From contig NZ_CP007141.1 in the NCBI RefSeq assembly GCF_000816145.1, positions 1,798,001-1,862,000 on the forward strand: a DNA stretch of 64,000 nucleotides. Direction: 5' to 3'. The notes beneath the pieces were generated by a model. The model did not search any database, was not told where the DNA came from, and saw only the letters and a program-made list of their open reading frames with translations. Both the position numbers and the translations under genes were made by a program. The DNA comes from Pseudothermotoga hypogea DSM 11164 = NBRC 106472. Lineage in GTDB: Bacteria; Thermotogota; Thermotogae; Thermotogales; DSM-5069. Below, piece by piece: positions 1 to 64,000 of the stretch (position 1 is its first letter; the number at the start of each line of letters is the position of its first letter).

Positions 1-363
1 AACATGTTGAGTGTGACTCAGGCTGCCTTGATTGGAGGTCTGTGTATCGGTTTGGGCATGATCACTTTCAGCAAAGGTGTCGTCATGACTGTGGGCAAAA
101 ACATCGTCGCGCTGGATCATTTCTCTGGCATGATCGCTGTTCTGGCGCAGGCGATCACTGTCTGGATCTACAGTCTCGTTGGCATTCCTGTTTCCTCCTC
201 GCAGGCGATCGTGGGAGCGGTGATAGGTTTGGGATACGCAAAGGGTGCGAAGTTGTCCAATCGCCGAACGGTCGTGAACATTGTGCTGGCCTGGGTCGCA
301 ACACCTCTGGTCGCTGGGCTCATCTCTTACATACTGTGTTTGGGGGTGAAGTCATGGTTTTGA
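1..363 (+). CDS. Inorganic phosphate transporter, PiT family (C-terminal part only)
   Basis: This is the last ~120 residues of a polytopic membrane protein whose start lies before the window; the frame is open from base 1. It has three or four hydrophobic segments and the motif GIPVSSSQAIVGAVIG, which resembles the second PiT signature (P-V-S-S/T-x-x...G). PiT proteins move phosphate by coupling to Na+ or H+ in the cytoplasmic membrane. The ATG at 4 is only an internal methionine. The next gene begins inside its last codons (354), suggesting translational coupling. A high-affinity Pst system lies 9 kb away, so the cell would have two phosphate routes. The family call is good; the coupling ion cannot be told. 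Confidence 0.8.
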   Translation, partial: NMLSVTQAALIGGLCIGLGMITFSKGVVMTVGKNIVALDHFSGMIAVLAQAITVWIYSLVGIPVSSSQAIVGAVIGLGYAKGAKLSNRRTVVNIVLAWVATPLVAGLISYILCLGVKSWF

Positions 364-1493
364 GAAAATTGATCGTCATGTTATGCTTGCTGTCGATCTA
401 CGGACTGGCTCTTGTACTACGCTTGCCAGAGTTCGACAGAAAGAACGGCATCAAGGAAGTTTTCCTCCACGATCACGGTGATAGGATCGAATACACGATC
501 GTTTTCTGGGATGAAGACCATCCTCATACCTTGACGGATTTGCTGTACGATCTCTATCGGTTCTACAAGTGGGGCAGGTTCTACGATATAGAGACCTTCT
601 TCCTCTACCCAGATCGAATTCATTTTCCCGACGACTTTTGTGACAGTGAAACTTACTTCCAGCTTGAAAACTTACACAATCAGGCGGAACTGTCGTTGGA
701 TCAGTTTGAACATTTCAACGGCAAGCCTGTGGTTTACATCAGCACATGGAACCACATGTTTTCAAACAAACCCTTGAGGGGTGTGAGCTATCTCAGTTAC
801 AAGGTTGAGAAGACTGCTTTCGGGACGAGGAACGATGCTGAACGAAAGTACAGTTGGAGGAAGAACGTGAAACTCAAGCTAACTCTGTGGTTGTTCTTTG
901 CTTCTCTGGGTTCGATGTTGACCACGATCTTACTGAAGGGTCGTTCCAAATTGTGCATCGTTGTCAAAGGCCTCACAACGACTCTAATTGCAACCATCGC
1001 CATGCTCAACGCACAAGGACCAGAATGGCTCATCTTCGCAGGATTGATCTTCAGCTTGATGGGAGACGTCTTTCTGGAGTTCGATTCTCTTTTCTTTCAA
1101 GGCATGCTCGCGTTTTTCACGACACACCTACTCTATTCCATCGCCTTCTTTAAGCTCTTTGGAGCGAGCGCCTGGTGGATTTTCGTCCTCATTTACGCTG
1201 TCGTTCTGTTCCAGTACGTCTTTCTAAAAAACCATCTCGGAAAAATGAAGGTCCCCGTTCTGCTCTACACAGTCATGATAGCGACGATGCTTTCTTTGAG
1301 TTTTGCCGTGTTGAAGCATGAGATATACTACGCACGAACCTTGATTCCGATCGGTGCGATACTCTTCGCGTTCTCTGATTCGTATCTGGCTTGGGACAAG
1401 TTCGTCAAAAAGCTTCCAATGAGAAACTTCGTGGTGCTCTCCGCGTACTTTCTTGGTCAGCTTTTCATAGCCCTTTCAGCTGTCGTGATTTGA
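354..1493 (+). CDS. Membrane protein with C-terminal YhhN (lysoplasmalogenase-like) domain and an extra N-terminal domain
   Basis: About 379 residues from the ATG at 354, which overlaps the end of the PiT gene by 10 bases. Residues ~5-22 form one membrane helix. Residues ~25-170 are hydrophilic, rich in Trp, His and Asp, and probably lie outside the membrane; I do not recognise that part. From ~175 to the end there are about eight hydrophobic helices with the acidic motifs GDVFLEF and FSDSYLAWD, which match the YhhN/TMEM86 family. Members of that family hydrolyse the vinyl-ether bond of lysoplasmalogens or are uncharacterised. Typical YhhN proteins are ~200-230 residues, so the N-terminal extension is unusual. 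The gene converges on and overlaps the next one by 29 bases. The substrate here is not known. Confidence 0.65.
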   Translation: MVLRKLIVMLCLLSIYGLALVLRLPEFDRKNGIKEVFLHDHGDRIEYTIVFWDEDHPHTLTDLLYDLYRFYKWGRFYDIETFFLYPDRIHFPDDFCDSETYFQLENLHNQAELSLDQFEHFNGKPVVYISTWNHMFSNKPLRGVSYLSYKVEKTAFGTRNDAERKYSWRKNVKLKLTLWLFFASLGSMLTTILLKGRSKLCIVVKGLTTTLIATIAMLNAQGPEWLIFAGLIFSLMGDVFLEFDSLFFQGMLAFFTTHLLYSIAFFKLFGASAWWIFVLIYAVVLFQYVFLKNHLGKMKVPVLLYTVMIATMLSLSFAVLKHEIYYARTLIPIGAILFAFSDSYLAWDKFVKKLPMRNFVVLSAYFLGQLFIALSAVVI

Positions 1494-2190
1494 GCCTGTT
1501 CTTCGTTGCGACTTGAACGATCGCTTTGATTTCCTCGTCCTTTAGTTGTCTGTATTCACCGGGTGTGAGGCCCTGAAGGGTGATGTTTTCGAACCTGGTT
1601 CGTACGATCCTTTTGTACCTCAAACCAATCGCTGTGATGATTCTTTTCACCTCGTGGTATTTTCCCTCGGTAAGGACAAGTCTGACGAGTCCTTCTTCCA
1701 CCTCTTCGATCTTCGCAGGCGCAAAGCGTTCTTGTTTCAATTCGAGCCCGAGCTCCACCCTGTGCTTCATTTCATCGTCGATCTTTCCCTCCACCCACAC
1801 TAGATACTCTCGCTCTAAGCGTGACTTTGGATCGATCAACAGGTGAGTAAACGAACCGTCCGTGGTCAGGATAACCAGACCTTCGACGTCTCTATCCAAC
1901 CTTCCGGCCACGTGGAGCTCTCGAAATTTGGCATGAACGATCAAGTCGAAAATGTTCGCGTCGTCCACTCTGTCGCAAACGTATCCGGTCGGTTTATACA
2001 GCGCCAGATAGATATGTGTGGGTGGTTCCACACGCTGATTCAGACACTCCACAGCATCGTTCTCTTTCACTTTGAACGATGGATCTCGCACGATCTTACC
2101 GTTCACTGAAACGTGTCCATTCCTTATGAGCTTTTTCACCTGGTTCCTTGTCCCAACACCACTGTTCGCGAGGTACCTATCGAGCCTCAA
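1465..2190 (-). CDS. Pseudouridine synthase, RsuA/RluB/E/F family
   Basis: A 241-residue cytoplasmic enzyme that isomerises a uridine in ribosomal RNA to pseudouridine. Residues ~1-60 form an S4 RNA-binding domain (MRLDRYLANSGVGTRNQVKK). The catalytic motif is GRLDRDVEGLVILTTDG, with the likely catalytic aspartate at residue 99. The usual closing motif G-K-Y-H-E-V-K-R is present near residue 176. Length and order match RsuA/RluB-type enzymes; the target (16S or 23S) cannot be decided. Its start overlaps the end of the upstream sulfatase gene by 14 bases, so the two are probably cotranscribed with the MATE gene. Confidence 0.9.
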   Translation of the reverse strand: MRLDRYLANSGVGTRNQVKKLIRNGHVSVNGKIVRDPSFKVKENDAVECLNQRVEPPTHIYLALYKPTGYVCDRVDDANIFDLIVHAKFRELHVAGRLDRDVEGLVILTTDGSFTHLLIDPKSRLEREYLVWVEGKIDDEMKHRVELGLELKQERFAPAKIEEVEEGLVRLVLTEGKYHEVKRIITAIGLRYKRIVRTRFENITLQGLTPGEYRQLKDEEIKAIVQVATKNRLKSRQLKGL

Positions 2191-3979
2191 GGTTACCCGG
2201 TCCTTTCGATTTCAAGTTTTCCAAGAAATGTCTTGAAACTTCGATCTGTTTGATAGCCCGCTGGTATCCATCGAGGAATTCGTAGTAAGGCATCGGTTCG
2301 TTCCTTTTGACGTCGATTCCAACGCTCTTTCTTATCGTGCCTTCCTCGGACACCACAAAAAGCCTTTCTCCATCGAAGAAGGAACCATCCGGAAGGTGGT
2401 GTCTGAACGCGACAAAGCTTTCGTCATTGCACAGGTCCTTGCCGACGTACAGCTCCAAATCACACTTCAGTCCGAGCATGTTGAGAATGGTGGGAGTGAA
2501 ATCCACCTGTCCGCCAACGTTTTTCACTTCGTAACTCTTGCCGAGTCCCGGTACATGAACGATCAAGGGCACGTTCAACGCCTTGAGAAAATCGTATTCC
2601 TCGTTCAGCCACTCACTGACCAGCATCTTCGTTTCCTTGTGGAAGGGGTACAATCCGGCGTGATCGCCGTACACCACGATGATTGATTTTTCGTACAGTC
2701 CTGATTCTTTCAAGAGTTGCAAAAAATATCCAAACGCGCGGTCTGCGTAGTTAATCGCCTGAAGGTAGTTTCCGAACAGTGTGTTTACATGTTTTGGTTC
2801 CAGCATTAGTGTCTTCAGCTCTTGCGGCAGTATAAACGGTGTGTGGCTCGACAGAGTTACGACGAAAGCAAAGAATGGTTGAGGCAACTTCTTCAGCACT
2901 TCGACCGCTTGCCTGTATAAAGAAAAATCACTCAATCCCATGCCCACGATCTCATCCTGATGCAGGTCCTCCAAACTCACGAAATCGTCGAATCCTAAGT
3001 GCGTGTACGCTTGCACCCTGTTCCAAAAACTTTCAGCGTTCCCATGAAACGCAACCGTATAATATCCGGCTCTCTTGAGCAAGCGAATTAGTCCATCCAG
3101 CTCGATATCGCTGTAGGTTTCGTACGCAGGATGATTCCCCGGCACGTGCAAGGATGTCAAAGTGACGAACTCTGCGTCCGCAGTGTTCCCCGTCCCAGTC
3201 TGCTGAAAGTAATTGCTGAAATAGATGGAATCCTTCTCGAGCAGGGCGTTCAAGTTTGGCGTTATGGCTTGACCATCGTAGGATCTTTGAAGAAAGATAT
3301 TTTGAAGCGATTCGAACTGAATCACGATCACGTTCCTGTCCTTGGCTATGGCCGAGAAAGCCTTCTTGTTCGATTCGGGTTTGGACTGCGTGGACGCAGG
3401 GGGCGCCAAGAAGTCTTGTTTTTCGAACGCCAGCAGATACACAGGATCGTAGAGGTGGTAAGCGACCAAGCCGTATCTGTTGAAAAACTGCATGGGCTTC
3501 AAATTTTGAAGGAAGGCCGGAAAAAAAGCGAAGGCCAGACAAAGTGTCACAAGCACGACCACGATTTTCTGTGACGGTTTTTCCCGATCTGAAAGGCTCT
3601 TCAGAAATTTTCTGTCCAGCAATATCAAAAAAGGTATATCCCCAACGAAGGATAGGGAAACAGGGTTCAGGAAGTACTTTATGCTGGAACCAACCTTCGG
3701 AAGTTGTGGAAGCAAGAGTAACTGCTTGATCGAAGGCAAGGTTCCAAAGTTTTGAAAGTAAAGATAATCCACAATGAACGTAGCTGAGAGAACAGAGTAC
3801 AGCACAAACTGCTTCTTTTCGATGAAGGTGATGAAGATCACCCACAGCATAGAACACCATAGAATACTTACGATGTAACTCTGCGCGCGCGTGATGCCCA
3901 CCGTAAAAAGGTAGAACAGAAAGAGCTTCACATTGATCAACACGTAAAGAAGGAGAGTGTATCTGCTTTGCTTTGTCAA
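2177..3979 (-). CDS. LtaS-like membrane sulfatase/phosphoglycerol transferase
   Basis: About 600 residues. Five N-terminal membrane helices (~residues 8-175) are followed by a large extracytoplasmic alkaline-phosphatase-superfamily domain. Family metal-site motifs are visible: IQFESLQN (glutamate ligand), GTGNTADAEF (nucleophilic threonine of the LtaS type, compare GKTSDAEF) and YGDHAGLYPFH (Asp-His ligands). Such enzymes transfer or cleave phosphoglycerol on lipids or glycans at the outer face of the membrane. I choose the TTG at 3979 because GGGTGA lies 5 bases before it; GTG at 3988 is possible. Longer starts (to 4093) would run deep into the MATE gene. The acceptor is unknown; Thermotogae are not known for lipoteichoic acid, so a glycolipid or periplasmic-glycan role is equally possible. 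Confidence 0.75.
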   Translation of the reverse strand: MTKQSRYTLLLYVLINVKLFLFYLFTVGITRAQSYIVSILWCSMLWVIFITFIEKKQFVLYSVLSATFIVDYLYFQNFGTLPSIKQLLLLPQLPKVGSSIKYFLNPVSLSFVGDIPFLILLDRKFLKSLSDREKPSQKIVVVLVTLCLAFAFFPAFLQNLKPMQFFNRYGLVAYHLYDPVYLLAFEKQDFLAPPASTQSKPESNKKAFSAIAKDRNVIVIQFESLQNIFLQRSYDGQAITPNLNALLEKDSIYFSNYFQQTGTGNTADAEFVTLTSLHVPGNHPAYETYSDIELDGLIRLLKRAGYYTVAFHGNAESFWNRVQAYTHLGFDDFVSLEDLHQDEIVGMGLSDFSLYRQAVEVLKKLPQPFFAFVVTLSSHTPFILPQELKTLMLEPKHVNTLFGNYLQAINYADRAFGYFLQLLKESGLYEKSIIVVYGDHAGLYPFHKETKMLVSEWLNEEYDFLKALNVPLIVHVPGLGKSYEVKNVGGQVDFTPTILNMLGLKCDLELYVGKDLCNDESFVAFRHHLPDGSFFDGERLFVVSEEGTIRKSVGIDVKRNEPMPYYEFLDGYQRAIKQIEVSRHFLENLKSKGPGNLEAR

Positions 3980-3996
3980 CGCTTTCACCCAGTTTA

Positions 3997-5367
3997 TTAT
4001 AGCGATTTGTTTCGCTTGAGATTTCGAACAATACTCTTGCCCCAGCTGAAGGCGACCACAGCGTTCGTAAGATTTCCTATCACGATGCCCCACCAGACGC
4101 CTTCCAATCCAATCTTCATGACGTTGACGAAGAGCCAGCAGAAGAACACCTGCATTATGAGAGTTCTGAATATGGTAACGACCAGACTCTTCACTCCATG
4201 ACCAATACCTTGAAACATCGCCGATGTGAACATACCGAAAGGTGTACCCGGTAAGAAAAGACTGAGAGCTCTCAATGCACTGACAATGTCGTGGAATATG
4301 ACACCACCTTCGCTCGAATAGGCAAACAGAAAGGCTATTTGTTTTGAAAAAATCTGTATTATCGCCATGACACAGATGCCTATGATCAAGCCAAGCTTGA
4401 TTGCGTACATCTGCGCTTTTTCAAGTTTGTCGATGTCTCTTGCTCCGTAAGCTGCTCCAACCACGGACGTTACGGCGGCAGCTATTCCAAGCATTGGAAT
4501 GGTACCGAAGTTGATGATCCTCCAGGCGCTCGTGAAGACGGCGAGCCCTTTCGCTCCAGCGGCGATGGACGCAAATCTGTTGAGTATGAAGATCGCCACG
4601 GACATGGATAATTGAGCAAGAGATGCAGGAATTCCAATCGAGAGAATCTTCCACAAGAAGGACAGATCGAGGTGACGCTTGTCAAAACTGAGACTCAAAT
4701 ACGTGCTTTTCCGAATCAGAAACCAGTAGATGCTCATGAAAAGCCCCACCGAAGCAGAGATCACAGTCGCATACGCTGCACCAGCAACGTGCAGTTTGAA
4801 AGAGTAGATGAGTACCGGATCGAGTACCATGTTCAGAATGGATCCGACGACGATCACAACCATGGCACGCTTGGCGTCGCCCTCGGCTCGGAGGATCGCG
4901 TTGGCCAGGTTCGTCAGCATGAATACGATCGTGAAGGGCAGTATTATGTAGGAATACTCTAAACAGAGCTGAAGTACGTCGTCCGATTGCCCCATCAGAA
5001 TCAGAGCAGGTTTTATGAATATCAGGGAAAGTAGAGTCATGGTTGCTCCAAGCAGGATCACAAGCACCACGGCTGTCTTCGCCGCATTTTCTGCCCCGGC
5101 TTTATCCCGGGCGCCGATCCTTTGGGCGACCACAGCGTTCGCACCTATTCCCAGACCCGCTGCGAGAGAGATAATGATCATGAAGATCGGAAAGAAACCT
5201 CCGACCGCCGCGAGCGCGTTCGGTCCAAGCCCCGCAACCCAGATCGCATCTACAAGGTTGTAGAGAGTTTGCATAAGCATGGCCAGCATCATGGGGCCTG
5301 ACATTCTCAGTATGGCCTTCTTTGGATCTCCGAGCAGAGTTGCGACACTTTTGTGCGTCGTTTCCAT
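3997..5367 (-). CDS. MATE family multidrug/Na+ efflux transporter
   Basis: A 456-residue protein with twelve hydrophobic helices in two homologous halves, typical of MATE (NorM/DinF) exporters. These expel cationic drugs or other small molecules using Na+ or H+ gradients. Recognisable motifs include MSGPMMLAMLMQTLYNLVDAIWV at the start and RAEGDAKRAM in the first half. The start is placed at 5367, where GGAGGTG stands 6 bases before ATG; eight further upstream codons in frame lack a ribosome site. Seventeen bases separate its stop from the sulfatase start, so this is probably the first gene of a three-gene transcript. The substrate is not predictable. Confidence 0.88.
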   Translation of the reverse strand: METTHKSVATLLGDPKKAILRMSGPMMLAMLMQTLYNLVDAIWVAGLGPNALAAVGGFFPIFMIIISLAAGLGIGANAVVAQRIGARDKAGAENAAKTAVVLVILLGATMTLLSLIFIKPALILMGQSDDVLQLCLEYSYIILPFTIVFMLTNLANAILRAEGDAKRAMVVIVVGSILNMVLDPVLIYSFKLHVAGAAYATVISASVGLFMSIYWFLIRKSTYLSLSFDKRHLDLSFLWKILSIGIPASLAQLSMSVAIFILNRFASIAAGAKGLAVFTSAWRIINFGTIPMLGIAAAVTSVVGAAYGARDIDKLEKAQMYAIKLGLIIGICVMAIIQIFSKQIAFLFAYSSEGGVIFHDIVSALRALSLFLPGTPFGMFTSAMFQGIGHGVKSLVVTIFRTLIMQVFFCWLFVNVMKIGLEGVWWGIVIGNLTNAVVAFSWGKSIVRNLKRNKSL

Positions 5368-5501
5368 CAAAAACACCTCCGGATCTAACACACCAGTTCG
5401 TGAACGGAACTATTCTAACATCGACGCCAATCGTTTTCACCTGCGCTGCGAGACCAAGGTCAAATCTTCTAAGTTCAAACCCAAAGTGGATGAATTTCTA
5501 A

Positions 5502-5530
5502 TTTCATTACCTCATAAAATGTGTTATACT
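5502..5530 (+). promoter_or_regulatory. Possible promoter of the 1-Cys peroxiredoxin gene
   Basis: TATACT at 5525-5530 is preceded by TG one base upstream (TGTGT-TATACT, close to an extended -10). The -35 region around 5502-5507 is poor. It lies 90 bases before the peroxiredoxin start in otherwise non-coding DNA. This is a weak consensus call. Confidence 0.35.
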
Positions 5531-5620
5531 GTAATCGTGAATGCAATTCATGTGGCCCATGTTGAAAAAATCTTCGCGAACGTGTCAGCAACTTCTCACC
5601 CAAACAGTGGAGGTGAAACC

Positions 5621-6076
5621 ATGTTGATGGTTGGTTCGACAGCACCCGACTTCACTCTGAAAGACCAGGATGGCAATCTGATTCAGCTCTCGAGTTTGAA
5701 AGGCAGGAAGGTGCTTCTGTCTTTTCATCCTTTGGCCTGGACATCAGTCTGTGCGGATCAGATGAAATCTTTGGAGCTCGCGTACGAAGAATTTGAGAGT
5801 TTGAAGGTCGTACCGCTTGGCATCAGTGTCGATCCTGTTCCAAGTAAGAAGGCTTGGGCTGACGCGCTGGGACTGAAAAAGCTGCGAATCCTTTCAGATT
5901 TCTGGCCACACGGAGAAGTTGCCAAAGCCTTCGGCATATTTCGAGACAAGGATGGCTTTTCCGAGAGGGCAAACGTGCTGATAGACGAAGAGGGCAAGGT
6001 TATCTGGATGAAAGTGTATCCGATCAAACAACTTCCCGATGTTGGCGAGATACTGAGTTTTCTCAGATCGGAATGA
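5621..6076 (+). CDS. Peroxiredoxin, AhpC/TSA family, 1-Cys type
   Basis: A 151-residue cytoplasmic thiol peroxidase that reduces peroxides through an active-site cysteine. The motif HPLAWTSVCADQ places the peroxidatic Cys at residue 44, in the position of the usual PxxxTxxC. No other cysteine occurs in the protein, so a 1-Cys mechanism with an external thiol reductant is expected. The start at ATG 5621 follows GGAGGTG by 5 bases; the frame runs further upstream but without a ribosome site. It stands alone, transcribed opposite to both neighbours, and converges with the HTH-TusA gene. Its placement next to the sulfur-relay operon may be chance. Confidence 0.88.
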   Translation: MLMVGSTAPDFTLKDQDGNLIQLSSLKGRKVLLSFHPLAWTSVCADQMKSLELAYEEFESLKVVPLGISVDPVPSKKAWADALGLKKLRILSDFWPHGEVAKAFGIFRDKDGFSERANVLIDEEGKVIWMKVYPIKQLPDVGEILSFLRSE

Positions 6077-6118
6077 AGCTTGCTGGAAAGCTGTTGAAAA
6101 CACGTGTACGATGATCCT

Positions 6119-6688
6119 TCAATCTTTTCGATATTCGATAGGTTTTTGTATGCAGAGCACGCAGTCGGCACCTTTTTCAGCAATCCACACTGTGTAAGCT
6201 TGTTTTTTACAGTGATTCAAGATTCGTTCTTTCGATATGGGATAATCCAGGATTACCATGAGTATCTGGCCTGGCTGCATTTTCGTCAGTTGGTTCCTTG
6301 TCTGTAGATCGGGTATAGGACACATTTCTCCACGCACGTCTAAAACGATGTCTGGTTTTGGCAGTTCTTTCGTATCGACGCTGTAATGAAAAACTGCGTT
6401 TCCGCTGAATATTCCGGGTTTTTTCAAGAGCATCGACGCTTCTTCGAGAATGTGCATGATGTGTTCAGAGGCGAGGTCAAATCTGTCACCGTCCTTAGTG
6501 TGGATCACCCTCAAAAGGCCCTTACGAGCCATCTGATCGAGATATCTGAAAGCCGTTGAGATGTCCATCTTCAAACTCTTCGCGACCTCGTTAGCTGTCA
6601 TGCAACTTTCGTTCAAGAGCATCTGTATTTCGAGTCGTCTCTGATTTGCAAGCAGTTTGAAGAATTCTACCAACTCGTTGTTATTCAA
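6119..6688 (-). CDS. Putative sulfur-responsive regulator: ArsR-type winged helix fused to a TusA domain
   Basis: 189 residues. Residues ~1-90 form an ArsR/winged-helix DNA-binding domain (FFKLLANQRRLEIQMLLNE ... MTANEVAKSLKMDISTAFRYLDQM). Residues ~112-189 form a TusA/SirA sulfur-carrier domain with the CPxP signature GEMCPIPDLQTRNQL (Cys123) and the usual ISKERI helix. Further cysteines are Cys29, 160, 176 and 179. TusA domains accept a persulfide on the CPxP cysteine, so I infer a repressor or activator that senses persulfide or sulfane sulfur and controls the adjacent TusA/TsuA-like/DsrEFH genes. It sits just past their terminator on the same strand with its own site GGAGTGA. Domain identification is firm; function is inference. 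Confidence 0.8.
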   Translation of the reverse strand: MNNNELVEFFKLLANQRRLEIQMLLNESCMTANEVAKSLKMDISTAFRYLDQMARKGLLRVIHTKDGDRFDLASEHIMHILEEASMLLKKPGIFSGNAVFHYSVDTKELPKPDIVLDVRGEMCPIPDLQTRNQLTKMQPGQILMVILDYPISKERILNHCKKQAYTVWIAEKGADCVLCIQKPIEYRKD

Positions 6689-6712
6689 GATCCTTCACTC
6701 CGTTTCAAAAAA

Positions 6713-6734
6713 GCGCGGGCTCTTTGGCCCGCGC
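6713..6734 (-). terminator. Rho-independent terminator of the sulfur-relay operon
   Basis: A perfect 8-bp GC-only stem (GCGCGGGC / GCCCGCGC) with a 6-base loop is followed on the minus strand by six T residues. It lies 20 bases after the DsrH-like stop and separates that operon from the HTH-TusA regulator gene. Confidence 0.88.
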
Positions 6735-6753
6735 GCCCACTATCGAATGAATT

Positions 6754-7029
6754 TTAACCGATCGATTTGGGATGCTTTTCAATAAGCTCGACTAATTGTG
6801 CATAGCTTATCAGTGGAACGCTCGAATCTGACTCATCATAGCCGCGAGCCAAGAAATCATCCCTCAAGGCGTAAACGTTCGCTTTGGTGTATTTCTTTAC
6901 GTCCTGCAAGATCCAGTATACACCATTCTGCAGCAGCACGACGTCGTCGTTTTCTGTGGCAGTTTCAAGTTTTATTTTCTCTGCTGGGTTGTTTGGGCCA
7001 TACTTCACAATGATCAAAGCCACGTTCAT
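6754..7029 (-). CDS. DsrH/TusB-like protein of the sulfur relay
   Basis: About 91 residues, DsrE-fold (MNVALIIVKYGPNNPAEK ... VVLLQNGVYWIL). In DsrEFH/TusBCD complexes this subunit pairs with DsrE and DsrF to pass sulfane sulfur from TusA onward. This copy has no cysteine at all, so it cannot itself carry a persulfide and would be structural. It is the last gene of the operon, starting 6 bases after the DsrF-like stop. The start is uncertain: ATG at 7029 lies only two bases from GAGG, and GTG at 7023 has better spacing. I recall a T. maritima homologue, TM0979, in the same order. Confidence 0.72.
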   Translation of the reverse strand: MNVALIIVKYGPNNPAEKIKLETATENDDVVLLQNGVYWILQDVKKYTKANVYALRDDFLARGYDESDSSVPLISYAQLVELIEKHPKSIG

Positions 7030-7035
7030 CACCTC

Positions 7036-7392
7036 TCACATGAAAATGACGTGATCGAACTGTTGGAAGAGCTCAGTAAGTTGATCTTTGTTGATGATCT
7101 TTGGTGCAAAGTTTTCATCGATCTCTTTCACCCTGAATTTTTCGAGATCTTCTTTCACAACATAAACAGGCGTGCCGTAATTCCTTATGTATCTGTGGCA
7201 AATGGAAAGTGGAAGTAGACCAAGCATTTCTGGCTTCGTGTTCTTAGAAACCGCAACGCACGCCTCGTCCAACAAGAGCACGGCGGGCTCCAAATCTTCA
7301 CCGTACATACCAAATGCGGTTCTGAAGGCTTCGTTCACCCATATACTACCCACGGGAGATTGATACGCCACGAACAACAGCTTCTTCATCAT
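7036..7392 (-). CDS. DsrF/TusC-like DsrE-fold protein
   Basis: 118 residues of the DsrE/DsrF-like fold (MMKKLLFVAYQSPVGSIWVNEAFRTAFGM, then PAVLLLDEACVAV). This would be the middle subunit of a DsrEFH-like sulfur-transfer complex in the cytoplasm. Tandem ATGs at 7392 and 7389 follow GAGGTGATAG. It lies 8 bases downstream of the DsrE-like gene. Two cysteines are present (AC-V-A-V near residue 45 and SIC near 66), but neither sits in a motif I know to be catalytic. Assignment to DsrF rather than another family member rests mainly on gene order. Confidence 0.7.
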   Translation of the reverse strand: MMKKLLFVAYQSPVGSIWVNEAFRTAFGMYGEDLEPAVLLLDEACVAVSKNTKPEMLGLLPLSICHRYIRNYGTPVYVVKEDLEKFRVKEIDENFAPKIINKDQLTELFQQFDHVIFM

Positions 7393-7400
7393 CTATCACC

Positions 7401-7757
7401 TCAAGCCATGAGGTTTATGAAACGATCGCTGGTCGCGAGCAACTCTGCGAGCTCTGGTAAGCCGCTGGGATTTGCACCGTCCACGATCATCTCTGCTGTG
7501 ATGCCCCTGTAATCCATGCATATACCGCAGATGTCAACTTTGATTTTACCCGCAGCTATCATATCTTTGATCTTGCTGGGGATGTTTCTATCTACCCGCA
7601 ATGGTTTGATGTTCTTGTTGATGCACAGCACTGAGTCCGCGAAAAGAAACAGATTCACTTCGTGTCCCTTTTCTACTGCCGCTTCGGCTATCTTGAGTGC
7701 CGTGTCCAAATCTTCGTACGTGTAAGGAGGTACCATCACTTGGATCGTTATCTTCAT
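7401..7757 (-). CDS. DsrE/TusD-like sulfur-transfer protein
   Basis: 118 residues, DsrE fold (MKITIQVMVPPYTYEDLDTALKIAEAAVEKGHEVNLFLFAD). It carries the loop VDICGICMDYRG with Cys77 and Cys80, at the position where DsrE/TusD proteins hold the sulfur-accepting cysteine. It is therefore the likely active subunit of the trimeric relay that receives sulfane sulfur from TusA. It starts 3 bases after the stop of the TsuA-like transporter gene. No DsrC/TusE or MnmA lies in this window, so the final acceptor is not known. Confidence 0.78.
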   Translation of the reverse strand: MKITIQVMVPPYTYEDLDTALKIAEAAVEKGHEVNLFLFADSVLCINKNIKPLRVDRNIPSKIKDMIAAGKIKVDICGICMDYRGITAEMIVDGANPSGLPELAELLATSDRFINLMA

Positions 7758-7760
7758 AAC

Positions 7761-8756
7761 TCATCTCTCCCTACCGAACAAGAGCCAAGCCATTGTCCAG
7801 TTCCCAAGGATGAAGAAGATCGAGGTCAAGATTGACGAGATTGCAAGCGTAGGAACACCAGTCAAGAAATGGCCTATATTGCATCCACCCGCGGTTACTG
7901 CGCCGAATCCCATGAGTGCCCCGCCCACCATGACTTGTAGATAAGTCTTCGGATCTCTTGGCATGCGGAGCTTGAACTCCTTCGCTGCGATAGCAGAAAT
8001 CATCGCACCAATGATGATACCCAACACTTCGGCGCCGATCCAGTTCACTTGCTTGTTGGTGGTGTAGACGGACAGTATGTTTGTCCAACCACCTGTGATG
8101 CCCAAGCCGTAGTTTCTGCCAGTCGCAGCACTCGCCCACCAAGCTATGGGTTGAAGAATCGCGATCAAGATCGCGGCCCAAATCCAGTTCAATTTTGTCT
8201 CGCGCTGGGACGTCTTTGTTCCAAAGGCATACCACAGTAAGATTGCGGCAAAGATCAATGTTACGATCCACGGATTCACGTTGAAGATCGTGGCCAAACT
8301 GGGCCCAACTTTTGGTGCATAAACAGTGCTGTTGGGCGTCACCGTCACGCTGAAGTTTGTGAGCCAGTTCCTCCAATTCGAGAACAAGCCACTACTGGTA
8401 GCCTGCGCGGTCAGACCGAAGATCAGTCCTGCCAACCAAGATGTCGTCATGCCCTCACCGATTCTGTAAGTTACACCCGAGGCACAACCACCGGCAAGGA
8501 CCATTCCAAGGCCGAAGATATAACCACCAACGATGTTACCGACCCAGTTCAGAGGCATTGGTGCAAGCTTTATAACACCCATCTGAGCGAAGAGCAACAG
8601 TGTGATCGACTGCAGAGCGATCGCCAAGGCGGCGAGTTTCATGAGATAGTTGTCTTTGAAGATGAGAACGTCCCTGAAGGCTGAATTGAAACAGATTCTA
8701 CCTCTTTGAAGGATCACGCCGAAGATGATCCCTATCAAGAGTCCGGTCCAGATCAC
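7761..8756 (-). CDS. YeeE/YedE family sulfur-compound importer (TsuA-like)
   Basis: 331 residues and about nine to ten membrane helices. Three conserved cysteine motifs are present: RGRICFNSAFRD (Cys22), AGGCASGVTYRIGEG (Cys91) and TAGGCNIGHFLTG (Cys292). These match the three cysteines known to line the thiosulfate path in the YeeE/TsuA family. The protein should bring thiosulfate or a related sulfur species into the cell, to be handed to the TusA encoded immediately upstream. The start is GTG 8756, preceded by GAGGAGG. It lies 22 bases after TusA and 3 before DsrE. The substrate is inferred from the family, not shown. Confidence 0.85.
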   Translation of the reverse strand: MIWTGLLIGIIFGVILQRGRICFNSAFRDVLIFKDNYLMKLAALAIALQSITLLLFAQMGVIKLAPMPLNWVGNIVGGYIFGLGMVLAGGCASGVTYRIGEGMTTSWLAGLIFGLTAQATSSGLFSNWRNWLTNFSVTVTPNSTVYAPKVGPSLATIFNVNPWIVTLIFAAILLWYAFGTKTSQRETKLNWIWAAILIAILQPIAWWASAATGRNYGLGITGGWTNILSVYTTNKQVNWIGAEVLGIIIGAMISAIAAKEFKLRMPRDPKTYLQVMVGGALMGFGAVTAGGCNIGHFLTGVPTLAISSILTSIFFILGNWTMAWLLFGRER

Positions 8757-8778
8757 GATCTCTACCTCCTCTCAGCTC

Positions 8779-9018
8779 TCACTTAACTTTGATGTATATC
8801 TTCCATTCACTCTTGCCGACTTCCTCGATCTCGAGAACCTCATGGCCGAGTTTCTTCACTGTCTCCGGGATCCTTTCCTTAGAGAGGGGATAGTCGATCC
8901 ACACCTCGAGTATCTCTCCAGGCTTCATGTCCTTGAGGGCTCTCTTCGTCTCAACGTCCGGTATTGGGCAGACTTCTCCTCGAACATCGATGGATTTGCT
9001 CACCTGATACTTCGCCAT
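8779..9018 (-). CDS. tusA: TusA family sulfur carrier protein
   Basis: A 79-residue sulfur carrier that shuttles persulfide between enzymes in the cytoplasm. The CPxP motif is GEVCPIPDVETKRAL with the active Cys17. The start is ATG 9018, 6 bases after GGAGGTG; the GTG three codons earlier falls inside that ribosome site. It is the first gene of the operon tusA-tsuA-like-dsrE-dsrF-dsrH. Its CPxP region closely resembles the TusA domain of the HTH-TusA regulator at the far end of the cluster, suggesting the two may compete for, or exchange, the same sulfur. Confidence 0.9.
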   Translation of the reverse strand: MAKYQVSKSIDVRGEVCPIPDVETKRALKDMKPGEILEVWIDYPLSKERIPETVKKLGHEVLEIEEVGKSEWKIYIKVK

Positions 9019-9061
9019 TTGATCCACCTCCTGTTTGTGAAAAAAGTATCAATCGCCAACT

Positions 9062-9078
9062 AAATGCTAAATCCATTT
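9062..9078. promoter_or_regulatory. Small inverted repeat upstream of tusA (possible operator)
   Basis: AAATG-(7)-CATTT lies 44 bases before the tusA start, in the ~140-base gap to phoU that must contain the promoter of the sulfur operon. A winged-helix regulator such as the nearby HTH-TusA protein could bind such a site. The repeat is short and AT-rich, so chance is possible. Confidence 0.25.
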
Positions 9079-9162
9079 GTTTTACTTTGGCTTGAGTGAA
9101 CGTTACGATTTGGCAACTATGACAAGTTAAGGACGGCAGGAATCCCAAGGAGGAAAGATTGT

Positions 9163-9846
9163 TCAATGCTGGGGCCTCATGATTTTCTTGAGTTGCTCTC
9201 CAGTCTGCATGAAATAAAGCTTTTCGCAGATGTTCGTTAAATGGTCCGCGATGCGTTCGAGGTGTCTTATCAGGAAGGCTTCTTCCAGATAGACTCTCAT
9301 CATTCTTGGATTGGTTTCGTGGCAAGCCAAATCGATGAGGTTGTCGTGTCCTTCGTTGTGGAGTTTGTCAACCTCATCGTCTCTCTTCCAGACCTTGATG
9401 GCAAGGTCAAGATCCTTGTGTTTCACCGCATCGACTGTCTGCTGAAGCATGACGCTGATGATCCTCATCATCTGATTCAGGGTCTCCCAACTCGAGAAAC
9501 TTTCCAGACTCCTTTGAACCTGTCGGCTCAACCGCGCGATGTTGACACATTCGTCCGCAATCCTCTCCAAATCTATTGAGAGACCTATCATCGCAACGAC
9601 GAACCTCAAATCTTCCGCGAGCGGTTGATACTTCGCGATCACGTCAAAGGCCGTCAACTGAATCTGCACATCGAGTTCATCGAAGTAATCGTCCATCTGT
9701 TCTATCTCAGCAATGATCCTCTCATCGCCCGATTTAACAGCGTAGAGAGTTTTTTCAAAGAAATCTTCTACACCGTCGACGAATTCCATGAGTTTGCTGT
9801 TCAGAAAGAGCATTTCTTTTTCGTAATGTAAAGTCCTCTCTGTCAC
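9163..9846 (-). CDS. phoU: Phosphate uptake regulator PhoU
   Basis: A 227-residue all-helical protein of two PhoU three-helix repeats. The repeated acidic motifs are FVVAMIGLSIDLERIADECVNIA and LIRHLERIADHLTNICEKL, which bind metal clusters in this family. PhoU restrains the PstSCAB importer and the Pho kinase when phosphate is plentiful. The start is GTG 9846, 8 bases after GAGGAGG. It follows pstB by 13 bases as the last gene of the pst operon, the classic order. Confidence 0.95.
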   Translation of the reverse strand: MTERTLHYEKEMLFLNSKLMEFVDGVEDFFEKTLYAVKSGDERIIAEIEQMDDYFDELDVQIQLTAFDVIAKYQPLAEDLRFVVAMIGLSIDLERIADECVNIARLSRQVQRSLESFSSWETLNQMMRIISVMLQQTVDAVKHKDLDLAIKVWKRDDEVDKLHNEGHDNLIDLACHETNPRMMRVYLEEAFLIRHLERIADHLTNICEKLYFMQTGEQLKKIMRPQH

Positions 9847-9859
9847 GTCGTTTTCCTCC

Positions 9860-10615
9860 TCAGCCTATTTTACCCGTCAGGAATTGCTTCGTGACTTCGT
9901 GCCTTGGCATCTTCACGATGGCGGACGTCTCTCCGTTTTCTATGAGTCGACCCTCGTAGAGGAACACTACCTCGTCGCTTATCCTGAGTGCCTGTCCCAT
10001 GCTGTGTGTGACTATGACCACAGTGTATTGCTGGGCGAGTTCTTCGAGCAACCTTTCGATCTTCGTCGTGGCTATCGGATCGAGCGCACTGGTGGGCTCA
10101 TCCAGCAACAAGACTTCAGGTTCCACAGCCAACGCCCTTGCGATGCACAGTCTCTGTTGCTGACCTCCCGAAAGTTGAACCGCAGGCTTTTTCAGTTTAT
10201 CCTTCACTTCATCCCACAGAGCCGCCATGCGCAAGGCTTGCTCAACCTTCTCTCTCAAGATGCTTTTCTTTGTAACGCCGTGTATTCTCAAACCGTACGC
10301 GATGTTATCGAAGATCGACATTGGGAAAGGGTTTGGTTTTTGAAAAACCATGGTAACTCTTCTCCTGTATTCTGTGAGATCTTTGATCCGGTATATGTCC
10401 TGTCCTCTGAACAGAATCTGTCCCTTCAGAGAGAAACCAACGATCAGATCGTTGAGCCTGTTCAAACATCTGAGCAACGTGCTTTTTCCGCATCCAGAAG
10501 GCCCCATGATCGCAGTTATGCCTTTCTCTCTTATTTTCAAGTTCACATTTTGCAACGCACAGTGATCGTTGTAGAAAGCGTATAGGTTTTTTATCTCAAA
10601 CACAACTTCACTCAC
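9860..10615 (-). CDS. pstB: Phosphate ABC transporter ATP-binding protein PstB
   Basis: A 251-residue ABC ATPase that powers phosphate import. Visible motifs are Walker A GPSGCGKSTLLRCLNRLND, Q-loop QKPNPFPMSIFDN (a PstB hallmark), signature LSGGQQQRLCIARAL and Walker [14 protein letters not shown]. It starts at GTG 10615 after AGGAGG and overlaps pstA by 8 bases, so translation is coupled. Confidence 0.97.
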   Translation of the reverse strand: MSEVVFEIKNLYAFYNDHCALQNVNLKIREKGITAIMGPSGCGKSTLLRCLNRLNDLIVGFSLKGQILFRGQDIYRIKDLTEYRRRVTMVFQKPNPFPMSIFDNIAYGLRIHGVTKKSILREKVEQALRMAALWDEVKDKLKKPAVQLSGGQQQRLCIARALAVEPEVLLLDEPTSALDPIATTKIERLLEELAQQYTVVIVTHSMGQALRISDEVVFLYEGRLIENGETSAIVKMPRHEVTKQFLTGKIG

Positions 10616-11411
10616 GTTTATTCCTCCTTGTTATCTGCACTACGGAATAGATAAACATCATGATCAATACCATCAAACTGGCCATGCCCTTTGCCATCCA
10701 CTGCGAACTCTCTCCCAGATTCATCACGATCGCATAGATGCTCGTGGGAAGCGTCATAACTGGATCTGTCAGTTTGCCCAGCAATCTTGTAGAGTAGAAA
10801 ACGGCTCCCGTAACCAAAATAGGAGCAGTCTCGCTGAAAGCTCTCCCAAGCGTGAGCATCAGGCTCGTCAAGATACCGTTTCTGCTGGCTCTCAAAACCA
10901 TCAACGTTGCTTGGAGTTTGTTCGCACCGAGAGATATCACACCTTCTCTCAGCTCCTTTGGTACGGCCCTTAAAAACTCCACGGCGCTGTTCATGAAGAA
11001 CGGTATGGACATGGTGGAGAGTGTCAGAGAAGCGGAGATCAAGGAAGTTCCAAAATTGAGCTTGATGCAGAAGAGAGCGAGGCCAAAGACACCATAAACT
11101 ATCGACGGTACACTGTTCATCGTAGCCGCAAGTGACTGAAGGAAGAGCGAAAACTTCCTTGGCGCTATCTCGCTCAAGAATATCGTTCCAACCAATCCGA
11201 CAGGTATCGAGATTGCGAATACTAAAGCCATGAGCATCAATGAACCGACAAGCATCGGGAATATTCCTCCCTCGCTCATCGCGCGTCTCGGCCACGCTGT
11301 GAAGAAACCTGGCCTGAAAAGGTACGGCAGACCCGAAACAACGATGCTCACCAGAACAAACAACATTGCGAGAAAGACTGCATAGCTTAGGATTCTCAAA
11401 GTCCATCTCAT
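10608..11411 (-). CDS. pstA: Phosphate ABC transporter permease PstA
   Basis: A 267-residue permease with six membrane helices. The EAA-loop region reads LRAVPKELREGVISLGANKLQATLMVL, as in PstA. It forms the membrane channel with PstC and contacts PstB. It begins 4 bases after the pstC stop, inside the same operon. Confidence 0.95.
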   Translation of the reverse strand: MRWTLRILSYAVFLAMLFVLVSIVVSGLPYLFRPGFFTAWPRRAMSEGGIFPMLVGSLMLMALVFAISIPVGLVGTIFLSEIAPRKFSLFLQSLAATMNSVPSIVYGVFGLALFCIKLNFGTSLISASLTLSTMSIPFFMNSAVEFLRAVPKELREGVISLGANKLQATLMVLRASRNGILTSLMLTLGRAFSETAPILVTGAVFYSTRLLGKLTDPVMTLPTSIYAIVMNLGESSQWMAKGMASLMVLIMMFIYSVVQITRRNKRE

Positions 11412-11415
11412 ACGA

Positions 11416-12288
11416 TCAGCCCTTGATCCATCGTTCGAGTTTTCTGGTGATCATGTTGCTGAGTACGTTCAATATCAAGCACCCAGTGAGCACAAGAAAA
11501 GCTATGAAGAATAGAACGCTGTAGTGCAAGCTTCCGACAGCAACTTCACCGATCTCACTGCCCAGAGTCGCAGTTAAAGGCCTCACTGGATCCAAAAGCG
11601 ACTTCAACAACATGTTTGCACCCCCAGCTACCATAAGCACGATCATGGTTTCTCCAAAGATTCTGTTGAAAACAGTGAGCATAGCGTTGACTATGCCTGC
11701 TGCTGCATGTTTCAGTTCGATCCACGTCACCGCCAAATCCTTTGCCCCAAGCGCAATGGCACCTTCTGTGAGCTGTCTTGGTACCTTTTCGAGAGATTGG
11801 AACGTCAAGCTCACCATAAACGGCAACGTCAATACGCTGAGCACGATGGATGCATTCAGGAAGTTCTGTGCCGACCATGCGCCAAGACGCAGGAACCAGT
11901 TTCCAAGGATCAATACTCCGAAAAGCCCAAGAACAACTGACGGAATACCACTCACATATTCCAAAACCCTCAGAATCAACTCACGCTCTTTGTTCAAAGC
12001 GTACTTGTGTAGGTAGATCGCCACGCCGAGACCGATGGTCCAAACCCACACGCTTGTCCAGACAGAAAGGATCAGAGAGTTCAAAAGCATCGTGCCGATC
12101 CCAAACTCCGGTTCCACTTCCCAGACGGGATACCAGTTGGGAGAGAACAAACCAAGCCCAACTTCTTTGATCGCCGGGACGGATTCGCTGAAGATGAAAA
12201 ACACTATCGCGAAAAGAGCTGCCGCAACGACGACGGCAGCCAAACTCGTGAGCGAAACGAATATGAAAGAAACCGTTTTTCTCATCAT
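11416..12288 (-). CDS. pstC: Phosphate ABC transporter permease PstC
   Basis: A 290-residue permease with six predicted helices and the EAA-loop SLEKVPRQLTEGAIALGAKDLAVTW. It is the partner of PstA in the phosphate channel. Its ATG overlaps the pstS stop (ATGATGA arrangement at 12285-12288), so the two are translationally coupled. Confidence 0.95.
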   Translation of the reverse strand: MMRKTVSFIFVSLTSLAAVVVAAALFAIVFFIFSESVPAIKEVGLGLFSPNWYPVWEVEPEFGIGTMLLNSLILSVWTSVWVWTIGLGVAIYLHKYALNKERELILRVLEYVSGIPSVVLGLFGVLILGNWFLRLGAWSAQNFLNASIVLSVLTLPFMVSLTFQSLEKVPRQLTEGAIALGAKDLAVTWIELKHAAAGIVNAMLTVFNRIFGETMIVLMVAGGANMLLKSLLDPVRPLTATLGSEIGEVAVGSLHYSVLFFIAFLVLTGCLILNVLSNMITRKLERWIKG

Positions 12289-13124
12289 TCACCCGTTCCG
12301 TACGCCGGAACGTAACCTGCTTCTCTCACTATTTTCTGCCCTTTGGGTGAGAGAATGAACCTGATGTAATCGGCCACCACGCCTTCCGTTGGCCAGCTAA
12401 AGTTGAAACGCTTCAGATCGATGAAGACGAACAGAGGTCTACTTATGGGGTACGTTCCGTTGATGACGTTCTCCACACTTGCTGCAACACCGTTGACCTT
12501 GAGAGCCTTAACTTGTGATGTGACGTAACCCATGCCCGTGTAAGCTATCGCGTTGGGGTTTTTCGCAACGCTTTCGATCTCAGCTTGGCTGGATTCGAGC
12601 ATCTGCACTCTCGGGCTCAGTTTGGCGCCACCGAGAACTTTTTCCACCCAAGTTTCGAAGGTTCCACTCGCGGTGTTCCTCGAGTAAACAACGATTGGTC
12701 TCTTCGGAAGCTTGGGATCAACCTGGTTCCACTCGGTGATCTCGCCGGTGTAGATCTTCTTCAGCGTTTCTATAGATATGTCTTCCAGTGGCAGACTTGG
12801 ATGGACTATGGCAGAGAGCGCGTCGTAAGCGATCAGGATGGGCACGAAGTACCCGCCGGCTTTCTGCATCTCTTCGATCTCACTCGGTTTGAGGAACCTA
12901 CTGGCGTTCGCTATGTCCGTTGTTTCGTTGAACAACGCCTTGATTCCCGTGGTCGAACCTGCTCCTTCCAGAGTGACGACCACATTCGGATGGATCTTTT
13001 GAAATTCCTCGACCCAGAGCTGTGCGATGGGATAAACCGTGTTGGAGCCTTTGATCACGAGAGTTTGAGCGTTCACAATGAGAGTCACGACACCAATGAG
13101 TAAAACGAACAACCACTTCTTCAT
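12285..13124 (-). CDS. pstS: Phosphate-binding periplasmic protein PstS
   Basis: About 279 residues. A signal peptide (MKKWLFVLLIGVVTLIVNA, cleavage expected after A) lacks a lipobox, so the protein is probably soluble in the periplasm. Phosphate-binding loops are recognisable: IKGSNTVYPIAQLW near the N-terminus, GAGSTTGIKAL and SRNTASGTFETW. The start is ATG 13124, 6 bases after GGAGGTG; eleven upstream in-frame codons are disregarded. It is the first gene of pstSCAB-phoU and diverges from the PhoB-like regulator. Confidence 0.95.
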   Translation of the reverse strand: MKKWLFVLLIGVVTLIVNAQTLVIKGSNTVYPIAQLWVEEFQKIHPNVVVTLEGAGSTTGIKALFNETTDIANASRFLKPSEIEEMQKAGGYFVPILIAYDALSAIVHPSLPLEDISIETLKKIYTGEITEWNQVDPKLPKRPIVVYSRNTASGTFETWVEKVLGGAKLSPRVQMLESSQAEIESVAKNPNAIAYTGMGYVTSQVKALKVNGVAASVENVINGTYPISRPLFVFIDLKRFNFSWPTEGVVADYIRFILSPKGQKIVREAGYVPAYGTGE

Positions 13125-13247
13125 AACTACACCTCCTTCGAATTCGTCCAAAGACATTCAAAATGAAGAAGTTTTAGTGGGTGTGTAGTAGTATCAAAAT
13201 TCTTTAACATACTCGTGGCATGATCTGGGTCGGGAGGCATCGAGAAA
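13125..13247. promoter_or_regulatory. Divergent control region between pstS and the PhoB-like regulator
   Basis: About 120 bases that must hold promoters for both the pst operon and the two-component genes. On the minus strand TTTTGATACTAC offers a -10-like GATACT. I could not pick out a clear pair of pho-box direct repeats by eye. The layout implies that the encoded regulator acts on this spot. Confidence 0.45.
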
Positions 13248-13898
13248 GTGGCGCGTGTGTTGGTTGTAGAGGATGAAGAAGACATACTTGAAGTGGTCAG
13301 TCGGTATTTGAAGCTCGATTCACACGAGGTCCTCACCGCAAAGAGTTTGGAAGAAATGTACGAAGTACTTGAAAAAAGTTGTGTCGATCTGATCGTGCTC
13401 GATCTACTGTTGCCCGACGGTGATGCCATGGATGAGATCTCTTCGATCAAGATCATGTGCCCAGAAACGTTCATCATCGTTCTGACGGCGTTACGCGAGG
13501 ACCGTAACAGGATTTTGGGTCTCGAGCTCGGCGCAGACGACTATGTGACCAAACCTTTCAACCCGAGAGAACTCGTTGCGAGGGTGAGGGCGGTGATGAG
13601 GCGAAAGGGCAGTCTCGAGAAGGTTTTGACTTACAAGGACATGAAACTCATCGTGCACCAGAGGGCTCTACAGATAGGCGAAGAAGCGATCAGTCTTTCC
13701 GGCAAAGAGTTTGACATACTGCTTTTGATGTTTCAAAATCCCAAGAGAGTCTTCAGCCGGTACGAAATACTCGAGTACGTGTGGCGTGGATCTGAGAGGA
13801 GCGATCGAATCGTGGACGTGTACATGAGCACGCTGAGAAAGAAGATCGGCAAGGAAAGGTTGGTGACGGTACGGGGTGTCGGCTACAAGTTGGGGTGA
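13248..13898 (+). CDS. OmpR/PhoB-family response regulator
   Basis: 216 residues: a receiver domain (1-~118) with phospho-acceptor Asp52 in LIVLDLLLP, acidic pocket EDEED near residue 8 and the lysine of TKPFNPREL, then a winged-helix OmpR-type DNA-binding domain (FDILLLMFQNPKRVFSRYEILEYVWRG ... RTLRKKIG-like VYMSTLRKKIG). GTG start at 13248 after GGGAGG. Divergent from pstS and overlapping a kinase gene by 23 bases, it is the likely phosphate-starvation regulator (PhoB/PhoP role). The role is inferred from position; the family assignment is secure. Confidence 0.9.
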   Translation: MARVLVVEDEEDILEVVSRYLKLDSHEVLTAKSLEEMYEVLEKSCVDLIVLDLLLPDGDAMDEISSIKIMCPETFIIVLTALREDRNRILGLELGADDYVTKPFNPRELVARVRAVMRRKGSLEKVLTYKDMKLIVHQRALQIGEEAISLSGKEFDILLLMFQNPKRVFSRYEILEYVWRGSERSDRIVDVYMSTLRKKIGKERLVTVRGVGYKLG

Positions 13899-14646
13899 GA
13901 TCATCAAAGAGCACAGACCAGTTCTTCTCATCAGACCAGACGTGCTGGTTTTCTATCCATCTGAGGGCGATCCGTGGACTGAAAAACAGATCCTGTCGGA
14001 CTCAAAAACGTTTTTTGTGAACGCAGTCGCCCACGAGCTGTTCTCTCCACTGAGCGCGGTGATGGGTCTTCTGGAACTCGCCAAGGAAGGAGACCGTGTT
14101 CAGGAAAATCTGTTGAAAATGGAACGACACTTGAACAGGATGCAACGCATCTTGGAACAGCTCATACTCCTTTCGAAGATAGAACAGGAGAACTACCAAC
14201 CATTCGTTCGCAAGATCGATCTTGGACAGGTCCTCAAAGAAGTCGTACATGAGTACGAACAGAGAATAGCTCAGAAAAGGCTCTCGCTATCGCTTGAAAA
14301 AACCAACATGATGATCGAGGCTGATGAAGAAGCGTTAAAAATAGTTCTCAGAAACCTCATTTCGAACGCCGTGAAGTATGCGAAGGAATCAAGTCACGTG
14401 GAGATCAAGACAATCGGGGATCTGCTCTCGGTCCGTGACGAAGGTCTTGGCATACCGGAGCAGGAACTCAAGAACGTCACAGCCCGCTTCTACCGGGCTA
14501 AGAACGTGAGAGGCATCTCTGGTTCAGGGCTTGGACTTGCGATCGTCAAGCACATCCTTCGGAGACTGAACGTCACATGGGCCATACACTCAAAACTAAA
14601 CGTTGGAACGACGGTGTTCCTGGAACTCGTTGGGGTTGAAGAATAA
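13876..14646 (+). CDS. Soluble sensor histidine kinase, PhoR-like
   Basis: 256 residues. The H-box FVNAVAHELFSPLSAVMG gives phospho-acceptor His53. The ATPase part shows N-box NLISNAVKYA, G1 RDEGLGIPE and G2 GSGLGLAIVK. There is no membrane helix and almost no input domain (only ~45 residues before the H-box), so it probably reads its signal from a partner such as PhoU/PstB rather than directly. The GTG start at 13876 overlaps the response regulator by 23 bases. No strong ribosome site is seen, so the exact start is unsure; coupling to the upstream gene is likely. Confidence 0.85.
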   Translation: MSATSWGEIIKEHRPVLLIRPDVLVFYPSEGDPWTEKQILSDSKTFFVNAVAHELFSPLSAVMGLLELAKEGDRVQENLLKMERHLNRMQRILEQLILLSKIEQENYQPFVRKIDLGQVLKEVVHEYEQRIAQKRLSLSLEKTNMMIEADEEALKIVLRNLISNAVKYAKESSHVEIKTIGDLLSVRDEGLGIPEQELKNVTARFYRAKNVRGISGSGLGLAIVKHILRRLNVTWAIHSKLNVGTTVFLELVGVEE

Positions 14647-14700
14647 TTCATCGTGTTGGTCCCAAACTTCAAGAAAGGACAAGAAAGGAGATGTTTATGT

Positions 14701-15183
14701 ATGACGGATAGAGCACTGGAATTGTTCGATCAGGGCTTCAATTGTGCTCAGTCTGTTTTTGCAGCGTTCGCGCCAAGTTTCGGTCTGGAAGAATCGATTG
14801 CGCTCAGAGTTGCCGCAGCTTTTGGAGGTGGTATGTCGCGATGTAACGGCGTGTGCGGTGTGGTCTCAGGAGCTCTCATGGTCCTTGGTATATCAATGAA
14901 CAGCGCAGACAAGGATGCCAGAGAACAACTTTACGCGATATCGAAAGAGTTTGTCGAGCGTTTCAGATCAGAACATGGATCCATACTCTGTGCCGAATTG
15001 CTCGGATGCGACATAAGCAAAGAACAAGAGTTGAAAAGAGCAAGAGAAGAAAACAGATTCAAAACAATCTGTCCCAAGTATGTGAAAGCGGCAGCAAACA
15101 TCGTGAAAGAGCTGCTACATGCTCAATACGTAGATCAACGAACGTCGAGGATCTTCATCAAGCCAACGGCCGGCAAGAAATAG
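14701..15183 (+). CDS. C_GCAxxG_C_C family protein
   Basis: 160 residues. The family signature is clear: FNCAQSVFAAFAPSFG, then AAFGGGMSRCNGVCGVVSGALMVLG, then a pair in ILCAELLGCD and a final ICPKYV. The spaced cysteines suggest metal or redox-cofactor binding in the cytoplasm; the family has no firmly assigned activity that I know. The start at ATG 14701 follows AAAGGAG by 10 bases; a longer frame upstream has no ribosome site. It lies 54 bases after the kinase on the same strand and is the last gene before a gene-free stretch. Confidence 0.8.
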   Translation: MTDRALELFDQGFNCAQSVFAAFAPSFGLEESIALRVAAAFGGGMSRCNGVCGVVSGALMVLGISMNSADKDAREQLYAISKEFVERFRSEHGSILCAELLGCDISKEQELKRAREENRFKTICPKYVKAAANIVKELLHAQYVDQRTSRIFIKPTAGKK

Positions 15184-15227
15184 AACATATTATGAAATAA
15201 TCATATGATGATAAGACTATATGTTCT
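15182..15227. repeat. Inverted repeat at the end of the C_GCAxxG_C_C gene
   Basis: Perfect 9-base arms AGAACATAT (15182-15190) and ATATGTTCT (15219-15227), with the palindrome TCATATGA in the loop. It begins on the stop codon. There is no T-tract, so it is not a typical terminator. Confidence 0.6.
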
Positions 15228-15578
15228 TAAGCCAGTATAGGTAGCCTGATTCTTAACCGTAAAGACAAGATAGTCAATACGTCATCCTTTAATGCTGTAT
15301 CTAAGAGCGTGACCTGTCATGTACTTATTGTAATCATAATATATCTATACCTGCCGGCACACCTACTAAGATCTATTCTGTTATATATAAAAACATTCCA
15401 GTCTTAATCATTTCTGACTCACACCTTTACTCACCCCATTTCTATCACAGCTGCTCAACCTCGTCTTTTGTAGATCAACTTGACTCGCTGGTTTAGTCCC
15501 TGAGCAATGAGAGCCTAAGTGAGAAAACGACTACACCTGAGAGGGCCCGCAGCAGGGTAACACTCACCGTTGCTGTGT

Positions 15579-15602
15579 GCAATATAAGGTACATTATATT
15601 GC
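15579..15602. repeat. Perfect 9-bp inverted repeat
   Basis: Arms GCAATATAA and TTATATTGC flank a 6-base loop in the gene-free stretch. It is AT-rich, without a T-run beyond. It could be an operator or an RNA hairpin. Confidence 0.65.
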
Positions 15603-15683
15603 GTTCGCCACACTCACTTAGAACAACTGATTCCACCAAAAAGCTACCTCACACTCATCACATCCCTTTCGTAAGCAACCAGC

Positions 15684-15717
15684 ATGAGGCGGTGAGAAAA
15701 TTATCACTCACCCTCAT
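15684..15717. repeat. 11-bp hairpin with a 2-base bulge
   Basis: ATGAG-gc-GGTGAG pairs with CTCACC-CTCAT around a 10-base AT-rich loop. Uninterrupted pairing apart from the bulge argues for a folded RNA. Confidence 0.6.
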
Positions 15718-15762
15718 CCCACAAACAGAATGGCGAAGATGAAGATGCTCTTTGCAGTGTTG

Positions 15763-15819
15763 CCGTTAGCCAAGATTTTCCTGAGGCACCACGCCAATAA
15801 AAATCTGCCTACCTAACGG
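15763..15819. repeat. Nested stem-loop (7 + 7 + 3 bp)
   Basis: Outer arms CCGTTAG / CTAACGG, inner arms AGATTTT / AAAATCT, and an apical GGC / GCC pair are stacked symmetrically about one centre. Three independent pairings sharing a centre are unlikely by chance and suggest a structured RNA element. Confidence 0.65.
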
Positions 15820-15899
15820 ACGTCGCCTATTCTATAAGATTTGTCAAAGCGCTCGTCTGAAATGAGCTGTCGCGAGCACACTTAAGCACAAATAAAAAG

Positions 15900-15921
15900 G
15901 CGGCTGACAAGATAGCCGCCC
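15900..15921 (-). terminator. Terminator of the arsR operon
   Basis: Perfect stem GGCGGCT / AGCCGCC with an 8-base loop, followed on the minus strand by TTTTTATTT. It lies 22 bases after the stop of the thioredoxin-like gene. Confidence 0.85.
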
Positions 15922-15943
15922 GATATGACTTTTCACAAAACTC

Positions 15944-16186
15944 TCAGTTTTGCATCAAAATCTCCTTTGCTTCCTCCAATGTGGGTATCTTACCGGTGAG
16001 CACGATTTTTCCATCCACCGCTATGGCGGGTGTTGCGACGATCCCGCGGCTTACGATCTCGTTGATATCCTCCACTTTCTCCACTACGGCATCCACACCG
16101 AGTTCCTTAATCGCCGTCTCCATGATCTTGATAGTCTGCTTGCACCTCGCGCACCCTTTGCCGAACACTTCCACTTTTTTAGCCAT
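15944..16186 (-). CDS. Thioredoxin-like small disulfide protein (redox-active disulfide protein 2 type)
   Basis: 80 residues with a thioredoxin/glutaredoxin-like fold. The active site is GKGCARCKQT (Cys12, Cys15), with the cis-proline motif VATPAIAVDGK near residue 50. The start is ATG 16186, 7 bases after GGAGGG; the longer upstream frame is a shadow of the permease gene. It follows that permease by 23 bases and is the last gene of an arsR-type operon. A role in reducing a metalloid or the permease cysteines is plausible but not shown. Confidence 0.85.
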   Translation of the reverse strand: MAKKVEVFGKGCARCKQTIKIMETAIKELGVDAVVEKVEDINEIVSRGIVATPAIAVDGKIVLTGKIPTLEEAKEILMQN

Positions 16187-16209
16187 TCGAGATCCCTCCT
16201 TCGAGTTTT

Positions 16210-17307
16210 TCAATCCACGACTCCGTACAACATTCCAAAAATTGTGGAGAACAGCACCACCAAGGCGAAGTACGTGAACGCCTTCTTCTTTCCGAGCAAC
16301 TTCGTTATCACGATCATGCTCGGCAGACTCAACGAGTTTCCAGCCATGAGCAGAGCGAGCGTTGGACCTTTCGCCATTCCAAGTTCTCTGAGTGCTTGAA
16401 CGATGGGAACTTCTGTCAAGGTTGCGAAGTACATGAATGCACCTATCACCGAGGCCACTAAAGTCGACCAAAGATCGTTTCTTCCAAGCAGACGGACGAC
16501 GATCTCCTCTGGTAAGAGCTTGGTGATCACACCCGCAAGAAACACTCCAACGAAGAGATAGGGTAAGATCTTCTTGGCAAAGTCCCAAGTTTCAGAAAGC
16601 CAGAGCTTAGTTTTTTCTCTTTCAAAACCAAACGTTGCCATCATCAGTGTGGAAGCTCCTATCAAGCCCAAGCCAACGTTCTTCACGTTGTTGTTGATCC
16701 TCAAACCCGCAAGGATCATGAAAGACAGTTGCAAGAGAAAGAAGACCACACCGCGAAGATCACCTTCATTCCCTTGAGCAGTAACGAACCCACCACTTCC
16801 CTTCTCTCTGAACAGAAGCTCCATGGTCAATCCGATAAAAACGGCAGCCGTGATCGTGGCAAGCATTCTTGCGATTCCCAAATCCCATCCAAGCACGCGC
16901 GCAGTCAGAAATATCGCCGCGACGTTTATGGCAGGACCAGCGAAGAGGAACGTGGTGGCCGGTCCTATCCCAGCACCTTTCTTGTATATACCTCCAAAAA
17001 GCGGAAGAATCGTGCAGGAACAGACCGCCAAGATTGCTCCACTCACCGCCGCAACTGGATAGGATACGAATCTTTTCGCGTTCGGACCAAGAAGTTTGAG
17101 AACAGCATCTTTTCTAAGCATCGCAGATATCGTACCGGCGATGAAGAACGCAGGGACCAAGCACAACAGAACGTGCTGTCTGGCATAGTCGTTGAGCATT
17201 TTAAAGCCGTTGAGGATGCTTTGAGCGACGATCGGAGAGTCGAAAGGTACAAAGTAGAAAAGTACAAAAACCAGTGCGATGAGCAGAAAGATCTTCAGTT
17301 CACTCAC
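16210..17307 (-). CDS. Permease of the UPF0718/YraQ (ArsP-like) family
   Basis: 365 residues with about ten membrane helices in two halves. The conserved cysteine pair AVCSCTILPLFGGIYKKGAG (Cys96, Cys98) in the first half is typical of this family, some of whose members export organoarsenicals or other metalloids. It overlaps the arsR-like gene by 8 bases and precedes the thioredoxin-like gene, a common three-gene set. The substrate is unproven; arsenic/antimony compounds are the first guess. GTG start. Confidence 0.82.
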   Translation of the reverse strand: MSELKIFLLIALVFVLFYFVPFDSPIVAQSILNGFKMLNDYARQHVLLCLVPAFFIAGTISAMLRKDAVLKLLGPNAKRFVSYPVAAVSGAILAVCSCTILPLFGGIYKKGAGIGPATTFLFAGPAINVAAIFLTARVLGWDLGIARMLATITAAVFIGLTMELLFREKGSGGFVTAQGNEGDLRGVVFFLLQLSFMILAGLRINNNVKNVGLGLIGASTLMMATFGFEREKTKLWLSETWDFAKKILPYLFVGVFLAGVITKLLPEEIVVRLLGRNDLWSTLVASVIGAFMYFATLTEVPIVQALRELGMAKGPTLALLMAGNSLSLPSMIVITKLLGKKKAFTYFALVVLFSTIFGMLYGVVD

Positions 17308-17605
17308 TCAGCGTCATCTCCTTGGTTAAGAAACTCTCAACGTCGTTCAAAAGATGTAGCAGAAATTCGTTCTCTGCGAGTCTGTAATGAATCGTGTTTC
17401 CAGTCTTCTGTGATTCAACTAATCCAGTCAGCCTCAGGACCGCGAGGTGTTGAGAAAGGTTCGACTGGGTCGTGTTCAGATGCGACATGAGCTCACACAC
17501 GCACATTCGCCCGTGTTCTTTCAAAAGCAACACAACCTTCAGTCGCGTTGGGTGAGACAGAACTTTGAATATCTCCGCCATCCTTTGAAGATCCAACGCA
17601 ATCAA
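17300..17605 (-). CDS. ArsR/SmtB family metalloregulator
   Basis: About 100 residues, winged helix (MAEIFKVLSHPTRLKVVLLLKEHGRMCVCELMSHLNTTQSNLSQHLAVLRLTGLV). Cys35 and Cys37 in MCVCEL match the alpha-3 metal site (CVC) of ArsR proteins that sense As(III)/Sb(III). It should repress the operon until metalloid binds. The start is unsure: TTG 17605 lies one base from GGAGG, while TTG 17596 has 10-base spacing and is preferred. It is the first gene of arsR-permease-thioredoxin-like, with a palindrome just upstream. Confidence 0.88.
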   Translation of the reverse strand: MIALDLQRMAEIFKVLSHPTRLKVVLLLKEHGRMCVCELMSHLNTTQSNLSQHLAVLRLTGLVESQKTGNTIHYRLAENEFLLHLLNDVESFLTKEMTLSE

Positions 17606-17617
17606 TCCTCCGTTTTA

Positions 17618-17633
17618 AATATATCAGTATATT
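17618..17633. promoter_or_regulatory. Likely ArsR operator
   Basis: Perfect palindrome AATATA-tcag-TATATT, 12 bases before the arsR-like start. It has the ATA-N-TAT character of ArsR/SmtB operators. Position and shape support autorepression. Confidence 0.6.
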
Positions 17634-17696
17634 CGAAATTTTTCATAAACCCGGTGTATCGTTCTTCAAACGAAACACTCAACCGCGCCCACCGTG

Positions 17697-18563
17697 TCAA
17701 GGCAGGAAGAGCTTTAGATCGCTCACCTCGCTCAAGTATCTTGCAAGGGTCTGATAATCCCTCTTTCTCAGTTTTTCGAACAGATACCTTGCTAAGAGCT
17801 CTCTGTCGTGAGTTTTTTCGTAACCTAGCAAGAGCTCTTGTTCATCTTTTGTCAGATAGTGCAACACTTCGTAGCGCACTGGCTCATGCTCGCTCACGCG
17901 TTCAAGAGACTGTCTGAGTATCCTCTCGAGATCCTCTCTCAAAGTCCCCTTGGGTATGTCGGTCTTGAGATAGAAGTACAAATGTGCACAGAAATCTTTT
18001 GGATTTGCGCACAGTGCGATCGTTCGATCGAAATGGTTCTCGATCTCTTCGAGTGCCATAGTAGCCCGCAGCGCCACATCCATATGTGGATCTCTCAGCA
18101 AAGTTCTAAGATATTTCATGTTCTGTTCCACATTCAATCCCGAAATCACGTTCCTGACGATGTCCCTCACGACCTTCTTCTTCTCCTCAATGCTCCCCAC
18201 GGCCAAGATCGCCTTGATGGGGAGTGTTGATAAAACGTCCTCTTCAACGGTTGTGCGAATTTCGCTCGGAAGCTCAAGCTTAAAGAAACCCTCCAAACGT
18301 TTATTCCTCAACGGCACCACGAGGAAGAACCACGAGAAGGGATAAACCAGCGCGAGCAGCGCCGTTTCGGACAAGCTCTCGAAATTGAAGTAGAACAAAA
18401 CAGTTGAAACAACGATCAGACCAACGCTGAGCGGGATGAGCTCATAGACCAACAGAATCAACGACGAGATCACGGTGAACAAGTTCAGCGCGACCAAGAA
18501 CTTCCTCACCTTCGGCTCGTTCGTCGATTTTTCGTCGGGACGATCAACAAACCTCCAAACCAC
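17697..18563 (-). CDS. PelE-like membrane protein of the Pel-type polysaccharide locus
   Basis: 288 residues. Three to four hydrophobic segments lie near the N-terminus (roughly residues 20-85), followed by a ~190-residue helical, HEAT/TPR-like cytoplasmic part (LRDPHMDVALRATMALEEIE ...). PelE proteins are built from membrane helices plus helical repeats and assist PelD/PelF/PelG. I did not recognise it by sequence; the call rests on architecture and on being the fourth gene after pelF, pelG and pelD. Its GTG start overlaps pelD by 20 bases. It could instead be an unrelated lineage-specific component of the same complex. Confidence 0.55.
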   Translation of the reverse strand: MVWRFVDRPDEKSTNEPKVRKFLVALNLFTVISSLILLVYELIPLSVGLIVVSTVLFYFNFESLSETALLALVYPFSWFFLVVPLRNKRLEGFFKLELPSEIRTTVEEDVLSTLPIKAILAVGSIEEKKKVVRDIVRNVISGLNVEQNMKYLRTLLRDPHMDVALRATMALEEIENHFDRTIALCANPKDFCAHLYFYLKTDIPKGTLREDLERILRQSLERVSEHEPVRYEVLHYLTKDEQELLLGYEKTHDRELLARYLFEKLRKRDYQTLARYLSEVSDLKLFLP

Positions 18564-19752
18564 TGATTTTCACCAACCTCTCGAGCACTCTGGCTTTTCC
18601 GTTACGATCACACACGGGCAACAGCGCCCTCAAAACGACGAAACCGTCCTGCCTTTCTGCGAACAGAACGTCGGTCTTCCTGAATTTGCCAATTACTTCG
18701 TTGTGCAGCTCTGAGCTGTACTTCAAGCAAATCTCCTCGAATGGTATGCCGAACCGATCCTTCCTTTTCTGCAACACTTCCCTCTTCTTGATGTAATATG
18801 TTTCATCCCAAGTGCCATCGTCTTTTTTGTGTTTCATCCGTGCGATCTTCTCTTGTTCAAAGATGATCTTCGCATTGGCGTACATCCAATCTGCGACGGC
18901 TTTGATGTACCTCACAAGCACTTCGGAAAACTTCTCGTAAGGGACATCCTCCACCACCAGTACCCCGAACGGGTTCGACCCCTCACCCATCACGATTGCG
19001 AAGAAAGGCTCATACGAAGTTATCTCTTTCTTCAGCAAGACCCTTGGAAGCGTTGAATAACCATTCTCGAGCGCATCTTCGATCACTTTGGAATGGCTCA
19101 CCTCCAATGCATTCGGCAATTTCTTCGCACCGACTCCAGCGACGAACCTCAGAAACCGCTTCTCTTCGTACCTGTACAAGTTCAGAGAGTCCAGCTCGAA
19201 GAACTGCGCGATGACCTCCACGGCCCTCGTCAGCATCTCGTCGAAATCCAGTATCTCGAGTTCTCTCAACCTTTCCAAGAGGACGATCAAACCTTCGCCT
19301 TCGAAGTATATCCTCGACTGCAGTTGGGTGATAATCACCTTCATTCTCTCGATGCCTTGGATCAAGTCGTTCTTTTCCAACTCGATTTTTTTGATCTCGT
19401 TTCTCAGGTCCCTGATCTGTCTGTTGAAGGTTTCGCCAATGATCCCCACCATCGCACCCACCGCAATGGTGAAGATCCTCAACTCGCTTTCGATAACGAT
19501 CTCCTTCGCAATCAGGGGGAAAACTTCGAAGATCAAAAGACACGAGATAAAGATCAAAAGACCGTATCTCGCAGACCAGAGGAAAACGAGTGCGATTGAG
19601 ATGTACACTGCGATTTTCACGTCGAAATGAAAGCCCTTCTGAGCCAACCAAACAGAGCCCAGAAAGATCAAAAACTCAACGACTTGAAAGATCATCTTCT
19701 GCCAATCTCTCAGTTCTCGAACCTTCTTTCGTTCACTCCTCAACGTTCTCAT
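18544..19752 (-). CDS. pelD: PelD-like c-di-GMP receptor
   Basis: 402 residues: four membrane helices (~25-110), a coiled-coil-like linker (~108-145), a GAF domain (~150-300) and a degenerate GGDEF domain (~305-402). In the last domain the motif RKTD (358-361) stands just before ERQDGF, which replaces the catalytic GGDEF. That is the arrangement of the RxxD inhibitory site by which PelD binds c-di-GMP without making it. It should switch on Pel polymer synthesis by PelF when c-di-GMP rises. It overlaps pelG by 20 bases and the PelE-like gene by 20 bases. Domain layout and neighbours make this a firm call. Confidence 0.85.
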   Translation of the reverse strand: MRTLRSERKKVRELRDWQKMIFQVVEFLIFLGSVWLAQKGFHFDVKIAVYISIALVFLWSARYGLLIFISCLLIFEVFPLIAKEIVIESELRIFTIAVGAMVGIIGETFNRQIRDLRNEIKKIELEKNDLIQGIERMKVIITQLQSRIYFEGEGLIVLLERLRELEILDFDEMLTRAVEVIAQFFELDSLNLYRYEEKRFLRFVAGVGAKKLPNALEVSHSKVIEDALENGYSTLPRVLLKKEITSYEPFFAIVMGEGSNPFGVLVVEDVPYEKFSEVLVRYIKAVADWMYANAKIIFEQEKIARMKHKKDDGTWDETYYIKKREVLQKRKDRFGIPFEEICLKYSSELHNEVIGKFRKTDVLFAERQDGFVVLRALLPVCDRNGKARVLERLVKISGLEVC

Positions 19753-21130
19753 GCACGATCACCTGCCGATTTGCGATCCCTATCTCTCTACGAATGAACT
19801 CGAAGTGCAGAAGATCTTTGTACACCCTCTTGAAACTCAGCCACCCGTACAGTGTGGCAACGGAAAAGCCAACAAGGAAACCCAACGCCGGGAAGGTTCT
19901 CAGGTAGAACAGCGACACCACGAGGTTCACAACAGAAGCCATCATCGCCGAGCGCATGGGTATCTCGGCCAAGTCGAAATAGTACGCCAGCAGAGAGACG
20001 TACAAGAATGCCCCATTGGCGGCCGCTCCGAGGATGCCAAAGCGCAACGCCTTCAAGCTGTACTCGTCGAACTGAAGTGTCCTGGCGATGTAGCCAGAGA
20101 GAGTGAGACCCAAGAGCACGAACACAAACTGAACAGCAAAGATGGTTTTCGTCGTTGAAGAGATGTTGTCGTCCAAGATGCGCTTGTTGATTTTCACGTA
20201 ATTGAGTGTCCTGTTCTCCTCCAACGACTGGTAGAACATTCTGTACTTCAAGTAGAAGTTGGTCTCCAAGCTGAGCACGAAGAGGGTAAGAGTGGGGATT
20301 ATGAACAGATAGGACAGAAACATGGGAATGTCGTAGGATGGAGCGAAGACGAACCCCTTGACGATGGGTTTTCCTATGTAGATCCACGCAACGAAGTCAT
20401 CCACCCAAGCGCCCAGATAGGTCAAGACCCCGGTGATGGCTTGTGATTTGAACCTACGGATCGCCTGCCAGAAAAGTAAGCTTCTCGTTGGTTTTCTTCC
20501 AGTGTACAGGTATCTCTTCACGAACACGTGCAGGAAGAAGAGTATGAACATGAGTCCGAAATTGTAGCCAAGATAAGCGAAGTTCTCGCCTTTGATCTTG
20601 AAGAGTTGCACGCCCATGACCAACCCGAGCACGTTACCCACCCCGAATCCCACCAAGACGGGGGTGAAGACCATCATCGTCGTGACGAAGATCGTCTGAA
20701 CCCACACCACTGTCAGAACGACCAGAGAGTAAGAAAAAAGCAAGAGTTTGAACCAATCGTCGATCCGACTGATAAGTGAGAAAATCGTCAAGAAGACGCC
20801 ACTGGAGAGGACCGCGTACAGCACGGTCGAGGAGTAGAGTTCGTACATTTTCGAAAATTCTTTCCTGTATATGAGATCTGCGAGGTACCTGGTCACAGAG
20901 ATCGACACGCCTCCAAAGAGCAGCGTCGAAAAGATGAAGCTGTACACCACGGCTGAGGTGAAGAAGAGAGTTTCGTTCCTCGGCAGAAGGACTATCAACA
21001 AAAACAGTGTGAGTGAACACATGATCCAAGGTCCCGCGCTCACGTTGGCTGAATAGAAGATGCTGACGATGTCCATCAAAAAAGAGTTTTTCTTCAGAAG
21101 CTTGTTGAGCTCAAAACCTATTCCAGCCAC
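19733..21130 (-). CDS. pelG: PelG-like polysaccharide export/translocation protein
   Basis: 465 residues with twelve predicted membrane helices, of the MOP (Wzx/MATE-related) type. The N-terminus MAGIGFELNKLLKKNSF is the characteristic PelG opening. PelG works with PelD and PelE in the inner-membrane complex that moves the polymer made by PelF. The GTG start at 21130 follows GGAGG by 9 bases and overlaps the pelF end by 20 bases. Confidence 0.9.
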   Translation of the reverse strand: MAGIGFELNKLLKKNSFLMDIVSIFYSANVSAGPWIMCSLTLFLLIVLLPRNETLFFTSAVVYSFIFSTLLFGGVSISVTRYLADLIYRKEFSKMYELYSSTVLYAVLSSGVFLTIFSLISRIDDWFKLLLFSYSLVVLTVVWVQTIFVTTMMVFTPVLVGFGVGNVLGLVMGVQLFKIKGENFAYLGYNFGLMFILFFLHVFVKRYLYTGRKPTRSLLFWQAIRRFKSQAITGVLTYLGAWVDDFVAWIYIGKPIVKGFVFAPSYDIPMFLSYLFIIPTLTLFVLSLETNFYLKYRMFYQSLEENRTLNYVKINKRILDDNISSTTKTIFAVQFVFVLLGLTLSGYIARTLQFDEYSLKALRFGILGAAANGAFLYVSLLAYYFDLAEIPMRSAMMASVVNLVVSLFYLRTFPALGFLVGFSVATLYGWLSFKRVYKDLLHFEFIRREIGIANRQVIVHENVEE

Positions 21131-22514
21131 CCTTGACGACCTCCGTGTACAATTCTCTGTACGCTTCTATCATCCGCTGAAGCGTGTATTTTTCCTTGAC
21201 GATCCTTTTTCCATTCTCAGAAAAGGTCTTCCACAACGATTTATCCTTGGCAAGCAAGATGAGTTTTTCGGCCATGGACACGTAATCACCAGGTTCAACC
21301 ACGAAACCCGATTGACCATCAGGATCGAGCGCGATCTCGGCACAGTTTCCGACGTTGGTTACGACGGTGGGCAATCCACACGCCATGGCCTCGAGTTGAA
21401 CCAAGGGTTGACCTTCGGAGACGCTGCTTATGAGCAGAACGTCCATCATACCGTAATACTTCGACACATCGGCTCGAGATGTGAAAACGACCTTGTCTTC
21501 CAGGCCGAGTCGTCTCACCAGTCCAACACATTTGCTGTAATAGTCTTCGTCTTCGTCGGTGGGACCTATGATGTAGAGTTTCGAATTCGGCACTTCCTTG
21601 ATCACTATGTCGAACGCTTTGATACCCGTCGTTATCCCTTTGATCGGCACGACCCGTCCGACGATCGCGATGTTGAATCCGTCGTGCTCGGTTCTCTGTA
21701 TCTTCGAAAACTTCTCCACGTCGATGCCGTTGGGTATCACGCGCATCTTGCCGAAATCCGCGTTCAATTCCAGCTGGAAGAGTTGATTCTTCTCGAAAAG
21801 GGTTGTCAAAACATCGCACTCCATATAGACCGTCTCGCTTATGAGTCTGAAGATTTCTATCCAGGGTTTCTTGTACACCTCTGGCACGCTTGACGACTTC
21901 GTTATCTCGATCTCCCTCTCCCTGTGGTAGATTCCGTGCTCCGTCACGATCAGTTTTCCTCCGTGAACGTACTTTCCACTCAGAGCGCTGAGTGATGCGT
22001 AACCCGTCGTGGTCGCGTGGTACACGTCGGCTTTCGGTGGGAGCGACTGGATGGCGCTGAGTATGGGGACCATGAAACCTATCACGGTCCAGTAAAAACC
22101 CGTGAAACCCTCCTGAGGAAAGTACTTCTCGTAGATCTCCGTAATGAAATTCCAAAACGATCTTTCTTGCAGCACCCAATCCAAGTGTTTCCCCGCAACT
22201 GAACGGAGCACGCGCGCGAAGAAGTGTGACCTGTCTTCTTTGAGTGCTATCAACTGCCTCACGTTGTCGACAATCTCCTGCTCGTTCAACGAATCTTTCG
22301 ACCTCGAAAAGTCACACGAGAAGAGGAGATACTCATAAATGCGTTTCAAATTCTTCGGCATTTTGTAGCTGAAAGGCCTGTTCCAACGCCAAGGTGCCAG
22401 ATGGACCACGTCGAACTCGATGTCTGGCATGTTTTCGATGAGCATTTGAACCCAAGAAGAAACGCCACCTGTTATGTAGGGATAGGTTCCCTCCACCAGG
22501 ATGCACACACGCAT
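21111..22514 (-). CDS. pelF: PelF-like glycosyltransferase (GT4)
   Basis: 467 residues, cytoplasmic GT-B fold. The N-terminal glycine-rich loop EGTYPYITGGVSSWVQ is the PelF hallmark. The C-terminal half has IVGRVVPIKGI and SSVSEGQPLVQLEAMACGLPTVVTNVG with the E-x7-E-type donor site. PelF polymerises UDP-activated N-acetylhexosamines into the Pel chain. ATG 22514 follows GAGGGA. It heads the pelF-G-D-E-like run; an RsiV-like gene lies 57 bases upstream on the same strand. Confidence 0.9.
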   Translation of the reverse strand: MRVCILVEGTYPYITGGVSSWVQMLIENMPDIEFDVVHLAPWRWNRPFSYKMPKNLKRIYEYLLFSCDFSRSKDSLNEQEIVDNVRQLIALKEDRSHFFARVLRSVAGKHLDWVLQERSFWNFITEIYEKYFPQEGFTGFYWTVIGFMVPILSAIQSLPPKADVYHATTTGYASLSALSGKYVHGGKLIVTEHGIYHREREIEITKSSSVPEVYKKPWIEIFRLISETVYMECDVLTTLFEKNQLFQLELNADFGKMRVIPNGIDVEKFSKIQRTEHDGFNIAIVGRVVPIKGITTGIKAFDIVIKEVPNSKLYIIGPTDEDEDYYSKCVGLVRRLGLEDKVVFTSRADVSKYYGMMDVLLISSVSEGQPLVQLEAMACGLPTVVTNVGNCAEIALDPDGQSGFVVEPGDYVSMAEKLILLAKDKSLWKTFSENGKRIVKEKYTLQRMIEAYRELYTEVVKGGWNRF

Positions 22515-22571
22515 CTCATAGTCCCTCGCGGCCGGTTTTTAATTATTATCGGCTTAAAGTATCTTTAGATG

Positions 22572-23285
22572 TCAAAACGAGAGCTTCAGACCATCTTGAA
22601 ACTTCGACCAAGGAATCGTGATGTCCAAGATTCCAAGCGCGAAAGGGCTAACAACGTATGGTGGAAAGTACAGCGTCAAACCGACTTTAGAAACGGTGAA
22701 AGCGAGCTGTTCCACGTTCAACCGTCGCAGTTCATCCACGGCGTTCGGAAGGAACAGTTCTGGTTGGCTCTTGAACTGTTCAATCAAATATTGTTTCATG
22801 AGTCCTTCGTAGTCGAAAGAGTCGTTGAAGAGATCCTTCAGTTTCAAAATCTTGCGTTCAACGAGATCGACCGTGTAGCTGAAAACGTTCAAATGCTCGT
22901 GTGCTCCACCCGTGTAGTGAGAAACGTAGATGACGCAACTCAAGAGCTCGCCTGACAGGTACGTCACGATCGTTCTGGACCACAAGCTGTAAGGCAGGCT
23001 CGAAGACAGTATCGGATCGTTTTGTACCCATTTCGCATCCTCGAGCACGCGATTCACGAGCAACGTGAACCTTTCTTCGATCTCCCCGTTGAAACTCTTC
23101 GAAAACTCCACATCCTTGGCAATTTTCAACCAAGGTATTCGAAGATCCACCTTGATCAGTTCGTTTTCGAACCTCTTTTCCAAGATCTTCAGCTCGATCA
23201 GATCGGTGAATTCACCTTGAAAGCTCAACGATACAGCTACTGAGATCGGGAGAAAAAGAAAAAAGATCAGGAGCAGCTTTCTCAC
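22572..23285 (-). CDS. Exported DUF3298/DUF4163 (RsiV-like) protein
   Basis: About 237 residues. A signal peptide or anchor (VRKLLLIFFLFLPISVAVSLSF) is followed by a fold with the motif SHYTGGAHEHLNVFSYTVDL, typical of DUF3298, and a C-terminal IPWSKFQDGLKL. Such domains occur in RsiV and in the N-terminal part of PdaC-type peptidoglycan deacetylases. Here there is no deacetylase domain. The start GTG 23285 is 8 bases from AGGAG. Placed directly before pelF, it may act outside the membrane on the polysaccharide or wall; this is inference. No anti-sigma helix or sigma gene is present. Confidence 0.65.
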   Translation of the reverse strand: MRKLLLIFFLFLPISVAVSLSFQGEFTDLIELKILEKRFENELIKVDLRIPWLKIAKDVEFSKSFNGEIEERFTLLVNRVLEDAKWVQNDPILSSSLPYSLWSRTIVTYLSGELLSCVIYVSHYTGGAHEHLNVFSYTVDLVERKILKLKDLFNDSFDYEGLMKQYLIEQFKSQPELFLPNAVDELRRLNVEQLAFTVSKVGLTLYFPPYVVSPFALGILDITIPWSKFQDGLKLSF

Positions 23286-23400
23286 GCTCACCACTCCTGA
23301 TCGATATTGTATCATCTCGTCATAGGTAAAAGAGTTCAGACACCTTACTCTTCATTGTGGAGGCAATTGTGGAAGGCAACACCTATTGTCGTACGAGACG

Positions 23401-23420
23401 GCCCACGGGCTTTTGTGGGC
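23401..23420 (-). terminator. Hairpin after the isomerase gene (weak terminator)
   Basis: GCCCAC / GTGGGC with an 8-base loop, 34 bases after the isomerase stop. No T-tract follows on the minus strand, so termination would be weak or factor-assisted. Confidence 0.4.
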
Positions 23421-23454
23421 TGATCCTGCAGAGAGCACTTTCACACCAGGTCAT

Positions 23455-24858
23455 TTACCCCCTGTGCCAGTAAATCTCGATACCTTTGTATTTCTCCAGG
23501 GCTTCTTTGATAGCTTTGGCCGCTCGTGAGAGATTGATCGCCACATGGTGTTCAAAACCGTTTGAACATATGTAATTCATGAGCTCCTGCAAATTCTCAA
23601 CACGAGCGATACCCCTCGAACCAAAAGTTTTTGGATCCTCAGGAACTATTTCACCTTCCCCAACGTATCCTATGAGCTTACCTTCAAGATCGTTACTGGA
23701 CAATCTGAAGAACGTGAACGGACCAGACTTGATTTTTCCCGCACAAGCTCCATACGCGTTCTGACTACCGACGGTTGTACCTATCACATCGGCAAACTTT
23801 ATCTCAGCGCTCTCATACACGGAGATTGGGAAATTCCCACAGTGGAACAGAATTGCTTCATCGTCTGAAGTGTAATTGTTGTTCCAATCGACGATCGCTG
23901 ATGGCTTGCCTGAAGCCGCTTGTAATATGTACATGGAGAGAGCTCCCATCACGTCGACTTCGCAAGCGCTCGGCTTCAATCTTTCGCTCAACAAACTCAT
24001 AACTGTGCACGGAGTGATGTGCAACTGTTTTTCCAGGATCGTCCAGCACTGTATCGAAACGGCATCTATTTCATTCTCCTCTAACCACCTTTCCAGGACT
24101 ATGGACAATTTCGCCATCGTCTCCAAAGCTTCTCTTGGAACGATCCGAACCACATACTTTTTCTTGACATCCTCGATCCACTGATCGATCTTCTCTTGAT
24201 CGTTGATCTGTTGGATTTTGAAAAGTATCTCGGACAGGTCTATAGTTTCCACGCTCACTCCAATAGCTTCAAGCAACTTCTCTGAGAACCTAACAGTGTT
24301 GAACGCGTTCGGACGGGCCCCAACTGCTCCAATTCTTACTCTCTTTAAGGATCTCACAATGTTGCAGACGCTGGCAAACCATTTTATATCTTGCTCGAAG
24401 AACATCGAATCGATGTCCTCAGTGTGTTTTGAAGTCAGAGAGAAAGGAATACCAAACTGCTTGAGGTTATTGCAGACAGATATCTTTCCGCAGAAACTAT
24501 CCCGCCTGTGGGCTAAATCAAGCTTTTCAGGATCGTCATTGAAGGCATGAACAAGCACCGGAACGTTCAGACCACTCATCTTTATCGCCTGTGCGATCGA
24601 TTTTTCATCACCAAAATTCGGTAGGGTCACTATGATCCCGTGGATGTTACTCGCGTTTTCAGCAAACAATTTCGCACATTTTTTTGCATCCGCAAAAGTC
24701 TCCACTGCTCCCAATTTTGTGTCCGCTGGTGATAGGCAGACGACATCGAAGCCCATTTCTTCGAGCTTTTTCATGATCTTCTCTCTACCGGAAGCAACCA
24801 GAGAATCTGGAAAGAAGTCCCTGTTTCCCACGATCAAACCGAAACACATCTTCTTCAT
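23455..24858 (-). CDS. Sugar isomerase of the L-fucose/L-arabinose isomerase superfamily
   Basis: About 467 residues. The overall pattern (GLIVGNRDFFPDSLVASGREKI at the start; GIIVTLPNFGDE; QCWTILEKQLHITPCTVMSLLSE; ACEVDVMGALSMY; DWNNNY) matches the Mn2+-dependent fucose/arabinose isomerase-like proteins. Glu and Asp in CEVDVMG and a late His (EHHVAINLS) fit metal and substrate sites. It should convert an aldose to a ketose for the FGGY kinase encoded just upstream. The start ATG 24858 is 8 bases from GAGG. It is the last gene of the operon. The substrate is not assignable from sequence; I recall T. maritima 'fucose isomerase-related' genes in the same context. Confidence 0.75.
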   Translation of the reverse strand: MKKMCFGLIVGNRDFFPDSLVASGREKIMKKLEEMGFDVVCLSPADTKLGAVETFADAKKCAKLFAENASNIHGIIVTLPNFGDEKSIAQAIKMSGLNVPVLVHAFNDDPEKLDLAHRRDSFCGKISVCNNLKQFGIPFSLTSKHTEDIDSMFFEQDIKWFASVCNIVRSLKRVRIGAVGARPNAFNTVRFSEKLLEAIGVSVETIDLSEILFKIQQINDQEKIDQWIEDVKKKYVVRIVPREALETMAKLSIVLERWLEENEIDAVSIQCWTILEKQLHITPCTVMSLLSERLKPSACEVDVMGALSMYILQAASGKPSAIVDWNNNYTSDDEAILFHCGNFPISVYESAEIKFADVIGTTVGSQNAYGACAGKIKSGPFTFFRLSSNDLEGKLIGYVGEGEIVPEDPKTFGSRGIARVENLQELMNYICSNGFEHHVAINLSRAAKAIKEALEKYKGIEIYWHRG

Positions 24859-24868
24859 GTCCTTCACC

Positions 24869-26341
24869 TCACACTCTAAGAATGGCCCTCTGAACAGCTT
24901 CTTTCCAACCTCTTATACATTTTTCTCTATCTACTTCCCTCATTTTGGGATAGTAATACGTGCGCTCAACTTCAAAGTTCCTTGGATCGATCACTCCCAT
25001 TTTCTTCGCTGCCAACAGTGCAACTCCCAAGGCGGAGCAGTCTTCGAATTTGTTCACAGCGACGGGCACGTTCAAGATGTCAGCTTGAAACTGCATCAAG
25101 AACGTGTTCTTTGTGGCGCCCCCGTCAGCTCTCAGTTCTCGCGGTGTAACACCTGCCTCTTCGCACAACGCGGTGAAGAGATCATAAACCTGATAGGCAA
25201 TTGATTCAATGGCGGCCCTCGCAATGTGAGATTTGTTTGTTCGACGACTCATACCACATATCAGCGCGCGCGCATCGTTTTCCCAGTATGGTGCGCCCAA
25301 ACCAACGAAAGCTGGGACAAGGTAAACACCGTCGTTGTCTTCGACCGATACTGCGAGTCTTTCAATTTCTTCGGCTGAACTTGCCAGCCCCATCTGCTCA
25401 ACGAGCCATTTGATCGTGTCACCGGAACTGTGTATGTTACCTTCGACAACGAAATCGACTTTGCCTTCCTGGGACCAACCGACTGAAAGAACCCCAGATT
25501 TTAGCCTCGGTTTGGTGTCTTTGACATTTATCATGATGGATGTGCCCGTGCCATAGGTCGCTTTCGTATTTCCTAAATCGAACCCGAGCTGTCCATAGAG
25601 AGATGCACTCGAATCTCCCATTATACCCAATATTGGAACCGCGTGGGGCAGGATTCCATCAAGATCTGTATAGCCAACGACATAATCGGAATCGACCAGA
25701 GCGGGCAATCTTATTCCGGAGATTTCGAAAATATCGATCAATTCTTCATCCCACTTCAGTGTGTTTATATTCAAAAGGAGTGTCCTACTCGCGTTTGAGT
25801 AGTCGGTGACGTGCGCCTTTCCTTTTGTTAGGTTCCACACCAGCCAGCTGTCTACCGTGCCGACGTACGAATCGCCTTCGAGCAGCTTTTCCTTGACTTC
25901 CTTCACGTTCTTCACGAGCCATGTTATTTTACTCGCTGAGAAGTATGGGTCGATCAACAACCCTGTTTTATCCCTCACGATGTCGGCGTATCCTTTGTTT
26001 CTCAGTGATTCGCATATTTCTTTTCCCCTTTGACACTGCCATACAACTGCGTTGTAAAGTGGTGTGCCGCCACCATCCCAGACCACGATGGTCTCGCGCT
26101 GATTGGTTACTGAAACAGCCAGTACCTTGCCTTTTGGAACGCTATGAAGAACCTCGTGACAAGCCTCGTACGTTCTTTTCACTATCTCGATTGGATCGTG
26201 TTCAACCCAACCTGGCATAGGATAGTACTGCTTATGATTCTTCGTTGCTTTCGCTACCAAATTCAACTTCGTATCGAAAAGAAACGCTTTTGTCCCTGCA
26301 GTACTCTGATCGACTGAGAGAATGAACCCCTTATCTTCCAT
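24869..26341 (-). CDS. FGGY-family carbohydrate kinase (glycerol-kinase-like)
   Basis: 490 residues, two actin-like ATPase domains: phosphate-1 motif SVDQSTAGTKAFLFD, YGTGTSIMINV and adenosine motif DGGATKNTFLMQFQADIL. It resembles glycerol kinases (QRETIVVWD; GLLIDPYFSASKITW; VYLVPAFVGLGAPYW). The context (isomerase, transketolase, sugar importer) argues for a ketose or pentulose kinase rather than glycerol catabolism. ATG 26341 follows GGAGG. It overlaps the C-terminal transketolase gene by 11 bases and leads into the isomerase gene with an 11-base gap. Confidence 0.82.
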   Translation of the reverse strand: MEDKGFILSVDQSTAGTKAFLFDTKLNLVAKATKNHKQYYPMPGWVEHDPIEIVKRTYEACHEVLHSVPKGKVLAVSVTNQRETIVVWDGGGTPLYNAVVWQCQRGKEICESLRNKGYADIVRDKTGLLIDPYFSASKITWLVKNVKEVKEKLLEGDSYVGTVDSWLVWNLTKGKAHVTDYSNASRTLLLNINTLKWDEELIDIFEISGIRLPALVDSDYVVGYTDLDGILPHAVPILGIMGDSSASLYGQLGFDLGNTKATYGTGTSIMINVKDTKPRLKSGVLSVGWSQEGKVDFVVEGNIHSSGDTIKWLVEQMGLASSAEEIERLAVSVEDNDGVYLVPAFVGLGAPYWENDARALICGMSRRTNKSHIARAAIESIAYQVYDLFTALCEEAGVTPRELRADGGATKNTFLMQFQADILNVPVAVNKFEDCSALGVALLAAKKMGVIDPRNFEVERTYYYPKMREVDREKCIRGWKEAVQRAILRV

Positions 26342-27290
26342 GCGAAAGCCTCCTCAAAAATGCCTGGACCCTCGTGGCAATGCCCACTGAATCGAGACCG
26401 TAGTGTGAGAAGACTTCCTCCTGTCTTCCAGTTACGGGAAATTCGTCAGGTATAGCTATGATTTCTACGGGTACAGGAAAGTTGTTCCCAAGAACGGCCG
26501 AGACCGCTTCACCTAAACCTCCGTGAACGCTGTGTTCTTCAACTGTAACGACCTTACCGGTCTTCCGAGCAGATTTTATTATTATCTCCTCGTCGATTGG
26601 CTTTATGCTCGGCATATCTATCAAAGTAGCCTCGACGCCCTCTTTAGATAAGATTTCACAAGCCTTCAGCGCATGCCAGACAACTTCACCACAAGCAATG
26701 ATGGTCACGTCAGATCCGTTTCTCAGAACATACCCTTTAGCGATCTCGAAGGACGGTTGATCGTAAACGAATGGTATCGGGTTCCTACCGATCCTTATGT
26801 AAGCGGGCCTTTCTCTGTTGACGATGTGTTTGACAACGGCGTAGGCCTGATTTGCATCGGAGGGTAATATCACGTCCATGTTTGGTATGGCACGAAAAGC
26901 CGCTATGTCGTGCAATGCGTGGTGGGTACTGCCAAGAGGACCATAGCTCACACCACCGCTGACGCCTATGATCTTCACGTTCGCCCCAGTATACGCCACA
27001 TCGTTTTTGACCTGCTCAAATGCCCTCGCCGAATAAAAGCATGCAGGTCCAAGAACGAACACTTTTTTACCACAGAGAGCGAGTCCGGCTGCAATACCAA
27101 CCGCGGACTGTTCAGCTATCCCAACTTCTATCGCTCTTTCCGGGAAGGTGTCGAAGAATTTCGTAATCGCCGCTGATCCACGCGCATCGGAGGTGACAAC
27201 CACGATCGTTTCATCTTCCCTTGCCAACTCCATTAGAGCTTGAGCAACCATGTGCCTTGATGCCATTTTTGATTTCTCACTCATGGGCAT
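26331..27290 (-). CDS. Transketolase, C-terminal subunit (split type)
   Basis: 319 residues: pyrimidine-binding domain (MASRHMVAQALMELAREDETIVVVTSDARGSA ... VGIAEQSAVGIAAGLALCGKKVFV, with the conserved Glu of the GIAEQ motif activating thiamine diphosphate) and the C-terminal domain (ACGEVVWHALKACEILSKEGVEATLIDMPSIKPIDEE). It pairs with the N-terminal subunit encoded next to it. ATG 27290 follows GGAG, overlapping that gene by 14 bases. Split transketolases are common both for normal pentose phosphates and in specialised sugar pathways. Confidence 0.9.
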   Translation of the reverse strand: MPMSEKSKMASRHMVAQALMELAREDETIVVVTSDARGSAAITKFFDTFPERAIEVGIAEQSAVGIAAGLALCGKKVFVLGPACFYSARAFEQVKNDVAYTGANVKIIGVSGGVSYGPLGSTHHALHDIAAFRAIPNMDVILPSDANQAYAVVKHIVNRERPAYIRIGRNPIPFVYDQPSFEIAKGYVLRNGSDVTIIACGEVVWHALKACEILSKEGVEATLIDMPSIKPIDEEIIIKSARKTGKVVTVEEHSVHGGLGEAVSAVLGNNFPVPVEIIAIPDEFPVTGRQEEVFSHYGLDSVGIATRVQAFLRRLSHGR

Positions 27291-28116
27291 CGAGCTCCTT
27301 CAGCCTTTCGTCCAGTTCCATCATCGCCATTCGCAACTCCTCATCGTTTGGAACTTTGTGGTGCCAGTCTTTGTTGTTCTCGATGAAGGAAACACCTTTG
27401 CCCTTTATAGTATGTGCAATGATAAGGTGTGGTTTCCCCCTCTCAACTGGTAAACCTTTGAAGGTGTCGATCAAGCGTTCTATATCATGGCCATCGACGT
27501 GGATGACATGCCAGCCAAACGCTGTCCATTTCTGCTCAAGGTTCTCGAGTTTCAGGATCTGTTCCGTGTCACCGCTTATTTGAAGTCTGTTTCTATCCAC
27601 AATCCCGATGAGGTTGTCCAGACGATAATGAGCAGCTATTTGAGCGGCTTCCCACACAGAACCTTCGTCGAGTTCACCGTCACCCATTAACACGTAAACC
27701 TTGTAACCGGCAGACTCAATCTTGGCAGCGATCGCCATGCCAACTCCGACCGCCAAACCATGTCCAAGAGCACCGGTATTCACTTCCACTCCGGGAACCT
27801 TCGTTGTGGGATGCCCTGTTAAATAGGATCCAAATTGACAGTAACTCTCGAGGTCACTAACCGGAAAGAAACCGAGATCAGCGAGAACAGCGTAGTAGCT
27901 TTCGACACTATGGCCTTTGCTCATAATGAACCTGTCTCTATCAGGCAGTTTGGGGTTCTTCGGATCTATTTGCATGACCCCATAAAAGAGACTGAGGAGG
28001 ATCTCGACACACGAAAGCGATCCACCAGTATGGCCACTCTTCGCCCTGTAGATCATTTCAAGGACCATCTTTCTGATTTGTACTGCTTTCTTTTTCAACA
28101 TTTTGGTCTGTTCCAT
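27277..28116 (-). CDS. Transketolase, N-terminal subunit (split type)
   Basis: About 279 residues, the diphosphate-binding half of transketolase: SGHTGGSLSCVEILLSLFYGVM, HPTTKVPGVEVNTGALGHGLAVGVGMAIA and the thiamine-diphosphate motif GDGELDEGSVWEAAQIAAHYRLDN (GDG...N). It moves two-carbon ketol units together with the C-terminal subunit. ATG 28116 is preferred over GTG 28119. It is the first enzyme gene after the transporter genes, starting 4 bases before the permease stop's end, so it belongs to the same transcript. Confidence 0.92.
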   Translation of the reverse strand: MEQTKMLKKKAVQIRKMVLEMIYRAKSGHTGGSLSCVEILLSLFYGVMQIDPKNPKLPDRDRFIMSKGHSVESYYAVLADLGFFPVSDLESYCQFGSYLTGHPTTKVPGVEVNTGALGHGLAVGVGMAIAAKIESAGYKVYVLMGDGELDEGSVWEAAQIAAHYRLDNLIGIVDRNRLQISGDTEQILKLENLEQKWTAFGWHVIHVDGHDIERLIDTFKGLPVERGKPHLIIAHTIKGKGVSFIENNKDWHHKVPNDEELRMAMMELDERLKELDAHE

Positions 28117-28119
28117 CAC

Positions 28120-29160
28120 TCATTCACGTCCTTTTCCAATCCTCTCAGCGATCACCGCAGCTATGATTATGAAACCTTTCGCAACCTGTTGCCAGAAGGG
28201 TGAGACACCCGTCAGAACAAGACCGTTGTTGAGTACACCTATGATCAACGTTCCTATAATCGTTCCTTCTATCGTTCCTTTGCCTCCCGACAGAGAAGCA
28301 CCACCTATCACGGCGGCCGCTATGGCATCCAGTTCATACATCAATCCCGCGTTGGGTTGCGCCGAATCGAGTCTTGCCGTAACGATCAACCCCGCAACTG
28401 CTGCGAGGAAACCCGAGATCATGTACGTTATGAGCTTCGTTCTCTTTGCATTCACTCCAGAAAGAACCGCGGCTCTCTCGTTACCGCCAACCGCATAGAC
28501 GTATCTTCCAAACCTTGTGAATCTTAGAAAAACAGATGCTACAACCGTTATGACTGCGGCAATCCAAACGGGGGTGGGTACACCGAGAATCCAGCCAGAA
28601 CCTATGAAGTTGAATGTTTCACCAAGCTTCGTTATGGGATAACCCTTGGTCCAGAGCATTATAAAGCCTCGCACAGCCGTCATGGTACCGAGGGTCGCAA
28701 CGAAAGGTGGAACGCTGAACACCGTTATGATCAACCCATTGAGAAGTCCTATGGCAAGACCAACTATCAGCGCTATAATGGAAGCGCCCAAGACACCGAA
28801 TTGGAGAACAACCCCAAAAGCAGTAAGAGACAGGCCGTACTTGAGCAACTTTGCTGCTACGGCACCGGTGAAACCAAGAACAGATCCAACAGAAAGATCG
28901 ATACCGCCGGTGAGTATCACGTACGTCATTCCGATCGCCAAACATAGATTGACCGAGCTCTGCCTCAGTATGGTCCACAGGTTTCCCGGCGTTACAAAAC
29001 GATTGCTGAGTATCGCAAAGATTACAAAGAGACCGCCCAGAATGATCAGTGACTGGTATCTGGAAATTGACCTGAGGTCAAAGGCTTTTTTCTGTGCTTC
29101 AACGGAAGGCACCATTTGTGTTTGATTGTCAACCTTTTGGCCGTTCTTCTGCATTCTCAC
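28120..29160 (-). CDS. Ribose-type sugar ABC transporter permease (RbsC-like)
   Basis: 346 residues, about ten membrane helices, preceded by a ~35-residue polar N-terminus. The family motif GGIDLSVGSVLGFTGAVAAKLL and the closing GGASLSGGKGTIEGTIIGTLIIGVLNNGLVL are RbsC/CUT2 hallmarks. It forms the channel for the ATPase and binding protein encoded upstream. The GTG at 29160 lies 6-7 bases after AAGGAG; ATG 29154 is the alternative. Confidence 0.9.
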   Translation of the reverse strand: MRMQKNGQKVDNQTQMVPSVEAQKKAFDLRSISRYQSLIILGGLFVIFAILSNRFVTPGNLWTILRQSSVNLCLAIGMTYVILTGGIDLSVGSVLGFTGAVAAKLLKYGLSLTAFGVVLQFGVLGASIIALIVGLAIGLLNGLIITVFSVPPFVATLGTMTAVRGFIMLWTKGYPITKLGETFNFIGSGWILGVPTPVWIAAVITVVASVFLRFTRFGRYVYAVGGNERAAVLSGVNAKRTKLITYMISGFLAAVAGLIVTARLDSAQPNAGLMYELDAIAAAVIGGASLSGGKGTIEGTIIGTLIIGVLNNGLVLTGVSPFWQQVAKGFIIIAAVIAERIGKGRE

Positions 29161-29181
29161 AGCACGCTCCTTCCCGGGAGG

Positions 29182-30738
29182 TTAAGACGATGCTGACACC
29201 AATCTGAAACTTCTTGGGATCGCCGCCTTCAAGAGTTTCTCTTCGCTGGCCTCTTCTTTTGTGAATTCTGCTGTTTTCTTTCCTTCTGACATGACCATGA
29301 TCCTGTCAGACATGGCCAGGACCTCCGGTAATTCTGAGGACACCAGCACTATACCGAGCCCGGCCTTGGCAAGCTCACTGATCAGTGAATACAGCTCTGA
29401 TTTTGCATTCACATCGATGCCTCTTGTAGGTTCGTCGAGCAGTAGTACCTTTGGTCTCAAAGCCAGCCACTTCGCAAGTACGACCTTCTGCTGGTTCCCA
29501 CCACTCAGGTTCTCAACGAGTTGGTTCAACGAGGTCGTCTTTATACCAAGTTTCCTGACGTATTCACGTGCGAGATCTTTCTCTTGATTCATGCGGATGA
29601 ACCCGAATCTGGAGAGATTCTTCAAGTTTGGAAGGGAGAAATTGAGAAGAACCGTCAGTTGCAGAATCAAGCCCGACAGTTTTCTGTCTTCTGGAACATA
29701 ACCGATTCCGGCTTTTATCGCATCTGCGGGAGTCCTGATCGAAACCTTTTTTCCCTCGATGAAGACATCTCCACTGATTCTACTCGGATGGTGGAAGCCG
29801 AATATGGCTTCCATGAGCTCTGTTCTTCCCGCTCCAATCAATCCGTATACACCGAGGATTTCACCCTTTCGGACAGAGAAAGACACGTTGTCCACTATCA
29901 GGTCTTCCCTATCAGGATCCAATACCGACATGTTTTCGACGCGCAGTACTTCATCTCTTATCTCGCTCTGTCCCTTCACATAGAATTGTTCGATGCTTCT
30001 ACCAACCATGAGTCGCACAACGTCATCGTACGAGAAATCCTTGATATCGCCCCGAGCGACAAGTTTACCGTCTCTCATTATCATGATTTCGTCGGCTATC
30101 GCGAAAACCTCGTCCAGCTTGTGTGATATATATAAAATGGCTTTGCCTTGCTGCCTCAGATCCCGCACTATCTCAAAGAGATTCTCGATTTCTTTCTCAC
30201 TTATGGCTGAAGTTGGCTCATCCATGATGATTATCATCGCCTGGCTTGCCAAAGCCTTGGCGATCGCGACCAATTGCTGTTGGCCGGTGCTGAGATCTGC
30301 CACTTTTTTCTTAGGATCAATCCTGAGGCGTACCCTCGACAACAGATCCTTAGTCTCCGCGTACATTTTTCTGTAATTCACGAATCCCCAAAAATCAAGT
30401 GGTTCCCTGCCCAGGTGGATATTCTCCATCACGGTCAAATTCGGTACAAGATCGAGCTCCTGTGGTATCAACACGATGCCAGCATCAATCGCTTCTCGTG
30501 GATTCTTGAAGTGAACTTCTTTCCCTTTGAGGAACATTTTCCCAACGTAATCAGAATAAACTCCTGCGAGAATTTTCATCAGGGTTGATTTACCTGCACC
30601 GTTTTCCCCCACTATAGCTGTCACGGTCTCTTCCTTCACGGCAAAAGAAACATCGTTCACCGCCACGACACCAGGAAAGGTTTTCGTTATGTTTTTCGCC
30701 TCGAGGATGACTTTAGTATCACCGATCGTGCCATTCAT
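29182..30738 (-). CDS. Ribose-type sugar ABC transporter ATP-binding protein (RbsA-like)
   Basis: 518 residues: two fused ABC domains as in CUT2 importers. First domain: [40 protein letters not shown]. Second domain: [14 protein letters not shown] (degenerate Walker A, usual for RbsA), [15 protein letters not shown] and [13 protein letters not shown]. It energises uptake through the RbsC-like permease. It lies 6 bases after the DUF2291 gene. Confidence 0.92.
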
Positions 30739-30744
30739 GTCGGA

Positions 30745-31386
30745 TCAGTAACCTCCTTGGCTCAACTCGAGTCTTAAAGGTATGACGTTGATCGGGTATT
30801 TGATGGGATCGTCCTTGAGAACGTTGAAAAGGCCCAGAAATTTGATGACCGCCCCCTGAACGTTTGCTCCTTTCAGCGAATTGATAAGTGGTAGGGCCAC
30901 TTCATCGCGAACGATTTGATTCAGCGCCGTAGAAACCAGATTGAAGTCCATGATCCTATCAAAATCTTCCATCTTGATGATCCCCGTTGCCATAACGATC
31001 GTGTTGCCAAACACGCGGGATGTGATGTAAAATTCAGGTCTTTCGGAGTCAGGGCGCACCTGCACCAAAATGCCGTCTTCATCGACGGAAACGATCTGTC
31101 CTGAACCCTCCACTATGTAGTACCTGTAGTTCGATACACCAACGGTCTTAGCGAACTTCTCGTGCGCTTCTTCAGGATTGATGTCAAAGGTTTCAAGCAC
31201 CTCGTAAGCGTCGGCTTTTTTAAGATCTGCCAGCTGACTTTGCAATTTAGGCCAAACAACAGTTTGTGCATAAGCTTTTGGGTCAAAGCTCGCTTTGATT
31301 GAGCTCAACGGCACCACCTTACAGGATCTGTATATCAAAAACGCTGCCAGCACGATCAATGACGTCAGGATGACTCTCTTTCTCAT
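30745..31386 (-). CDS. DUF2291 family predicted periplasmic protein
   Basis: 213 residues. One N-terminal hydrophobic segment (VILTSLIVLAAFLIYRSCKVVPL) ends in a cysteine that only loosely fits a lipobox, so it is an anchored or lipid-modified exported protein. The rest (FDPKAYAQTVVWPKLQSQL ... ARDEVALPLINSLKG-like VRDEVALPLINSLKG) matches DUF2291, a family found next to ribose-type ABC importers and probably aiding uptake. The start at ATG 31386 follows GGGGGAG; the longer frame upstream overlaps the hairpin and is rejected. No activity is known. Confidence 0.75.
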   Translation of the reverse strand: MRKRVILTSLIVLAAFLIYRSCKVVPLSSIKASFDPKAYAQTVVWPKLQSQLADLKKADAYEVLETFDINPEEAHEKFAKTVGVSNYRYYIVEGSGQIVSVDEDGILVQVRPDSERPEFYITSRVFGNTIVMATGIIKMEDFDRIMDFNLVSTALNQIVRDEVALPLINSLKGANVQGAVIKFLGLFNVLKDDPIKYPINVIPLRLELSQGGY

Positions 31387-31402
31387 GAATGCTCCCCCAA
31401 AG

Positions 31403-31429
31403 CACCCCGAGCCAAAGAGGCCCGGGGTG
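31403..31429 (-). other. Intercistronic hairpin after the binding-protein gene
   Basis: CACCCCG-a-GCC / GGC-c-CGGGGTG with loop AAAGA lies in the 49-base gap between the binding-protein and DUF2291 genes. There is no T-tract. It probably protects the upstream mRNA 3' end and lowers expression of the downstream genes, as is usual after binding-protein genes. Confidence 0.6.
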
Positions 31430-31435
31430 TCAAAT

Positions 31436-32389
31436 TCACTTGCGTCCGTAAGGTGCGTACTTCTCGATGTTCTCAGTTGTGACGAGTTCGACAGTGACTG
31501 GGACAATTTCTGGGAACTGCCTTTCGCCTCTGAGATACTGGTCTGCCCACTCAGCCGCGAGTCTCGACATCAGTTTCGGAAATTGCATGATCGTTGCGAC
31601 GATTTGTTTGCCTTCCTGAATCGCGTAAATCACATCTTCTGCGCCGTCGAACCCGAAGATGTAGATGTCTTTCCTTCCAGCTGCCTCAACAGCTTTCAGA
31701 GCACCCAGAGCCATGGCGTCGTTACCGCACCAAATTGCCTTTATCTCTGGATGCGCCTGAAGTATTTGTTCCGTCACCTTGAATCCGGTGTCCCTGTCGA
31801 ACTCTGCACACTGCTGAGCCACCATCACAAATTCTTTGTAATTGTCGACGACAGAGTGGAAACCGTTCGACCTGTCCCACGTTGGTTGAGCGCTGAGGAT
31901 TCCCAACAGTTCCGCATACGGTATCGTCTTCATGTCCTTGAACTTTTCCTTCATGAATTTGACAAAGTATTCGCCCATAAGCACGCCACCGTAGTAGTTG
32001 TCAGAATAAATCTGAGCTACTGCCAAACCTCTCGCGTTGATACCTCTGTCGATGCAGAACACTGGGATACCTGCTTCTTTTGCTCGCCGAACATTAGCAA
32101 TCGAACCATCTGCATCTGTTGGATTGAAAAGGATTGCGTTGAAACCAGCCGCGATGATCGTGTCGAAGTGAGCAGATTCCTTTGCTGTGTCGTTTTGAGA
32201 GTCAAAGACAGTCACTTCGTAACCAAGCTCTTCTGCCCTCTGTTTTGCTGCGTCAGCAAGCACAACGAACCACGGGTTGTTCAGCGTAGAAATGACGACT
32301 GCAACCTTCCCCTTAGACTCAGCAAAGACACTGGTGACTCCTACGAGGAAGATAGCCGCGACGACCACCAGAACGATCAACCTTCTCAT
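31436..32389 (-). CDS. Ribose-type sugar-binding periplasmic protein (RbsB-like)
   Basis: 317 residues. A signal peptide ([23 protein letters not shown]) is followed by a type I periplasmic-binding fold: [79 protein letters not shown] and FGFDGAEDV. It captures a sugar for the RbsA/RbsC-like importer. The sugar cannot be read from sequence. The gene overlaps the LacI gene by 4 bases (ATGA). Confidence 0.9.
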
Positions 32390-33438
32390 AAAACCACCTC
32401 CACCTTCTCAGTGAACCCCCTGTTGGGGGCATTTCTTTCTTTTACGGTTTCTCTCACGACGATGTCCGTCTGAAGTATCGTGACGCGCTTTTTGATATTC
32501 TTCCCCGAAAGCAGCTGCCAAAGGACCTTACCGGCCATGTACCCCATTTCGTATATTGGCTGTCTCACGGTTGTGAGTGCGGGTTTCGAGTATTTGCTAT
32601 AAAACATGTCATCGAAGCCAACGACGCTCACATCGTCCGGAACGTGGTAGCCCATTTCGTTTAGGGCTTCGATGGCACCAAGGGCGACCAGATCGTTTCC
32701 ACCAACCACCGCGTCTGGAATCTTCTTGAGCTTCTTGGTCAGCTCGTAACCACTCTCGAATGTGAATCTTCCATACAGAACTTGGTAATCTTCCACGCCG
32801 TGTTTTTTCATGCTTTTCATGAAACCTCGCAAGCGTTCTTTGGCACTCGACGTGTTTCTTTCACCGCTGAGATAAGCGAACGACCTGTGGCCCGTTTTTA
32901 CCAAGAAATCGGTTATTTTTTCCACGCCGGCAGTGTTATCAACGCCGACATAAGGAAGGTCGATATCCTCGTAACGTCGGTCCATGAACACCATCTTGAC
33001 CCCTGAGTTTTGTATTACCTTCGCAAAACTGGAGTTGCGACCACCAGAACATGTAACAATGATCCCCTCCACACTCTGCGAAAGAAGTGTCTTCAAAAGC
33101 TTCGTCTCTTCTTCGATGTTGTGGTCTGTTCCACAAACTATGAACATGTAACCTTTCCGTTTCAAATAATCCTCCGCGCCTTTAACCATCAGCAGGAATG
33201 CGGGGTTCGTTATATCGGGTATTATGAATCCAACCACCTTGGTTGACCCGGTTCGTAAACTTCTCGCTATTTGATTTGGACGGTACCCGAGCTGTTCTAT
33301 GGCTTTTCTGACACGCTCTCGCAGTTCCTCGCTGACACTTTCCGGAGAATTTATGACTCTTGACACTGTGGAAATTGAGACACCAGCAAGTTGAGCCACG
33401 CTTCTTATGTTGATGGAGTTATTTCTTTGCTTCGTCAT
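32386..33438 (-). CDS. LacI-family transcriptional regulator
   Basis: 350 residues: N-terminal LacI helix-turn-helix ([35 protein letters not shown]) and hinge [24 protein letters not shown], then a ribose-binding-protein-like effector domain ([22 protein letters not shown]). It is the first gene of the operon and, with three operator-like repeats directly upstream, should autoregulate the whole cluster in response to the imported sugar or a derivative. Its closest kin by context is the RbsR-type regulator of Thermotoga, which I recall but cannot check. Confidence 0.9.
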
Positions 33439-33460
33439 GAGACCCCCTCACAATGTGCTG

Positions 33461-33498
33461 TGAAAACGTTTCTGAAAACGTTCTTGAAAACGTTTTCA
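33461..33498. promoter_or_regulatory. Three tandem LacI-type operators
   Basis: TGAAAACGTT occurs at 33461, 33473 and 33485, exactly 12 bases apart. The third extends to the full palindrome TGAAAACGTTTTCA. This is a typical LacI-family site, 23-60 bases before the LacI start and just downstream of the promoter. Confidence 0.8.
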
Positions 33499-33511
33499 AC
33501 CAACCACTGAT

Positions 33512-33540
33512 ATCTTGCCCGAGCACGTAACACATGTCAA
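33512..33540 (-). promoter_or_regulatory. Promoter of the LacI/ribose-type sugar operon
   Basis: On the minus strand TTGACA (33540-33535), a 17-base spacer and CAAGAT (33517-33512). The -35 is perfect and the -10 is weak. The operators lie immediately downstream, so a bound repressor would block initiation. The rest of the gap, about 33541-33769, shows nothing I can name. Confidence 0.55.
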
Positions 33541-33769
33541 GGCCAGATAAATGGCAATCTACCTCAGAATTAGGAGCCACCTTTAATTACGTCTGGAATT
33601 CTCATTTATTCTTTGCCCTGCTCTTGTTTTTTCCTGATCTCTCTGTTTGTTAACATTTCCGGGAGACTCGACACTGCCAAGAATCAGCTCGCAGACAGCA
33701 TGGCCAACAACAGCTGGTTAAAGGCGATGTCGGGTGATAAACTCGGCTATGGGAGGATCATAAAAAAAA

Positions 33770-33787
33770 GGCTGCCTCCCGGCAGCC
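33770..33787 (-). terminator. Terminator of the small exported-protein gene
   Basis: Perfect 7-bp stem GGCTGCC / GGCAGCC with a 4-base loop, followed on the minus strand by eight T residues, 15 bases after the stop at 33802. Confidence 0.9.
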
Positions 33788-33801
33788 TGTAACAATGATC
33801 T

Positions 33802-34290
33802 TCACTTAGCGAACAGGTCCAGGTCGCAGTATGTCGTCGAATCAACGTTCTTCCACAAGGTTGCCAAACTGTTGTCTTCGAGCTTGATCATGATGTCGTT
33901 TTCGGGGCATCTAACACCATTGACGGTGACGTTTTCACGAAAATGAATCTCCACCTCGTGCCCGATGAAACCTGGTCCAAGGTCAAAGTGCGTCCAGTTC
34001 GCGATGGAGAAGTGCCTCGAATTCCATTTGTTTGCCGGAAGCTCGTTCACAACTTCCTGTCTCACTCCATCGATGTAGAATTCGACGAACGCGCTGGAGT
34101 CTTTAGCGGTCATGTAGTAGAAGCGATGCATGTCCTGGGTGCAGTAGAATCTCACGTAGTCGCCGTTGTGACAAAAGAAGGCGCCAATGTAGGGAAAATC
34201 AGCTTTCCAGGTTCTGTTCTTGAAGGTTGCGCCGACTGAAAAAACTATTACGACAACAGCGACCACCACGAAAACCATCCTTTTGAACAT
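33802..34290 (-). CDS. Small exported protein of unknown function
   Basis: 162 residues. A signal peptide (MFKRMVFVVVAVVVIVFSVGA) precedes a ~140-residue mature part rich in aromatic residues and with five cysteines (FCHNGDYVRFYC; VRCPEND; YCDLDLF), which could form disulfides outside the cell. I do not recognise the family. Repeated His/Tyr/Phe-rich stretches (MHRFYYMTAKDSSAFVEFYIDG) suggest a beta-sandwich. It is monocistronic, with its own terminator and a hairpin just upstream of its start. Confidence 0.65.
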   Translation of the reverse strand: MFKRMVFVVVAVVVIVFSVGATFKNRTWKADFPYIGAFFCHNGDYVRFYCTQDMHRFYYMTAKDSSAFVEFYIDGVRQEVVNELPANKWNSRHFSIANWTHFDLGPGFIGHEVEIHFRENVTVNGVRCPENDIMIKLEDNSLATLWKNVDSTTYCDLDLFAK

Positions 34291-34304
34291 CTCCCCCTCT
34301 GCTT

Positions 34305-34324
34305 ACCCGTCCTCGAAGACGGGT
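34305..34324. repeat. Perfect 7-bp hairpin upstream of the small exported-protein gene
   Basis: ACCCGTC-ctcgaa-GACGGGT, 15 bases before the start at 34290. It would fold in the 5' leader of that mRNA. Its sequence is reminiscent of IS200/IS605 end hairpins, but no transposase is near, so this may be only a leader structure. Confidence 0.45.
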
Positions 34325-34800
34325 GTATTTGAGAACTTACAGACAAAGCTTTGTCGCGTTTTCTAAGTTGTCCAGAAAAGACCCCCCCACTTTTGAATTT
34401 GCCAAAAGGTTACTAAAAACGATTAGACCTGGCAAACTGTGCGGCGGGATAACCAAAAAGATACGCTCGAGTATCTCGCTCGGCATCGTGTCTCAGGAAA
34501 AGAAGCTCGTGGAGTTGAAAATTGCCAGTGCATGATTTTCCAAGAAATTTCGTAAGACGGCAGCCAGGATCGTGTCTGTGTGTTTCTGAAGAAGTCTTTG
34601 ATAGATGTGTGCGCAGAATCTCTCATACTCTCATATGATCAAAATTGTCAAATCGTACGAATCTTGCTTGCAGAGAAAATATTTGTTCTGCCCTGTTATA
34701 CGAAAAAGGTCCGCTCGTTTTTCGCTGGTTTCCCTATCAATCATTTTCTCGTTGTTGGGTAACTTTGACTCGGGTGCCTGAACAACTGGGAATACGGCGC
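34325..34800. other. Gene-free stretch of ~480 bases
   Basis: A 70-codon frame (34323-34535, plus) has no ribosome site and no family resemblance. A short hairpin (GATAC / GTATC near 34462) and a seven-C run are the only features. I see no RNA gene. It may be decayed coding DNA. Confidence 0.4.
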
Positions 34801-34809
34801 TGATATAAT
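34801..34809 (+). promoter_or_regulatory. Extended -10 promoter for the FAH-family gene
   Basis: TGATATAAT (TGn plus perfect TATAAT at 34804-34809), 34 bases before the gene start. No good -35 lies at the usual distance, which the extended -10 can make up for. Confidence 0.6.
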
Positions 34810-34842
34810 CTCAGACGAACGCTTTTGAAGGAGTGGTTCTCA

Positions 34843-35727
34843 ATGAGGCTGGTGAGTTTCGAGCTCGATGGACAGAGAGACTGGGGTATTGTCAGACCTG
34901 AACTCAATCTGGTTTGCCCATCCAGGCTCTGGCTGGGTGAAGACGCTCCGAAGACACTGCTGCAGTTCATCGAGCTGTACCACGACAGGATCTCGAATCT
35001 CGTTGAGCCAGAGCCAGATGATCACTGGTTGAAACTCGAACAGGTTCAGATCGTAGCGCCCATACCGAATCCAGTGAGAAACATCATCTGCGTTGGGAAG
35101 AACTACAAAGATCACGTTTCTGAAATGGCGAAGGTGGGTCATTCAAAAGAAACGGAAATCTCACACCCACACTTCTTCACCAAGGCGACGAACACGGTGA
35201 ACGGCCCATACTCGAAGATTTATTTGCATCCAGAAATCACATCCCAAGTGGATTACGAGGGAGAGTTGGCAGTAGTCATAGGTAAGAGAGGTATCAACAT
35301 TCCCGAAGAGAAAGCCATCGACTACGTGTTCGGCTACACCATCTTGAACGACATCACCGCGAGAGATCTTCAGAAGAACCATGTTCAGTGGTTCAAGGGA
35401 AAGAGCTTGGATGGCTTTTGTCCCATGGGACCTTGGATCGTGACGAAAGACGAAATAGGTTATCCAGTTGAACTTGAAATTCGCACCTGGGTCAACGGCG
35501 AGCTCAGACAGCATTCGAACACCAAGCACATGATCTTTGACATCGCGAAGTTGATAAGCATCCTTTCGCAGGGAATGACGCTCGAACCTGGAGACATACT
35601 GGCCACCGGAACACCATCTGGAGTGGGAATGGGATTCAATCCTCCAAAATTACTCAAACCGAACGATGTGGTGAGGATAGAGATCGAAAAGATAGGCTAC
35701 ATAGAGAACCAAATGTACGCTCGATGA
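34843..35727 (+). CDS. Fumarylacetoacetate hydrolase (FAH) family protein
   Basis: 294 residues. The N-terminal ~60 residues are followed by the FAH/2-oxo-hept-3-ene-dioate-hydratase domain from NIICVGKNYKDHVSEM onward. Metal-binding acidic residues are in VDYEGELAVVIGKRG and GYTILNDITARDLQ, and the glycine-rich TGTPSGVGMG motif is near the end. Such enzymes hydrolyse or decarboxylate acylpyruvates and related 2-oxo acids with Mg2+ in the cytoplasm; oxaloacetate tautomerase/decarboxylase activity is common among stand-alone members. ATG 34843 is 9 bases after GAAGGAG. It stands alone on the plus strand with its own promoter. Confidence 0.85.
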   Translation: MRLVSFELDGQRDWGIVRPELNLVCPSRLWLGEDAPKTLLQFIELYHDRISNLVEPEPDDHWLKLEQVQIVAPIPNPVRNIICVGKNYKDHVSEMAKVGHSKETEISHPHFFTKATNTVNGPYSKIYLHPEITSQVDYEGELAVVIGKRGINIPEEKAIDYVFGYTILNDITARDLQKNHVQWFKGKSLDGFCPMGPWIVTKDEIGYPVELEIRTWVNGELRQHSNTKHMIFDIAKLISILSQGMTLEPGDILATGTPSGVGMGFNPPKLLKPNDVVRIEIEKIGYIENQMYAR

Positions 35728-35774
35728 GACGCCAAGCGATCCGAGTGAAAGGTTCATCGACAGCTCAAAACGAA

Positions 35775-35796
35775 AAGGGCGGGTTCCCCCGCCCTT
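35775..35796. terminator. Bidirectional terminator between the FAH gene and the amber-interrupted gene
   Basis: A 9-bp stem AAGGGCGGG / CCCGCCCTT with loop TTCC. On the minus strand it is followed by TTTTCGTTTT and so mainly serves the minus gene ending at 35801. It also lies 48 bases after the FAH stop. Confidence 0.85.
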
Positions 35797-35800
35797 CAAT

Positions 35801-37444
35801 TCAGTAAGTGAAGCTACCTTGATACAGAACCGTCTCCCAAGTCCAAATGTTGTACTCGACGGATGGTAGATTGTCACAGAAAGCCTTCAACCAGCCTGCC
35901 ATTTGAACTCCTCCAGAAAGTGTCAATCCACCGCTTAGTTTGGCATCCAGCCTGTTTCCAGTGGCAATTGTCGTTTCACCCTTCAACCAAGGGGAAAGCC
36001 TCACAAACGGTCCTGCGACGCTGTAAATGTAAGCGGACACCGTGAACGGCAGGCTGAGCTTCGCCAGCGCACCGGCCCTCACACTCGGTTTGGAAAAGCT
36101 CGGTCCGCTGTACGATGCATTCCGAGAAGCCGAGTAATTCCACTTGCCATCGTAAGTGAATCTGAGAGACGCATAGTGACTGTAGTTGGTGGACACGGTG
36201 AACGAAAGTCCCGCGCTGAACTTTTCGTACACCTCCGCGTTCACTGCCAACTCGAACTGGATCCACACCGGCACAAAGCTGATTGAAAAGTATATCGGCG
36301 CTGGTCTGTAAGAGAACAGAGTGGCAGACAAGGTCTTTTCTAAAGTACCAGTCACATTGATATCCAAAGACGGTTTGATCGTTATCGTCGGAGAAACGGA
36401 CGCTTCGAACCTCCTGAGTCGCCAGCTCCAACTACACCATCCCGTCTTGACCCATCCGTGGTCTATCAGGAGCGAAACTTGCATGGTCAGACTCGTATCG
36501 ATCCTCGGCGTTGCGGTCATTTGTACAGATGGTGTTGTCGAAGTGGTGAAAGTCAAAGTCTTCTGACCTGACTGTGAAGCTGTGAAGGTCCAGCTTCCAG
36601 AAAAATCGTTCTTCACTTTGTGTTCGATAGGCTTTGTGAGTGAATCTGGCTTCATCTTGTCGTTGAAGAATCCGATCTGAAAGGCAGTGTAGTCTCTCAA
36701 ACTCTGGAGAACCTTTTCACTCGACTTTTCGTCCAGCAAGTTCTTCGGAGTCCCACCGTTGATCACCATGGTTTCCTTGAGTATGAAACCTTTGTCCGTT
36801 TTCTTCAGCACAGCCTTGTAGGTGTTACCACCGCCGAAGTCCACGTACCAGGAAACCGGCTCGGTCCTTGAAACGAAGGTTGGAGCGATCTATTCGAGCG
36901 TCGAACCCTCTGGAAGGACCAACTCGACCGTTCTCTCCGTGACAAGTGAGTTCTTTTCAGATTTCAAGAACGATGCGATGAAGATGTTTTGCTCGATCTG
37001 GTCCTCAAAGTACTTTGGCAACAGCAAGTCAGCGAGTTTTTCGTTGTTCTCGAACCCTTTTCTCGCTATCACGAATCTGTTTTTGTCCTTGTCGTACCTG
37101 ACAAAACCAGGGACCTTCATGACGATCGTTGCCGTGAAGGTCTTATCAGCCGAGAACTTGATGTCCTTGACCGAGAAACCAGGCGTCGTTCCGTAGAGGA
37201 AGTAATACTCCTTTGTGGCTTCGTAGAGGAAGGCGTTAAACGACTTTTCATCCTGGAGCAGTTGCTTGTAGTATTCCGAATAGAACTTGGGCAGATCTTC
37301 CCCAGTGATCTTCTCCTGTCTGGTGATGATCGCAAGACCGTCGTGGTACACTTCGATCTTTTCCGTGATGGTTCTGGTGTACTGAGTTGCGAAGAGTACA
37401 GCGACAAGAAGTAGCATCACTACGAACATGAGCCTTCTGAGCAT
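35801..37444 (-). pseudogene. Large exported protein gene interrupted by an in-frame TAG
   Basis: One continuous frame of 548 codons is cut by a single TAG at 36890-36892 after VELVLPEGSTLE; it resumes in the same frame (IAPTFVSRTEPVSWYVDFGGGNTYKAVL). The first part (184 residues) has a signal peptide (MLRRLMFVVMLLLVAVLFA) and an alpha/beta region. The second (~360 residues) is rich in Ser/Thr and aromatic strands, like a beta-rich surface or envelope protein. The downstream 'start' is merely an internal GTG at 36844 with no ribosome site. Either a recent nonsense mutation, amber readthrough or a sequence error explains this. The protein family is unrecognised. Confidence 0.75.
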
Positions 37445-37685
37445 GCCACATCCCCCCTCGGACGTTTGGAAGATTCTCGCATGACGAGATTAGAAGGAGA
37501 TTAGAGAGAGCTCTTTGTTTTGAAGGAAATCAAAAACGGAAGGACGCTCCTTTCCCACGACAGATTGCAAGCCATGATCCATCGATGCACCCAGAGATCC
37601 ACGTACCACAAAATGAGATAGACCGCGTTGTCCGTTGGATGGCGCTGGACTCGTGAATTGAAAGTCGCTTTTTATCGCATCGTCT

Positions 37686-38006
37686 CTAAAAGAGCTTCGA
37701 CAAAAGTTTCATCAGCCAGATGGCAAGGACGGCCCAGAACGCCAAGATGAAAAGACTCACCATTCCGAATCGCCTCTTCATTCGCAGTTGTTGCGCCTTC
37801 TCTCTGTACTCGTCCAGGGCTTCTTTTGGGATCGACTTGAGTGCCAAGGCGATGAGCGCTGGGATTATCAGTAGATCGTCCAGCTGACTGAGCAAGGGTA
37901 TAAAATCCGGCACCAAATCGATCGGGCTCAGTGCGTAACCGAGCGCGAGTGCTATCAGAATCTTCGATCGTCTGGGTACACGCTCATCTTTTCTCGCCAA
38001 GTACAA
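37686..38006 (-). CDS. DUF1232 (YkvA-like) membrane protein
   Basis: 106 residues from the TTG at 38006. The signature YALSPIDLVPDFIPLLSQLDDLLIIPALIALALK is the DUF1232 core, and a C-terminal membrane helix (MVSLFILAFWAVLAIWLMKLL) follows. Function of the family is unknown. Homologous-looking residues (GIKDINQTLAALYLARKDERVPRRSK) continue upstream of the TTG, but no ATG, GTG or TTG lies between it and a TAA at about 38046. The true start may be a rare ATC at about 38036, or the 5' end may be damaged. It converges on nothing and is monocistronic. Confidence 0.75.
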   Translation of the reverse strand: MYLARKDERVPRRSKILIALALGYALSPIDLVPDFIPLLSQLDDLLIIPALIALALKSIPKEALDEYREKAQQLRMKRRFGMVSLFILAFWAVLAIWLMKLLSKLF

Positions 38007-38118
38007 CGCGGCGAGGGTTTGGTTGATGTCTTTGATACCATTCTCTTACCCCTTTTCAGTTCACCTTGTATCTCAGCATCGTTCGTGTATCGGGCTAATA
38101 TTATAAGGGTTATGGCAG

Positions 38119-38310
38119 ATGAGTCATGGGTTTAGGAGAATTGATCTGGCAGCTTTGTGGTGTATATACTTGCTCATAGACTGGTGCACGGGATCGGCGA
38201 CACGGAGCATCGCGGGACTGTTGAGAGGAAAGCTGGCGGACGTGTTGATAACAGACACAAACACGGCGCGTAACGTAGCTGAGTTCGTCTCCGAGAGAGA
38301 TTGGAGGTAG
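38119..38310 (+). pseudogene. Relic of a SorC/CggR-type sugar regulator (C-terminal ~60 residues)
   Basis: The frame reads RRIDLAALWCIYLLIDW ... RSIAGLLRGKLADVLITDTNTARNVAEF. This aligns over ~50 residues with the C-terminal end of SorC-family sugar-binding domains (pattern I-D-L...G-G-x-x-K-x-x-A-I-x-x-A-L-R-G-x-L-x-x-V-L-I-T-D-x-x-T-A-R). The rest of the gene is missing: a stop lies at 38104 and the opposite-strand DUF1232 gene follows. It sits 7 bases before the kinase operon, just where the intact regulator would be expected, so the operon has probably lost its own regulator by deletion. Confidence 0.6.
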
Positions 38311-38317
38311 CGAAAAG

Positions 38318-39253
38318 TTGAGCGTCCAAATACTCAATTTGAATCCTTGCTACGATCACTGGGTCATCATTTCGAACGTTCCGAAGACCCCAAACGTCCT
38401 GAGAGGCGACTACGTTGTGAAGCTCGTGGATGGGAAAGGATTGAACATCGCGAGGGTTTTCAACCTTCTTGGTTTCCATGATTATCTCTGCATCAACGTG
38501 CTCGGTGGCGATGTGGGAAAGATCATCTCATCGAAATGTCGCGAGGAGAACATCAAAACGGCGGAGTTCTGGATCAACGACGAGAACAGGATCAACACCG
38601 CAGTTGTGTACGAGTACGAGAAAAGAATGCTCATGGTCAACGAGCCTGGTCCAGTCATGACACCAGACGAGATCGAAAGGTTCATTCAGTACCTTGATTC
38701 CGTAATCGAGGAAAAGAGTACGCTGGTCATCTCTGGAAGTGCACCGAGAGGATTCGAGGCCAAGCACATGTCAAGGATCGCGCAGATGGTGAAGGAAAGA
38801 GGTTGCAGGCTCATGATAGACATTTCGGGAGAATGGCTGAGAAAGTTGGTGAAGTTCGAGCCAGAGATGGTCAAAGTGAATGCAGACGAGTTCAAGATGG
38901 CGTTCGAGCTCAGCAACCTGAGCGTCGAAAAGCTCTACGAAGTCAAGAAACGCTACAAGATCAACGTTCTTTGTGTGACCCTGGGCAAAGACGGCTCCAT
39001 TACTCTCACAGAAGACAGAGTGTTCCATGCCAAACCGAAGCTGGTCCACTGTGACTTCTCCGTTGGTTCTGGTGATTCCTTCTTTGCGGGCTATCTCTAC
39101 AAAGAAGCGATGGGCAAATCCATGGAAGAAAGACTGATCTTCGCCACAGCCTGCGGTATGGCGAACACGTTGAAGTACGGTGCGGCGATCTTTGATTTGA
39201 AAGACCTGAACGAACAGTTACCGCTCGTAGAGATCGCGGAGGAAAGATTATGA
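38318..39253 (+). CDS. PfkB-family sugar-phosphate kinase (1-phosphofructokinase/tagatose-6-P kinase type)
   Basis: 311 residues, ribokinase fold of the LacC/FruK branch: LNPCYDHWVIISNVPK, GKGLNIARVFNLLGF, SGSAPRG and the ATP/catalytic motif VGSGDSFFAGYLYKEA (catalytic Asp in GSGD). Enzymes of this branch phosphorylate a hexose monophosphate to a bisphosphate, which would feed the class II aldolase two genes on. TTG start at 38318, 10 bases after GGAGG. It overlaps the FGGY kinase gene by 4 bases. The exact sugar is not assignable. Confidence 0.85.
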   Translation: MSVQILNLNPCYDHWVIISNVPKTPNVLRGDYVVKLVDGKGLNIARVFNLLGFHDYLCINVLGGDVGKIISSKCREENIKTAEFWINDENRINTAVVYEYEKRMLMVNEPGPVMTPDEIERFIQYLDSVIEEKSTLVISGSAPRGFEAKHMSRIAQMVKERGCRLMIDISGEWLRKLVKFEPEMVKVNADEFKMAFELSNLSVEKLYEVKKRYKINVLCVTLGKDGSITLTEDRVFHAKPKLVHCDFSVGSGDSFFAGYLYKEAMGKSMEERLIFATACGMANTLKYGAAIFDLKDLNEQLPLVEIAEERL

Positions 39254-40689
39254 ATGCTTACGTTGGTATTGACGTAGGGACCACGAACACCAAGATTCTC
39301 GTCGTCACGAAAAAAGGCATCGATAAGATCTACAAGCTTCAAACAGTCAAGAAGAAAATCGACGATGTCGAATTCTTCGATATGGACAGTATCGAGAAGG
39401 CTGTGAGAAAGACGCTCAAAACAATACGAAAATCGTATCGAATCGTTGGAATCGCGTGCACCAGCGTCGGTGAATCCGTCGTGCCAGTTGCATCAGGTAA
39501 GAAGCTACACGATCCGATCGTTTGGTACGACACGTGCACCAAATCTCTGTACGAAGAGTACCACGACTTGGTGAATCAGTTGGCACCCTACAGAATTTCT
39601 GGCTCGCGAGACATCTACTATTATTCGTTGTACAAGATCTTGTACATGCAGAAAAAAGGTCTGGTGGACCTGGGTGAAGTGGAGTGCTGGCTCCCCATAT
39701 CTTCCTACATCGCTTACAGACTGACTGGCAACGCCGTGTGGGACATGACCCAAGCCTATCGTAGTCACATGGTGGATATCCATCGAAGATGCTGGAACGA
39801 AGAACTGCTGAAAGCTTTCAACATACGAATCGAGCAGCTTGGAAAACTGGATTACACCTCTTCCTTCGTTGGTTATCACGATGACATACCAGTGTTCCTC
39901 GCGGGTCACGATCATCTGACGGGAACTTTCGGTTTGATCTCTCTATTCGGCAGCGAGTTGATCTACGATTCGATGGGCACCGCCTCGTACACGGTGGCTG
40001 TCGCAACCGAAAAAACCAACGAGTTCCACATGGAAGGTCCTTTCATGAAAACAGGTGGTAACGTGGGCATAGCGTTCCAAGGCAGACAATACTACTTGGC
40101 TTCGGGAATGAGGTTTTACGGCAAATTGATCGAGATGACCTTGAAACTGTTTGGCTTGAAGTTTTCGTCAAAGAGGTTCGAACGGTTGAACGAATCCATC
40201 TCGCAGACACCGACCGATCCTGCCTTCTACATCTACGCAAACGGCGACAACATCGTGGGAGAAGATATCGACGGTATCAACTTCGTGCAGATCCCACCCG
40301 ATTGTTCTCAAGAACAGATGCTTCAAAGTGTCTATCTGTATCTCTGCTACACGAGCAGGATCACTGTTGAAAATCTCAGACGCCTGCTTGGCAAGCTTCC
40401 CATAGTCGTCGGCGGTGCTCTGGTGCAAAACCAAGTTTTCATGAAGTACAAGGCATCCATGCTCGGTGAACCACTGTACTATTTGAACACGACCGAGCTG
40501 ACGGCGCTCGGAGCGGCGATCGCGGCGATCACAGGCGTCAAAGATGAAGAAACGCTGAATTCGCTCAGAGAGAAGATCACTTTTCAAAGAATCGAGCCAC
40601 ACCCACAGGATGTTCTGAGAATGAACGGGCTTTATGAGAGAATGACTGAACAGTACGAGAAACTCTTGCAAAGACGAGGAGGTCAGTGA
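39250..40689 (+). CDS. FGGY-family carbohydrate kinase
   Basis: 479 residues. N-terminal phosphate motif YVGIDVGTTNTKILVV, then DPIVWYDTCTKSLYEEY, FLAGHDHLTGTFGLI with the probable catalytic Asp in GHDH, SMGTASYTVAV, and adenosine motif VVGGALVQNQVFMKYKASML. It phosphorylates a free sugar, likely a ketohexose, to supply the PfkB kinase upstream. The start ATG overlaps that gene's stop (ATGA), so the two are coupled. It differs clearly from the glycerol-kinase-like FGGY protein at 24869. Confidence 0.85.
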   Translation: MNAYVGIDVGTTNTKILVVTKKGIDKIYKLQTVKKKIDDVEFFDMDSIEKAVRKTLKTIRKSYRIVGIACTSVGESVVPVASGKKLHDPIVWYDTCTKSLYEEYHDLVNQLAPYRISGSRDIYYYSLYKILYMQKKGLVDLGEVECWLPISSYIAYRLTGNAVWDMTQAYRSHMVDIHRRCWNEELLKAFNIRIEQLGKLDYTSSFVGYHDDIPVFLAGHDHLTGTFGLISLFGSELIYDSMGTASYTVAVATEKTNEFHMEGPFMKTGGNVGIAFQGRQYYLASGMRFYGKLIEMTLKLFGLKFSSKRFERLNESISQTPTDPAFYIYANGDNIVGEDIDGINFVQIPPDCSQEQMLQSVYLYLCYTSRITVENLRRLLGKLPIVVGGALVQNQVFMKYKASMLGEPLYYLNTTELTALGAAIAAITGVKDEETLNSLREKITFQRIEPHPQDVLRMNGLYERMTEQYEKLLQRRGGQ

Positions 40690-40690
40690 G

Positions 40691-41533
40691 ATGCTCGTGA
40701 CTTTGAAAGAACTGGTTCAAGTTGCGTACAAGTCAGACTACGCGATCCCAGCCTTCAACATCCACACCTACGAAGACGCGGTGGCGATCGTGAAGGGTGC
40801 CGAAGAGATGAGATCACCAGTGATACTGATGGCTTCTCCGAGTGCGATCAGACATTTGGGCATAAGAATCGCTGCGTGTATCATGAACGAGCTCGCCGAG
40901 AACGCGAAGGTCCCAGTCGTGTCGCACCTCGATCATGCGACGGACCTGGATGTCATCTTCAAGGCCATGAAGGCAGGTTTCACCTCGGTGATGTTCGACG
41001 GTTCGAACCTCCCCTTCGACGAGAACGTTGAAAAGACGAAGCTCGTCGTCAAGGTGGCAAGAGCCTTCGGAATTTCTGTCGAAGCGGAGATAGGCAGGGT
41101 CGGCAGGTCGGAAGAGGGTGAAGAAGCCACACAGATTTTGACCGAACCAGACGTAGCGAGGAAGTTCTTCGAACTCACCCAAGTCGACGCCTTGGCGGTG
41201 GCCGTCGGCACGGCACACGGTATGCAGAAACAAGAAGCGCAGATCGACTTCGAAAGAGTTCAACAGATACAAAGCGCGGTGGATGTTCCGTTGGTCCTAC
41301 ATGGCTCCAGTGGCGTGCCTGACGAAGATCTGACCAAGATCAGCAAGATGAATTTTGGAAAGATAAACATCGGCACGGTGCTGAAAACCGTTTATGTCGA
41401 GAGAATTAGAAAGATCCTGCAGGAACAGCCGCAACTCAAAGACCAGATCAAGTTGCTCGAAGAAGCCTCCAAGGCCGTTACGGAAATGGTGAAACACAAA
41501 ATATCCCTTCTCAACAGCGCTGGAAGGGCTTGA
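40691..41533 (+). CDS. Class II fructose/tagatose-bisphosphate aldolase
   Basis: 280 residues, Zn2+-dependent TIM barrel: PAFNIHTYEDAVAIVKGAEE, Zn ligand and active site in VSHLDHATDLDVI, FDGSNLPFDENVEKTKLVV, VEAEIGRVGRSEEGEE (Glu ligand), AVAVGTAHGM and VLHGSSGVPDEDL. It cleaves a ketose-1,6-bisphosphate to dihydroxyacetone phosphate and glyceraldehyde-3-phosphate. As last gene of the PfkB-FGGY-aldolase operon, one base after the FGGY stop, it would finish a dedicated ketose pathway. GatY/KbaY (tagatose) or Fba specificity cannot be told apart by eye. Confidence 0.9.
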   Translation: MLVTLKELVQVAYKSDYAIPAFNIHTYEDAVAIVKGAEEMRSPVILMASPSAIRHLGIRIAACIMNELAENAKVPVVSHLDHATDLDVIFKAMKAGFTSVMFDGSNLPFDENVEKTKLVVKVARAFGISVEAEIGRVGRSEEGEEATQILTEPDVARKFFELTQVDALAVAVGTAHGMQKQEAQIDFERVQQIQSAVDVPLVLHGSSGVPDEDLTKISKMNFGKINIGTVLKTVYVERIRKILQEQPQLKDQIKLLEEASKAVTEMVKHKISLLNSAGRA

Positions 41534-41549
41534 ACGGTCTCGATCAAGG

Positions 41550-42848
41550 TCACAGTTTCGTCATCAAGACTCTGTAGAACTCGCACATCTTCTTGTACGA
41601 TTCGATCGATAGTCTTTCGTTCTTTCCGTGCACAGTTTCGAGCAGTTCCTTGTCCATGATCAAGGGTGAGAACCTGTAGATGTTCTGGCACAGGCCTCTG
41701 TAATGCCTCGAATCCGTCGCACCTATGGTGAGATATGGCGACACAACCGAGTCTGGGAACATCTGTTGGATCGTCTCCACCAACAGTCTGTAGAACTCTC
41801 CTTCCAAATCGCTGTCTGGCACAGGATCAGAAACTTGCCAATTCTCGTTCTTCACAACTTCTATCTCGAGGTCCTTAACGATCTCTTTCAATCTCTCGAA
41901 CACTTGCTCTGACGTTTCACCTGGGATAATTCTGCAGTTCACCGTGGCGACGACCTTTTCCGGTACAACGTTGTCCGCAACACCCGCGTTGAGCATCGTT
42001 ACACACATGGTGGTTCTGAGCATCGCGTTCAAGCTTGGAATCTTCGAAAAGATCGGTTCCAACAAAGATAGTGTCAGTCTTGGATTTCTCAAAAGAACGT
42101 TCAAGGGAAAGCCCCAGAGGTGCGAGAGAGTCTTCAAGAACTCCTCTGTGGATCTGGTCAAAACGGTTTTGGACTTGTAACGAGAAATGCGCTGGACCGC
42201 GACCGCCATCCTCTCCACGGGTGAGTTCCTCGTTGGAGTTGAAGAATGTCCCCCTTTTCCCTTCGCGACCAGATCGAAGCTCGCATAGCCCTTCTCAGCG
42301 ATGCCCACCAATGCGATCGGTCTGTCTATCTTCGGAATCACACCTTTCACTATCGCAGAACCTTCGTCCAAGATCGCCTTTATCTTGATTTTCCTTTCCT
42401 GCAAATGTTCCACGATCTTCTTGGCTCCCATATATCCTTTCGTTTCTTCGTCGAAGCCGAAGGCGAGCATGAAATTGTGACTAGGATTGAAATTTTCCGA
42501 GAGCAATCTTTCCACAGCCTCCAAAAGACCCATCACGCTGGATTTGTCATCGAGAGTGCCACGGCCCCACACGAATCCATCCGCAACATCCCCAGAGAAA
42601 GGATGATGAGCCCAGCCTTCTTCGCTCGCCGGTACCACGTCCGTGTGCGCGAGGAACAGCACGGTCTCTTGCGAACCAACGTCCCACTCGTACAGAAGCG
42701 CGTGTTCGTTGATCTTGCTCACTCTCAATCGCGAGTGGGTCAACGGGAACGCTTCTTCGAGGAATCTTTCAAGTTTGGAAAACTCTTCCCAGTTGCCCGC
42801 AACGGTTCGAAACTTGATCGACTCTGAAAGTCTTTCGATCTCGCCCAT
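41550..42848 (-). CDS. M20-family metallopeptidase (PM20D1/carboxypeptidase-like)
   Basis: 432 residues. Two-zinc site motifs are visible: VLFLAHTDVVPASEEGWAHHPF, GRGTLDDKSSVMGLLEAVE (bridging Asp), FDEETKGYMGAKK (catalytic Glu-Glu) and a late His in LLETVHGKNERLS. A dimerisation lid domain starts around GGHSSTPTRNSPVE. It hydrolyses a peptide or N-acyl-amino-acid bond in the cytoplasm. It follows a YfcC-type carrier gene by 15 bases, so it probably works on what that carrier imports, such as a dipeptide or N-acyl amino acid. Confidence 0.87.
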   Translation of the reverse strand: MGEIERLSESIKFRTVAGNWEEFSKLERFLEEAFPLTHSRLRVSKINEHALLYEWDVGSQETVLFLAHTDVVPASEEGWAHHPFSGDVADGFVWGRGTLDDKSSVMGLLEAVERLLSENFNPSHNFMLAFGFDEETKGYMGAKKIVEHLQERKIKIKAILDEGSAIVKGVIPKIDRPIALVGIAEKGYASFDLVAKGKGGHSSTPTRNSPVERMAVAVQRISRYKSKTVLTRSTEEFLKTLSHLWGFPLNVLLRNPRLTLSLLEPIFSKIPSLNAMLRTTMCVTMLNAGVADNVVPEKVVATVNCRIIPGETSEQVFERLKEIVKDLEIEVVKNENWQVSDPVPDSDLEGEFYRLLVETIQQMFPDSVVSPYLTIGATDSRHYRGLCQNIYRFSPLIMDKELLETVHGKNERLSIESYKKMCEFYRVLMTKL

Positions 42849-42863
42849 ATCTCTGCGCCTCCT

Positions 42864-44261
42864 TCAGAAGGGACCATAGTTGGTCCAGACCGCGATCAAG
42901 ATGAAGCCACAACTGATCAAAAACACGAGTAGTTGAAGCAGAATGGTCTTCTTGAACCAACGAACATAGCTGTAGCTCGCGAGGGAGAGCGAAATGAGAA
43001 GAACTGGGTTGGTGGGAAAGATCATGTTCGAAAAACCATCTCCGAAGGTCCAGGCAAGCACCATTGTCTGTCGAGAGAGTCCAGACAATTGTGTGAGAGG
43101 CGTCAAAATTGGGATCAACAAAAATGCTTTCGCGGATGCAGACGGTATGAAGAAGTTGAGCGCCAAGACGAAAAGATATATCGTCATCGCCACACCGATC
43201 TGCCCACGACCTTCAAGAAGCTGTACCGACCCTCTGAGTATCGTGTCCAAAACCATTCCTTGCTCGACGATGTGTTTCACGCTCGCGGCCAGAAGTATGA
43301 GAATCGTTGAGGGCAGAATGGTCAAGAGACCGCTCAGAAAGATCTTGAAGGTCTTAGAAGGCCCAAATTTCGCCGCAAGACCACACAAGATACCCATGAA
43401 GAAGTAGATCAAGACCATCAAGATCACCAGATACTCTTGAATTGGTTTAAGGAAGAAAGAGAGCACTACGAGGGAAAGCATCAAGGTGAGAGAGATCAAA
43501 AAGACTCGGTAAGATTTCTTCGAACCTTCTTTAGAGACGTTCGAACTGATCGGAAACGACCGCCCACCCTTTTCTATTTTCCTCACGTGTGACATCAGGA
43601 AGAGAACGAGTATCACGTAAACCACGCCAAAAACGATCAATCTGAGCCAAAGGCCAGAAAAGATCGGTAGACCCGCGAGACTCTGTGCCAACAACACCGT
43701 GAACGGGTTGAACGTCGCGCTCGCAAAACCGAACCCAGCAGCGAGAATGCTCATGCCCAAGCCTGTGAACTCGTCCCAACCCATCTGCAAAGACAGATTC
43801 ACAGCGATGGGGACGAAAGGCACCACTTCTTCGAACAGACCCAGCGCCGATCCAAGCAGCATGAAGGAAAACGTCGTGAGCAAGAGCAAAGAGTTCTTTC
43901 TGCTCGCGTACCTTGATACGAGAACATCTATCGTGTACTTCAGTGCCACGCTTTCGTGCAGAAGACTGAAACTCCCGCCGACTATCAGAAGCAAGATGAG
44001 AAGGGCGAGGATTCTCGGTCCGTCCGAGCTGAAGAGCACTTCGATTGGAGCGCTGAACCATCTGTAGATTGGCAACCTCTCAGCTTCGATTCTTCTGTAA
44101 GAGTCAAAATCGATCACCACTCTACCATCCACGACGTACCTTTCGAATCTGCCCATGGGAAGAACGCGCGTGAGAATGCCACTCAAAAGAACCAAAGAAA
44201 GGAGTATCAAGAAGGAAGAGATGAAGATCTTCTTTTGGAATGAAAATGCCTTCTGACTCAT
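42864..44261 (-). CDS. YfcC/DcuC-type membrane carrier
   Basis: 465 residues and about eleven to twelve membrane helices. Features of the YfcC family (AbgT/C4-dicarboxylate/amino-acid carriers) are ALGLFEEVVPFVPIAVNLSLQMGWDEFTGLGM, AAGFGFASATFNPFTVLLAQSLAGL, and near the end LNFFIPSASAKAFLLIPILTPLTQLSGLSRQTMVLAWTFGDG. It likely imports an amino acid, peptide or carboxylate with H+ or Na+. It is transcribed first, with the M20 peptidase gene behind it. Confidence 0.8.
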   Translation of the reverse strand: MSQKAFSFQKKIFISSFLILLSLVLLSGILTRVLPMGRFERYVVDGRVVIDFDSYRRIEAERLPIYRWFSAPIEVLFSSDGPRILALLILLLIVGGSFSLLHESVALKYTIDVLVSRYASRKNSLLLLTTFSFMLLGSALGLFEEVVPFVPIAVNLSLQMGWDEFTGLGMSILAAGFGFASATFNPFTVLLAQSLAGLPIFSGLWLRLIVFGVVYVILVLFLMSHVRKIEKGGRSFPISSNVSKEGSKKSYRVFLISLTLMLSLVVLSFFLKPIQEYLVILMVLIYFFMGILCGLAAKFGPSKTFKIFLSGLLTILPSTILILLAASVKHIVEQGMVLDTILRGSVQLLEGRGQIGVAMTIYLFVLALNFFIPSASAKAFLLIPILTPLTQLSGLSRQTMVLAWTFGDGFSNMIFPTNPVLLISLSLASYSYVRWFKKTILLQLLVFLISCGFILIAVWTNYGPF

Positions 44262-44377
44262 GCCATCTCCCCCACAGCGATTTATGCCTCACTACTCGCT
44301 TTTCTTCGAATATTATAATAGCTCTTGTGCAAAACAAAGCTTCTTTGGTCAATCACTGGATCGTACCAAAACAAAAA

Positions 44378-44395
44378 AGCCCCATGTTTGGGGCT
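44378..44395 (-). terminator. Strong minus-strand terminator without an adjacent intact gene
   Basis: AGCCCC / GGGGCT with a 6-base loop, followed on the minus strand by TTTTTTGTTTTG. The nearest upstream minus-strand coding is the ATPase remnant ending 450 bases away at 44844. It presumably ends a transcript reading through that remnant, or a small RNA. Confidence 0.8.
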
Positions 44396-44843
44396 GTGGT
44401 TTTCATTATCTACTTTTTATTCCTTCATCTCGTTCTCATCGTGCCGCGTCTCTATCTTCATGGACCTCGCTTCTTCACTTCGTGCTAACGAGAAATCTTT
44501 CTCAACTTCGGGAGCGCTTTAATCCTTTTTCGATATCTTTTGCTCACGACGAACCCGACTTTTTAGACCGACACCAATGTACACATCCACCGTCTGGACG
44601 GTTCAGCTTCTCATGGAGCGCTCCCATTAAGATATATACGAAGCAGCAAGTTGAAGAAGGATAACGGTACGAAAACGAAAAGATGAATTGCCCGTGAGTC
44701 AAGACCAATCGAAAAGCCGAGAGCTTTCGGAAACGCGTCTTCTGCAACGCTTGCTCGCGAGGTATGGTATTCGACGGTACGAGTTTGAATTTAACATTCG
44801 ACACCGTCGACAAGCTCGACAATCGCTGGACAGACTCGACAGC
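44396..44843. other. Gene-free stretch after the ATPase remnant
   Basis: There is no convincing frame. Inverted repeats are TCGACGGT (44771-44778) / ACCGTCGA (44803-44810), ACCGT-ctgg-ACGGT near 44589-44602 and a GGAGCGCTCC palindrome near 44616. A short minus-strand frame ending at about 44425 (...LARSEEARSMKIETRHDENEMKE) looks protein-like but is only ~33 codons. This is probably decayed coding DNA or an untranslated RNA that ends at the terminator at 44378. Confidence 0.4.
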
Positions 44844-45830
44844 TCATCGAATCTGAAAGAGCGAATTCATGTCTACGTGCTTGAACTTGCCTGACAAGCG
44901 GTAAACTCCGTTCCTGAAGAGCAAAATTTTCTTTTGCACCAGCTGTTCGATTACCGAATATGCCGTCGTGCGTTTGATGCCAACTTTTTGAAGCTCCGAC
45001 ACCAGCTGTTCTTTCGAGCCTGTGAAATTCCTGAGTGTTCTCAACGCTTTTCTCTGATTCTCGGTCAGGGTGAGTTGGTGAACGAAGTACTCACCGACCA
45101 ACTTTTCTATGGTTCTGACGATGTGTTCTTTCGATATTCTTTTCTCTTCAACGTTCTCGAAGACCGTTTTGTTCAATATCCATATCGCGTCCCTTGGATT
45201 GCCATCGGCGAAATCACTCGCGATCTCGAGGACTTCTTGCGATACGAGGTCCAAATGCTCACGAATCCTTCTGATCAGTAACTCCTTTATATCGCTTTTA
45301 CTGAGGGGTTCCAAGAACACGATGTCTTTGAAGATGTTTTCGAGGTTCCCCGCTTCGTTCCATCTCATCCTGTCGGCGCTGTACTCTCTGTAGATGGAGT
45401 ATGGAAGTGCTAAGATGACGACCAAGCCTTCGAAAACGATCTGTGATTTGATGGCATCCAGCGTTCTCAAAACGTCCTCCTTTCTCTCTTTATCGAGCTC
45501 ATCGATGAGCAAGATCAGCTTTTCCTTCATTCGTACAGTTTTTTCTATCAACTCTGCGAGCTTTTCCTTCGCGGCGAAGAAGTTGAACCTGGGCATTTCG
45601 CTCTTTTGAACGTTCACGTTGGCGCTCGCGACCATTGAAAATCCGAGCGCAAAACCTCTAACGCTTGCGACTTCTTCGGTGATCCACTCTCTGATCTGCT
45701 TCGCTTCCCTTGCGATCTCTCTTTCAGCCTCGAGCGCCCTGGCTAAGTTGTAGATCAGATCGTACAGTATGCTGTCGACAGACTCTCTCAGAGTGATGTT
45801 GATCTTTTTGACAGAAAATAGTGTTCTGCA
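44844..45830 (-). pseudogene. Truncated AAA/archaeal-type ATPase with C-terminal winged helix
   Basis: The open frame gives ~325 codons: a helical segment (VKKINITLRESVDSILYDLIYNL ...), Walker B KLILLIDELDKERKEDVLR, sensor-like ILALPYSIYREYSADRMRWNE, a lid region SKSDIKELLIRRI and a winged-helix end (SKEQLVSELQKVGIKRTTAYSVIEQLVQ). The Walker A (P-loop) half is missing. The frame stays open to a TGA inside the left end of the IS200/IS605 element, and the DNA beyond the element does not hold the rest. The ATG at 45635 is an internal methionine. It is thus a gene beheaded at the IS junction; a P-loop-less product would not be a working ATPase. Confidence 0.75.
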
Positions 45831-45862
45831 AGCCCTTCTTCTTCAGGGGATGGGTAAGGAGC

Positions 45863-45889
45863 TTGTTCGTTATTAGCATGTGTTATAAT
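45863..45889 (+). promoter_or_regulatory. Promoter of tnpA
   Basis: TGTTATAAT (extended -10, TATAAT at 45884-45889) with TTGTTC about 15 bases upstream. It lies between the left hairpin and tnpA. Confidence 0.55.
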
Positions 45890-45906
45890 TGTATAGGGTG
45901 AAAACT

Positions 45907-46296
45907 ATGCAATTAAGAAAAACAAGATGGAGTCTTTATAATTTGAACTATCATTTTGTGTGGATACCTAAATACCGCAAAAAGATTCTGGTAGATAGCG
46001 TTAGGCAAGAGCTCGAGAAACTTATTTTTGAAATCGCCAAAAAACATGGGATTGAAGTCCTATCTCTATCAGTTCAGCCAGACCATGTCCATCTTTTTGT
46101 TTCAGCACCACCGCGCTTATCCCCAGCTCAAATAGCCAATTTGTTTAAAGGAGTGTCTTCTAAAAAACTTCTTGAGAAGTTTCCACATCTAAGAACAAAG
46201 GAAGGATTATGGAGCAGAACATATTATGTTGGCTCAGCAGGAACGGTTTCAGAAGAGACTATCAGGAGGTACATCGAAGAATGTCAAGATATATAG
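45907..46296 (+). CDS. tnpA: IS200/IS605 TnpA transposase (Y1, HUH)
   Basis: 129 residues. HUH metal motif QPDHVHLFVSAPP (His60, His62) and the nucleophilic tyrosine Tyr122 in ETIRRYIEECQ. It cuts and rejoins single-stranded DNA at the element's hairpin ends. ATG 45907 follows AGGGTGA by 5 bases; upstream in-frame codons are ignored. All catalytic residues are present, so the enzyme appears intact. Confidence 0.93.
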   Translation: MQLRKTRWSLYNLNYHFVWIPKYRKKILVDSVRQELEKLIFEIAKKHGIEVLSLSVQPDHVHLFVSAPPRLSPAQIANLFKGVSSKKLLEKFPHLRTKEGLWSRTYYVGSAGTVSEETIRRYIEECQDI

Positions 46297-47498
46297 TCAG
46301 AACTTACAAAGTGCCTGTTCCGAGAGAATTGTATCCTCTGTGTTCTGAGCTGAACAGGCTCGCTGGTCGAATCTACAACAAAACCATGTCGCTGGTCAAG
46401 AAAGTAAAAAGCAAGAAAGGTTTCTGGCTTTCACCAGGAGCAACACAAAAATATATCCTGCGTTGGAGTAGCACTATCAATATCCATACCCATTCCAAAC
46501 AGGCTATAGTTCAGCAATACTTTCAGGCGCTTAACAGTTACTTTACTGCAGTCAAGACAAACCCACAGTTGAAACCACCACATAAGAAGAAAAGGTTTAT
46601 GCCGTTCATCTGGAAAGATACTGCTATAAAACTTTCACCAGAAGGGGTTCTGAGACTTTCAATGGGTAGTAGTCAGGAGCCAATTTTGATACAAACGACA
46701 CTGCCAGCCGGTACAACAATTAGGCAAGTAAGACTTGTGTATGAGGCTGAGAAATATTATCTTCACCTTGCAATAGAGGTGAAGAATGAGCATAAGAAGA
46801 AACAGTCTGTTGAAGTTATGTCTGTAGACCTTGGCATACTTCGTCCAATAACTTGCTTTGATGGCTCTGAAGTGATTTCGTATCACGGTGGTATTCTCAA
46901 CAGTCTAATCAGATATCGCAACAAGAAGTTGGCAGACTTTCAGCGAACGTTAAGCAAATGCAAGAAAGGTTCCAAGAGGTATAGAAAACTGTTGAAAGCA
47001 AAGCAGCGAATGCTGAAACGAACAAAACATCAAATAACGGACATACTGCACAAGATAACCAGCAACTTTCTTAAGATGTGTTTACAGAAAGGGTATGGGA
47101 CTATTGTAATTGGTGATATCACAAATATTCGAGAGCGTGTAGAAGGGAACGATAACTTTAATCAAAAAGTTCATCAGTGGTGTTTCAGAAAGATGGTGGA
47201 CATGATAACCTACAAAGCACAGCTACTGGGGATTGAAGTGAAACTTGCTTCAGAAGAATATACGAGTCAGATCTGTCCTGTATGTGGTAGCAAGAACCAT
47301 GCGGTTGGTCGCAACTATGAGTGTAAAAGTTGTGGATTTAGTTATCACAGGGACGGAGTAGGAGCGATAAACATCTGGCAGAGGTATCTTGGGAAGAAGT
47401 CCCAAGTAGTAGCGGGATTGGCACCCGTCAGAGGTGTAAGGTTCAAACCACACCTCTGTGGCCATGGAGTATCAAATGCTCCATGGAAGGCAGCCTAA
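46281..47498 (+). CDS. tnpB: TnpB RNA-guided nuclease of IS200/IS605
   Basis: 405 residues. An N-terminal helix-turn-helix/WED-like part is followed by a RuvC domain: SVDLGILRPI (Asp183), IVIGDITNIRE (278-279, where most TnpB proteins have Glu-Asp) and SYHRDGVGAINI (Asp358). A zinc finger CPVC...CKSC lies at 332-351. TnpB cuts DNA complementary to an RNA made from the element's right end and so maintains it. ATG 46281 follows AGGAGG by 11 bases and overlaps tnpA by 16 bases. The Gly at the usual catalytic Glu position is noteworthy. Confidence 0.9.
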   Translation: MSRYIVRTYKVPVPRELYPLCSELNRLAGRIYNKTMSLVKKVKSKKGFWLSPGATQKYILRWSSTINIHTHSKQAIVQQYFQALNSYFTAVKTNPQLKPPHKKKRFMPFIWKDTAIKLSPEGVLRLSMGSSQEPILIQTTLPAGTTIRQVRLVYEAEKYYLHLAIEVKNEHKKKQSVEVMSVDLGILRPITCFDGSEVISYHGGILNSLIRYRNKKLADFQRTLSKCKKGSKRYRKLLKAKQRMLKRTKHQITDILHKITSNFLKMCLQKGYGTIVIGDITNIRERVEGNDNFNQKVHQWCFRKMVDMITYKAQLLGIEVKLASEEYTSQICPVCGSKNHAVGRNYECKSCGFSYHRDGVGAINIWQRYLGKKSQVVAGLAPVRGVRFKPHLCGHGVSNAPWKAA

Positions 47499-47549
47499 AG
47501 AGCTGCTAAGAATCCCATCCCCTTCAGGGGATTGGGAGTGTCAAATGTG

Positions 47550-47577
47550 TGTTAGAATAATGGTTAGTCTATTCTAA
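47550..47577 (+). promoter_or_regulatory. Extended -10 promoter overlapped by an 8-bp inverted repeat, upstream of the TRAP operon
   Basis: TGTTAGAAT at 47550-47558 is an extended -10. The perfect arms TTAGAATA (47552-47559) and TATTCTAA (47570-47577) cover it, suggesting an operator. The position where a -35 would lie falls inside the IS right end. The ribosome site AAAGGGGG follows directly. Confidence 0.5.
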
Positions 47578-47591
47578 AGGGGGTATGCCAA

Positions 47592-48518
47592 ATGAAGAGG
47601 TTACTGGTTGCTGCGATTGCGCTTTTGGTCATTGTAGTACAGGCTGCCACGTTCTTGACCATCGCCACCGGCGGCACAGCGGGAACTTACTATCCTCTCG
47701 GTGCAGGCATGGCAGATATCTGGAACAAAAACATCAAGGGTATGAACGCGATGGTACAGTCCACCGGCGCGTCGGTCGCAAACGTCAACTTGCTCAAGAA
47801 CAAGGAAGTAGACCTCATATTCGTCCAAAACGACGTGGCCTTCTACGCCTACAACGGAGTAGAAATGTTCAAAGAACCGTTCCCACAGTTGAGGGGTCTG
47901 GCGACGCTCTATCCCGAGACGGTCCAAATCGTTGCGCTCGCCGACAGAGGAATAAATAGTGTCTACGATCTGAAGGGCAAGAGGGTCGCCGTGGGTGCTG
48001 CTGGAAGCGGTACTGAGGTCAACGCAAGGCAGATCTTGGCCGCGGCTGGAATCACTTACAACGACATCAAGGTGCAGTATTTGAGTTTCGCAGAAGCAGC
48101 GAACAACCTCAAAGATGGAAACATCGATGCCGCGTTTGTCACCGCGGGACATCCAACAGCAGCCATCGTTGATCTTGCGGCGGTCAGAAAGATCGTGCTC
48201 GTTCCGGTCCCGGATGAGATCATCGCATCTCTGCAGAAGGATTATCCGTTCTACGTCAAGATCGTCGTCCCGGCCGGTACTTACAAGGGAGTCGATGTAG
48301 ATGTCATCACAGTCGCTGTCAAGGCGATGCTCGCGGTCAGAGCGGAAATGCCAGAAGATCTCGCTTACCAACTGCTCAAGACCATGTACGCAAACCAGAA
48401 GAGACTGATCGAAGCCCATGCGAAGGGTGAACTCATAATACCGGAAACTGGTAAGGAAGGTATGTCCATACCGCTGCATCCGGGAGCGGAAAAGTTCTTC
48501 AAGGAGATGGGACTCTAA
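47592..48518 (+). CDS. TAXI-family TRAP transporter substrate-binding protein
   Basis: 308 residues. Signal peptide MKRLLVAAIALLVIVVQA, then the TAXI signature TIATGGTAGTYYPLGAGMADIW and QSTGASVANVNLLKNKEVDLIFVQND. Further typical parts are LKGKRVAVGAAGSGTEVNAR and FVTAGHPTAAIVDL. It delivers a substrate, often glutamate or another dicarboxylate, to the fused TRAP permease two genes on. ATG 47592 follows a GGGGG-rich site. Confidence 0.92.
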   Translation: MKRLLVAAIALLVIVVQAATFLTIATGGTAGTYYPLGAGMADIWNKNIKGMNAMVQSTGASVANVNLLKNKEVDLIFVQNDVAFYAYNGVEMFKEPFPQLRGLATLYPETVQIVALADRGINSVYDLKGKRVAVGAAGSGTEVNARQILAAAGITYNDIKVQYLSFAEAANNLKDGNIDAAFVTAGHPTAAIVDLAAVRKIVLVPVPDEIIASLQKDYPFYVKIVVPAGTYKGVDVDVITVAVKAMLAVRAEMPEDLAYQLLKTMYANQKRLIEAHAKGELIIPETGKEGMSIPLHPGAEKFFKEMGL

Positions 48519-48521
48519 ACG

Positions 48522-48971
48522 GTGAGGGCGTCCTTGCTCTGTGCCTTGCTGAGTCTTCTATCATTTCGATACGTTTTGGTCGTTGAGAAGCAAGGTCAGG
48601 TGATCTTTCAGAAAGTTCTGAATGAAGATTGGTTTGCCGTCGTATTTGTTCATTCGGTGGAACGCACGTTGGTCGAAGAGCGTTTCAAAGTTGAACCCGA
48701 TGGTTCCTTGCTTTTGTTTGAGACTCGGTACAGTTCTTACGGGGCAGGTTTACCTTCTGACGCGGAGGAAGGATTCGCTGTCGAAGAGGGAAAATTTGTT
48801 TTGAAACTTCACAGAAGATTCGAGCGGATCGTCCTCCGCGTTTCGCATATTGAAGGCCACGGTATGGTATTCTGTGATAGGACGATTTGGTTTAAAGACA
48901 TAGCGAACGTTAACGATGCGTTGACTATTTATGTGAAGGTTCTACCTTCTCTGAAGTTGAAAATCTTTTGA
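48522..48971 (+). CDS. DUF1850 protein of the TRAP operon
   Basis: 149 residues. A short hydrophobic N-terminus (signal or anchor) precedes the DUF1850 core VVFVHSVERTLVEERFKVEPDGSLLLFETRYSSYGAGLPSD. The family is almost always found between TAXI binding proteins and fused TRAP permeases, as here, and is thought to take part in that transporter; its exact role is unknown. GTG start 3 bases after the binding-protein stop, 12 bases before the permease. Confidence 0.82.
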   Translation: MRASLLCALLSLLSFRYVLVVEKQGQVIFQKVLNEDWFAVVFVHSVERTLVEERFKVEPDGSLLLFETRYSSYGAGLPSDAEEGFAVEEGKFVLKLHRRFERIVLRVSHIEGHGMVFCDRTIWFKDIANVNDALTIYVKVLPSLKLKIF

Positions 48972-48983
48972 GGAGGAATCATC

Positions 48984-50918
48984 GTGAGCAACGAGAAAGG
49001 TACAACCGATCAGGCGAAGGAGATACTCGAAAAGTACGACAGAGAGGCGCGCTACAGAAGTTTTAGAGGTTTCATGGCCAAGATTGTGGCAGCCATAGCG
49101 ATAACCTTTTCGGTGTTCCAGATTTACACGGCCGCCTTTGGTGTGCTGGACGCAATGATACAGCGCTCGATTCATCTGGCGTTCGGTTCCTGCTTGATCT
49201 TCCTGCTTTATCCGACGAGCAAGAAATGGCCGAGGGACAGATTGCACTGGTTCGATCTACTGTTAGCGATAGTTGCACCTTTGACGACCATATACATCGT
49301 TGTGAACTACAAGGAACTGGTTCTGAGATCAGGCACGGTTACCAGGCTGGACTTCGTAGTTGGGATTTTAGGAATCGTACTCGTTCTCGAGGCGACGCGC
49401 AGAATCGTAGGTTTACCGATAGTGATAGTCGCTCTGTGTTTCATCCTGTACGCACTTTATGGAAGATACATTCCCGGCATAATGGCTCACAGGGGTGTTT
49501 CACTCCAGAGGCTTGTCGGACATCTGTTTTACACAACGGAAGGTATCTTTGGAATCCCACTTGGCGTTTCTTCCACCTTCGTCTTTCTGTTCATCCTGCT
49601 GGGCGCGTTTCTCGAGAGAACAGGACTCGGACAGCTCTTCATAGACATTGCGAACGCGCTTGCGGGATGGGCTACAGGCGGTCCGGCGAAGGTCGCAGTC
49701 TTCTCAAGTGGGATGATGGGCATGATAAGTGGCAGCAGTGTTGCAAACGTCGTTGGAACCGGTACCTTCACCATACCCATGATGAAAAAACTCGGTTACA
49801 AGCCTGAATTCGCCGGTGCAGTGGAGGCAACCGCATCGACGGGTGGACAGCTGATGCCACCGATCATGGGTGCCGCAGCCTTTCTGATGGCAGAGTTCAC
49901 AGGTATCGCCTATTCGAAGATAATAATCTCTGCCGCCATCCCGGCAGCTCTCTACTATTTCGGCGTCTGGATGGGAGTACACTGGGAGGCAAAGAAGCTG
50001 GGCCTCAGAGGTCTTTCAAAGGAAGAGCTTCCCAAGATGAAGAAGGTCCTGCTCGAGAGAGGCCATCTTCTGTTCCCGCTGGTTGCGATCATCTATTTGC
50101 TGGTGACGGGTTTTACCCCCATGAAGGCCGCACTGTACGCGATAGTTTTTTCTGTAGCCTCATCGCTCATCAGGAAGAGTACGAGAATAAAACTGTCGGA
50201 CGTTCCCGCAGCACTCGAAGCGGGAGCGAGAGGCGCGCTGAGCGTTGTTGCGGCAACTGCTTGCGCTGGAATAATCATCGGCGTCGTGACACTCACGGGT
50301 ATAGGCTTGAAACTGGGTACTGCGCTGGTTGACCTGGCACGTGGAAATCTCTTGATAACACTGTTTTTCACCATGCTCACCTCGCTCGTGCTTGGAATGG
50401 GAGTGCCCACAACGGCGAACTACGTCATCACTTCAACGATCGCAGCACCTGCGCTACTCAGGTTGGGAGTACCGGTCCTCGCTGCCCATATGTTTGCCTT
50501 TTATTTTGGCATCATCGCGGATGTGACCCCTCCCGTCGCACTCGCTGCAATGGCTGGCGCAGGTGTAGCAAGGGCGAATCCGATGAGGACAGGTCTGACA
50601 GCTTCGAGACTCGCAATCGCTGCGTTTCTCGTACCTTACGCGTTCGTTCTTTCACCACAGCTGCTGCTGGTGAACGTTTCCAACCCGATACAGGTGATCT
50701 GGCCATTGTTCACATGTGCCTTGGGACTGTTCTCACTTTCGGGAGCTCTGGCAGCTTATTTGTTTGGCAATCTTACTGTGTGGGAAAGAGCGCTGTACGG
50801 TATCGGCGGTATTTTGCTCGTTGAACCGAGTGGTTTTACTGATCTGATCGGTTTGGGACTGATCGCGGTCGCGTTTTTGCTGCAGAGAGCAAGGATGCGT
50901 TTGGCAAAGAATGCTTGA
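48984..50918 (+). CDS. TRAP transporter permease, 4TM/12TM fusion
   Basis: 644 residues with about sixteen or more membrane helices: small (Q) and large (M) TRAP subunits joined, as is usual with TAXI systems. Motifs include GTGTFTIPMMKKLGYKPEFAGAVEATASTGGQLMPPIMGAAAF and VPTTANYVITSTIAAPALLRLG. It uses the Na+ or H+ gradient to import the ligand bound by the TAXI protein. GTG start at 48984 after GAGGAGG. A good terminator follows. Confidence 0.93.
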   Translation: MSNEKGTTDQAKEILEKYDREARYRSFRGFMAKIVAAIAITFSVFQIYTAAFGVLDAMIQRSIHLAFGSCLIFLLYPTSKKWPRDRLHWFDLLLAIVAPLTTIYIVVNYKELVLRSGTVTRLDFVVGILGIVLVLEATRRIVGLPIVIVALCFILYALYGRYIPGIMAHRGVSLQRLVGHLFYTTEGIFGIPLGVSSTFVFLFILLGAFLERTGLGQLFIDIANALAGWATGGPAKVAVFSSGMMGMISGSSVANVVGTGTFTIPMMKKLGYKPEFAGAVEATASTGGQLMPPIMGAAAFLMAEFTGIAYSKIIISAAIPAALYYFGVWMGVHWEAKKLGLRGLSKEELPKMKKVLLERGHLLFPLVAIIYLLVTGFTPMKAALYAIVFSVASSLIRKSTRIKLSDVPAALEAGARGALSVVAATACAGIIIGVVTLTGIGLKLGTALVDLARGNLLITLFFTMLTSLVLGMGVPTTANYVITSTIAAPALLRLGVPVLAAHMFAFYFGIIADVTPPVALAAMAGAGVARANPMRTGLTASRLAIAAFLVPYAFVLSPQLLLVNVSNPIQVIWPLFTCALGLFSLSGALAAYLFGNLTVWERALYGIGGILLVEPSGFTDLIGLGLIAVAFLLQRARMRLAKNA

Positions 50919-50937
50919 TCGATAGCAACGTTTTGTT

Positions 50938-50958
50938 TTTGGCGGCGATGCCGCCAAA
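50938..50958 (+). terminator. Terminator of the TRAP operon
   Basis: Perfect 9-bp stem TTTGGCGGC / GCCGCCAAA with a 3-base loop, followed by seven T residues, 20 bases after the permease stop. Confidence 0.9.
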
Positions 50959-51001
50959 TTTTTTTGTGATGTTACCGATAAGAAATGGGAGGCAATTCAG
51001 G

Positions 51002-51937
51002 ATGAAAATAGGAAGCTATCACGTGACGATGACCTCGCTGAACAGACATGAGCATTTGGTACAGAGACACGAGCGATTCCGGATGATTCGCATCGTTCAG
51101 CAGGAGCCAGCGAAGGTAGAACCGGCAAAGATCGAAATTAAACTCAGCGAAAAGGATAAGGCGAAACTCAAGTTAATCAAGGCGATCCTGGAGAAACTCA
51201 CAGGTCGCAAGGTGAGATTGTTTTTGCTGGAGCTCGCCGAATCAGGAGGTTCTGACACGGCGGAACCGGGCGCCACGAGAACTCAAGTCGGCGTGATTTA
51301 CGAACGGAGCGAATATGAGAGACAAAGTGAGTCGACCACTTTCGCTGCGAAAGGTTACGTCGAGACGAAGGATGGTCGGAGGATCGAGTTTGAAATCAGC
51401 TTTCATGCCAGCAGAACGTTCGAAAGAAGCGAGATGTTCAGGTTTATGAGTGGAAATCTACAGGATCCATTGATCTTAAAACTCGACGACGCACCGCTGG
51501 AATTTTCGGACAAAAAACTGACGCTGGATCTTGACCTGGATGGTGTACTTGACAATGTTCGTTTGCCGAAGAATGCCGTACTGTTGGTGTTAGATTCAAA
51601 CGAGAATGGTCGGTTGGACGACGCTCACGAGTTGTTCGGGCCTTTGACAGGAAACGGCTTCAAAGAACTGGCCTTGTACGACGAAGACAAAAACGGCTGG
51701 ATCGATGAATCCGACGGCATCTTCGTAAAATTGAGGGTTTTAAAGACGAACCAGGAGAGAGTCGAACTGGTGTCTTTGCTCGAAGCAAACGTGGGAGCCA
51801 TTTACCTGGGTTCTGTGAGAACATTTTTCAGCCTTTACGATGATGAAGGACTCCTGGGCAAACTCAGCTCCAGTGGCGTCTATCTAACGGAAGATGGTCG
51901 TGTGAGAACGATCCACCAGCTCGACTTGAAAGTTTGA
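51002..51937 (+). CDS. EF-hand-like protein of unknown function
   Basis: 311 residues. No signal peptide. A charged N-terminal part (~1-160) precedes a region of Asp/Asn-rich loops: DLDLDGVLD (~177-184), DSNENGRLDDAHELFG (~198-213) and DEDKNGWIDESDGIF (~227-241). These have the D-x-[DN]-x-[DN]-G pattern of calcium-binding loops, with a conserved HELFGPLTGNGFKELALYD linker. Similar loops occur in RTX/VCBS-associated bacterial proteins. ATG 51002 is 9 bases from GGGAGG; the longer frame runs back into the terminator and is rejected. Location and role are unknown. Confidence 0.65.
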   Translation: MKIGSYHVTMTSLNRHEHLVQRHERFRMIRIVQQEPAKVEPAKIEIKLSEKDKAKLKLIKAILEKLTGRKVRLFLLELAESGGSDTAEPGATRTQVGVIYERSEYERQSESTTFAAKGYVETKDGRRIEFEISFHASRTFERSEMFRFMSGNLQDPLILKLDDAPLEFSDKKLTLDLDLDGVLDNVRLPKNAVLLVLDSNENGRLDDAHELFGPLTGNGFKELALYDEDKNGWIDESDGIFVKLRVLKTNQERVELVSLLEANVGAIYLGSVRTFFSLYDDEGLLGKLSSSGVYLTEDGRVRTIHQLDLKV

Positions 51938-51939
51938 GT

Positions 51940-53079
51940 TCAGATCACGAAGAGTTCCTTTTGAACGTAGCACACCGCACCCATCACTACACCGAGCTCT
52001 GCAAGTTCTGCTCTCTTGAACTGAACGTGTTCGAGTATTTCCGCAGGGACCGTTTTGGAAACGATGGGTTCGATCTTTGCCAAGATCTTGTCATATTGGT
52101 TGTAACCGATGCCACCAGACAAAACGACGACGTCTGGATCAAGCAAACACAGTGCGTTCGCTATCGCGAGTGCTAAATGTTCACAGGCAACGTCGAAGAA
52201 TTCGTTGAAATCTGTGTGTGACTCGAGTTTTTCGAAAACCTGATTCAACGTGGATCGAATTCTTCTCTCCTTGAGGAACTGCTCGAACGTGTATCCGGAG
52301 AACCACCTTTCAAGCCTACCAAACCGGTATTCAACGTCTTTTTCTGCAGACCAATCCGTCACGAGATAGCCTATCTCACCCGCCATGCCTCTCGCACCCG
52401 TGTAGAGGGTTCCATTCAGAATCAGACCCGCCCCAGTCCCTGTGCCGAGCGCCACAAGAAGGACATTCCTCAAACCTTTGGCGGCTCCCTTCCACATCTC
52501 GCCAAGGGCGTTCAGAGTAACATCGTTTTCGACAAAGACGGGTACGTTGAATTTTGTTTCAAGTATCTTCTTGAGTGGAACGTCTCTCAAATCGAAAGCT
52601 GGGATGTATCTAACTTTTCCCGTATTGCGATCACAAGTACCTGGTACACCCACACCGATACCGAGCAACTCGTAATTGTGACACTTCATATCCGTGAGTA
52701 AGCTCGAAATTTGATCTACAAGATCATCGACGGATCGGATTCTGTGAATCTTTCGCTCGATCTCATGTTTCATGTTACCGTCCAAATCTGTTATCGCTGC
52801 GCGTATCTTGCTGCCACCAACGTCAATACCCACGAGGAATTTCCAGTTTGGGTTGAACTCGAGCAACGTAGGACGCTTTCCACCCCTCAGCGTGCTTTTG
52901 CCCTTTTTCGATTCCCTCACGATGCCTTCTCTGATCAGTCTCTCCACGGCTTGTGAAACGACGGGCTTACTCAAACCCGTTTTGACCGCTATGTGCGCTC
53001 TCGATATCGGTCGGAACTGCCTTATGCACTCGAGAACTTTGGCTTCGGAATTTTTCAGGACCAGTCTGGCTTTCATCAT
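51940..53079 (-). CDS. ROK-family transcriptional regulator of a sugar ABC operon
   Basis: 379 residues. N-terminal MarR/winged-helix domain (EAKVLECIRQFRPISRAHIAVKTGLSKPVVSQAVERLIREGIV), then an ROK sugar-kinase fold (VGIDVGGSKIRAAITDLDG; VENDVTLNALGE; GTGTGAGLILNGTLYTGARGMAGEIGYL). The usual ROK zinc motif CxCGxxGC is absent. It likely senses the sugar imported by the adjacent ABC system. Start at the tandem ATGs 53079/53076 overlapping the permease stop. It converges end-to-end with the EF-hand-like gene (2 bases apart). Confidence 0.85.
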   Translation of the reverse strand: MMKARLVLKNSEAKVLECIRQFRPISRAHIAVKTGLSKPVVSQAVERLIREGIVRESKKGKSTLRGGKRPTLLEFNPNWKFLVGIDVGGSKIRAAITDLDGNMKHEIERKIHRIRSVDDLVDQISSLLTDMKCHNYELLGIGVGVPGTCDRNTGKVRYIPAFDLRDVPLKKILETKFNVPVFVENDVTLNALGEMWKGAAKGLRNVLLVALGTGTGAGLILNGTLYTGARGMAGEIGYLVTDWSAEKDVEYRFGRLERWFSGYTFEQFLKERRIRSTLNQVFEKLESHTDFNEFFDVACEHLALAIANALCLLDPDVVVLSGGIGYNQYDKILAKIEPIVSKTVPAEILEHVQFKRAELAELGVVMGAVCYVQKELFVI

Positions 53080-53927
53080 TCTTTCACCGCTCCTTTGGCG
53101 AGCCCTTCGATCAAGAAGTTCTGGAACAGAAGGGCAAAGATTATAGGTGGAACCATCGAAACGATACCCGCAGCGCACATGAGCGGATAATTTGTGTAAA
53201 AACGACCCATGAATTCAGAAATGCTTATGGGCAGAGTCTTAGCTTTCAAGCTCGAAGTCAGAACCAGAGCAATTATGAATTCGTTCCAGGCTGAGAGAAA
53301 GACAAATATACCTGAAGTGAAGAGGGCGGGTCTGGACATGGGAATCAATATTTTCCAGAGAACCTTCACGTATCCACAACCATCTATTATTGCGGCTTCT
53401 TCGACCGATACGGGTAACCTTCTGAAGTAAGAACTCATGATCCATATGGCAAAAGGCAGGTTCAACGCGGTGTATATCACAGCGAGGGACGTTTTGCTAT
53501 CGAGCATACCAAGCCGGGCCAGTGAGAGGTAGATGGGTATCACAAGAATGACGGGCGGTAACATCTGTGTCAAGAGCACGAAAAAGCTTATATATTTTCT
53601 CAACGGCACCCTTAATCTCTCTATTGCGTAGGCGGCGAGGATCGCCAAAAGGAGCGTTACGATTGTGACGCTGACACCGATCGTCAGGCTGTTGAAAAGT
53701 GTGACTCTGATCTGCGAGGCCACACCATAGGCGCCCTGTCCTAATCCCAGGGCCTCTCTGTAATTCTTCAATGTCGGTCTCGGGGGAAACCAAGTGCGAG
53801 ATGTTTGCATCAGATCGACGTCGAGAGAAAGGCTGGTCACAAAAGTCCAGTAAATGGGGATCACGGAAGCTCCGACGGCGCAGATGATCACGATCAGAAT
53901 CAAAGCTCTGTGAAGTTTCGCGTTCAT
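53076..53927 (-). CDS. Sugar ABC transporter permease (CUT1, MalG-like)
   Basis: 283 residues with six membrane helices and the EAA loop FRRLPVSVEEAAIIDGCGYVKVLWKILIPMSRPALF. It is one of two channel subunits for oligosaccharide uptake. ATG 53927 follows GAGGAG, one base after the stop of the partner permease gene; a longer frame reaching into that gene is discounted. Confidence 0.92.
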   Translation of the reverse strand: MNAKLHRALILIVIICAVGASVIPIYWTFVTSLSLDVDLMQTSRTWFPPRPTLKNYREALGLGQGAYGVASQIRVTLFNSLTIGVSVTIVTLLLAILAAYAIERLRVPLRKYISFFVLLTQMLPPVILVIPIYLSLARLGMLDSKTSLAVIYTALNLPFAIWIMSSYFRRLPVSVEEAAIIDGCGYVKVLWKILIPMSRPALFTSGIFVFLSAWNEFIIALVLTSSLKAKTLPISISEFMGRFYTNYPLMCAAGIVSMVPPIIFALLFQNFLIEGLAKGAVKE

Positions 53928-53928
53928 G

Positions 53929-54813
53929 TCACTCCTCACCTGCCTCTGTCGCAAAGGCTCGTCTGAAGACGAGTACGATGAGAGCAACTATACCCAGGAG
54001 TATGTAGGACATCGCCGTGGCACGCCCGAACTTGTAGGATTCGAAAGCGGTTCTGTATATTTCGTAAGAAACAACACGTGTTCTTCCGGCTGGTCCACCA
54101 CCGGTCACGGCATAGATCAGTTCAAAGAGCTTGAAGGTGAGAATCGTTTTCATCACCAGCAAAAGCTGCGTGAAAGGTTTCAACAGAGGCCATGTTATGT
54201 GTAAAACTTGCTGCGTCCGAGTAGCACCGTCTATCTTTGCCGCCTCGTACAGTTCATCGGGTATGGACTTCATTCCACCCAGATAGATGATCGTGGCAAA
54301 AGCAGTTCCTTGCCACAAATTTGCGAGTATAAGAGCCCACAGGACGAGCTTCGGGTCGGTCAACCAGTAGGCGTTCTTTTTTATGATCCCGAGACTGAGG
54401 AGCGTTTGATTTATGAAACCATAATCGGCGTTGAATGCCCACTTCCAAATCAAAGCGTGGACGATCGGGGGCAAGACGTACGGGAGCAAGATCGCTCCTA
54501 TGACTAAAGATCTGAGTCGGAACTTGCGGTTGAGTGCAAGCGCAGTTATGAAACCCAGAAACATCCCCGCGGTGATATCGGCAAGCACGAAGTACACAGT
54601 GTTTAGAAAAGATCTCCACCAGGATTCATCTCGAAGAATCGATAGGTAATTGTCGAATCCGACGAAACTTGTGATAATCCTTCCGGCAAAGAAACGAACG
54701 TTAAACAAACTCAGATAGAACGCGTGTGCCAGTGGAAAGGCAAGGACCACGAAGAGTATCACTAAGGACGGTGACATCAAGAGATAGCCAATTACTCTTT
54801 TGCGTTTTTCCAA
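53929..54813 (-). CDS. Sugar ABC transporter permease (CUT1, MalF-like)
   Basis: 294 residues, six membrane helices, EAA loop MKSIPDELYEAAKIDGATRTQQVLHITWPLLKPFT. Partner of the MalG-like subunit. It is separated from the binding-protein gene by a 65-base gap with a strong hairpin. No ATPase gene is present in this operon, so a shared MsmX/MalK-type ATPase is implied. Confidence 0.93.
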   Translation of the reverse strand: MEKRKRVIGYLLMSPSLVILFVVLAFPLAHAFYLSLFNVRFFAGRIITSFVGFDNYLSILRDESWWRSFLNTVYFVLADITAGMFLGFITALALNRKFRLRSLVIGAILLPYVLPPIVHALIWKWAFNADYGFINQTLLSLGIIKKNAYWLTDPKLVLWALILANLWQGTAFATIIYLGGMKSIPDELYEAAKIDGATRTQQVLHITWPLLKPFTQLLLVMKTILTFKLFELIYAVTGGGPAGRTRVVSYEIYRTAFESYKFGRATAMSYILLGIVALIVLVFRRAFATEAGEE

Positions 54814-54844
54814 GGCTCTCTCACTCTCTTCTCAAGAATCTAAA

Positions 54845-54868
54845 GGGTGGGGCCTGCCGGCCCCACCC
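54845..54868 (-). other. Intercistronic hairpin after the sugar-binding-protein gene
   Basis: Perfect 10-bp GC-rich stem GGGTGGGGCC / GGCCCCACCC with a 4-base loop, in the gap between binding protein and permease. Only TTT follows, so it probably acts as an mRNA stabiliser or partial terminator that keeps binding protein in excess. Confidence 0.65.
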
Positions 54869-54878
54869 TCCCAGTTGT

Positions 54879-56132
54879 TCATTTCTTCCTTCCTTTTTCG
54901 TATTCAGCTTTTATCTTTAGTGCAGCCTGTGCAGCAGCATCGAGTGCCGCTTTTGGAGATTTTTGCCGTGTCAGTGCCTTGTGGAGTTCCTCCTGTAAAG
55001 CGTTGGAAAATTCCAAATACCATGGCACCCTGGGTCTGTGGACTATGTACATGGCTTGCTCGTACATTTTGTCCAATCCTCTGACAGTGTTCTTGAACTC
55101 AGGATTCTCCCAGACGGATTTCCATCCTGGCACGATACCCGCCTTCAAAGCAGCGTCAAGGGCACCCTCCGGTCCTGCCAGGAACTTTATGTACTCGAAG
55201 GCTTCCTTCGGGTGCTTCGTTCCGTAAGATATCGCCCAGCCCATGGGACCGGAAACAGTGTAAGGATGTTCGCCATCCACAGACGGCATCAGACCTATCT
55301 CCCACTGACCGACGCCTTTGGAGATCTCGGGATTGTCGAGGTCCACCAAAGGTATTCCCCACATCATACCGAAGGCGATATCGTTGTTGAAGATAGCTTT
55401 GTAAACTTCGGTTTCGGTCCAACCGAGCGATGCTGGGTTCACGATCTGATGCTTGTAGATCATGTCGATCATAAACTGGAGAGCCTGAACACCTCTTTCA
55501 TCGTTGAAAACGGGATTCAGATTCTCATCGAAGAACCTACCGCCGAAGCTCGATAGAATCGCCACAAAGTCGCACACCAAGGACTCCTTCTGCGCCCACG
55601 ACCAGGCCGAAGCGTACTTCACGATTCCGGCGTCCTGAAGCTTCTTGGCCAGTTCCACCACTCCATCCCATGTCTTGGGGAATTCGTCGTAACCCGCTTT
55701 TTTGATCATTTCTCTGTTGTAGACGAACGACTTCCACTCGGAAACCCACGGCAGACCATACCATCTTCCCTGATAGGCCATGCCATCGAGCGCAAAGGGT
55801 ATCGCATCTTGCTTGAGATCTTCTGTCAGCCATTCATCAATGGGCAGGACCCAACCGTTCTCAACGTACAGCGGTACTTCGACACAGTCGATAATGAAAA
55901 TGTCGTACTGCTCACCACCGGCCAGCATGGAAGCAATGAGTTTGATGTTCTGATCGCGTCCGTACGGAACCACAGTGATGTTCACACGAACACCTGTTTG
56001 ATCGTAGAATTTCTGGTTTCGCTCGATGTAATAGCTAAGATCTTCAGGACCGAAGATGGTGTTGAGCTCGATAGTCTCGGCGAACAAACTCACGATCACC
56101 ATGGTGAGAATAACCACAAAGACCTTCCTCAT
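54879..56132 (-). CDS. Sugar ABC transporter substrate-binding protein (CUT1)
   Basis: 417 residues. Signal peptide MRKVFVVILTMVIVSLFA, then a type II binding fold: FYDQTGVRVNITVVPYGRDQNIKLIASMLAGGEQYDIFIID, YGLPWVSEWKSFVYNREMIKKAGYDEFPKTWDGVVELAKKL, and GPMGWAISYGTKHPKEAFEYIKFLAGPEG. It captures an oligosaccharide or other polyol in the periplasm. Preceded by a near-consensus promoter. The ligand is unknown; nearby catabolic enzymes are lacking. Confidence 0.92.
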   Translation of the reverse strand: MRKVFVVILTMVIVSLFAETIELNTIFGPEDLSYYIERNQKFYDQTGVRVNITVVPYGRDQNIKLIASMLAGGEQYDIFIIDCVEVPLYVENGWVLPIDEWLTEDLKQDAIPFALDGMAYQGRWYGLPWVSEWKSFVYNREMIKKAGYDEFPKTWDGVVELAKKLQDAGIVKYASAWSWAQKESLVCDFVAILSSFGGRFFDENLNPVFNDERGVQALQFMIDMIYKHQIVNPASLGWTETEVYKAIFNNDIAFGMMWGIPLVDLDNPEISKGVGQWEIGLMPSVDGEHPYTVSGPMGWAISYGTKHPKEAFEYIKFLAGPEGALDAALKAGIVPGWKSVWENPEFKNTVRGLDKMYEQAMYIVHRPRVPWYLEFSNALQEELHKALTRQKSPKAALDAAAQAALKIKAEYEKGRKK

Positions 56133-56179
56133 GTGAACCCCTCCCTTGGGTAAAGTAGGTTAGAAAGTTTACATAACTA

Positions 56180-56208
56180 ATTTTACGTGAAGCCCTTGTT
56201 AAGTTCAA
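56180..56208 (-). promoter_or_regulatory. Promoter of the sugar ABC/ROK operon
   Basis: On the minus strand TTGAAC (56208-56203), a 17-base spacer and TAAAAT (56185-56180), 48 bases before the binding-protein start. Confidence 0.65.
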
Positions 56209-56421
56209 GCAGGATAAACGCTGGATAATGTCCATGATGACTGATTCTTCAAGATTGCGCTTGAAAAGGTGCACTATTCTCTCTTTTTCTATCTATAGCT
56301 TCTGAAAGCTCGATCTGAGACTTGTGCTCGCTTCCCATCAGATCTCCGACAACGTATGGAAAATTCCGAGCAACGTGGTCCTAATATCAGATCGGTATCA
56401 TCAAGATGCGGAGGTGAATTT

Positions 56422-56859
56422 ATGGATCTCAAATTCTCGATCAGTGCAACGTCTGAAACTCCAACCAGGACACAGGTAAAAGCGAGAAATTTCACGATGT
56501 ACGTGGATGAACCCCCACAACTTGGTGGGGAAGACAAAGGAGCGAACCCAGTTGAGTATATGCTCGCAGCGCTGGCTGGTTGTTTGAACGTGGTCGGTCA
56601 CATGGTGGCCGAAGAGATGAACATCAAACTGGACGGGCTCACGATAGACATCGAGGGTATTCTCAACCCCGCGAAGTTCCAAGGAAAGTCCGACGCAGAA
56701 AGGGCGGGTTACAAAGAAATCAATGTGACGATCAGAGCGAAAACAAATGCACCAGACGATGTCCTGAAGAAATGGATTGAAACCGTCGAAAGCAGATGCC
56801 CCGTTTCGGACAACATAGCGAATCCAACGCCTGTGAAATTCAACGTGACCAAGGTTTGA
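56422..56859 (+). CDS. OsmC family peroxidase
   Basis: 145 residues of the OsmC/Ohr fold. The two active cysteines are in LAALAGCLNVVGHM (Cys54) and ESRCPVSDNI (Cys126). OsmC/Ohr proteins reduce organic hydroperoxides in the cytoplasm. ATG 56422 lies 5 bases after GGAGGTG; the longer frame upstream is unsupported. It is a single gene with a bidirectional terminator behind it. Together with the two peroxiredoxins in the window it points to peroxide defence without catalase. Confidence 0.9.
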   Translation: MDLKFSISATSETPTRTQVKARNFTMYVDEPPQLGGEDKGANPVEYMLAALAGCLNVVGHMVAEEMNIKLDGLTIDIEGILNPAKFQGKSDAERAGYKEINVTIRAKTNAPDDVLKKWIETVESRCPVSDNIANPTPVKFNVTKV

Positions 56860-56862
56860 AAC

Positions 56863-56886
56863 AGAGGCCCAGCACGCTGGGCCTCT
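56863..56886. terminator. Bidirectional terminator between osmC and the repeat protein gene
   Basis: 10-bp perfect stem AGAGGCCCAG / CTGGGCCTCT with loop CACG, 3 bases after the OsmC stop and 7 bases from the convergent gene's stop. Short T-rich tracts lie on the plus side. Confidence 0.85.
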
Positions 56887-56893
56887 TTCTCCT

Positions 56894-58123
56894 TCACTTC
56901 AACCTGACTCTCAAAACCAGTGCGTCTCCCTCACCATGCGAGCGAGATCTCAGAGCGAATGAGCGTGAATACGAAACACCCGCGAGGTAATAACTTTCTC
57001 CATCGGAAAAAACCGCGTAGGCGACGTCGTCCAGCAACGCCCCAAGACACTTAACCCACATGGGTTCACCATTTTCATCAATCTTCAATACTAAATAATC
57101 GCCACCACCCTGTTTCTCTACACCGTGCACAGTGTCAGACCATGTGGTTCCCACCAAAAGATAGCCGTCTTCAACTTTGATGATTTTCTGAGCTATGTCG
57201 TCACGAGCACCACCGTAGGCCTTTTGAAATTCGATCTCCCCGCTGGCATCGAGCTTGATCAATACAAAATCTGCCTTACCAAAGAGACTCATTTCTTTCG
57301 ACCAGCTCGTTCCGAGCACGAGACATCCTCCATCATCTGTTGTCAGAACGTCGCTCGCTTGATCCCAGTCGTCACCACCGAGTCTTTTCTGCCAGACGAG
57401 ATCACCACTTTTCGAAACCTTGAGGACCCACATGTCGGTAGAACCGTTTTCAGCGGGTTTGGTCAGCCCGACGATGTAGTATCCATCGGTTGCTCTGTCA
57501 ACGCCGATGGCAGAGTCCCAGCCGCTCGAGCCGAAACTCCTTTCCCAGACGATATTTCCGTCCTCATCAACTTTCACCGCCCAGACATCCTCGTTGCCTG
57601 CTTTCGTCGTGTAACCAACAAAGACATATCCATCATCCTCGAGCAGATCGAGTGCCGACTCGTAAGCCTGGGTGCCGTAACAACTTTTCCACTGCAAGTT
57701 TCCGTGAGCATCGTATTTCAGAAGCCACACGTCCTGACCTCCGAATTGTGCAGAAATCTCACCATCGTTGGAACTGCTGATCGCGGCAACAATGAATCCA
57801 CCGTCTTGAGTTCTCTCAACGCAGTTTGCTCCTTCTGTGCCCGTTGAGCCAAGCTCCTTGTTCCAAAGAAGTTTTCCGCTCTTTGAGAGTTTCAGCATCA
57901 TAACATTTTGATCGGATGGTATTTTTCGCGAGGAAGTCCAGCCGACAATCACGATTCCATCATCCACACGTGCAAGATCGTAGGCGATATCCCTGCCGGT
58001 TTTTCCAACGAAACGAGACCAGAGAACATCTTCGTCGCGCTTGCGGTACGTCGCCGAAACAAGGAACGCCGCGAAGATTCCAGCTATGAACAGGAGGTTG
58101 ACGAGCCAACCGGATCTGCTCAT
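56894..58123 (-). CDS. Exported repeat protein, beta-propeller-like
   Basis: 409 residues. An N-terminal membrane anchor or signal (WLVNLLFIAGIFAAFLVSATY) is followed by seven or so repeats of ~48 residues with the pattern D-x-A-x-D-x-x-x-x-x-D-D-G-Y-x-V-V-G-x-T ... D-x-W-x-L-K-V-D-x-x-G-x-I-x-W-x-[KR]-x-x-G (for example DGYVFVGYTTKAGNEDVWAVKVDEDGNIVWERSFG). Such repeats build beta-propeller-like domains on the cell surface, of unknown binding partner. ATG 58123 is 6 bases from a GGGGGG site; the ATG six bases earlier is inside that site. Monocistronic. Confidence 0.72.
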   Translation of the reverse strand: MSRSGWLVNLLFIAGIFAAFLVSATYRKRDEDVLWSRFVGKTGRDIAYDLARVDDGIVIVGWTSSRKIPSDQNVMMLKLSKSGKLLWNKELGSTGTEGANCVERTQDGGFIVAAISSSNDGEISAQFGGQDVWLLKYDAHGNLQWKSCYGTQAYESALDLLEDDGYVFVGYTTKAGNEDVWAVKVDEDGNIVWERSFGSSGWDSAIGVDRATDGYYIVGLTKPAENGSTDMWVLKVSKSGDLVWQKRLGGDDWDQASDVLTTDDGGCLVLGTSWSKEMSLFGKADFVLIKLDASGEIEFQKAYGGARDDIAQKIIKVEDGYLLVGTTWSDTVHGVEKQGGGDYLVLKIDENGEPMWVKCLGALLDDVAYAVFSDGESYYLAGVSYSRSFALRSRSHGEGDALVLRVRLK

Positions 58124-58285
58124 GAACATCCCCCCCGTTGCGACAGTATTTTACACCCTCCAAAACGACTGAGATGAGTCTGAGCGTAAGCATTTATAGA
58201 ACTGGTTGGGAACTTCTGGAAAGAAGAAACGGAATCATCGCTTCTTGAGCCGGAGACGAAGTTAAAGACGGGCAAATTTTGACCC

Positions 58286-58314
58286 TTGACAAGTTACGAG
58301 TACGGTGGTATTAT
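58286..58314 (+). promoter_or_regulatory. Near-consensus promoter of the TreT operon
   Basis: TTGACA (58286-58291), 17-base spacer, TATTAT (58309-58314), 60 bases before the binding-protein start. This is one of the best sigma-70-type promoters in the window. Confidence 0.78.
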
Positions 58315-58373
58315 TTCTGTAGACTTAATTCATGTTACGAAAAAAGTATCTCAAACCGAGGGGGTGTGCTGGT

Positions 58374-59546
58374 ATGTCAAGGTTGTTGGTAGTAGCAGTT
58401 CTGCTCCTTGCCACCGTCCTGAGTGCTGTAACACTCACCGTCATAGGTCCTTGGGCCGGCCCAGAAATGGAAAAATTCATGCCTGTGCTTCAGGAGTTTG
58501 AAAAGCAGACGGGCATAAAGATCGAGTACAAGATCTACAGGGCCGAAGACCTGGCGAACCTTTTGCCGGCACAGTTTGCAGCCAAAAAGGCTCCGGGAGA
58601 CGTCATATTCATGTGGGCGAGCTTCATCAGAGAGTACGGACAGAAAGGTCACATTCTAACGTTAAACGGTGTTCTCGACGAAACGAAGTTCCTGCCCGGA
58701 GCACTGGATGCGGTAAAAGTTGACGACAAGCTTTACGGAGCAGCGTACACTGGAAAAGTAAAACCCGGTTTCTGGTACAGAAAGTCCTTCTTCGCAAAGC
58801 ATGGACTCACGCCACCAACCACATGGGACCAATTCGTTGAACTACTCGAGAAGATCAAGAAAATACCAGGAATCAAGGCTCCAATTGCGAGTGGAGATGG
58901 GGTTGGTTGGCCTTTGTCTGACGTAACGGAGCACTTCTTGATCAGTTTCGGTGGACCCGAGTTGCAACTCGATCTCATCGAAGGTAAAGTCAGATGGGAC
59001 AGCAATCTGGTCATGAAGGGCATGAACAAACTGGTTTCGTTGCTCAAGAACAAGTACTTCGGTGAGCCAACCGAATGGACGCTCGTTTTGAAGCAATGGT
59101 GGAATGGCGACTACGCACTCTACTTCATGGGAAGCTGGATCACAGGCATGGTAGAAGATCCGAATGATCTTGGCGTTTTCGCACTGCCTGGAGCGAACGG
59201 TGTCGTGTTCGGCGCTGATTATGCGTTCGTGCCCAAGTACACTCAGTATCCTGAAGAAGCAAAGAAGCTCATCGCCTGGCTCTGTGGTCCGGAAGGTCAG
59301 GCGTTACAGGTCAAACAGGGCGGACACGTCGCCACGGCTGTCGGTATAGACCTGTCGAGCTATCCGCCCGTTGATAGAGAAGTCGCAAAGATCATACAGG
59401 GCGTCACCGCACTGCCGGACCTGGACGACTCGATCGGTGGAGAGTTCCAACCCACGTTCTGGGATCAGCTGAAACTGCTCTGGGTGGCACCAGACAGACT
59501 GAACGACGTGATCAGAACGCTTCAGGAGAAAGCTCCAAAGAAGTGA
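58374..59546 (+). CDS. Sugar ABC transporter substrate-binding protein (probable trehalose/maltose type)
   Basis: 390 residues. Signal peptide (MSRLLVVAVLLLATVLSA) then a type II binding fold: TVIGPWAGPEMEKFMPVLQEFEKQTGIKIEYKIYR, GFWYRKSFFAKHGLTPPTTWDQFVELLEKI, FMGSWITGMVEDPNDLGVFALPG. ATG 58374 is 7 bases from GAGGGGGTG; the longer frame is not used. It heads an operon with two permeases, TreT and an ROK regulator, so trehalose or a related glucoside is the likely ligand (inferred from TreT). Confidence 0.9.
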   Translation: MSRLLVVAVLLLATVLSAVTLTVIGPWAGPEMEKFMPVLQEFEKQTGIKIEYKIYRAEDLANLLPAQFAAKKAPGDVIFMWASFIREYGQKGHILTLNGVLDETKFLPGALDAVKVDDKLYGAAYTGKVKPGFWYRKSFFAKHGLTPPTTWDQFVELLEKIKKIPGIKAPIASGDGVGWPLSDVTEHFLISFGGPELQLDLIEGKVRWDSNLVMKGMNKLVSLLKNKYFGEPTEWTLVLKQWWNGDYALYFMGSWITGMVEDPNDLGVFALPGANGVVFGADYAFVPKYTQYPEEAKKLIAWLCGPEGQALQVKQGGHVATAVGIDLSSYPPVDREVAKIIQGVTALPDLDDSIGGEFQPTFWDQLKLLWVAPDRLNDVIRTLQEKAPKK

Positions 59547-59550
59547 TTTC

Positions 59551-60429
59551 ATGAGAAACAGGGCAAAGTACGTGGCCTTCTTTGTCGTACCAGCTTTCGC
59601 GCTGGTGGGGATCTTTGTCGTCTATCCTGTCGCAAGGACTGTGGTTCTGAGCTTTCTCGATTCGGATGGCAAATTCGTTGGTCTGGAGAACTACATAAGG
59701 GTATTGTCGAGTAGGGAAATTATCAATCTTGAGGGCCTCTCGAGGGGCTTTCCCCTGGGGGCCCTCGTTCACAACTTGTTGTGGATAGCCATACACCTTC
59801 CACTGACGCTCGCGTTGGGACTTGTCCTGGCAGTTTTGCTGAGGAATGTGCGTGGAGGTGCCGTGATCAAGTCCATCATTTTTCTCGGAATGGTCATGCC
59901 AATGATCGTTGGAGGTGTGATGATCAACTTCATGTTCGATAGAAATCTGGGTATTTTCAATGCTTTCCTGAAAATTTTCGGAATACCAGCAAAGAGCTGG
60001 ACTGCCTATCCAGACACCGCGCTGCTCGCACTGATTTTTGGCTCGGTATGGCTCTGGGTTGGCTTCTCCACCGTTCTGTATTCGGCTGGTCTTGAGACGA
60101 TCCCAAAGGATCTCTACGAAGCGGCACAGCTCGATGGTGCTTCTGCTTTGAAGATCTTCACGAAGATAACGATTCCCATGCTTAGACCCATAACAATCGT
60201 CGTTGTCACTATGACCTTGCTTTGGGAACTCAAGGTTTTCGACATCGTTTACGTGGCCACGATGGGAGGACCTGGTGGAGCTTCCAACGTGCTGGCTTTG
60301 CAGATGTACACGTACGCTTTCAGGGCTATGGATTTCAATAGATCTGCGGTGGTTGCGGTGCTTTTGATGATGTCAACCTTGCTTGTTAGTCTACCTCTGC
60401 TCAGAACGTTGAGGGATGATCAATCATGA
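59551..60429 (+). CDS. Sugar ABC transporter permease (CUT1, MalF-like)
   Basis: 292 residues, six membrane helices, with EAA loop LETIPKDLYEAAQLDGASALKIFTKITIPMLRPI. First of the two channel subunits for the upstream binding protein; starts 4 bases after it and overlaps the next permease by 4 bases. Confidence 0.93.
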   Translation: MRNRAKYVAFFVVPAFALVGIFVVYPVARTVVLSFLDSDGKFVGLENYIRVLSSREIINLEGLSRGFPLGALVHNLLWIAIHLPLTLALGLVLAVLLRNVRGGAVIKSIIFLGMVMPMIVGGVMINFMFDRNLGIFNAFLKIFGIPAKSWTAYPDTALLALIFGSVWLWVGFSTVLYSAGLETIPKDLYEAAQLDGASALKIFTKITIPMLRPITIVVVTMTLLWELKVFDIVYVATMGGPGGASNVLALQMYTYAFRAMDFNRSAVVAVLLMMSTLLVSLPLLRTLRDDQS

Positions 60430-61250
60430 AACCAAGAAGCATGTTCGTTTCCTTGTTAGGATGGCTTGTTGCACTCGTTTGGATCCTGCCGTTCATGGGC
60501 GTTCTCATGACGGCGATCAGACCACTGGACGAGCTTCTCAACGGCTGGTGGAATTTCGCAACGTTCCGGCCAACCATCAACAACTTTTCAGGCGCCTGGA
60601 ATCACCCGACCGCAGCCCTTTCGAGAGGCATGCTGAACTCCTTGATTGTTGCGATTCCCGCAACGCTCTTACCGCTTTTTCTGGCAACGATGGCGGGCTA
60701 TGGGCTTTCGAGGTACAGATTCAAACTGAGGACTCCTCTGCTCGCACTCGTGATCATTGCGCTCGCCCTGCCACAACAAACGATCGCCGTTCCTATATTT
60801 CAGATGATGAACGCGTTGAACCTCGTGGACACTTACCTTGGATTGATCATCGTTCACACCGCCTGGGGTATTCCTTGGATTGCATTCTTCATGAGAAATT
60901 TTTTCACCACGATTCCAAAAGCTATGGAAGAAGCTGCGAGGATAGACGGTGCGAGTGACATAACCATCTTCTTCAAGGTGGTGTTACCGCTCGCGATGCC
61001 TGCCATAGGTTCGGCCTTCGCGTTGCAGTTCACCTGGGTCTGGAGTGATTTCTTCCTCGCGCTGATCTTGATATACTCACCTGACAAACTTCTCGCCACA
61101 CAGCGTATCCCACTGATGAGAGGCGTGTACCATGTGGATTGGGGCTTGCTTTCGTCTGCTGCCATTTTAGTTATGGTCGTTCCCATTGTGGTCTATCTGG
61201 TCTTGCAGCGTTACTACATCAAAGGTATGGTTGGCTGGTCCCTCAAATGA
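60426..61250 (+). CDS. Sugar ABC transporter permease (CUT1, MalG-like)
   Basis: 274 residues, six membrane helices, EAA loop FTTIPKAMEEAARIDGASDITIFFKVVLPLAMPAI. Second channel subunit. Coupled to the preceding permease by an ATGA overlap. As in the other cluster, no ATPase gene accompanies it. Confidence 0.93.
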   Translation: MKPRSMFVSLLGWLVALVWILPFMGVLMTAIRPLDELLNGWWNFATFRPTINNFSGAWNHPTAALSRGMLNSLIVAIPATLLPLFLATMAGYGLSRYRFKLRTPLLALVIIALALPQQTIAVPIFQMMNALNLVDTYLGLIIVHTAWGIPWIAFFMRNFFTTIPKAMEEAARIDGASDITIFFKVVLPLAMPAIGSAFALQFTWVWSDFFLALILIYSPDKLLATQRIPLMRGVYHVDWGLLSSAAILVMVVPIVVYLVLQRYYIKGMVGWSLK

Positions 61251-61263
61251 GAGGAGGAAGTCC

Positions 61264-62490
61264 ATGAGAGTCAAAGTCGCAGAGAAATCCATAGAGGAGT
61301 ACCGAGGCTTGGTTGAACAACAGGTGGAAGAGATCAAACAGCTTGCCACATCTCTCAAGGGTTTGAAAGTGGTTCACATCAACGCAACAGCTTACGGCGG
61401 TGGCGTGGCTGAGATACTGCAGAGCCTGGTGCCGTTGATGAACTCGGTCGGTCTGAAAACGGAATGGCGGGTTATAGAAGCGCCCGGAGAATTCTTCAAC
61501 GTCACCAAGAAGTTCCACAACACCCTGCAGGGAGCGGAGATTCCCATCACGGAAGAAGAATGGAAACTCTACGAGGATGTGTGCAGGGCCAACGCTGAAC
61601 TGATCGACGGGGATGAAGACATCGTGGTGATCCACGATCCTCAACCGGCCGCGATCAGGTCCTTCGCAAAAGCGAAAGCCAGTACGAAGTGGATCTGGCG
61701 CTGTCACATAGATCTTTCAACACCGAATCAAACGGTGTGGAATAGGTTTTCCTCGTACGTGAGCGATTACAACAGAATGATCTTCCATCTGGAAGAGTAC
61801 TTCCCGAGCAACGTGAAAGAAAAATGTCGGGCCTTTCCACCGAGCATAGATCCTCTCAGTGAGAAGAACATCGAGCTGAACGAGAATTTTGTCAGAGAGG
61901 TCTTGAAAAAACTCGAGATAGATCCACAAAGACCTCTGATAACTGTTGTGGCCAGGTTTGATCCGTGGAAAGACCTTTTTTCGGCTATAGATGTTTACAG
62001 ACTCGTCAAACGTGAGGTTCCCTCCGTCCAGCTTGCGATCGTTTCTGCAATGGCTTCGGACGATCCTGAAGGCTGGATCTTTTTCGAGAAAGTCCTACGC
62101 TACGCCGGAACAGATGAGGACATAAAGTTTTGCACGAACCTGAAAGGGGTTGGAAGCAAAGAAGTGAACTCGATACAAAGGAGCAGCACAGTTGCGTTGC
62201 ACACAGCCACCAGGGAAGGCTTCGGACTGGTTATCAGTGAAGCTTTGTACAAGAGAGTGCCCGTGGTGGCGAGACCCGTCGGAGGTGTGAAGATCCAAAT
62301 CAAACACGGTGAGAACGGTTATCTAACGTGGGAGAAAGATGAACTTGCGGGATATATACTCGAACTGATGAAAGACGAGAATTTGAGAGGAAGAATGGGT
62401 GAACAGGGAAGAAAAATCGTGCTGGAGAAGTTCATCACGACGGCGAACCTCATGAATTACTTGAAGACGTTTCTCGAAGTTTTGGGGTGA
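61264..62490 (+). CDS. treT: Trehalose synthase, glycosyltransferring (TreT)
   Basis: 408 residues, GT4 glycosyltransferase of the TreT type. The diagnostic N-terminus is VVHINATAYGGGVAEILQSLVPLMNSVGLKTEWRVI, with HDPQPAAIRSF, WIWRCHIDLSTPN, VARFDPWKDLFSAI and the donor-site stretch TREGFGLVISEALYKRVPVVARPVGGV. TreT reversibly makes trehalose from NDP-glucose and glucose; with an importer it more likely breaks imported trehalose into NDP-glucose and glucose. ATG 61264 is 6 bases after GAGGAGG. It is the fourth gene of the operon. Confidence 0.9.
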   Translation: MRVKVAEKSIEEYRGLVEQQVEEIKQLATSLKGLKVVHINATAYGGGVAEILQSLVPLMNSVGLKTEWRVIEAPGEFFNVTKKFHNTLQGAEIPITEEEWKLYEDVCRANAELIDGDEDIVVIHDPQPAAIRSFAKAKASTKWIWRCHIDLSTPNQTVWNRFSSYVSDYNRMIFHLEEYFPSNVKEKCRAFPPSIDPLSEKNIELNENFVREVLKKLEIDPQRPLITVVARFDPWKDLFSAIDVYRLVKREVPSVQLAIVSAMASDDPEGWIFFEKVLRYAGTDEDIKFCTNLKGVGSKEVNSIQRSSTVALHTATREGFGLVISEALYKRVPVVARPVGGVKIQIKHGENGYLTWEKDELAGYILELMKDENLRGRMGEQGRKIVLEKFITTANLMNYLKTFLEVLG

Positions 62491-62494
62491 GAAG

Positions 62495-63631
62495 TTGCCG
62501 GCCCCAGCTCTGAGAAAAGAGAACAAGTTGCGCGTGTTGAAGTGCTTGTTTGAGCATGGGCCCATGTCACGAGCGGAGCTTTCGAGCCTGACAGGCCTTT
62601 CGGCAAGCACACTGAGTTACATCGTTCGAGAACTTTTGAACGAAGGTTTCATCGACGTCGCAGAGACCGAACCGAGCAGGGGAAGACCTTCGCAGTTGCT
62701 CCGCATCGATGCTTCTCGCTGGTCTGTCATTGGTATCAAGGTAGGACGAGAAGAGGTGCGAGGAGTTCTCTTCGACGCAGCGATGCGTCCTGTAAGGAAA
62801 AGCTCGATTCGCATCTTTTCGCACATGAGAAACAACGAAGGTTATGCTTCCGCAGTTTTAGGAATTGTTAAAGAGCTCAAGAGCGAAAGGTTGCTCGGTG
62901 TTGGGATCTGTTCGTCCGGTATAGTTTCAGGTGGCGAGATCGTCGTTTCGCACCTCATGAACGTGAGAAGGCTCGATATCAAAAAACTTCTCGAGACTTC
63001 TTTGGACATCGGCAACGTTGTCTTGATGAACGACGTCGACGCACTCGCATATTTTTTGTCCAACCACGAAAAAAACGACTTCCTCGCGGTCAGTTACGGA
63101 ACGGGAATAGGTGCAAGTTTTTGGAACAACGGACACGCAAAACACTTTGAGATAGGACATGCGATCGTCGCGAGCGAAGGAAAATGCTACTGTGGGCAAA
63201 CTGGTTGTCTCGAATATCATTCTTCTGAATACGCCGTGATCAAATCTTACCTTGGAAAAGACATAGATTTCGAAGATTTTGCTATGAACGAGGAAGAAAA
63301 GTACAGATCCATCGTTGAGGAAATCAGGGCGAAGGCCCGATCGAATTTCAAGTCCATGGAAATTCATTACATTGAACCCTTCAGGAGGTTGTCTCTGGTT
63401 CTTGGAAATCTGATCATGGTGCTCAAACCGAGCTCTGTCGTGTTTCTGGGAGAAGGCATCGTGAACGACGATATGGTGAGGTTGTTAAAACGATGTGTTG
63501 AGGAAAAATTCAACGCGGAGTTCATAGGCGATGTGGATTTCCAGCTCGCTCACGCGAACTGGGAAGAAGGCGTTGCACTCGCTACTGTTCGAAAATTCCT
63601 GCCGAAAGTGTTGTCATCGTCCATTTGGTAA
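62495..63631 (+). CDS. ROK-family regulator of the TreT operon
   Basis: 378 residues. Winged-helix DNA-binding domain (RKENKLRVLKCLFEHGPMSRAELSSLTGLSASTLSYIVRELLNEGFI), then ROK fold with VGICSSGIVSGGEIVVSHLMNV, VLMNDVDALAYFLS, GTGIGASFWNNGHAKHFEIGH and the zinc motif GKCYCGQTGCLEYHSSEY (CxCGxxGC), here intact. It probably represses the operon until the sugar or an intermediate binds. TTG start 4 bases after the treT stop. Being last in the operon, it is autoregulated if it acts at the promoter at 58286. Confidence 0.88.
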   Translation: MPAPALRKENKLRVLKCLFEHGPMSRAELSSLTGLSASTLSYIVRELLNEGFIDVAETEPSRGRPSQLLRIDASRWSVIGIKVGREEVRGVLFDAAMRPVRKSSIRIFSHMRNNEGYASAVLGIVKELKSERLLGVGICSSGIVSGGEIVVSHLMNVRRLDIKKLLETSLDIGNVVLMNDVDALAYFLSNHEKNDFLAVSYGTGIGASFWNNGHAKHFEIGHAIVASEGKCYCGQTGCLEYHSSEYAVIKSYLGKDIDFEDFAMNEEEKYRSIVEEIRAKARSNFKSMEIHYIEPFRRLSLVLGNLIMVLKPSSVVFLGEGIVNDDMVRLLKRCVEEKFNAEFIGDVDFQLAHANWEEGVALATVRKFLPKVLSSSIW

Positions 63632-63756
63632 AGATAGAGAGCGCAGGCTTTGACCTGCCCTTGCATTTTTTGGGCGTGGGATCTTTACTTTTTGGTATGA
63701 GAGTAAACGTTGAGTGTTGTTATGTATACAATATGAATCACCTCCATACCGTGGGG

Positions 63757-63762
63757 TATAAT
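63757..63762 (+). promoter_or_regulatory. Likely -10 of the terminal peroxiredoxin gene
   Basis: TATAAT 32 bases before the start. No good -35 is seen. A small palindrome around GTATAC (63724-63729) lies just upstream and could be an operator. Confidence 0.4.
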
Positions 63763-63794
63763 ATAACTGCAAAGCAAAACAGGGAGGTGTCCTT

Positions 63795-64000
63795 ATGGCG
63801 ATTCCGTTGATAGGTGAAAAGTTTCCAGAGATCGAGGTGGTCACGACACACGGCAAGATGAAGCTTCCAGATGCTTTCAAAGGTAAATGGTTCGTTCTGT
63901 TCAGTCATCCTGCAGATTTCACACCTGTGTGCACGACCGAGTTCGTGGCATTCCAAAAGAGGTACAACCAGTTCAGAGAACTCGGTGCAGAGCTGATTGG
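63795..64000 (+). CDS. 2-Cys-type peroxiredoxin (N-terminal part; runs off the window)
   Basis: The first 68 residues are visible: [21 protein letters not shown], then the active site [19 protein letters not shown] with peroxidatic Cys46. The opening matches the archaeal/thermophile Prx6-like (AhpC2/TSA) enzymes of ~215 residues that reduce H2O2 and alkyl peroxides. ATG 63795 follows GGGAGGTG. The resolving cysteine would lie beyond the window, so the exact class is open. It is the second peroxiredoxin here and unlike the 1-Cys enzyme at 5621. Confidence 0.9.

Follow-up and report, generated by a model that had tools for sequence, protein, structure and literature searches.

The window analysed here is a stretch of 64,000 nucleotides from the genome of Pseudothermotoga hypogea (G000), which is complete as a single contig of 2,165,416 bases (2.17 Mb; completeness 99.97 %) and which has Pseudothermotoga sp. 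RSWP20 as its closest relative with a name. All five open reading frames proposed for the locus were confirmed at their positions on the minus strand. Four of them, in the order pelF-pelG-pelD-pelE, occupy 17697-22514 with adjacent genes overlapping by 20 bp, and the fifth, encoding an exported protein with PdaC and DUF3298 domains, lies 57 bp upstream of pelF (Table 1). An Rfam search of the locus returned no element, and promoter and terminator scans found nothing above chance level. Further upstream, at 23455-32389 of the window, is a sugar-import/kinase cluster (ABC sugar transporter, kinase and transketolase-like halves), also conserved beside pelF in a congener (G061) that is represented by a fragmented MAG, 81 % complete.

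Table 1. Features of the pel locus, in positions of the window
Feature	Position	Strand	Length	Description
pelF	21111-22514	(-)	467 aa	GT4 glycosyltransferase
pelG	19733-21130	(-)	465 aa	inner-membrane Pel exporter
pelD	18544-19752	(-)	402 aa	membrane c-di-GMP receptor
pelE-like	17697-18563	(-)	288 aa	about 2 TM helices plus helical repeat
DUF3298 protein	22572-23315	(-)	247 aa	exported, PdaC/DUF3298, RsiV-like
pelF/pelG overlap	21111-21130	(-)	20 bp	where an f2 g6 relative has the PelA deacetylase gene

PelF scores 310 bits against NF038011 (cut-off 100, E 3.5e-92) and matches DUF3492 with an E of 2e-77, and residue alignments show that the catalytic EX7E and GRxxxxK motifs are both present. 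PelG matches PF16933 with 329.7 bits (cut-off 29, E 4.1e-98) and has about 12 hydrophobic segments by hydropathy. PelD gave a sub-threshold GAF match and no domain above threshold in Pfam, and is recognized by its architecture of TM segments, a GAF domain and a degenerate GGDEF domain with an RKTD I-site at residues 358-361. The six best PDB matches of its AlphaFold model (Foldseek) are all P. aeruginosa PelD, and the PelD family profile matches the PelDs of other phyla with an E of 3.1e-20. Both R358 and D361 of the RxxD I-site are invariant in 23 Thermotogota PelDs, and the ten GGDEF domains encoded in the window's genome indicate a capacity for c-di-GMP. The sequence-only reading had placed PelF, PelG and PelD in one Pel-type operon; the curated HMMs together with the fold and profile of PelD bear this out.

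The same reading had put a two-part membrane/helical-repeat protein in the PelE position, next to pelD, and this placement appears correct. The AlphaFold model of the protein (pLDDT 82.7) has approximately two TM helices followed by a helical repeat, and a profile-to-profile comparison with the protein in the PelE position of proteobacteria gives a probability of 94 % (E 1.4e-7). A search of the model against solved structures returned no match. The assignment as a putative PelE is supported by profile comparison and layout.

To look for PelA we searched the complete genome. Neither the Pfam model nor a phylum-specific profile finds a DUF2194 protein, and genome-wide searches find no GH114/GH191 hydrolase and no CE4 deacetylase. 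A weak GH114 match at G000:C1:1043683 was rejected, as it belongs to a 612-aa GHL6-like protein. Since all of these searches are negative in a complete genome, PelA is missing genome-wide within the reach of the DUF2194, GH114/GH191 and CE4 models, which confirms the absence noted earlier and, within the same reach, rejects a PelA elsewhere in the genome. An assembly gap is likewise rejected as the cause: the genome is a single contig, and the pelF-pelG junction is the same in a second genome, with pelF of G061 passing directly into pelG on one contig (same junction in L042/L003). No PelB- or PelC-like gene was found within the window's pel locus.

We surveyed 103 Thermotogota genomes, and PelA-less loci were counted within this phylum. 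PelG is found above cut-off in 40 of the 103 genomes, DUF3492 (PelF) in 41 and DUF2194 in 35; by list comparison all 35 DUF2194 genomes carry PelG, and they make up 35 of the 40 pelG-bearing Thermotogota. DUF2194 adjoins pel genes at most Thermotogota loci, and most pelG-bearing genomes that have it also encode a TM1410/GH191-type hydrolase. The Thermotogota DUF2194 family matches the solved B. cereus PelADA (PDB 9ZAU) with an E of 9.1e-28; the catalytic DDF, HxxxH (HGYNH) and HxDD (HPDD-type) motifs align with 9ZAU and are present in most DUF2194 rows. A DUF2194 gene is contained in the pel operon of Cetobacterium too. On this sequence evidence we identify Thermotogota DUF2194 as the predicted PelA deacetylase (PelADA, CE26). 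The TM1410-like gene has a GH114-type fold, now named GH191; the T. maritima GH191 enzyme is inactive on galactosaminogalactan oligomers, and a different GH191 enzyme cut Pel. T. maritima, our control genome, has PelG, DUF2194 and a GH191-type gene.

These results change how the missing components are to be read. That PelB and PelC are absent is real but not special, as locus-level inspection found neither in any Thermotogota pel locus mapped, and Gram-positive Pel systems do without them as well. The absence of PelA holds for the window's genome but not as a trait of Thermotogae, whose pelG-bearing members mostly have it as separate DUF2194 and TM1410-like genes, so that the oddity is the loss of these genes from the window's genus and from one further lineage. 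PelG without DUF2194 occurs in the window's genome, in G061 and in three genomes of family f10 (G053, G054, itself incomplete, and G055). A protein of about 530 aa in G053 with a weak DUF2194 match was rejected because the match reaches no further than the profile's N-terminal part. This distribution suggests that PelA was lost at least twice in Thermotogota, separately in the f10 genomes. A PelG scan of genome contigs returned the congener as its sole match.

Several unusual arrangements were encountered among the mapped loci. Three f3 g13 loci (L040, L044 and L069) hold two tandem pelG-pelD-pelE-pelF sets arranged around a single DUF2194 gene and a single GH191 gene; the two sets have deeply diverged PelG copies. 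The pelG gene is apparently truncated or split in L049 (G067) and L048 (G075) (260 aa; 203 + 298 aa) and pelE is short in G067, defects that are possibly frameshifts or sequencing errors. In plasmid loci from Deinococcus and Streptomyces (L105 and L106), the protein after PelF is an unnamed one in place of an annotated PelG, and sugar-nucleotide genes and an endo-polygalactosaminidase are also present. A small helical protein with a membrane anchor, 128-235 aa long and belonging to no Pfam family, separates pelE from pelF in f10 and in some of the f2 loci (c7 in L053, L056-L059, L061-L065, L067 and L070; c40 in L033, L034 and L045) and is absent from the window.

The exported protein encoded upstream of pelF had been noted as RsiV-like and as lying in a spot that another component could occupy. 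It matches DUF3298 (E 5e-11) and PdaC (E 1.2e-9), which we take to be the non-catalytic domains of these families; it does not reach the RsiV equivalog (32.3 bits against a cut-off of 250), and a search for Polysacc_deac in it was negative. It is not a PelA. The DUF3298 domain occurs in 47 of the 103 Thermotogota genomes, many of them without pel, and it neighbours pelF in G061 as well as in the window and at no other pel locus. With the association confined to the window's genus, we rejected the protein as a Pel component, and a role as a replacement component does not hold at the family level.

In phylogenetic trees, PelG and PelF of the window both nest within the f2 g5/g6 clade, apparently Fervidobacteriaceae, with a support of 100/100 and apart from G057 of the same family as the window's genome; in the PelF tree the window's genus groups with three g5 genomes (97/97). 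PelF is 67-76 % identical to the f2 g5/g6 clade compared to 44 % to G057. One f2 g6 locus (L037, in G076) has the order F-A-G-D-E, while the g5 genomes carry F-A and G-D-E as separate loci. Given this nesting and the F-A-G-D-E locus, the simplest account is probably that an F-A-G-D-E operon was transferred into the window's genus and that A was then lost. The GC3 of the window's pel genes is 0.63-0.72 compared to 0.52-0.57 in three neighbouring genes, and since the known f2 loci are AT-richer than these pel genes, no sampled genome is an obvious donor. Between the window's genome and G061, the four pel genes have dN/dS values of 0.09-0.24 and three neighbouring genes values of 0.07-0.13, showing that the operon is maintained under purifying selection.

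The Gram-positive operon pelDEADAFG of B. cereus ATCC 10987 (PMC7112168, PMC13254593) shares PelD, PelF, PelG and, putatively, PelE with the window, has no PelB or PelC and is gated by c-di-GMP through PelD, as we predict for the window; unlike the window it has a PelADA (CE26), which must be catalytically active for Pel to be made. P. aeruginosa pelABCDEFG has the PelD fold and I-site, PelF, PelG and the PelE layout in common with the window, which lacks its bifunctional PelA (GH166 + CE21), its porin/TPR protein PelB and its PelC. Other Thermotogota pel loci (for example L037, L054 and L063) have the same D, E, F, G set without PelB/PelC, but most add the PelADA-like DUF2194 and the TM1410-like GH191 protein. 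Like the window, the f10 loci have D, E, F and G without DUF2194; they differ in their order (D-E-c40-F-G), their distant position in the PelG tree and an extra small membrane gene, and G053 retains a GH191 gene elsewhere in its genome. Pel operons in Thermotogae have been mentioned (PMC7112194), in a study that also reports Gram-positive loci in which pelF and pelG alone were detected and which may lack PelA. Thermotogae go unmentioned in the PtPelA paper (PMC12022489), a literature search returned no paper on a P. thermarum PelA, and we found no paper describing DUF2194 as the PelA of Thermotogota or the loss of PelA.

We hypothesize, with a confidence slightly above even, that the operon encodes a c-di-GMP-gated Pel synthase and exporter, derived from a transferred operon that lost pelA, and that its polymer is left fully N-acetylated and uncharged. 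PelD would bind c-di-GMP through its RxxD site and activate PelF, which would polymerise a UDP-N-acetylhexosamine (UDP-GalNAc by homology); PelG would move the chain across the inner membrane while PelE holds the complex together, and we infer that the polymer then passes through the toga. The product that defines a Pel system is an alpha-1,4-GalNAc/GalN polymer. The donor would have been of the Fervidobacteriaceae type, with pelA, the DUF2194 deacetylase gene, lost from between F and G. Loss of the deacetylase would make the polymer probably fully N-acetylated and uncharged, so that, of the two possibilities raised by the sequence-only reading, a polymer that is not deacetylated is the best supported. 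Against this reading, Pel is undetected in P. aeruginosa (PMC10269871) and B. cereus (PMC13254593) when the deacetylase is catalytically dead, and G053 retains a GH191 gene despite lacking PelA. It has been proposed that the PelA hydrolase degrades acetylated Pel (PMC10269871). The absence of the GH191 hydrolase gene along with the deacetylase fits this proposal: with both PelA activities gone, acetylated Pel could persist.

Deacetylase activity was required in both tested systems (PMC10269871, PMC13254593) and CE families are diverse, our search having covered the CE4, DUF2194 (CE26) and GH114 models, so a non-orthologous deacetylase elsewhere in the genome could yield ordinary, partially deacetylated Pel. 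We consider this unlikely, as CE4 and DUF2194 are absent from G000 and the operon holds no candidate. Somewhat more doubtful is a change in the specificity of PelF, by which the operon would make another polymer, one for which deacetylation is unnecessary. Asp293 of PelF, directly after the invariant Lys292 of the catalytic region, is nearly invariant across phyla and is Gly in the window's genus only, and in the window's PelF Gly likewise replaces Lys409, a residue that is conserved in Thermotogota. These two substitutions came from a scan of 84 conserved columns in which one control pair gave five, and are thus weak evidence; moreover, the second PelA-less lineage (G053-G055) keeps Asp293, and the PelF is otherwise close, at the identities given above, to f2 PelFs whose genes are accompanied by a PelA gene.

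It is very improbable that the operon is a remnant in decay, without any product. Although other bacteria make no Pel once pelA is lost and pelG is absent from three other members of the genus, every gene is intact with tight overlaps, the dN/dS values are near those of the neighbouring genes, and the I-site of PelD and the GT motifs of PelF are kept.

Returning to a maintained synthase without PelA, we tentatively extend this reading, at less than even confidence, to two thermophile lineages that would independently run deacetylase-free Pel synthases and export a neutral, fully acetylated polymer of the poly-GalNAc type; in the window's lineage, the loss of both PelA activities would have been accompanied by the change in the PelF signature. 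If true, deacetylation would be required by the PelA hydrolase or the export machinery and not by the synthase. PelA deacetylase activity is regarded as indispensable for Pel in the two bacteria studied and has been proposed as a drug target; in Thermotogota, DUF2194 is the predicted form of this enzyme. As Pel is not made without the deacetylase in other bacteria, a maintained PelA-less operon is a natural test of this rule and makes the requirement for the deacetylase directly testable.
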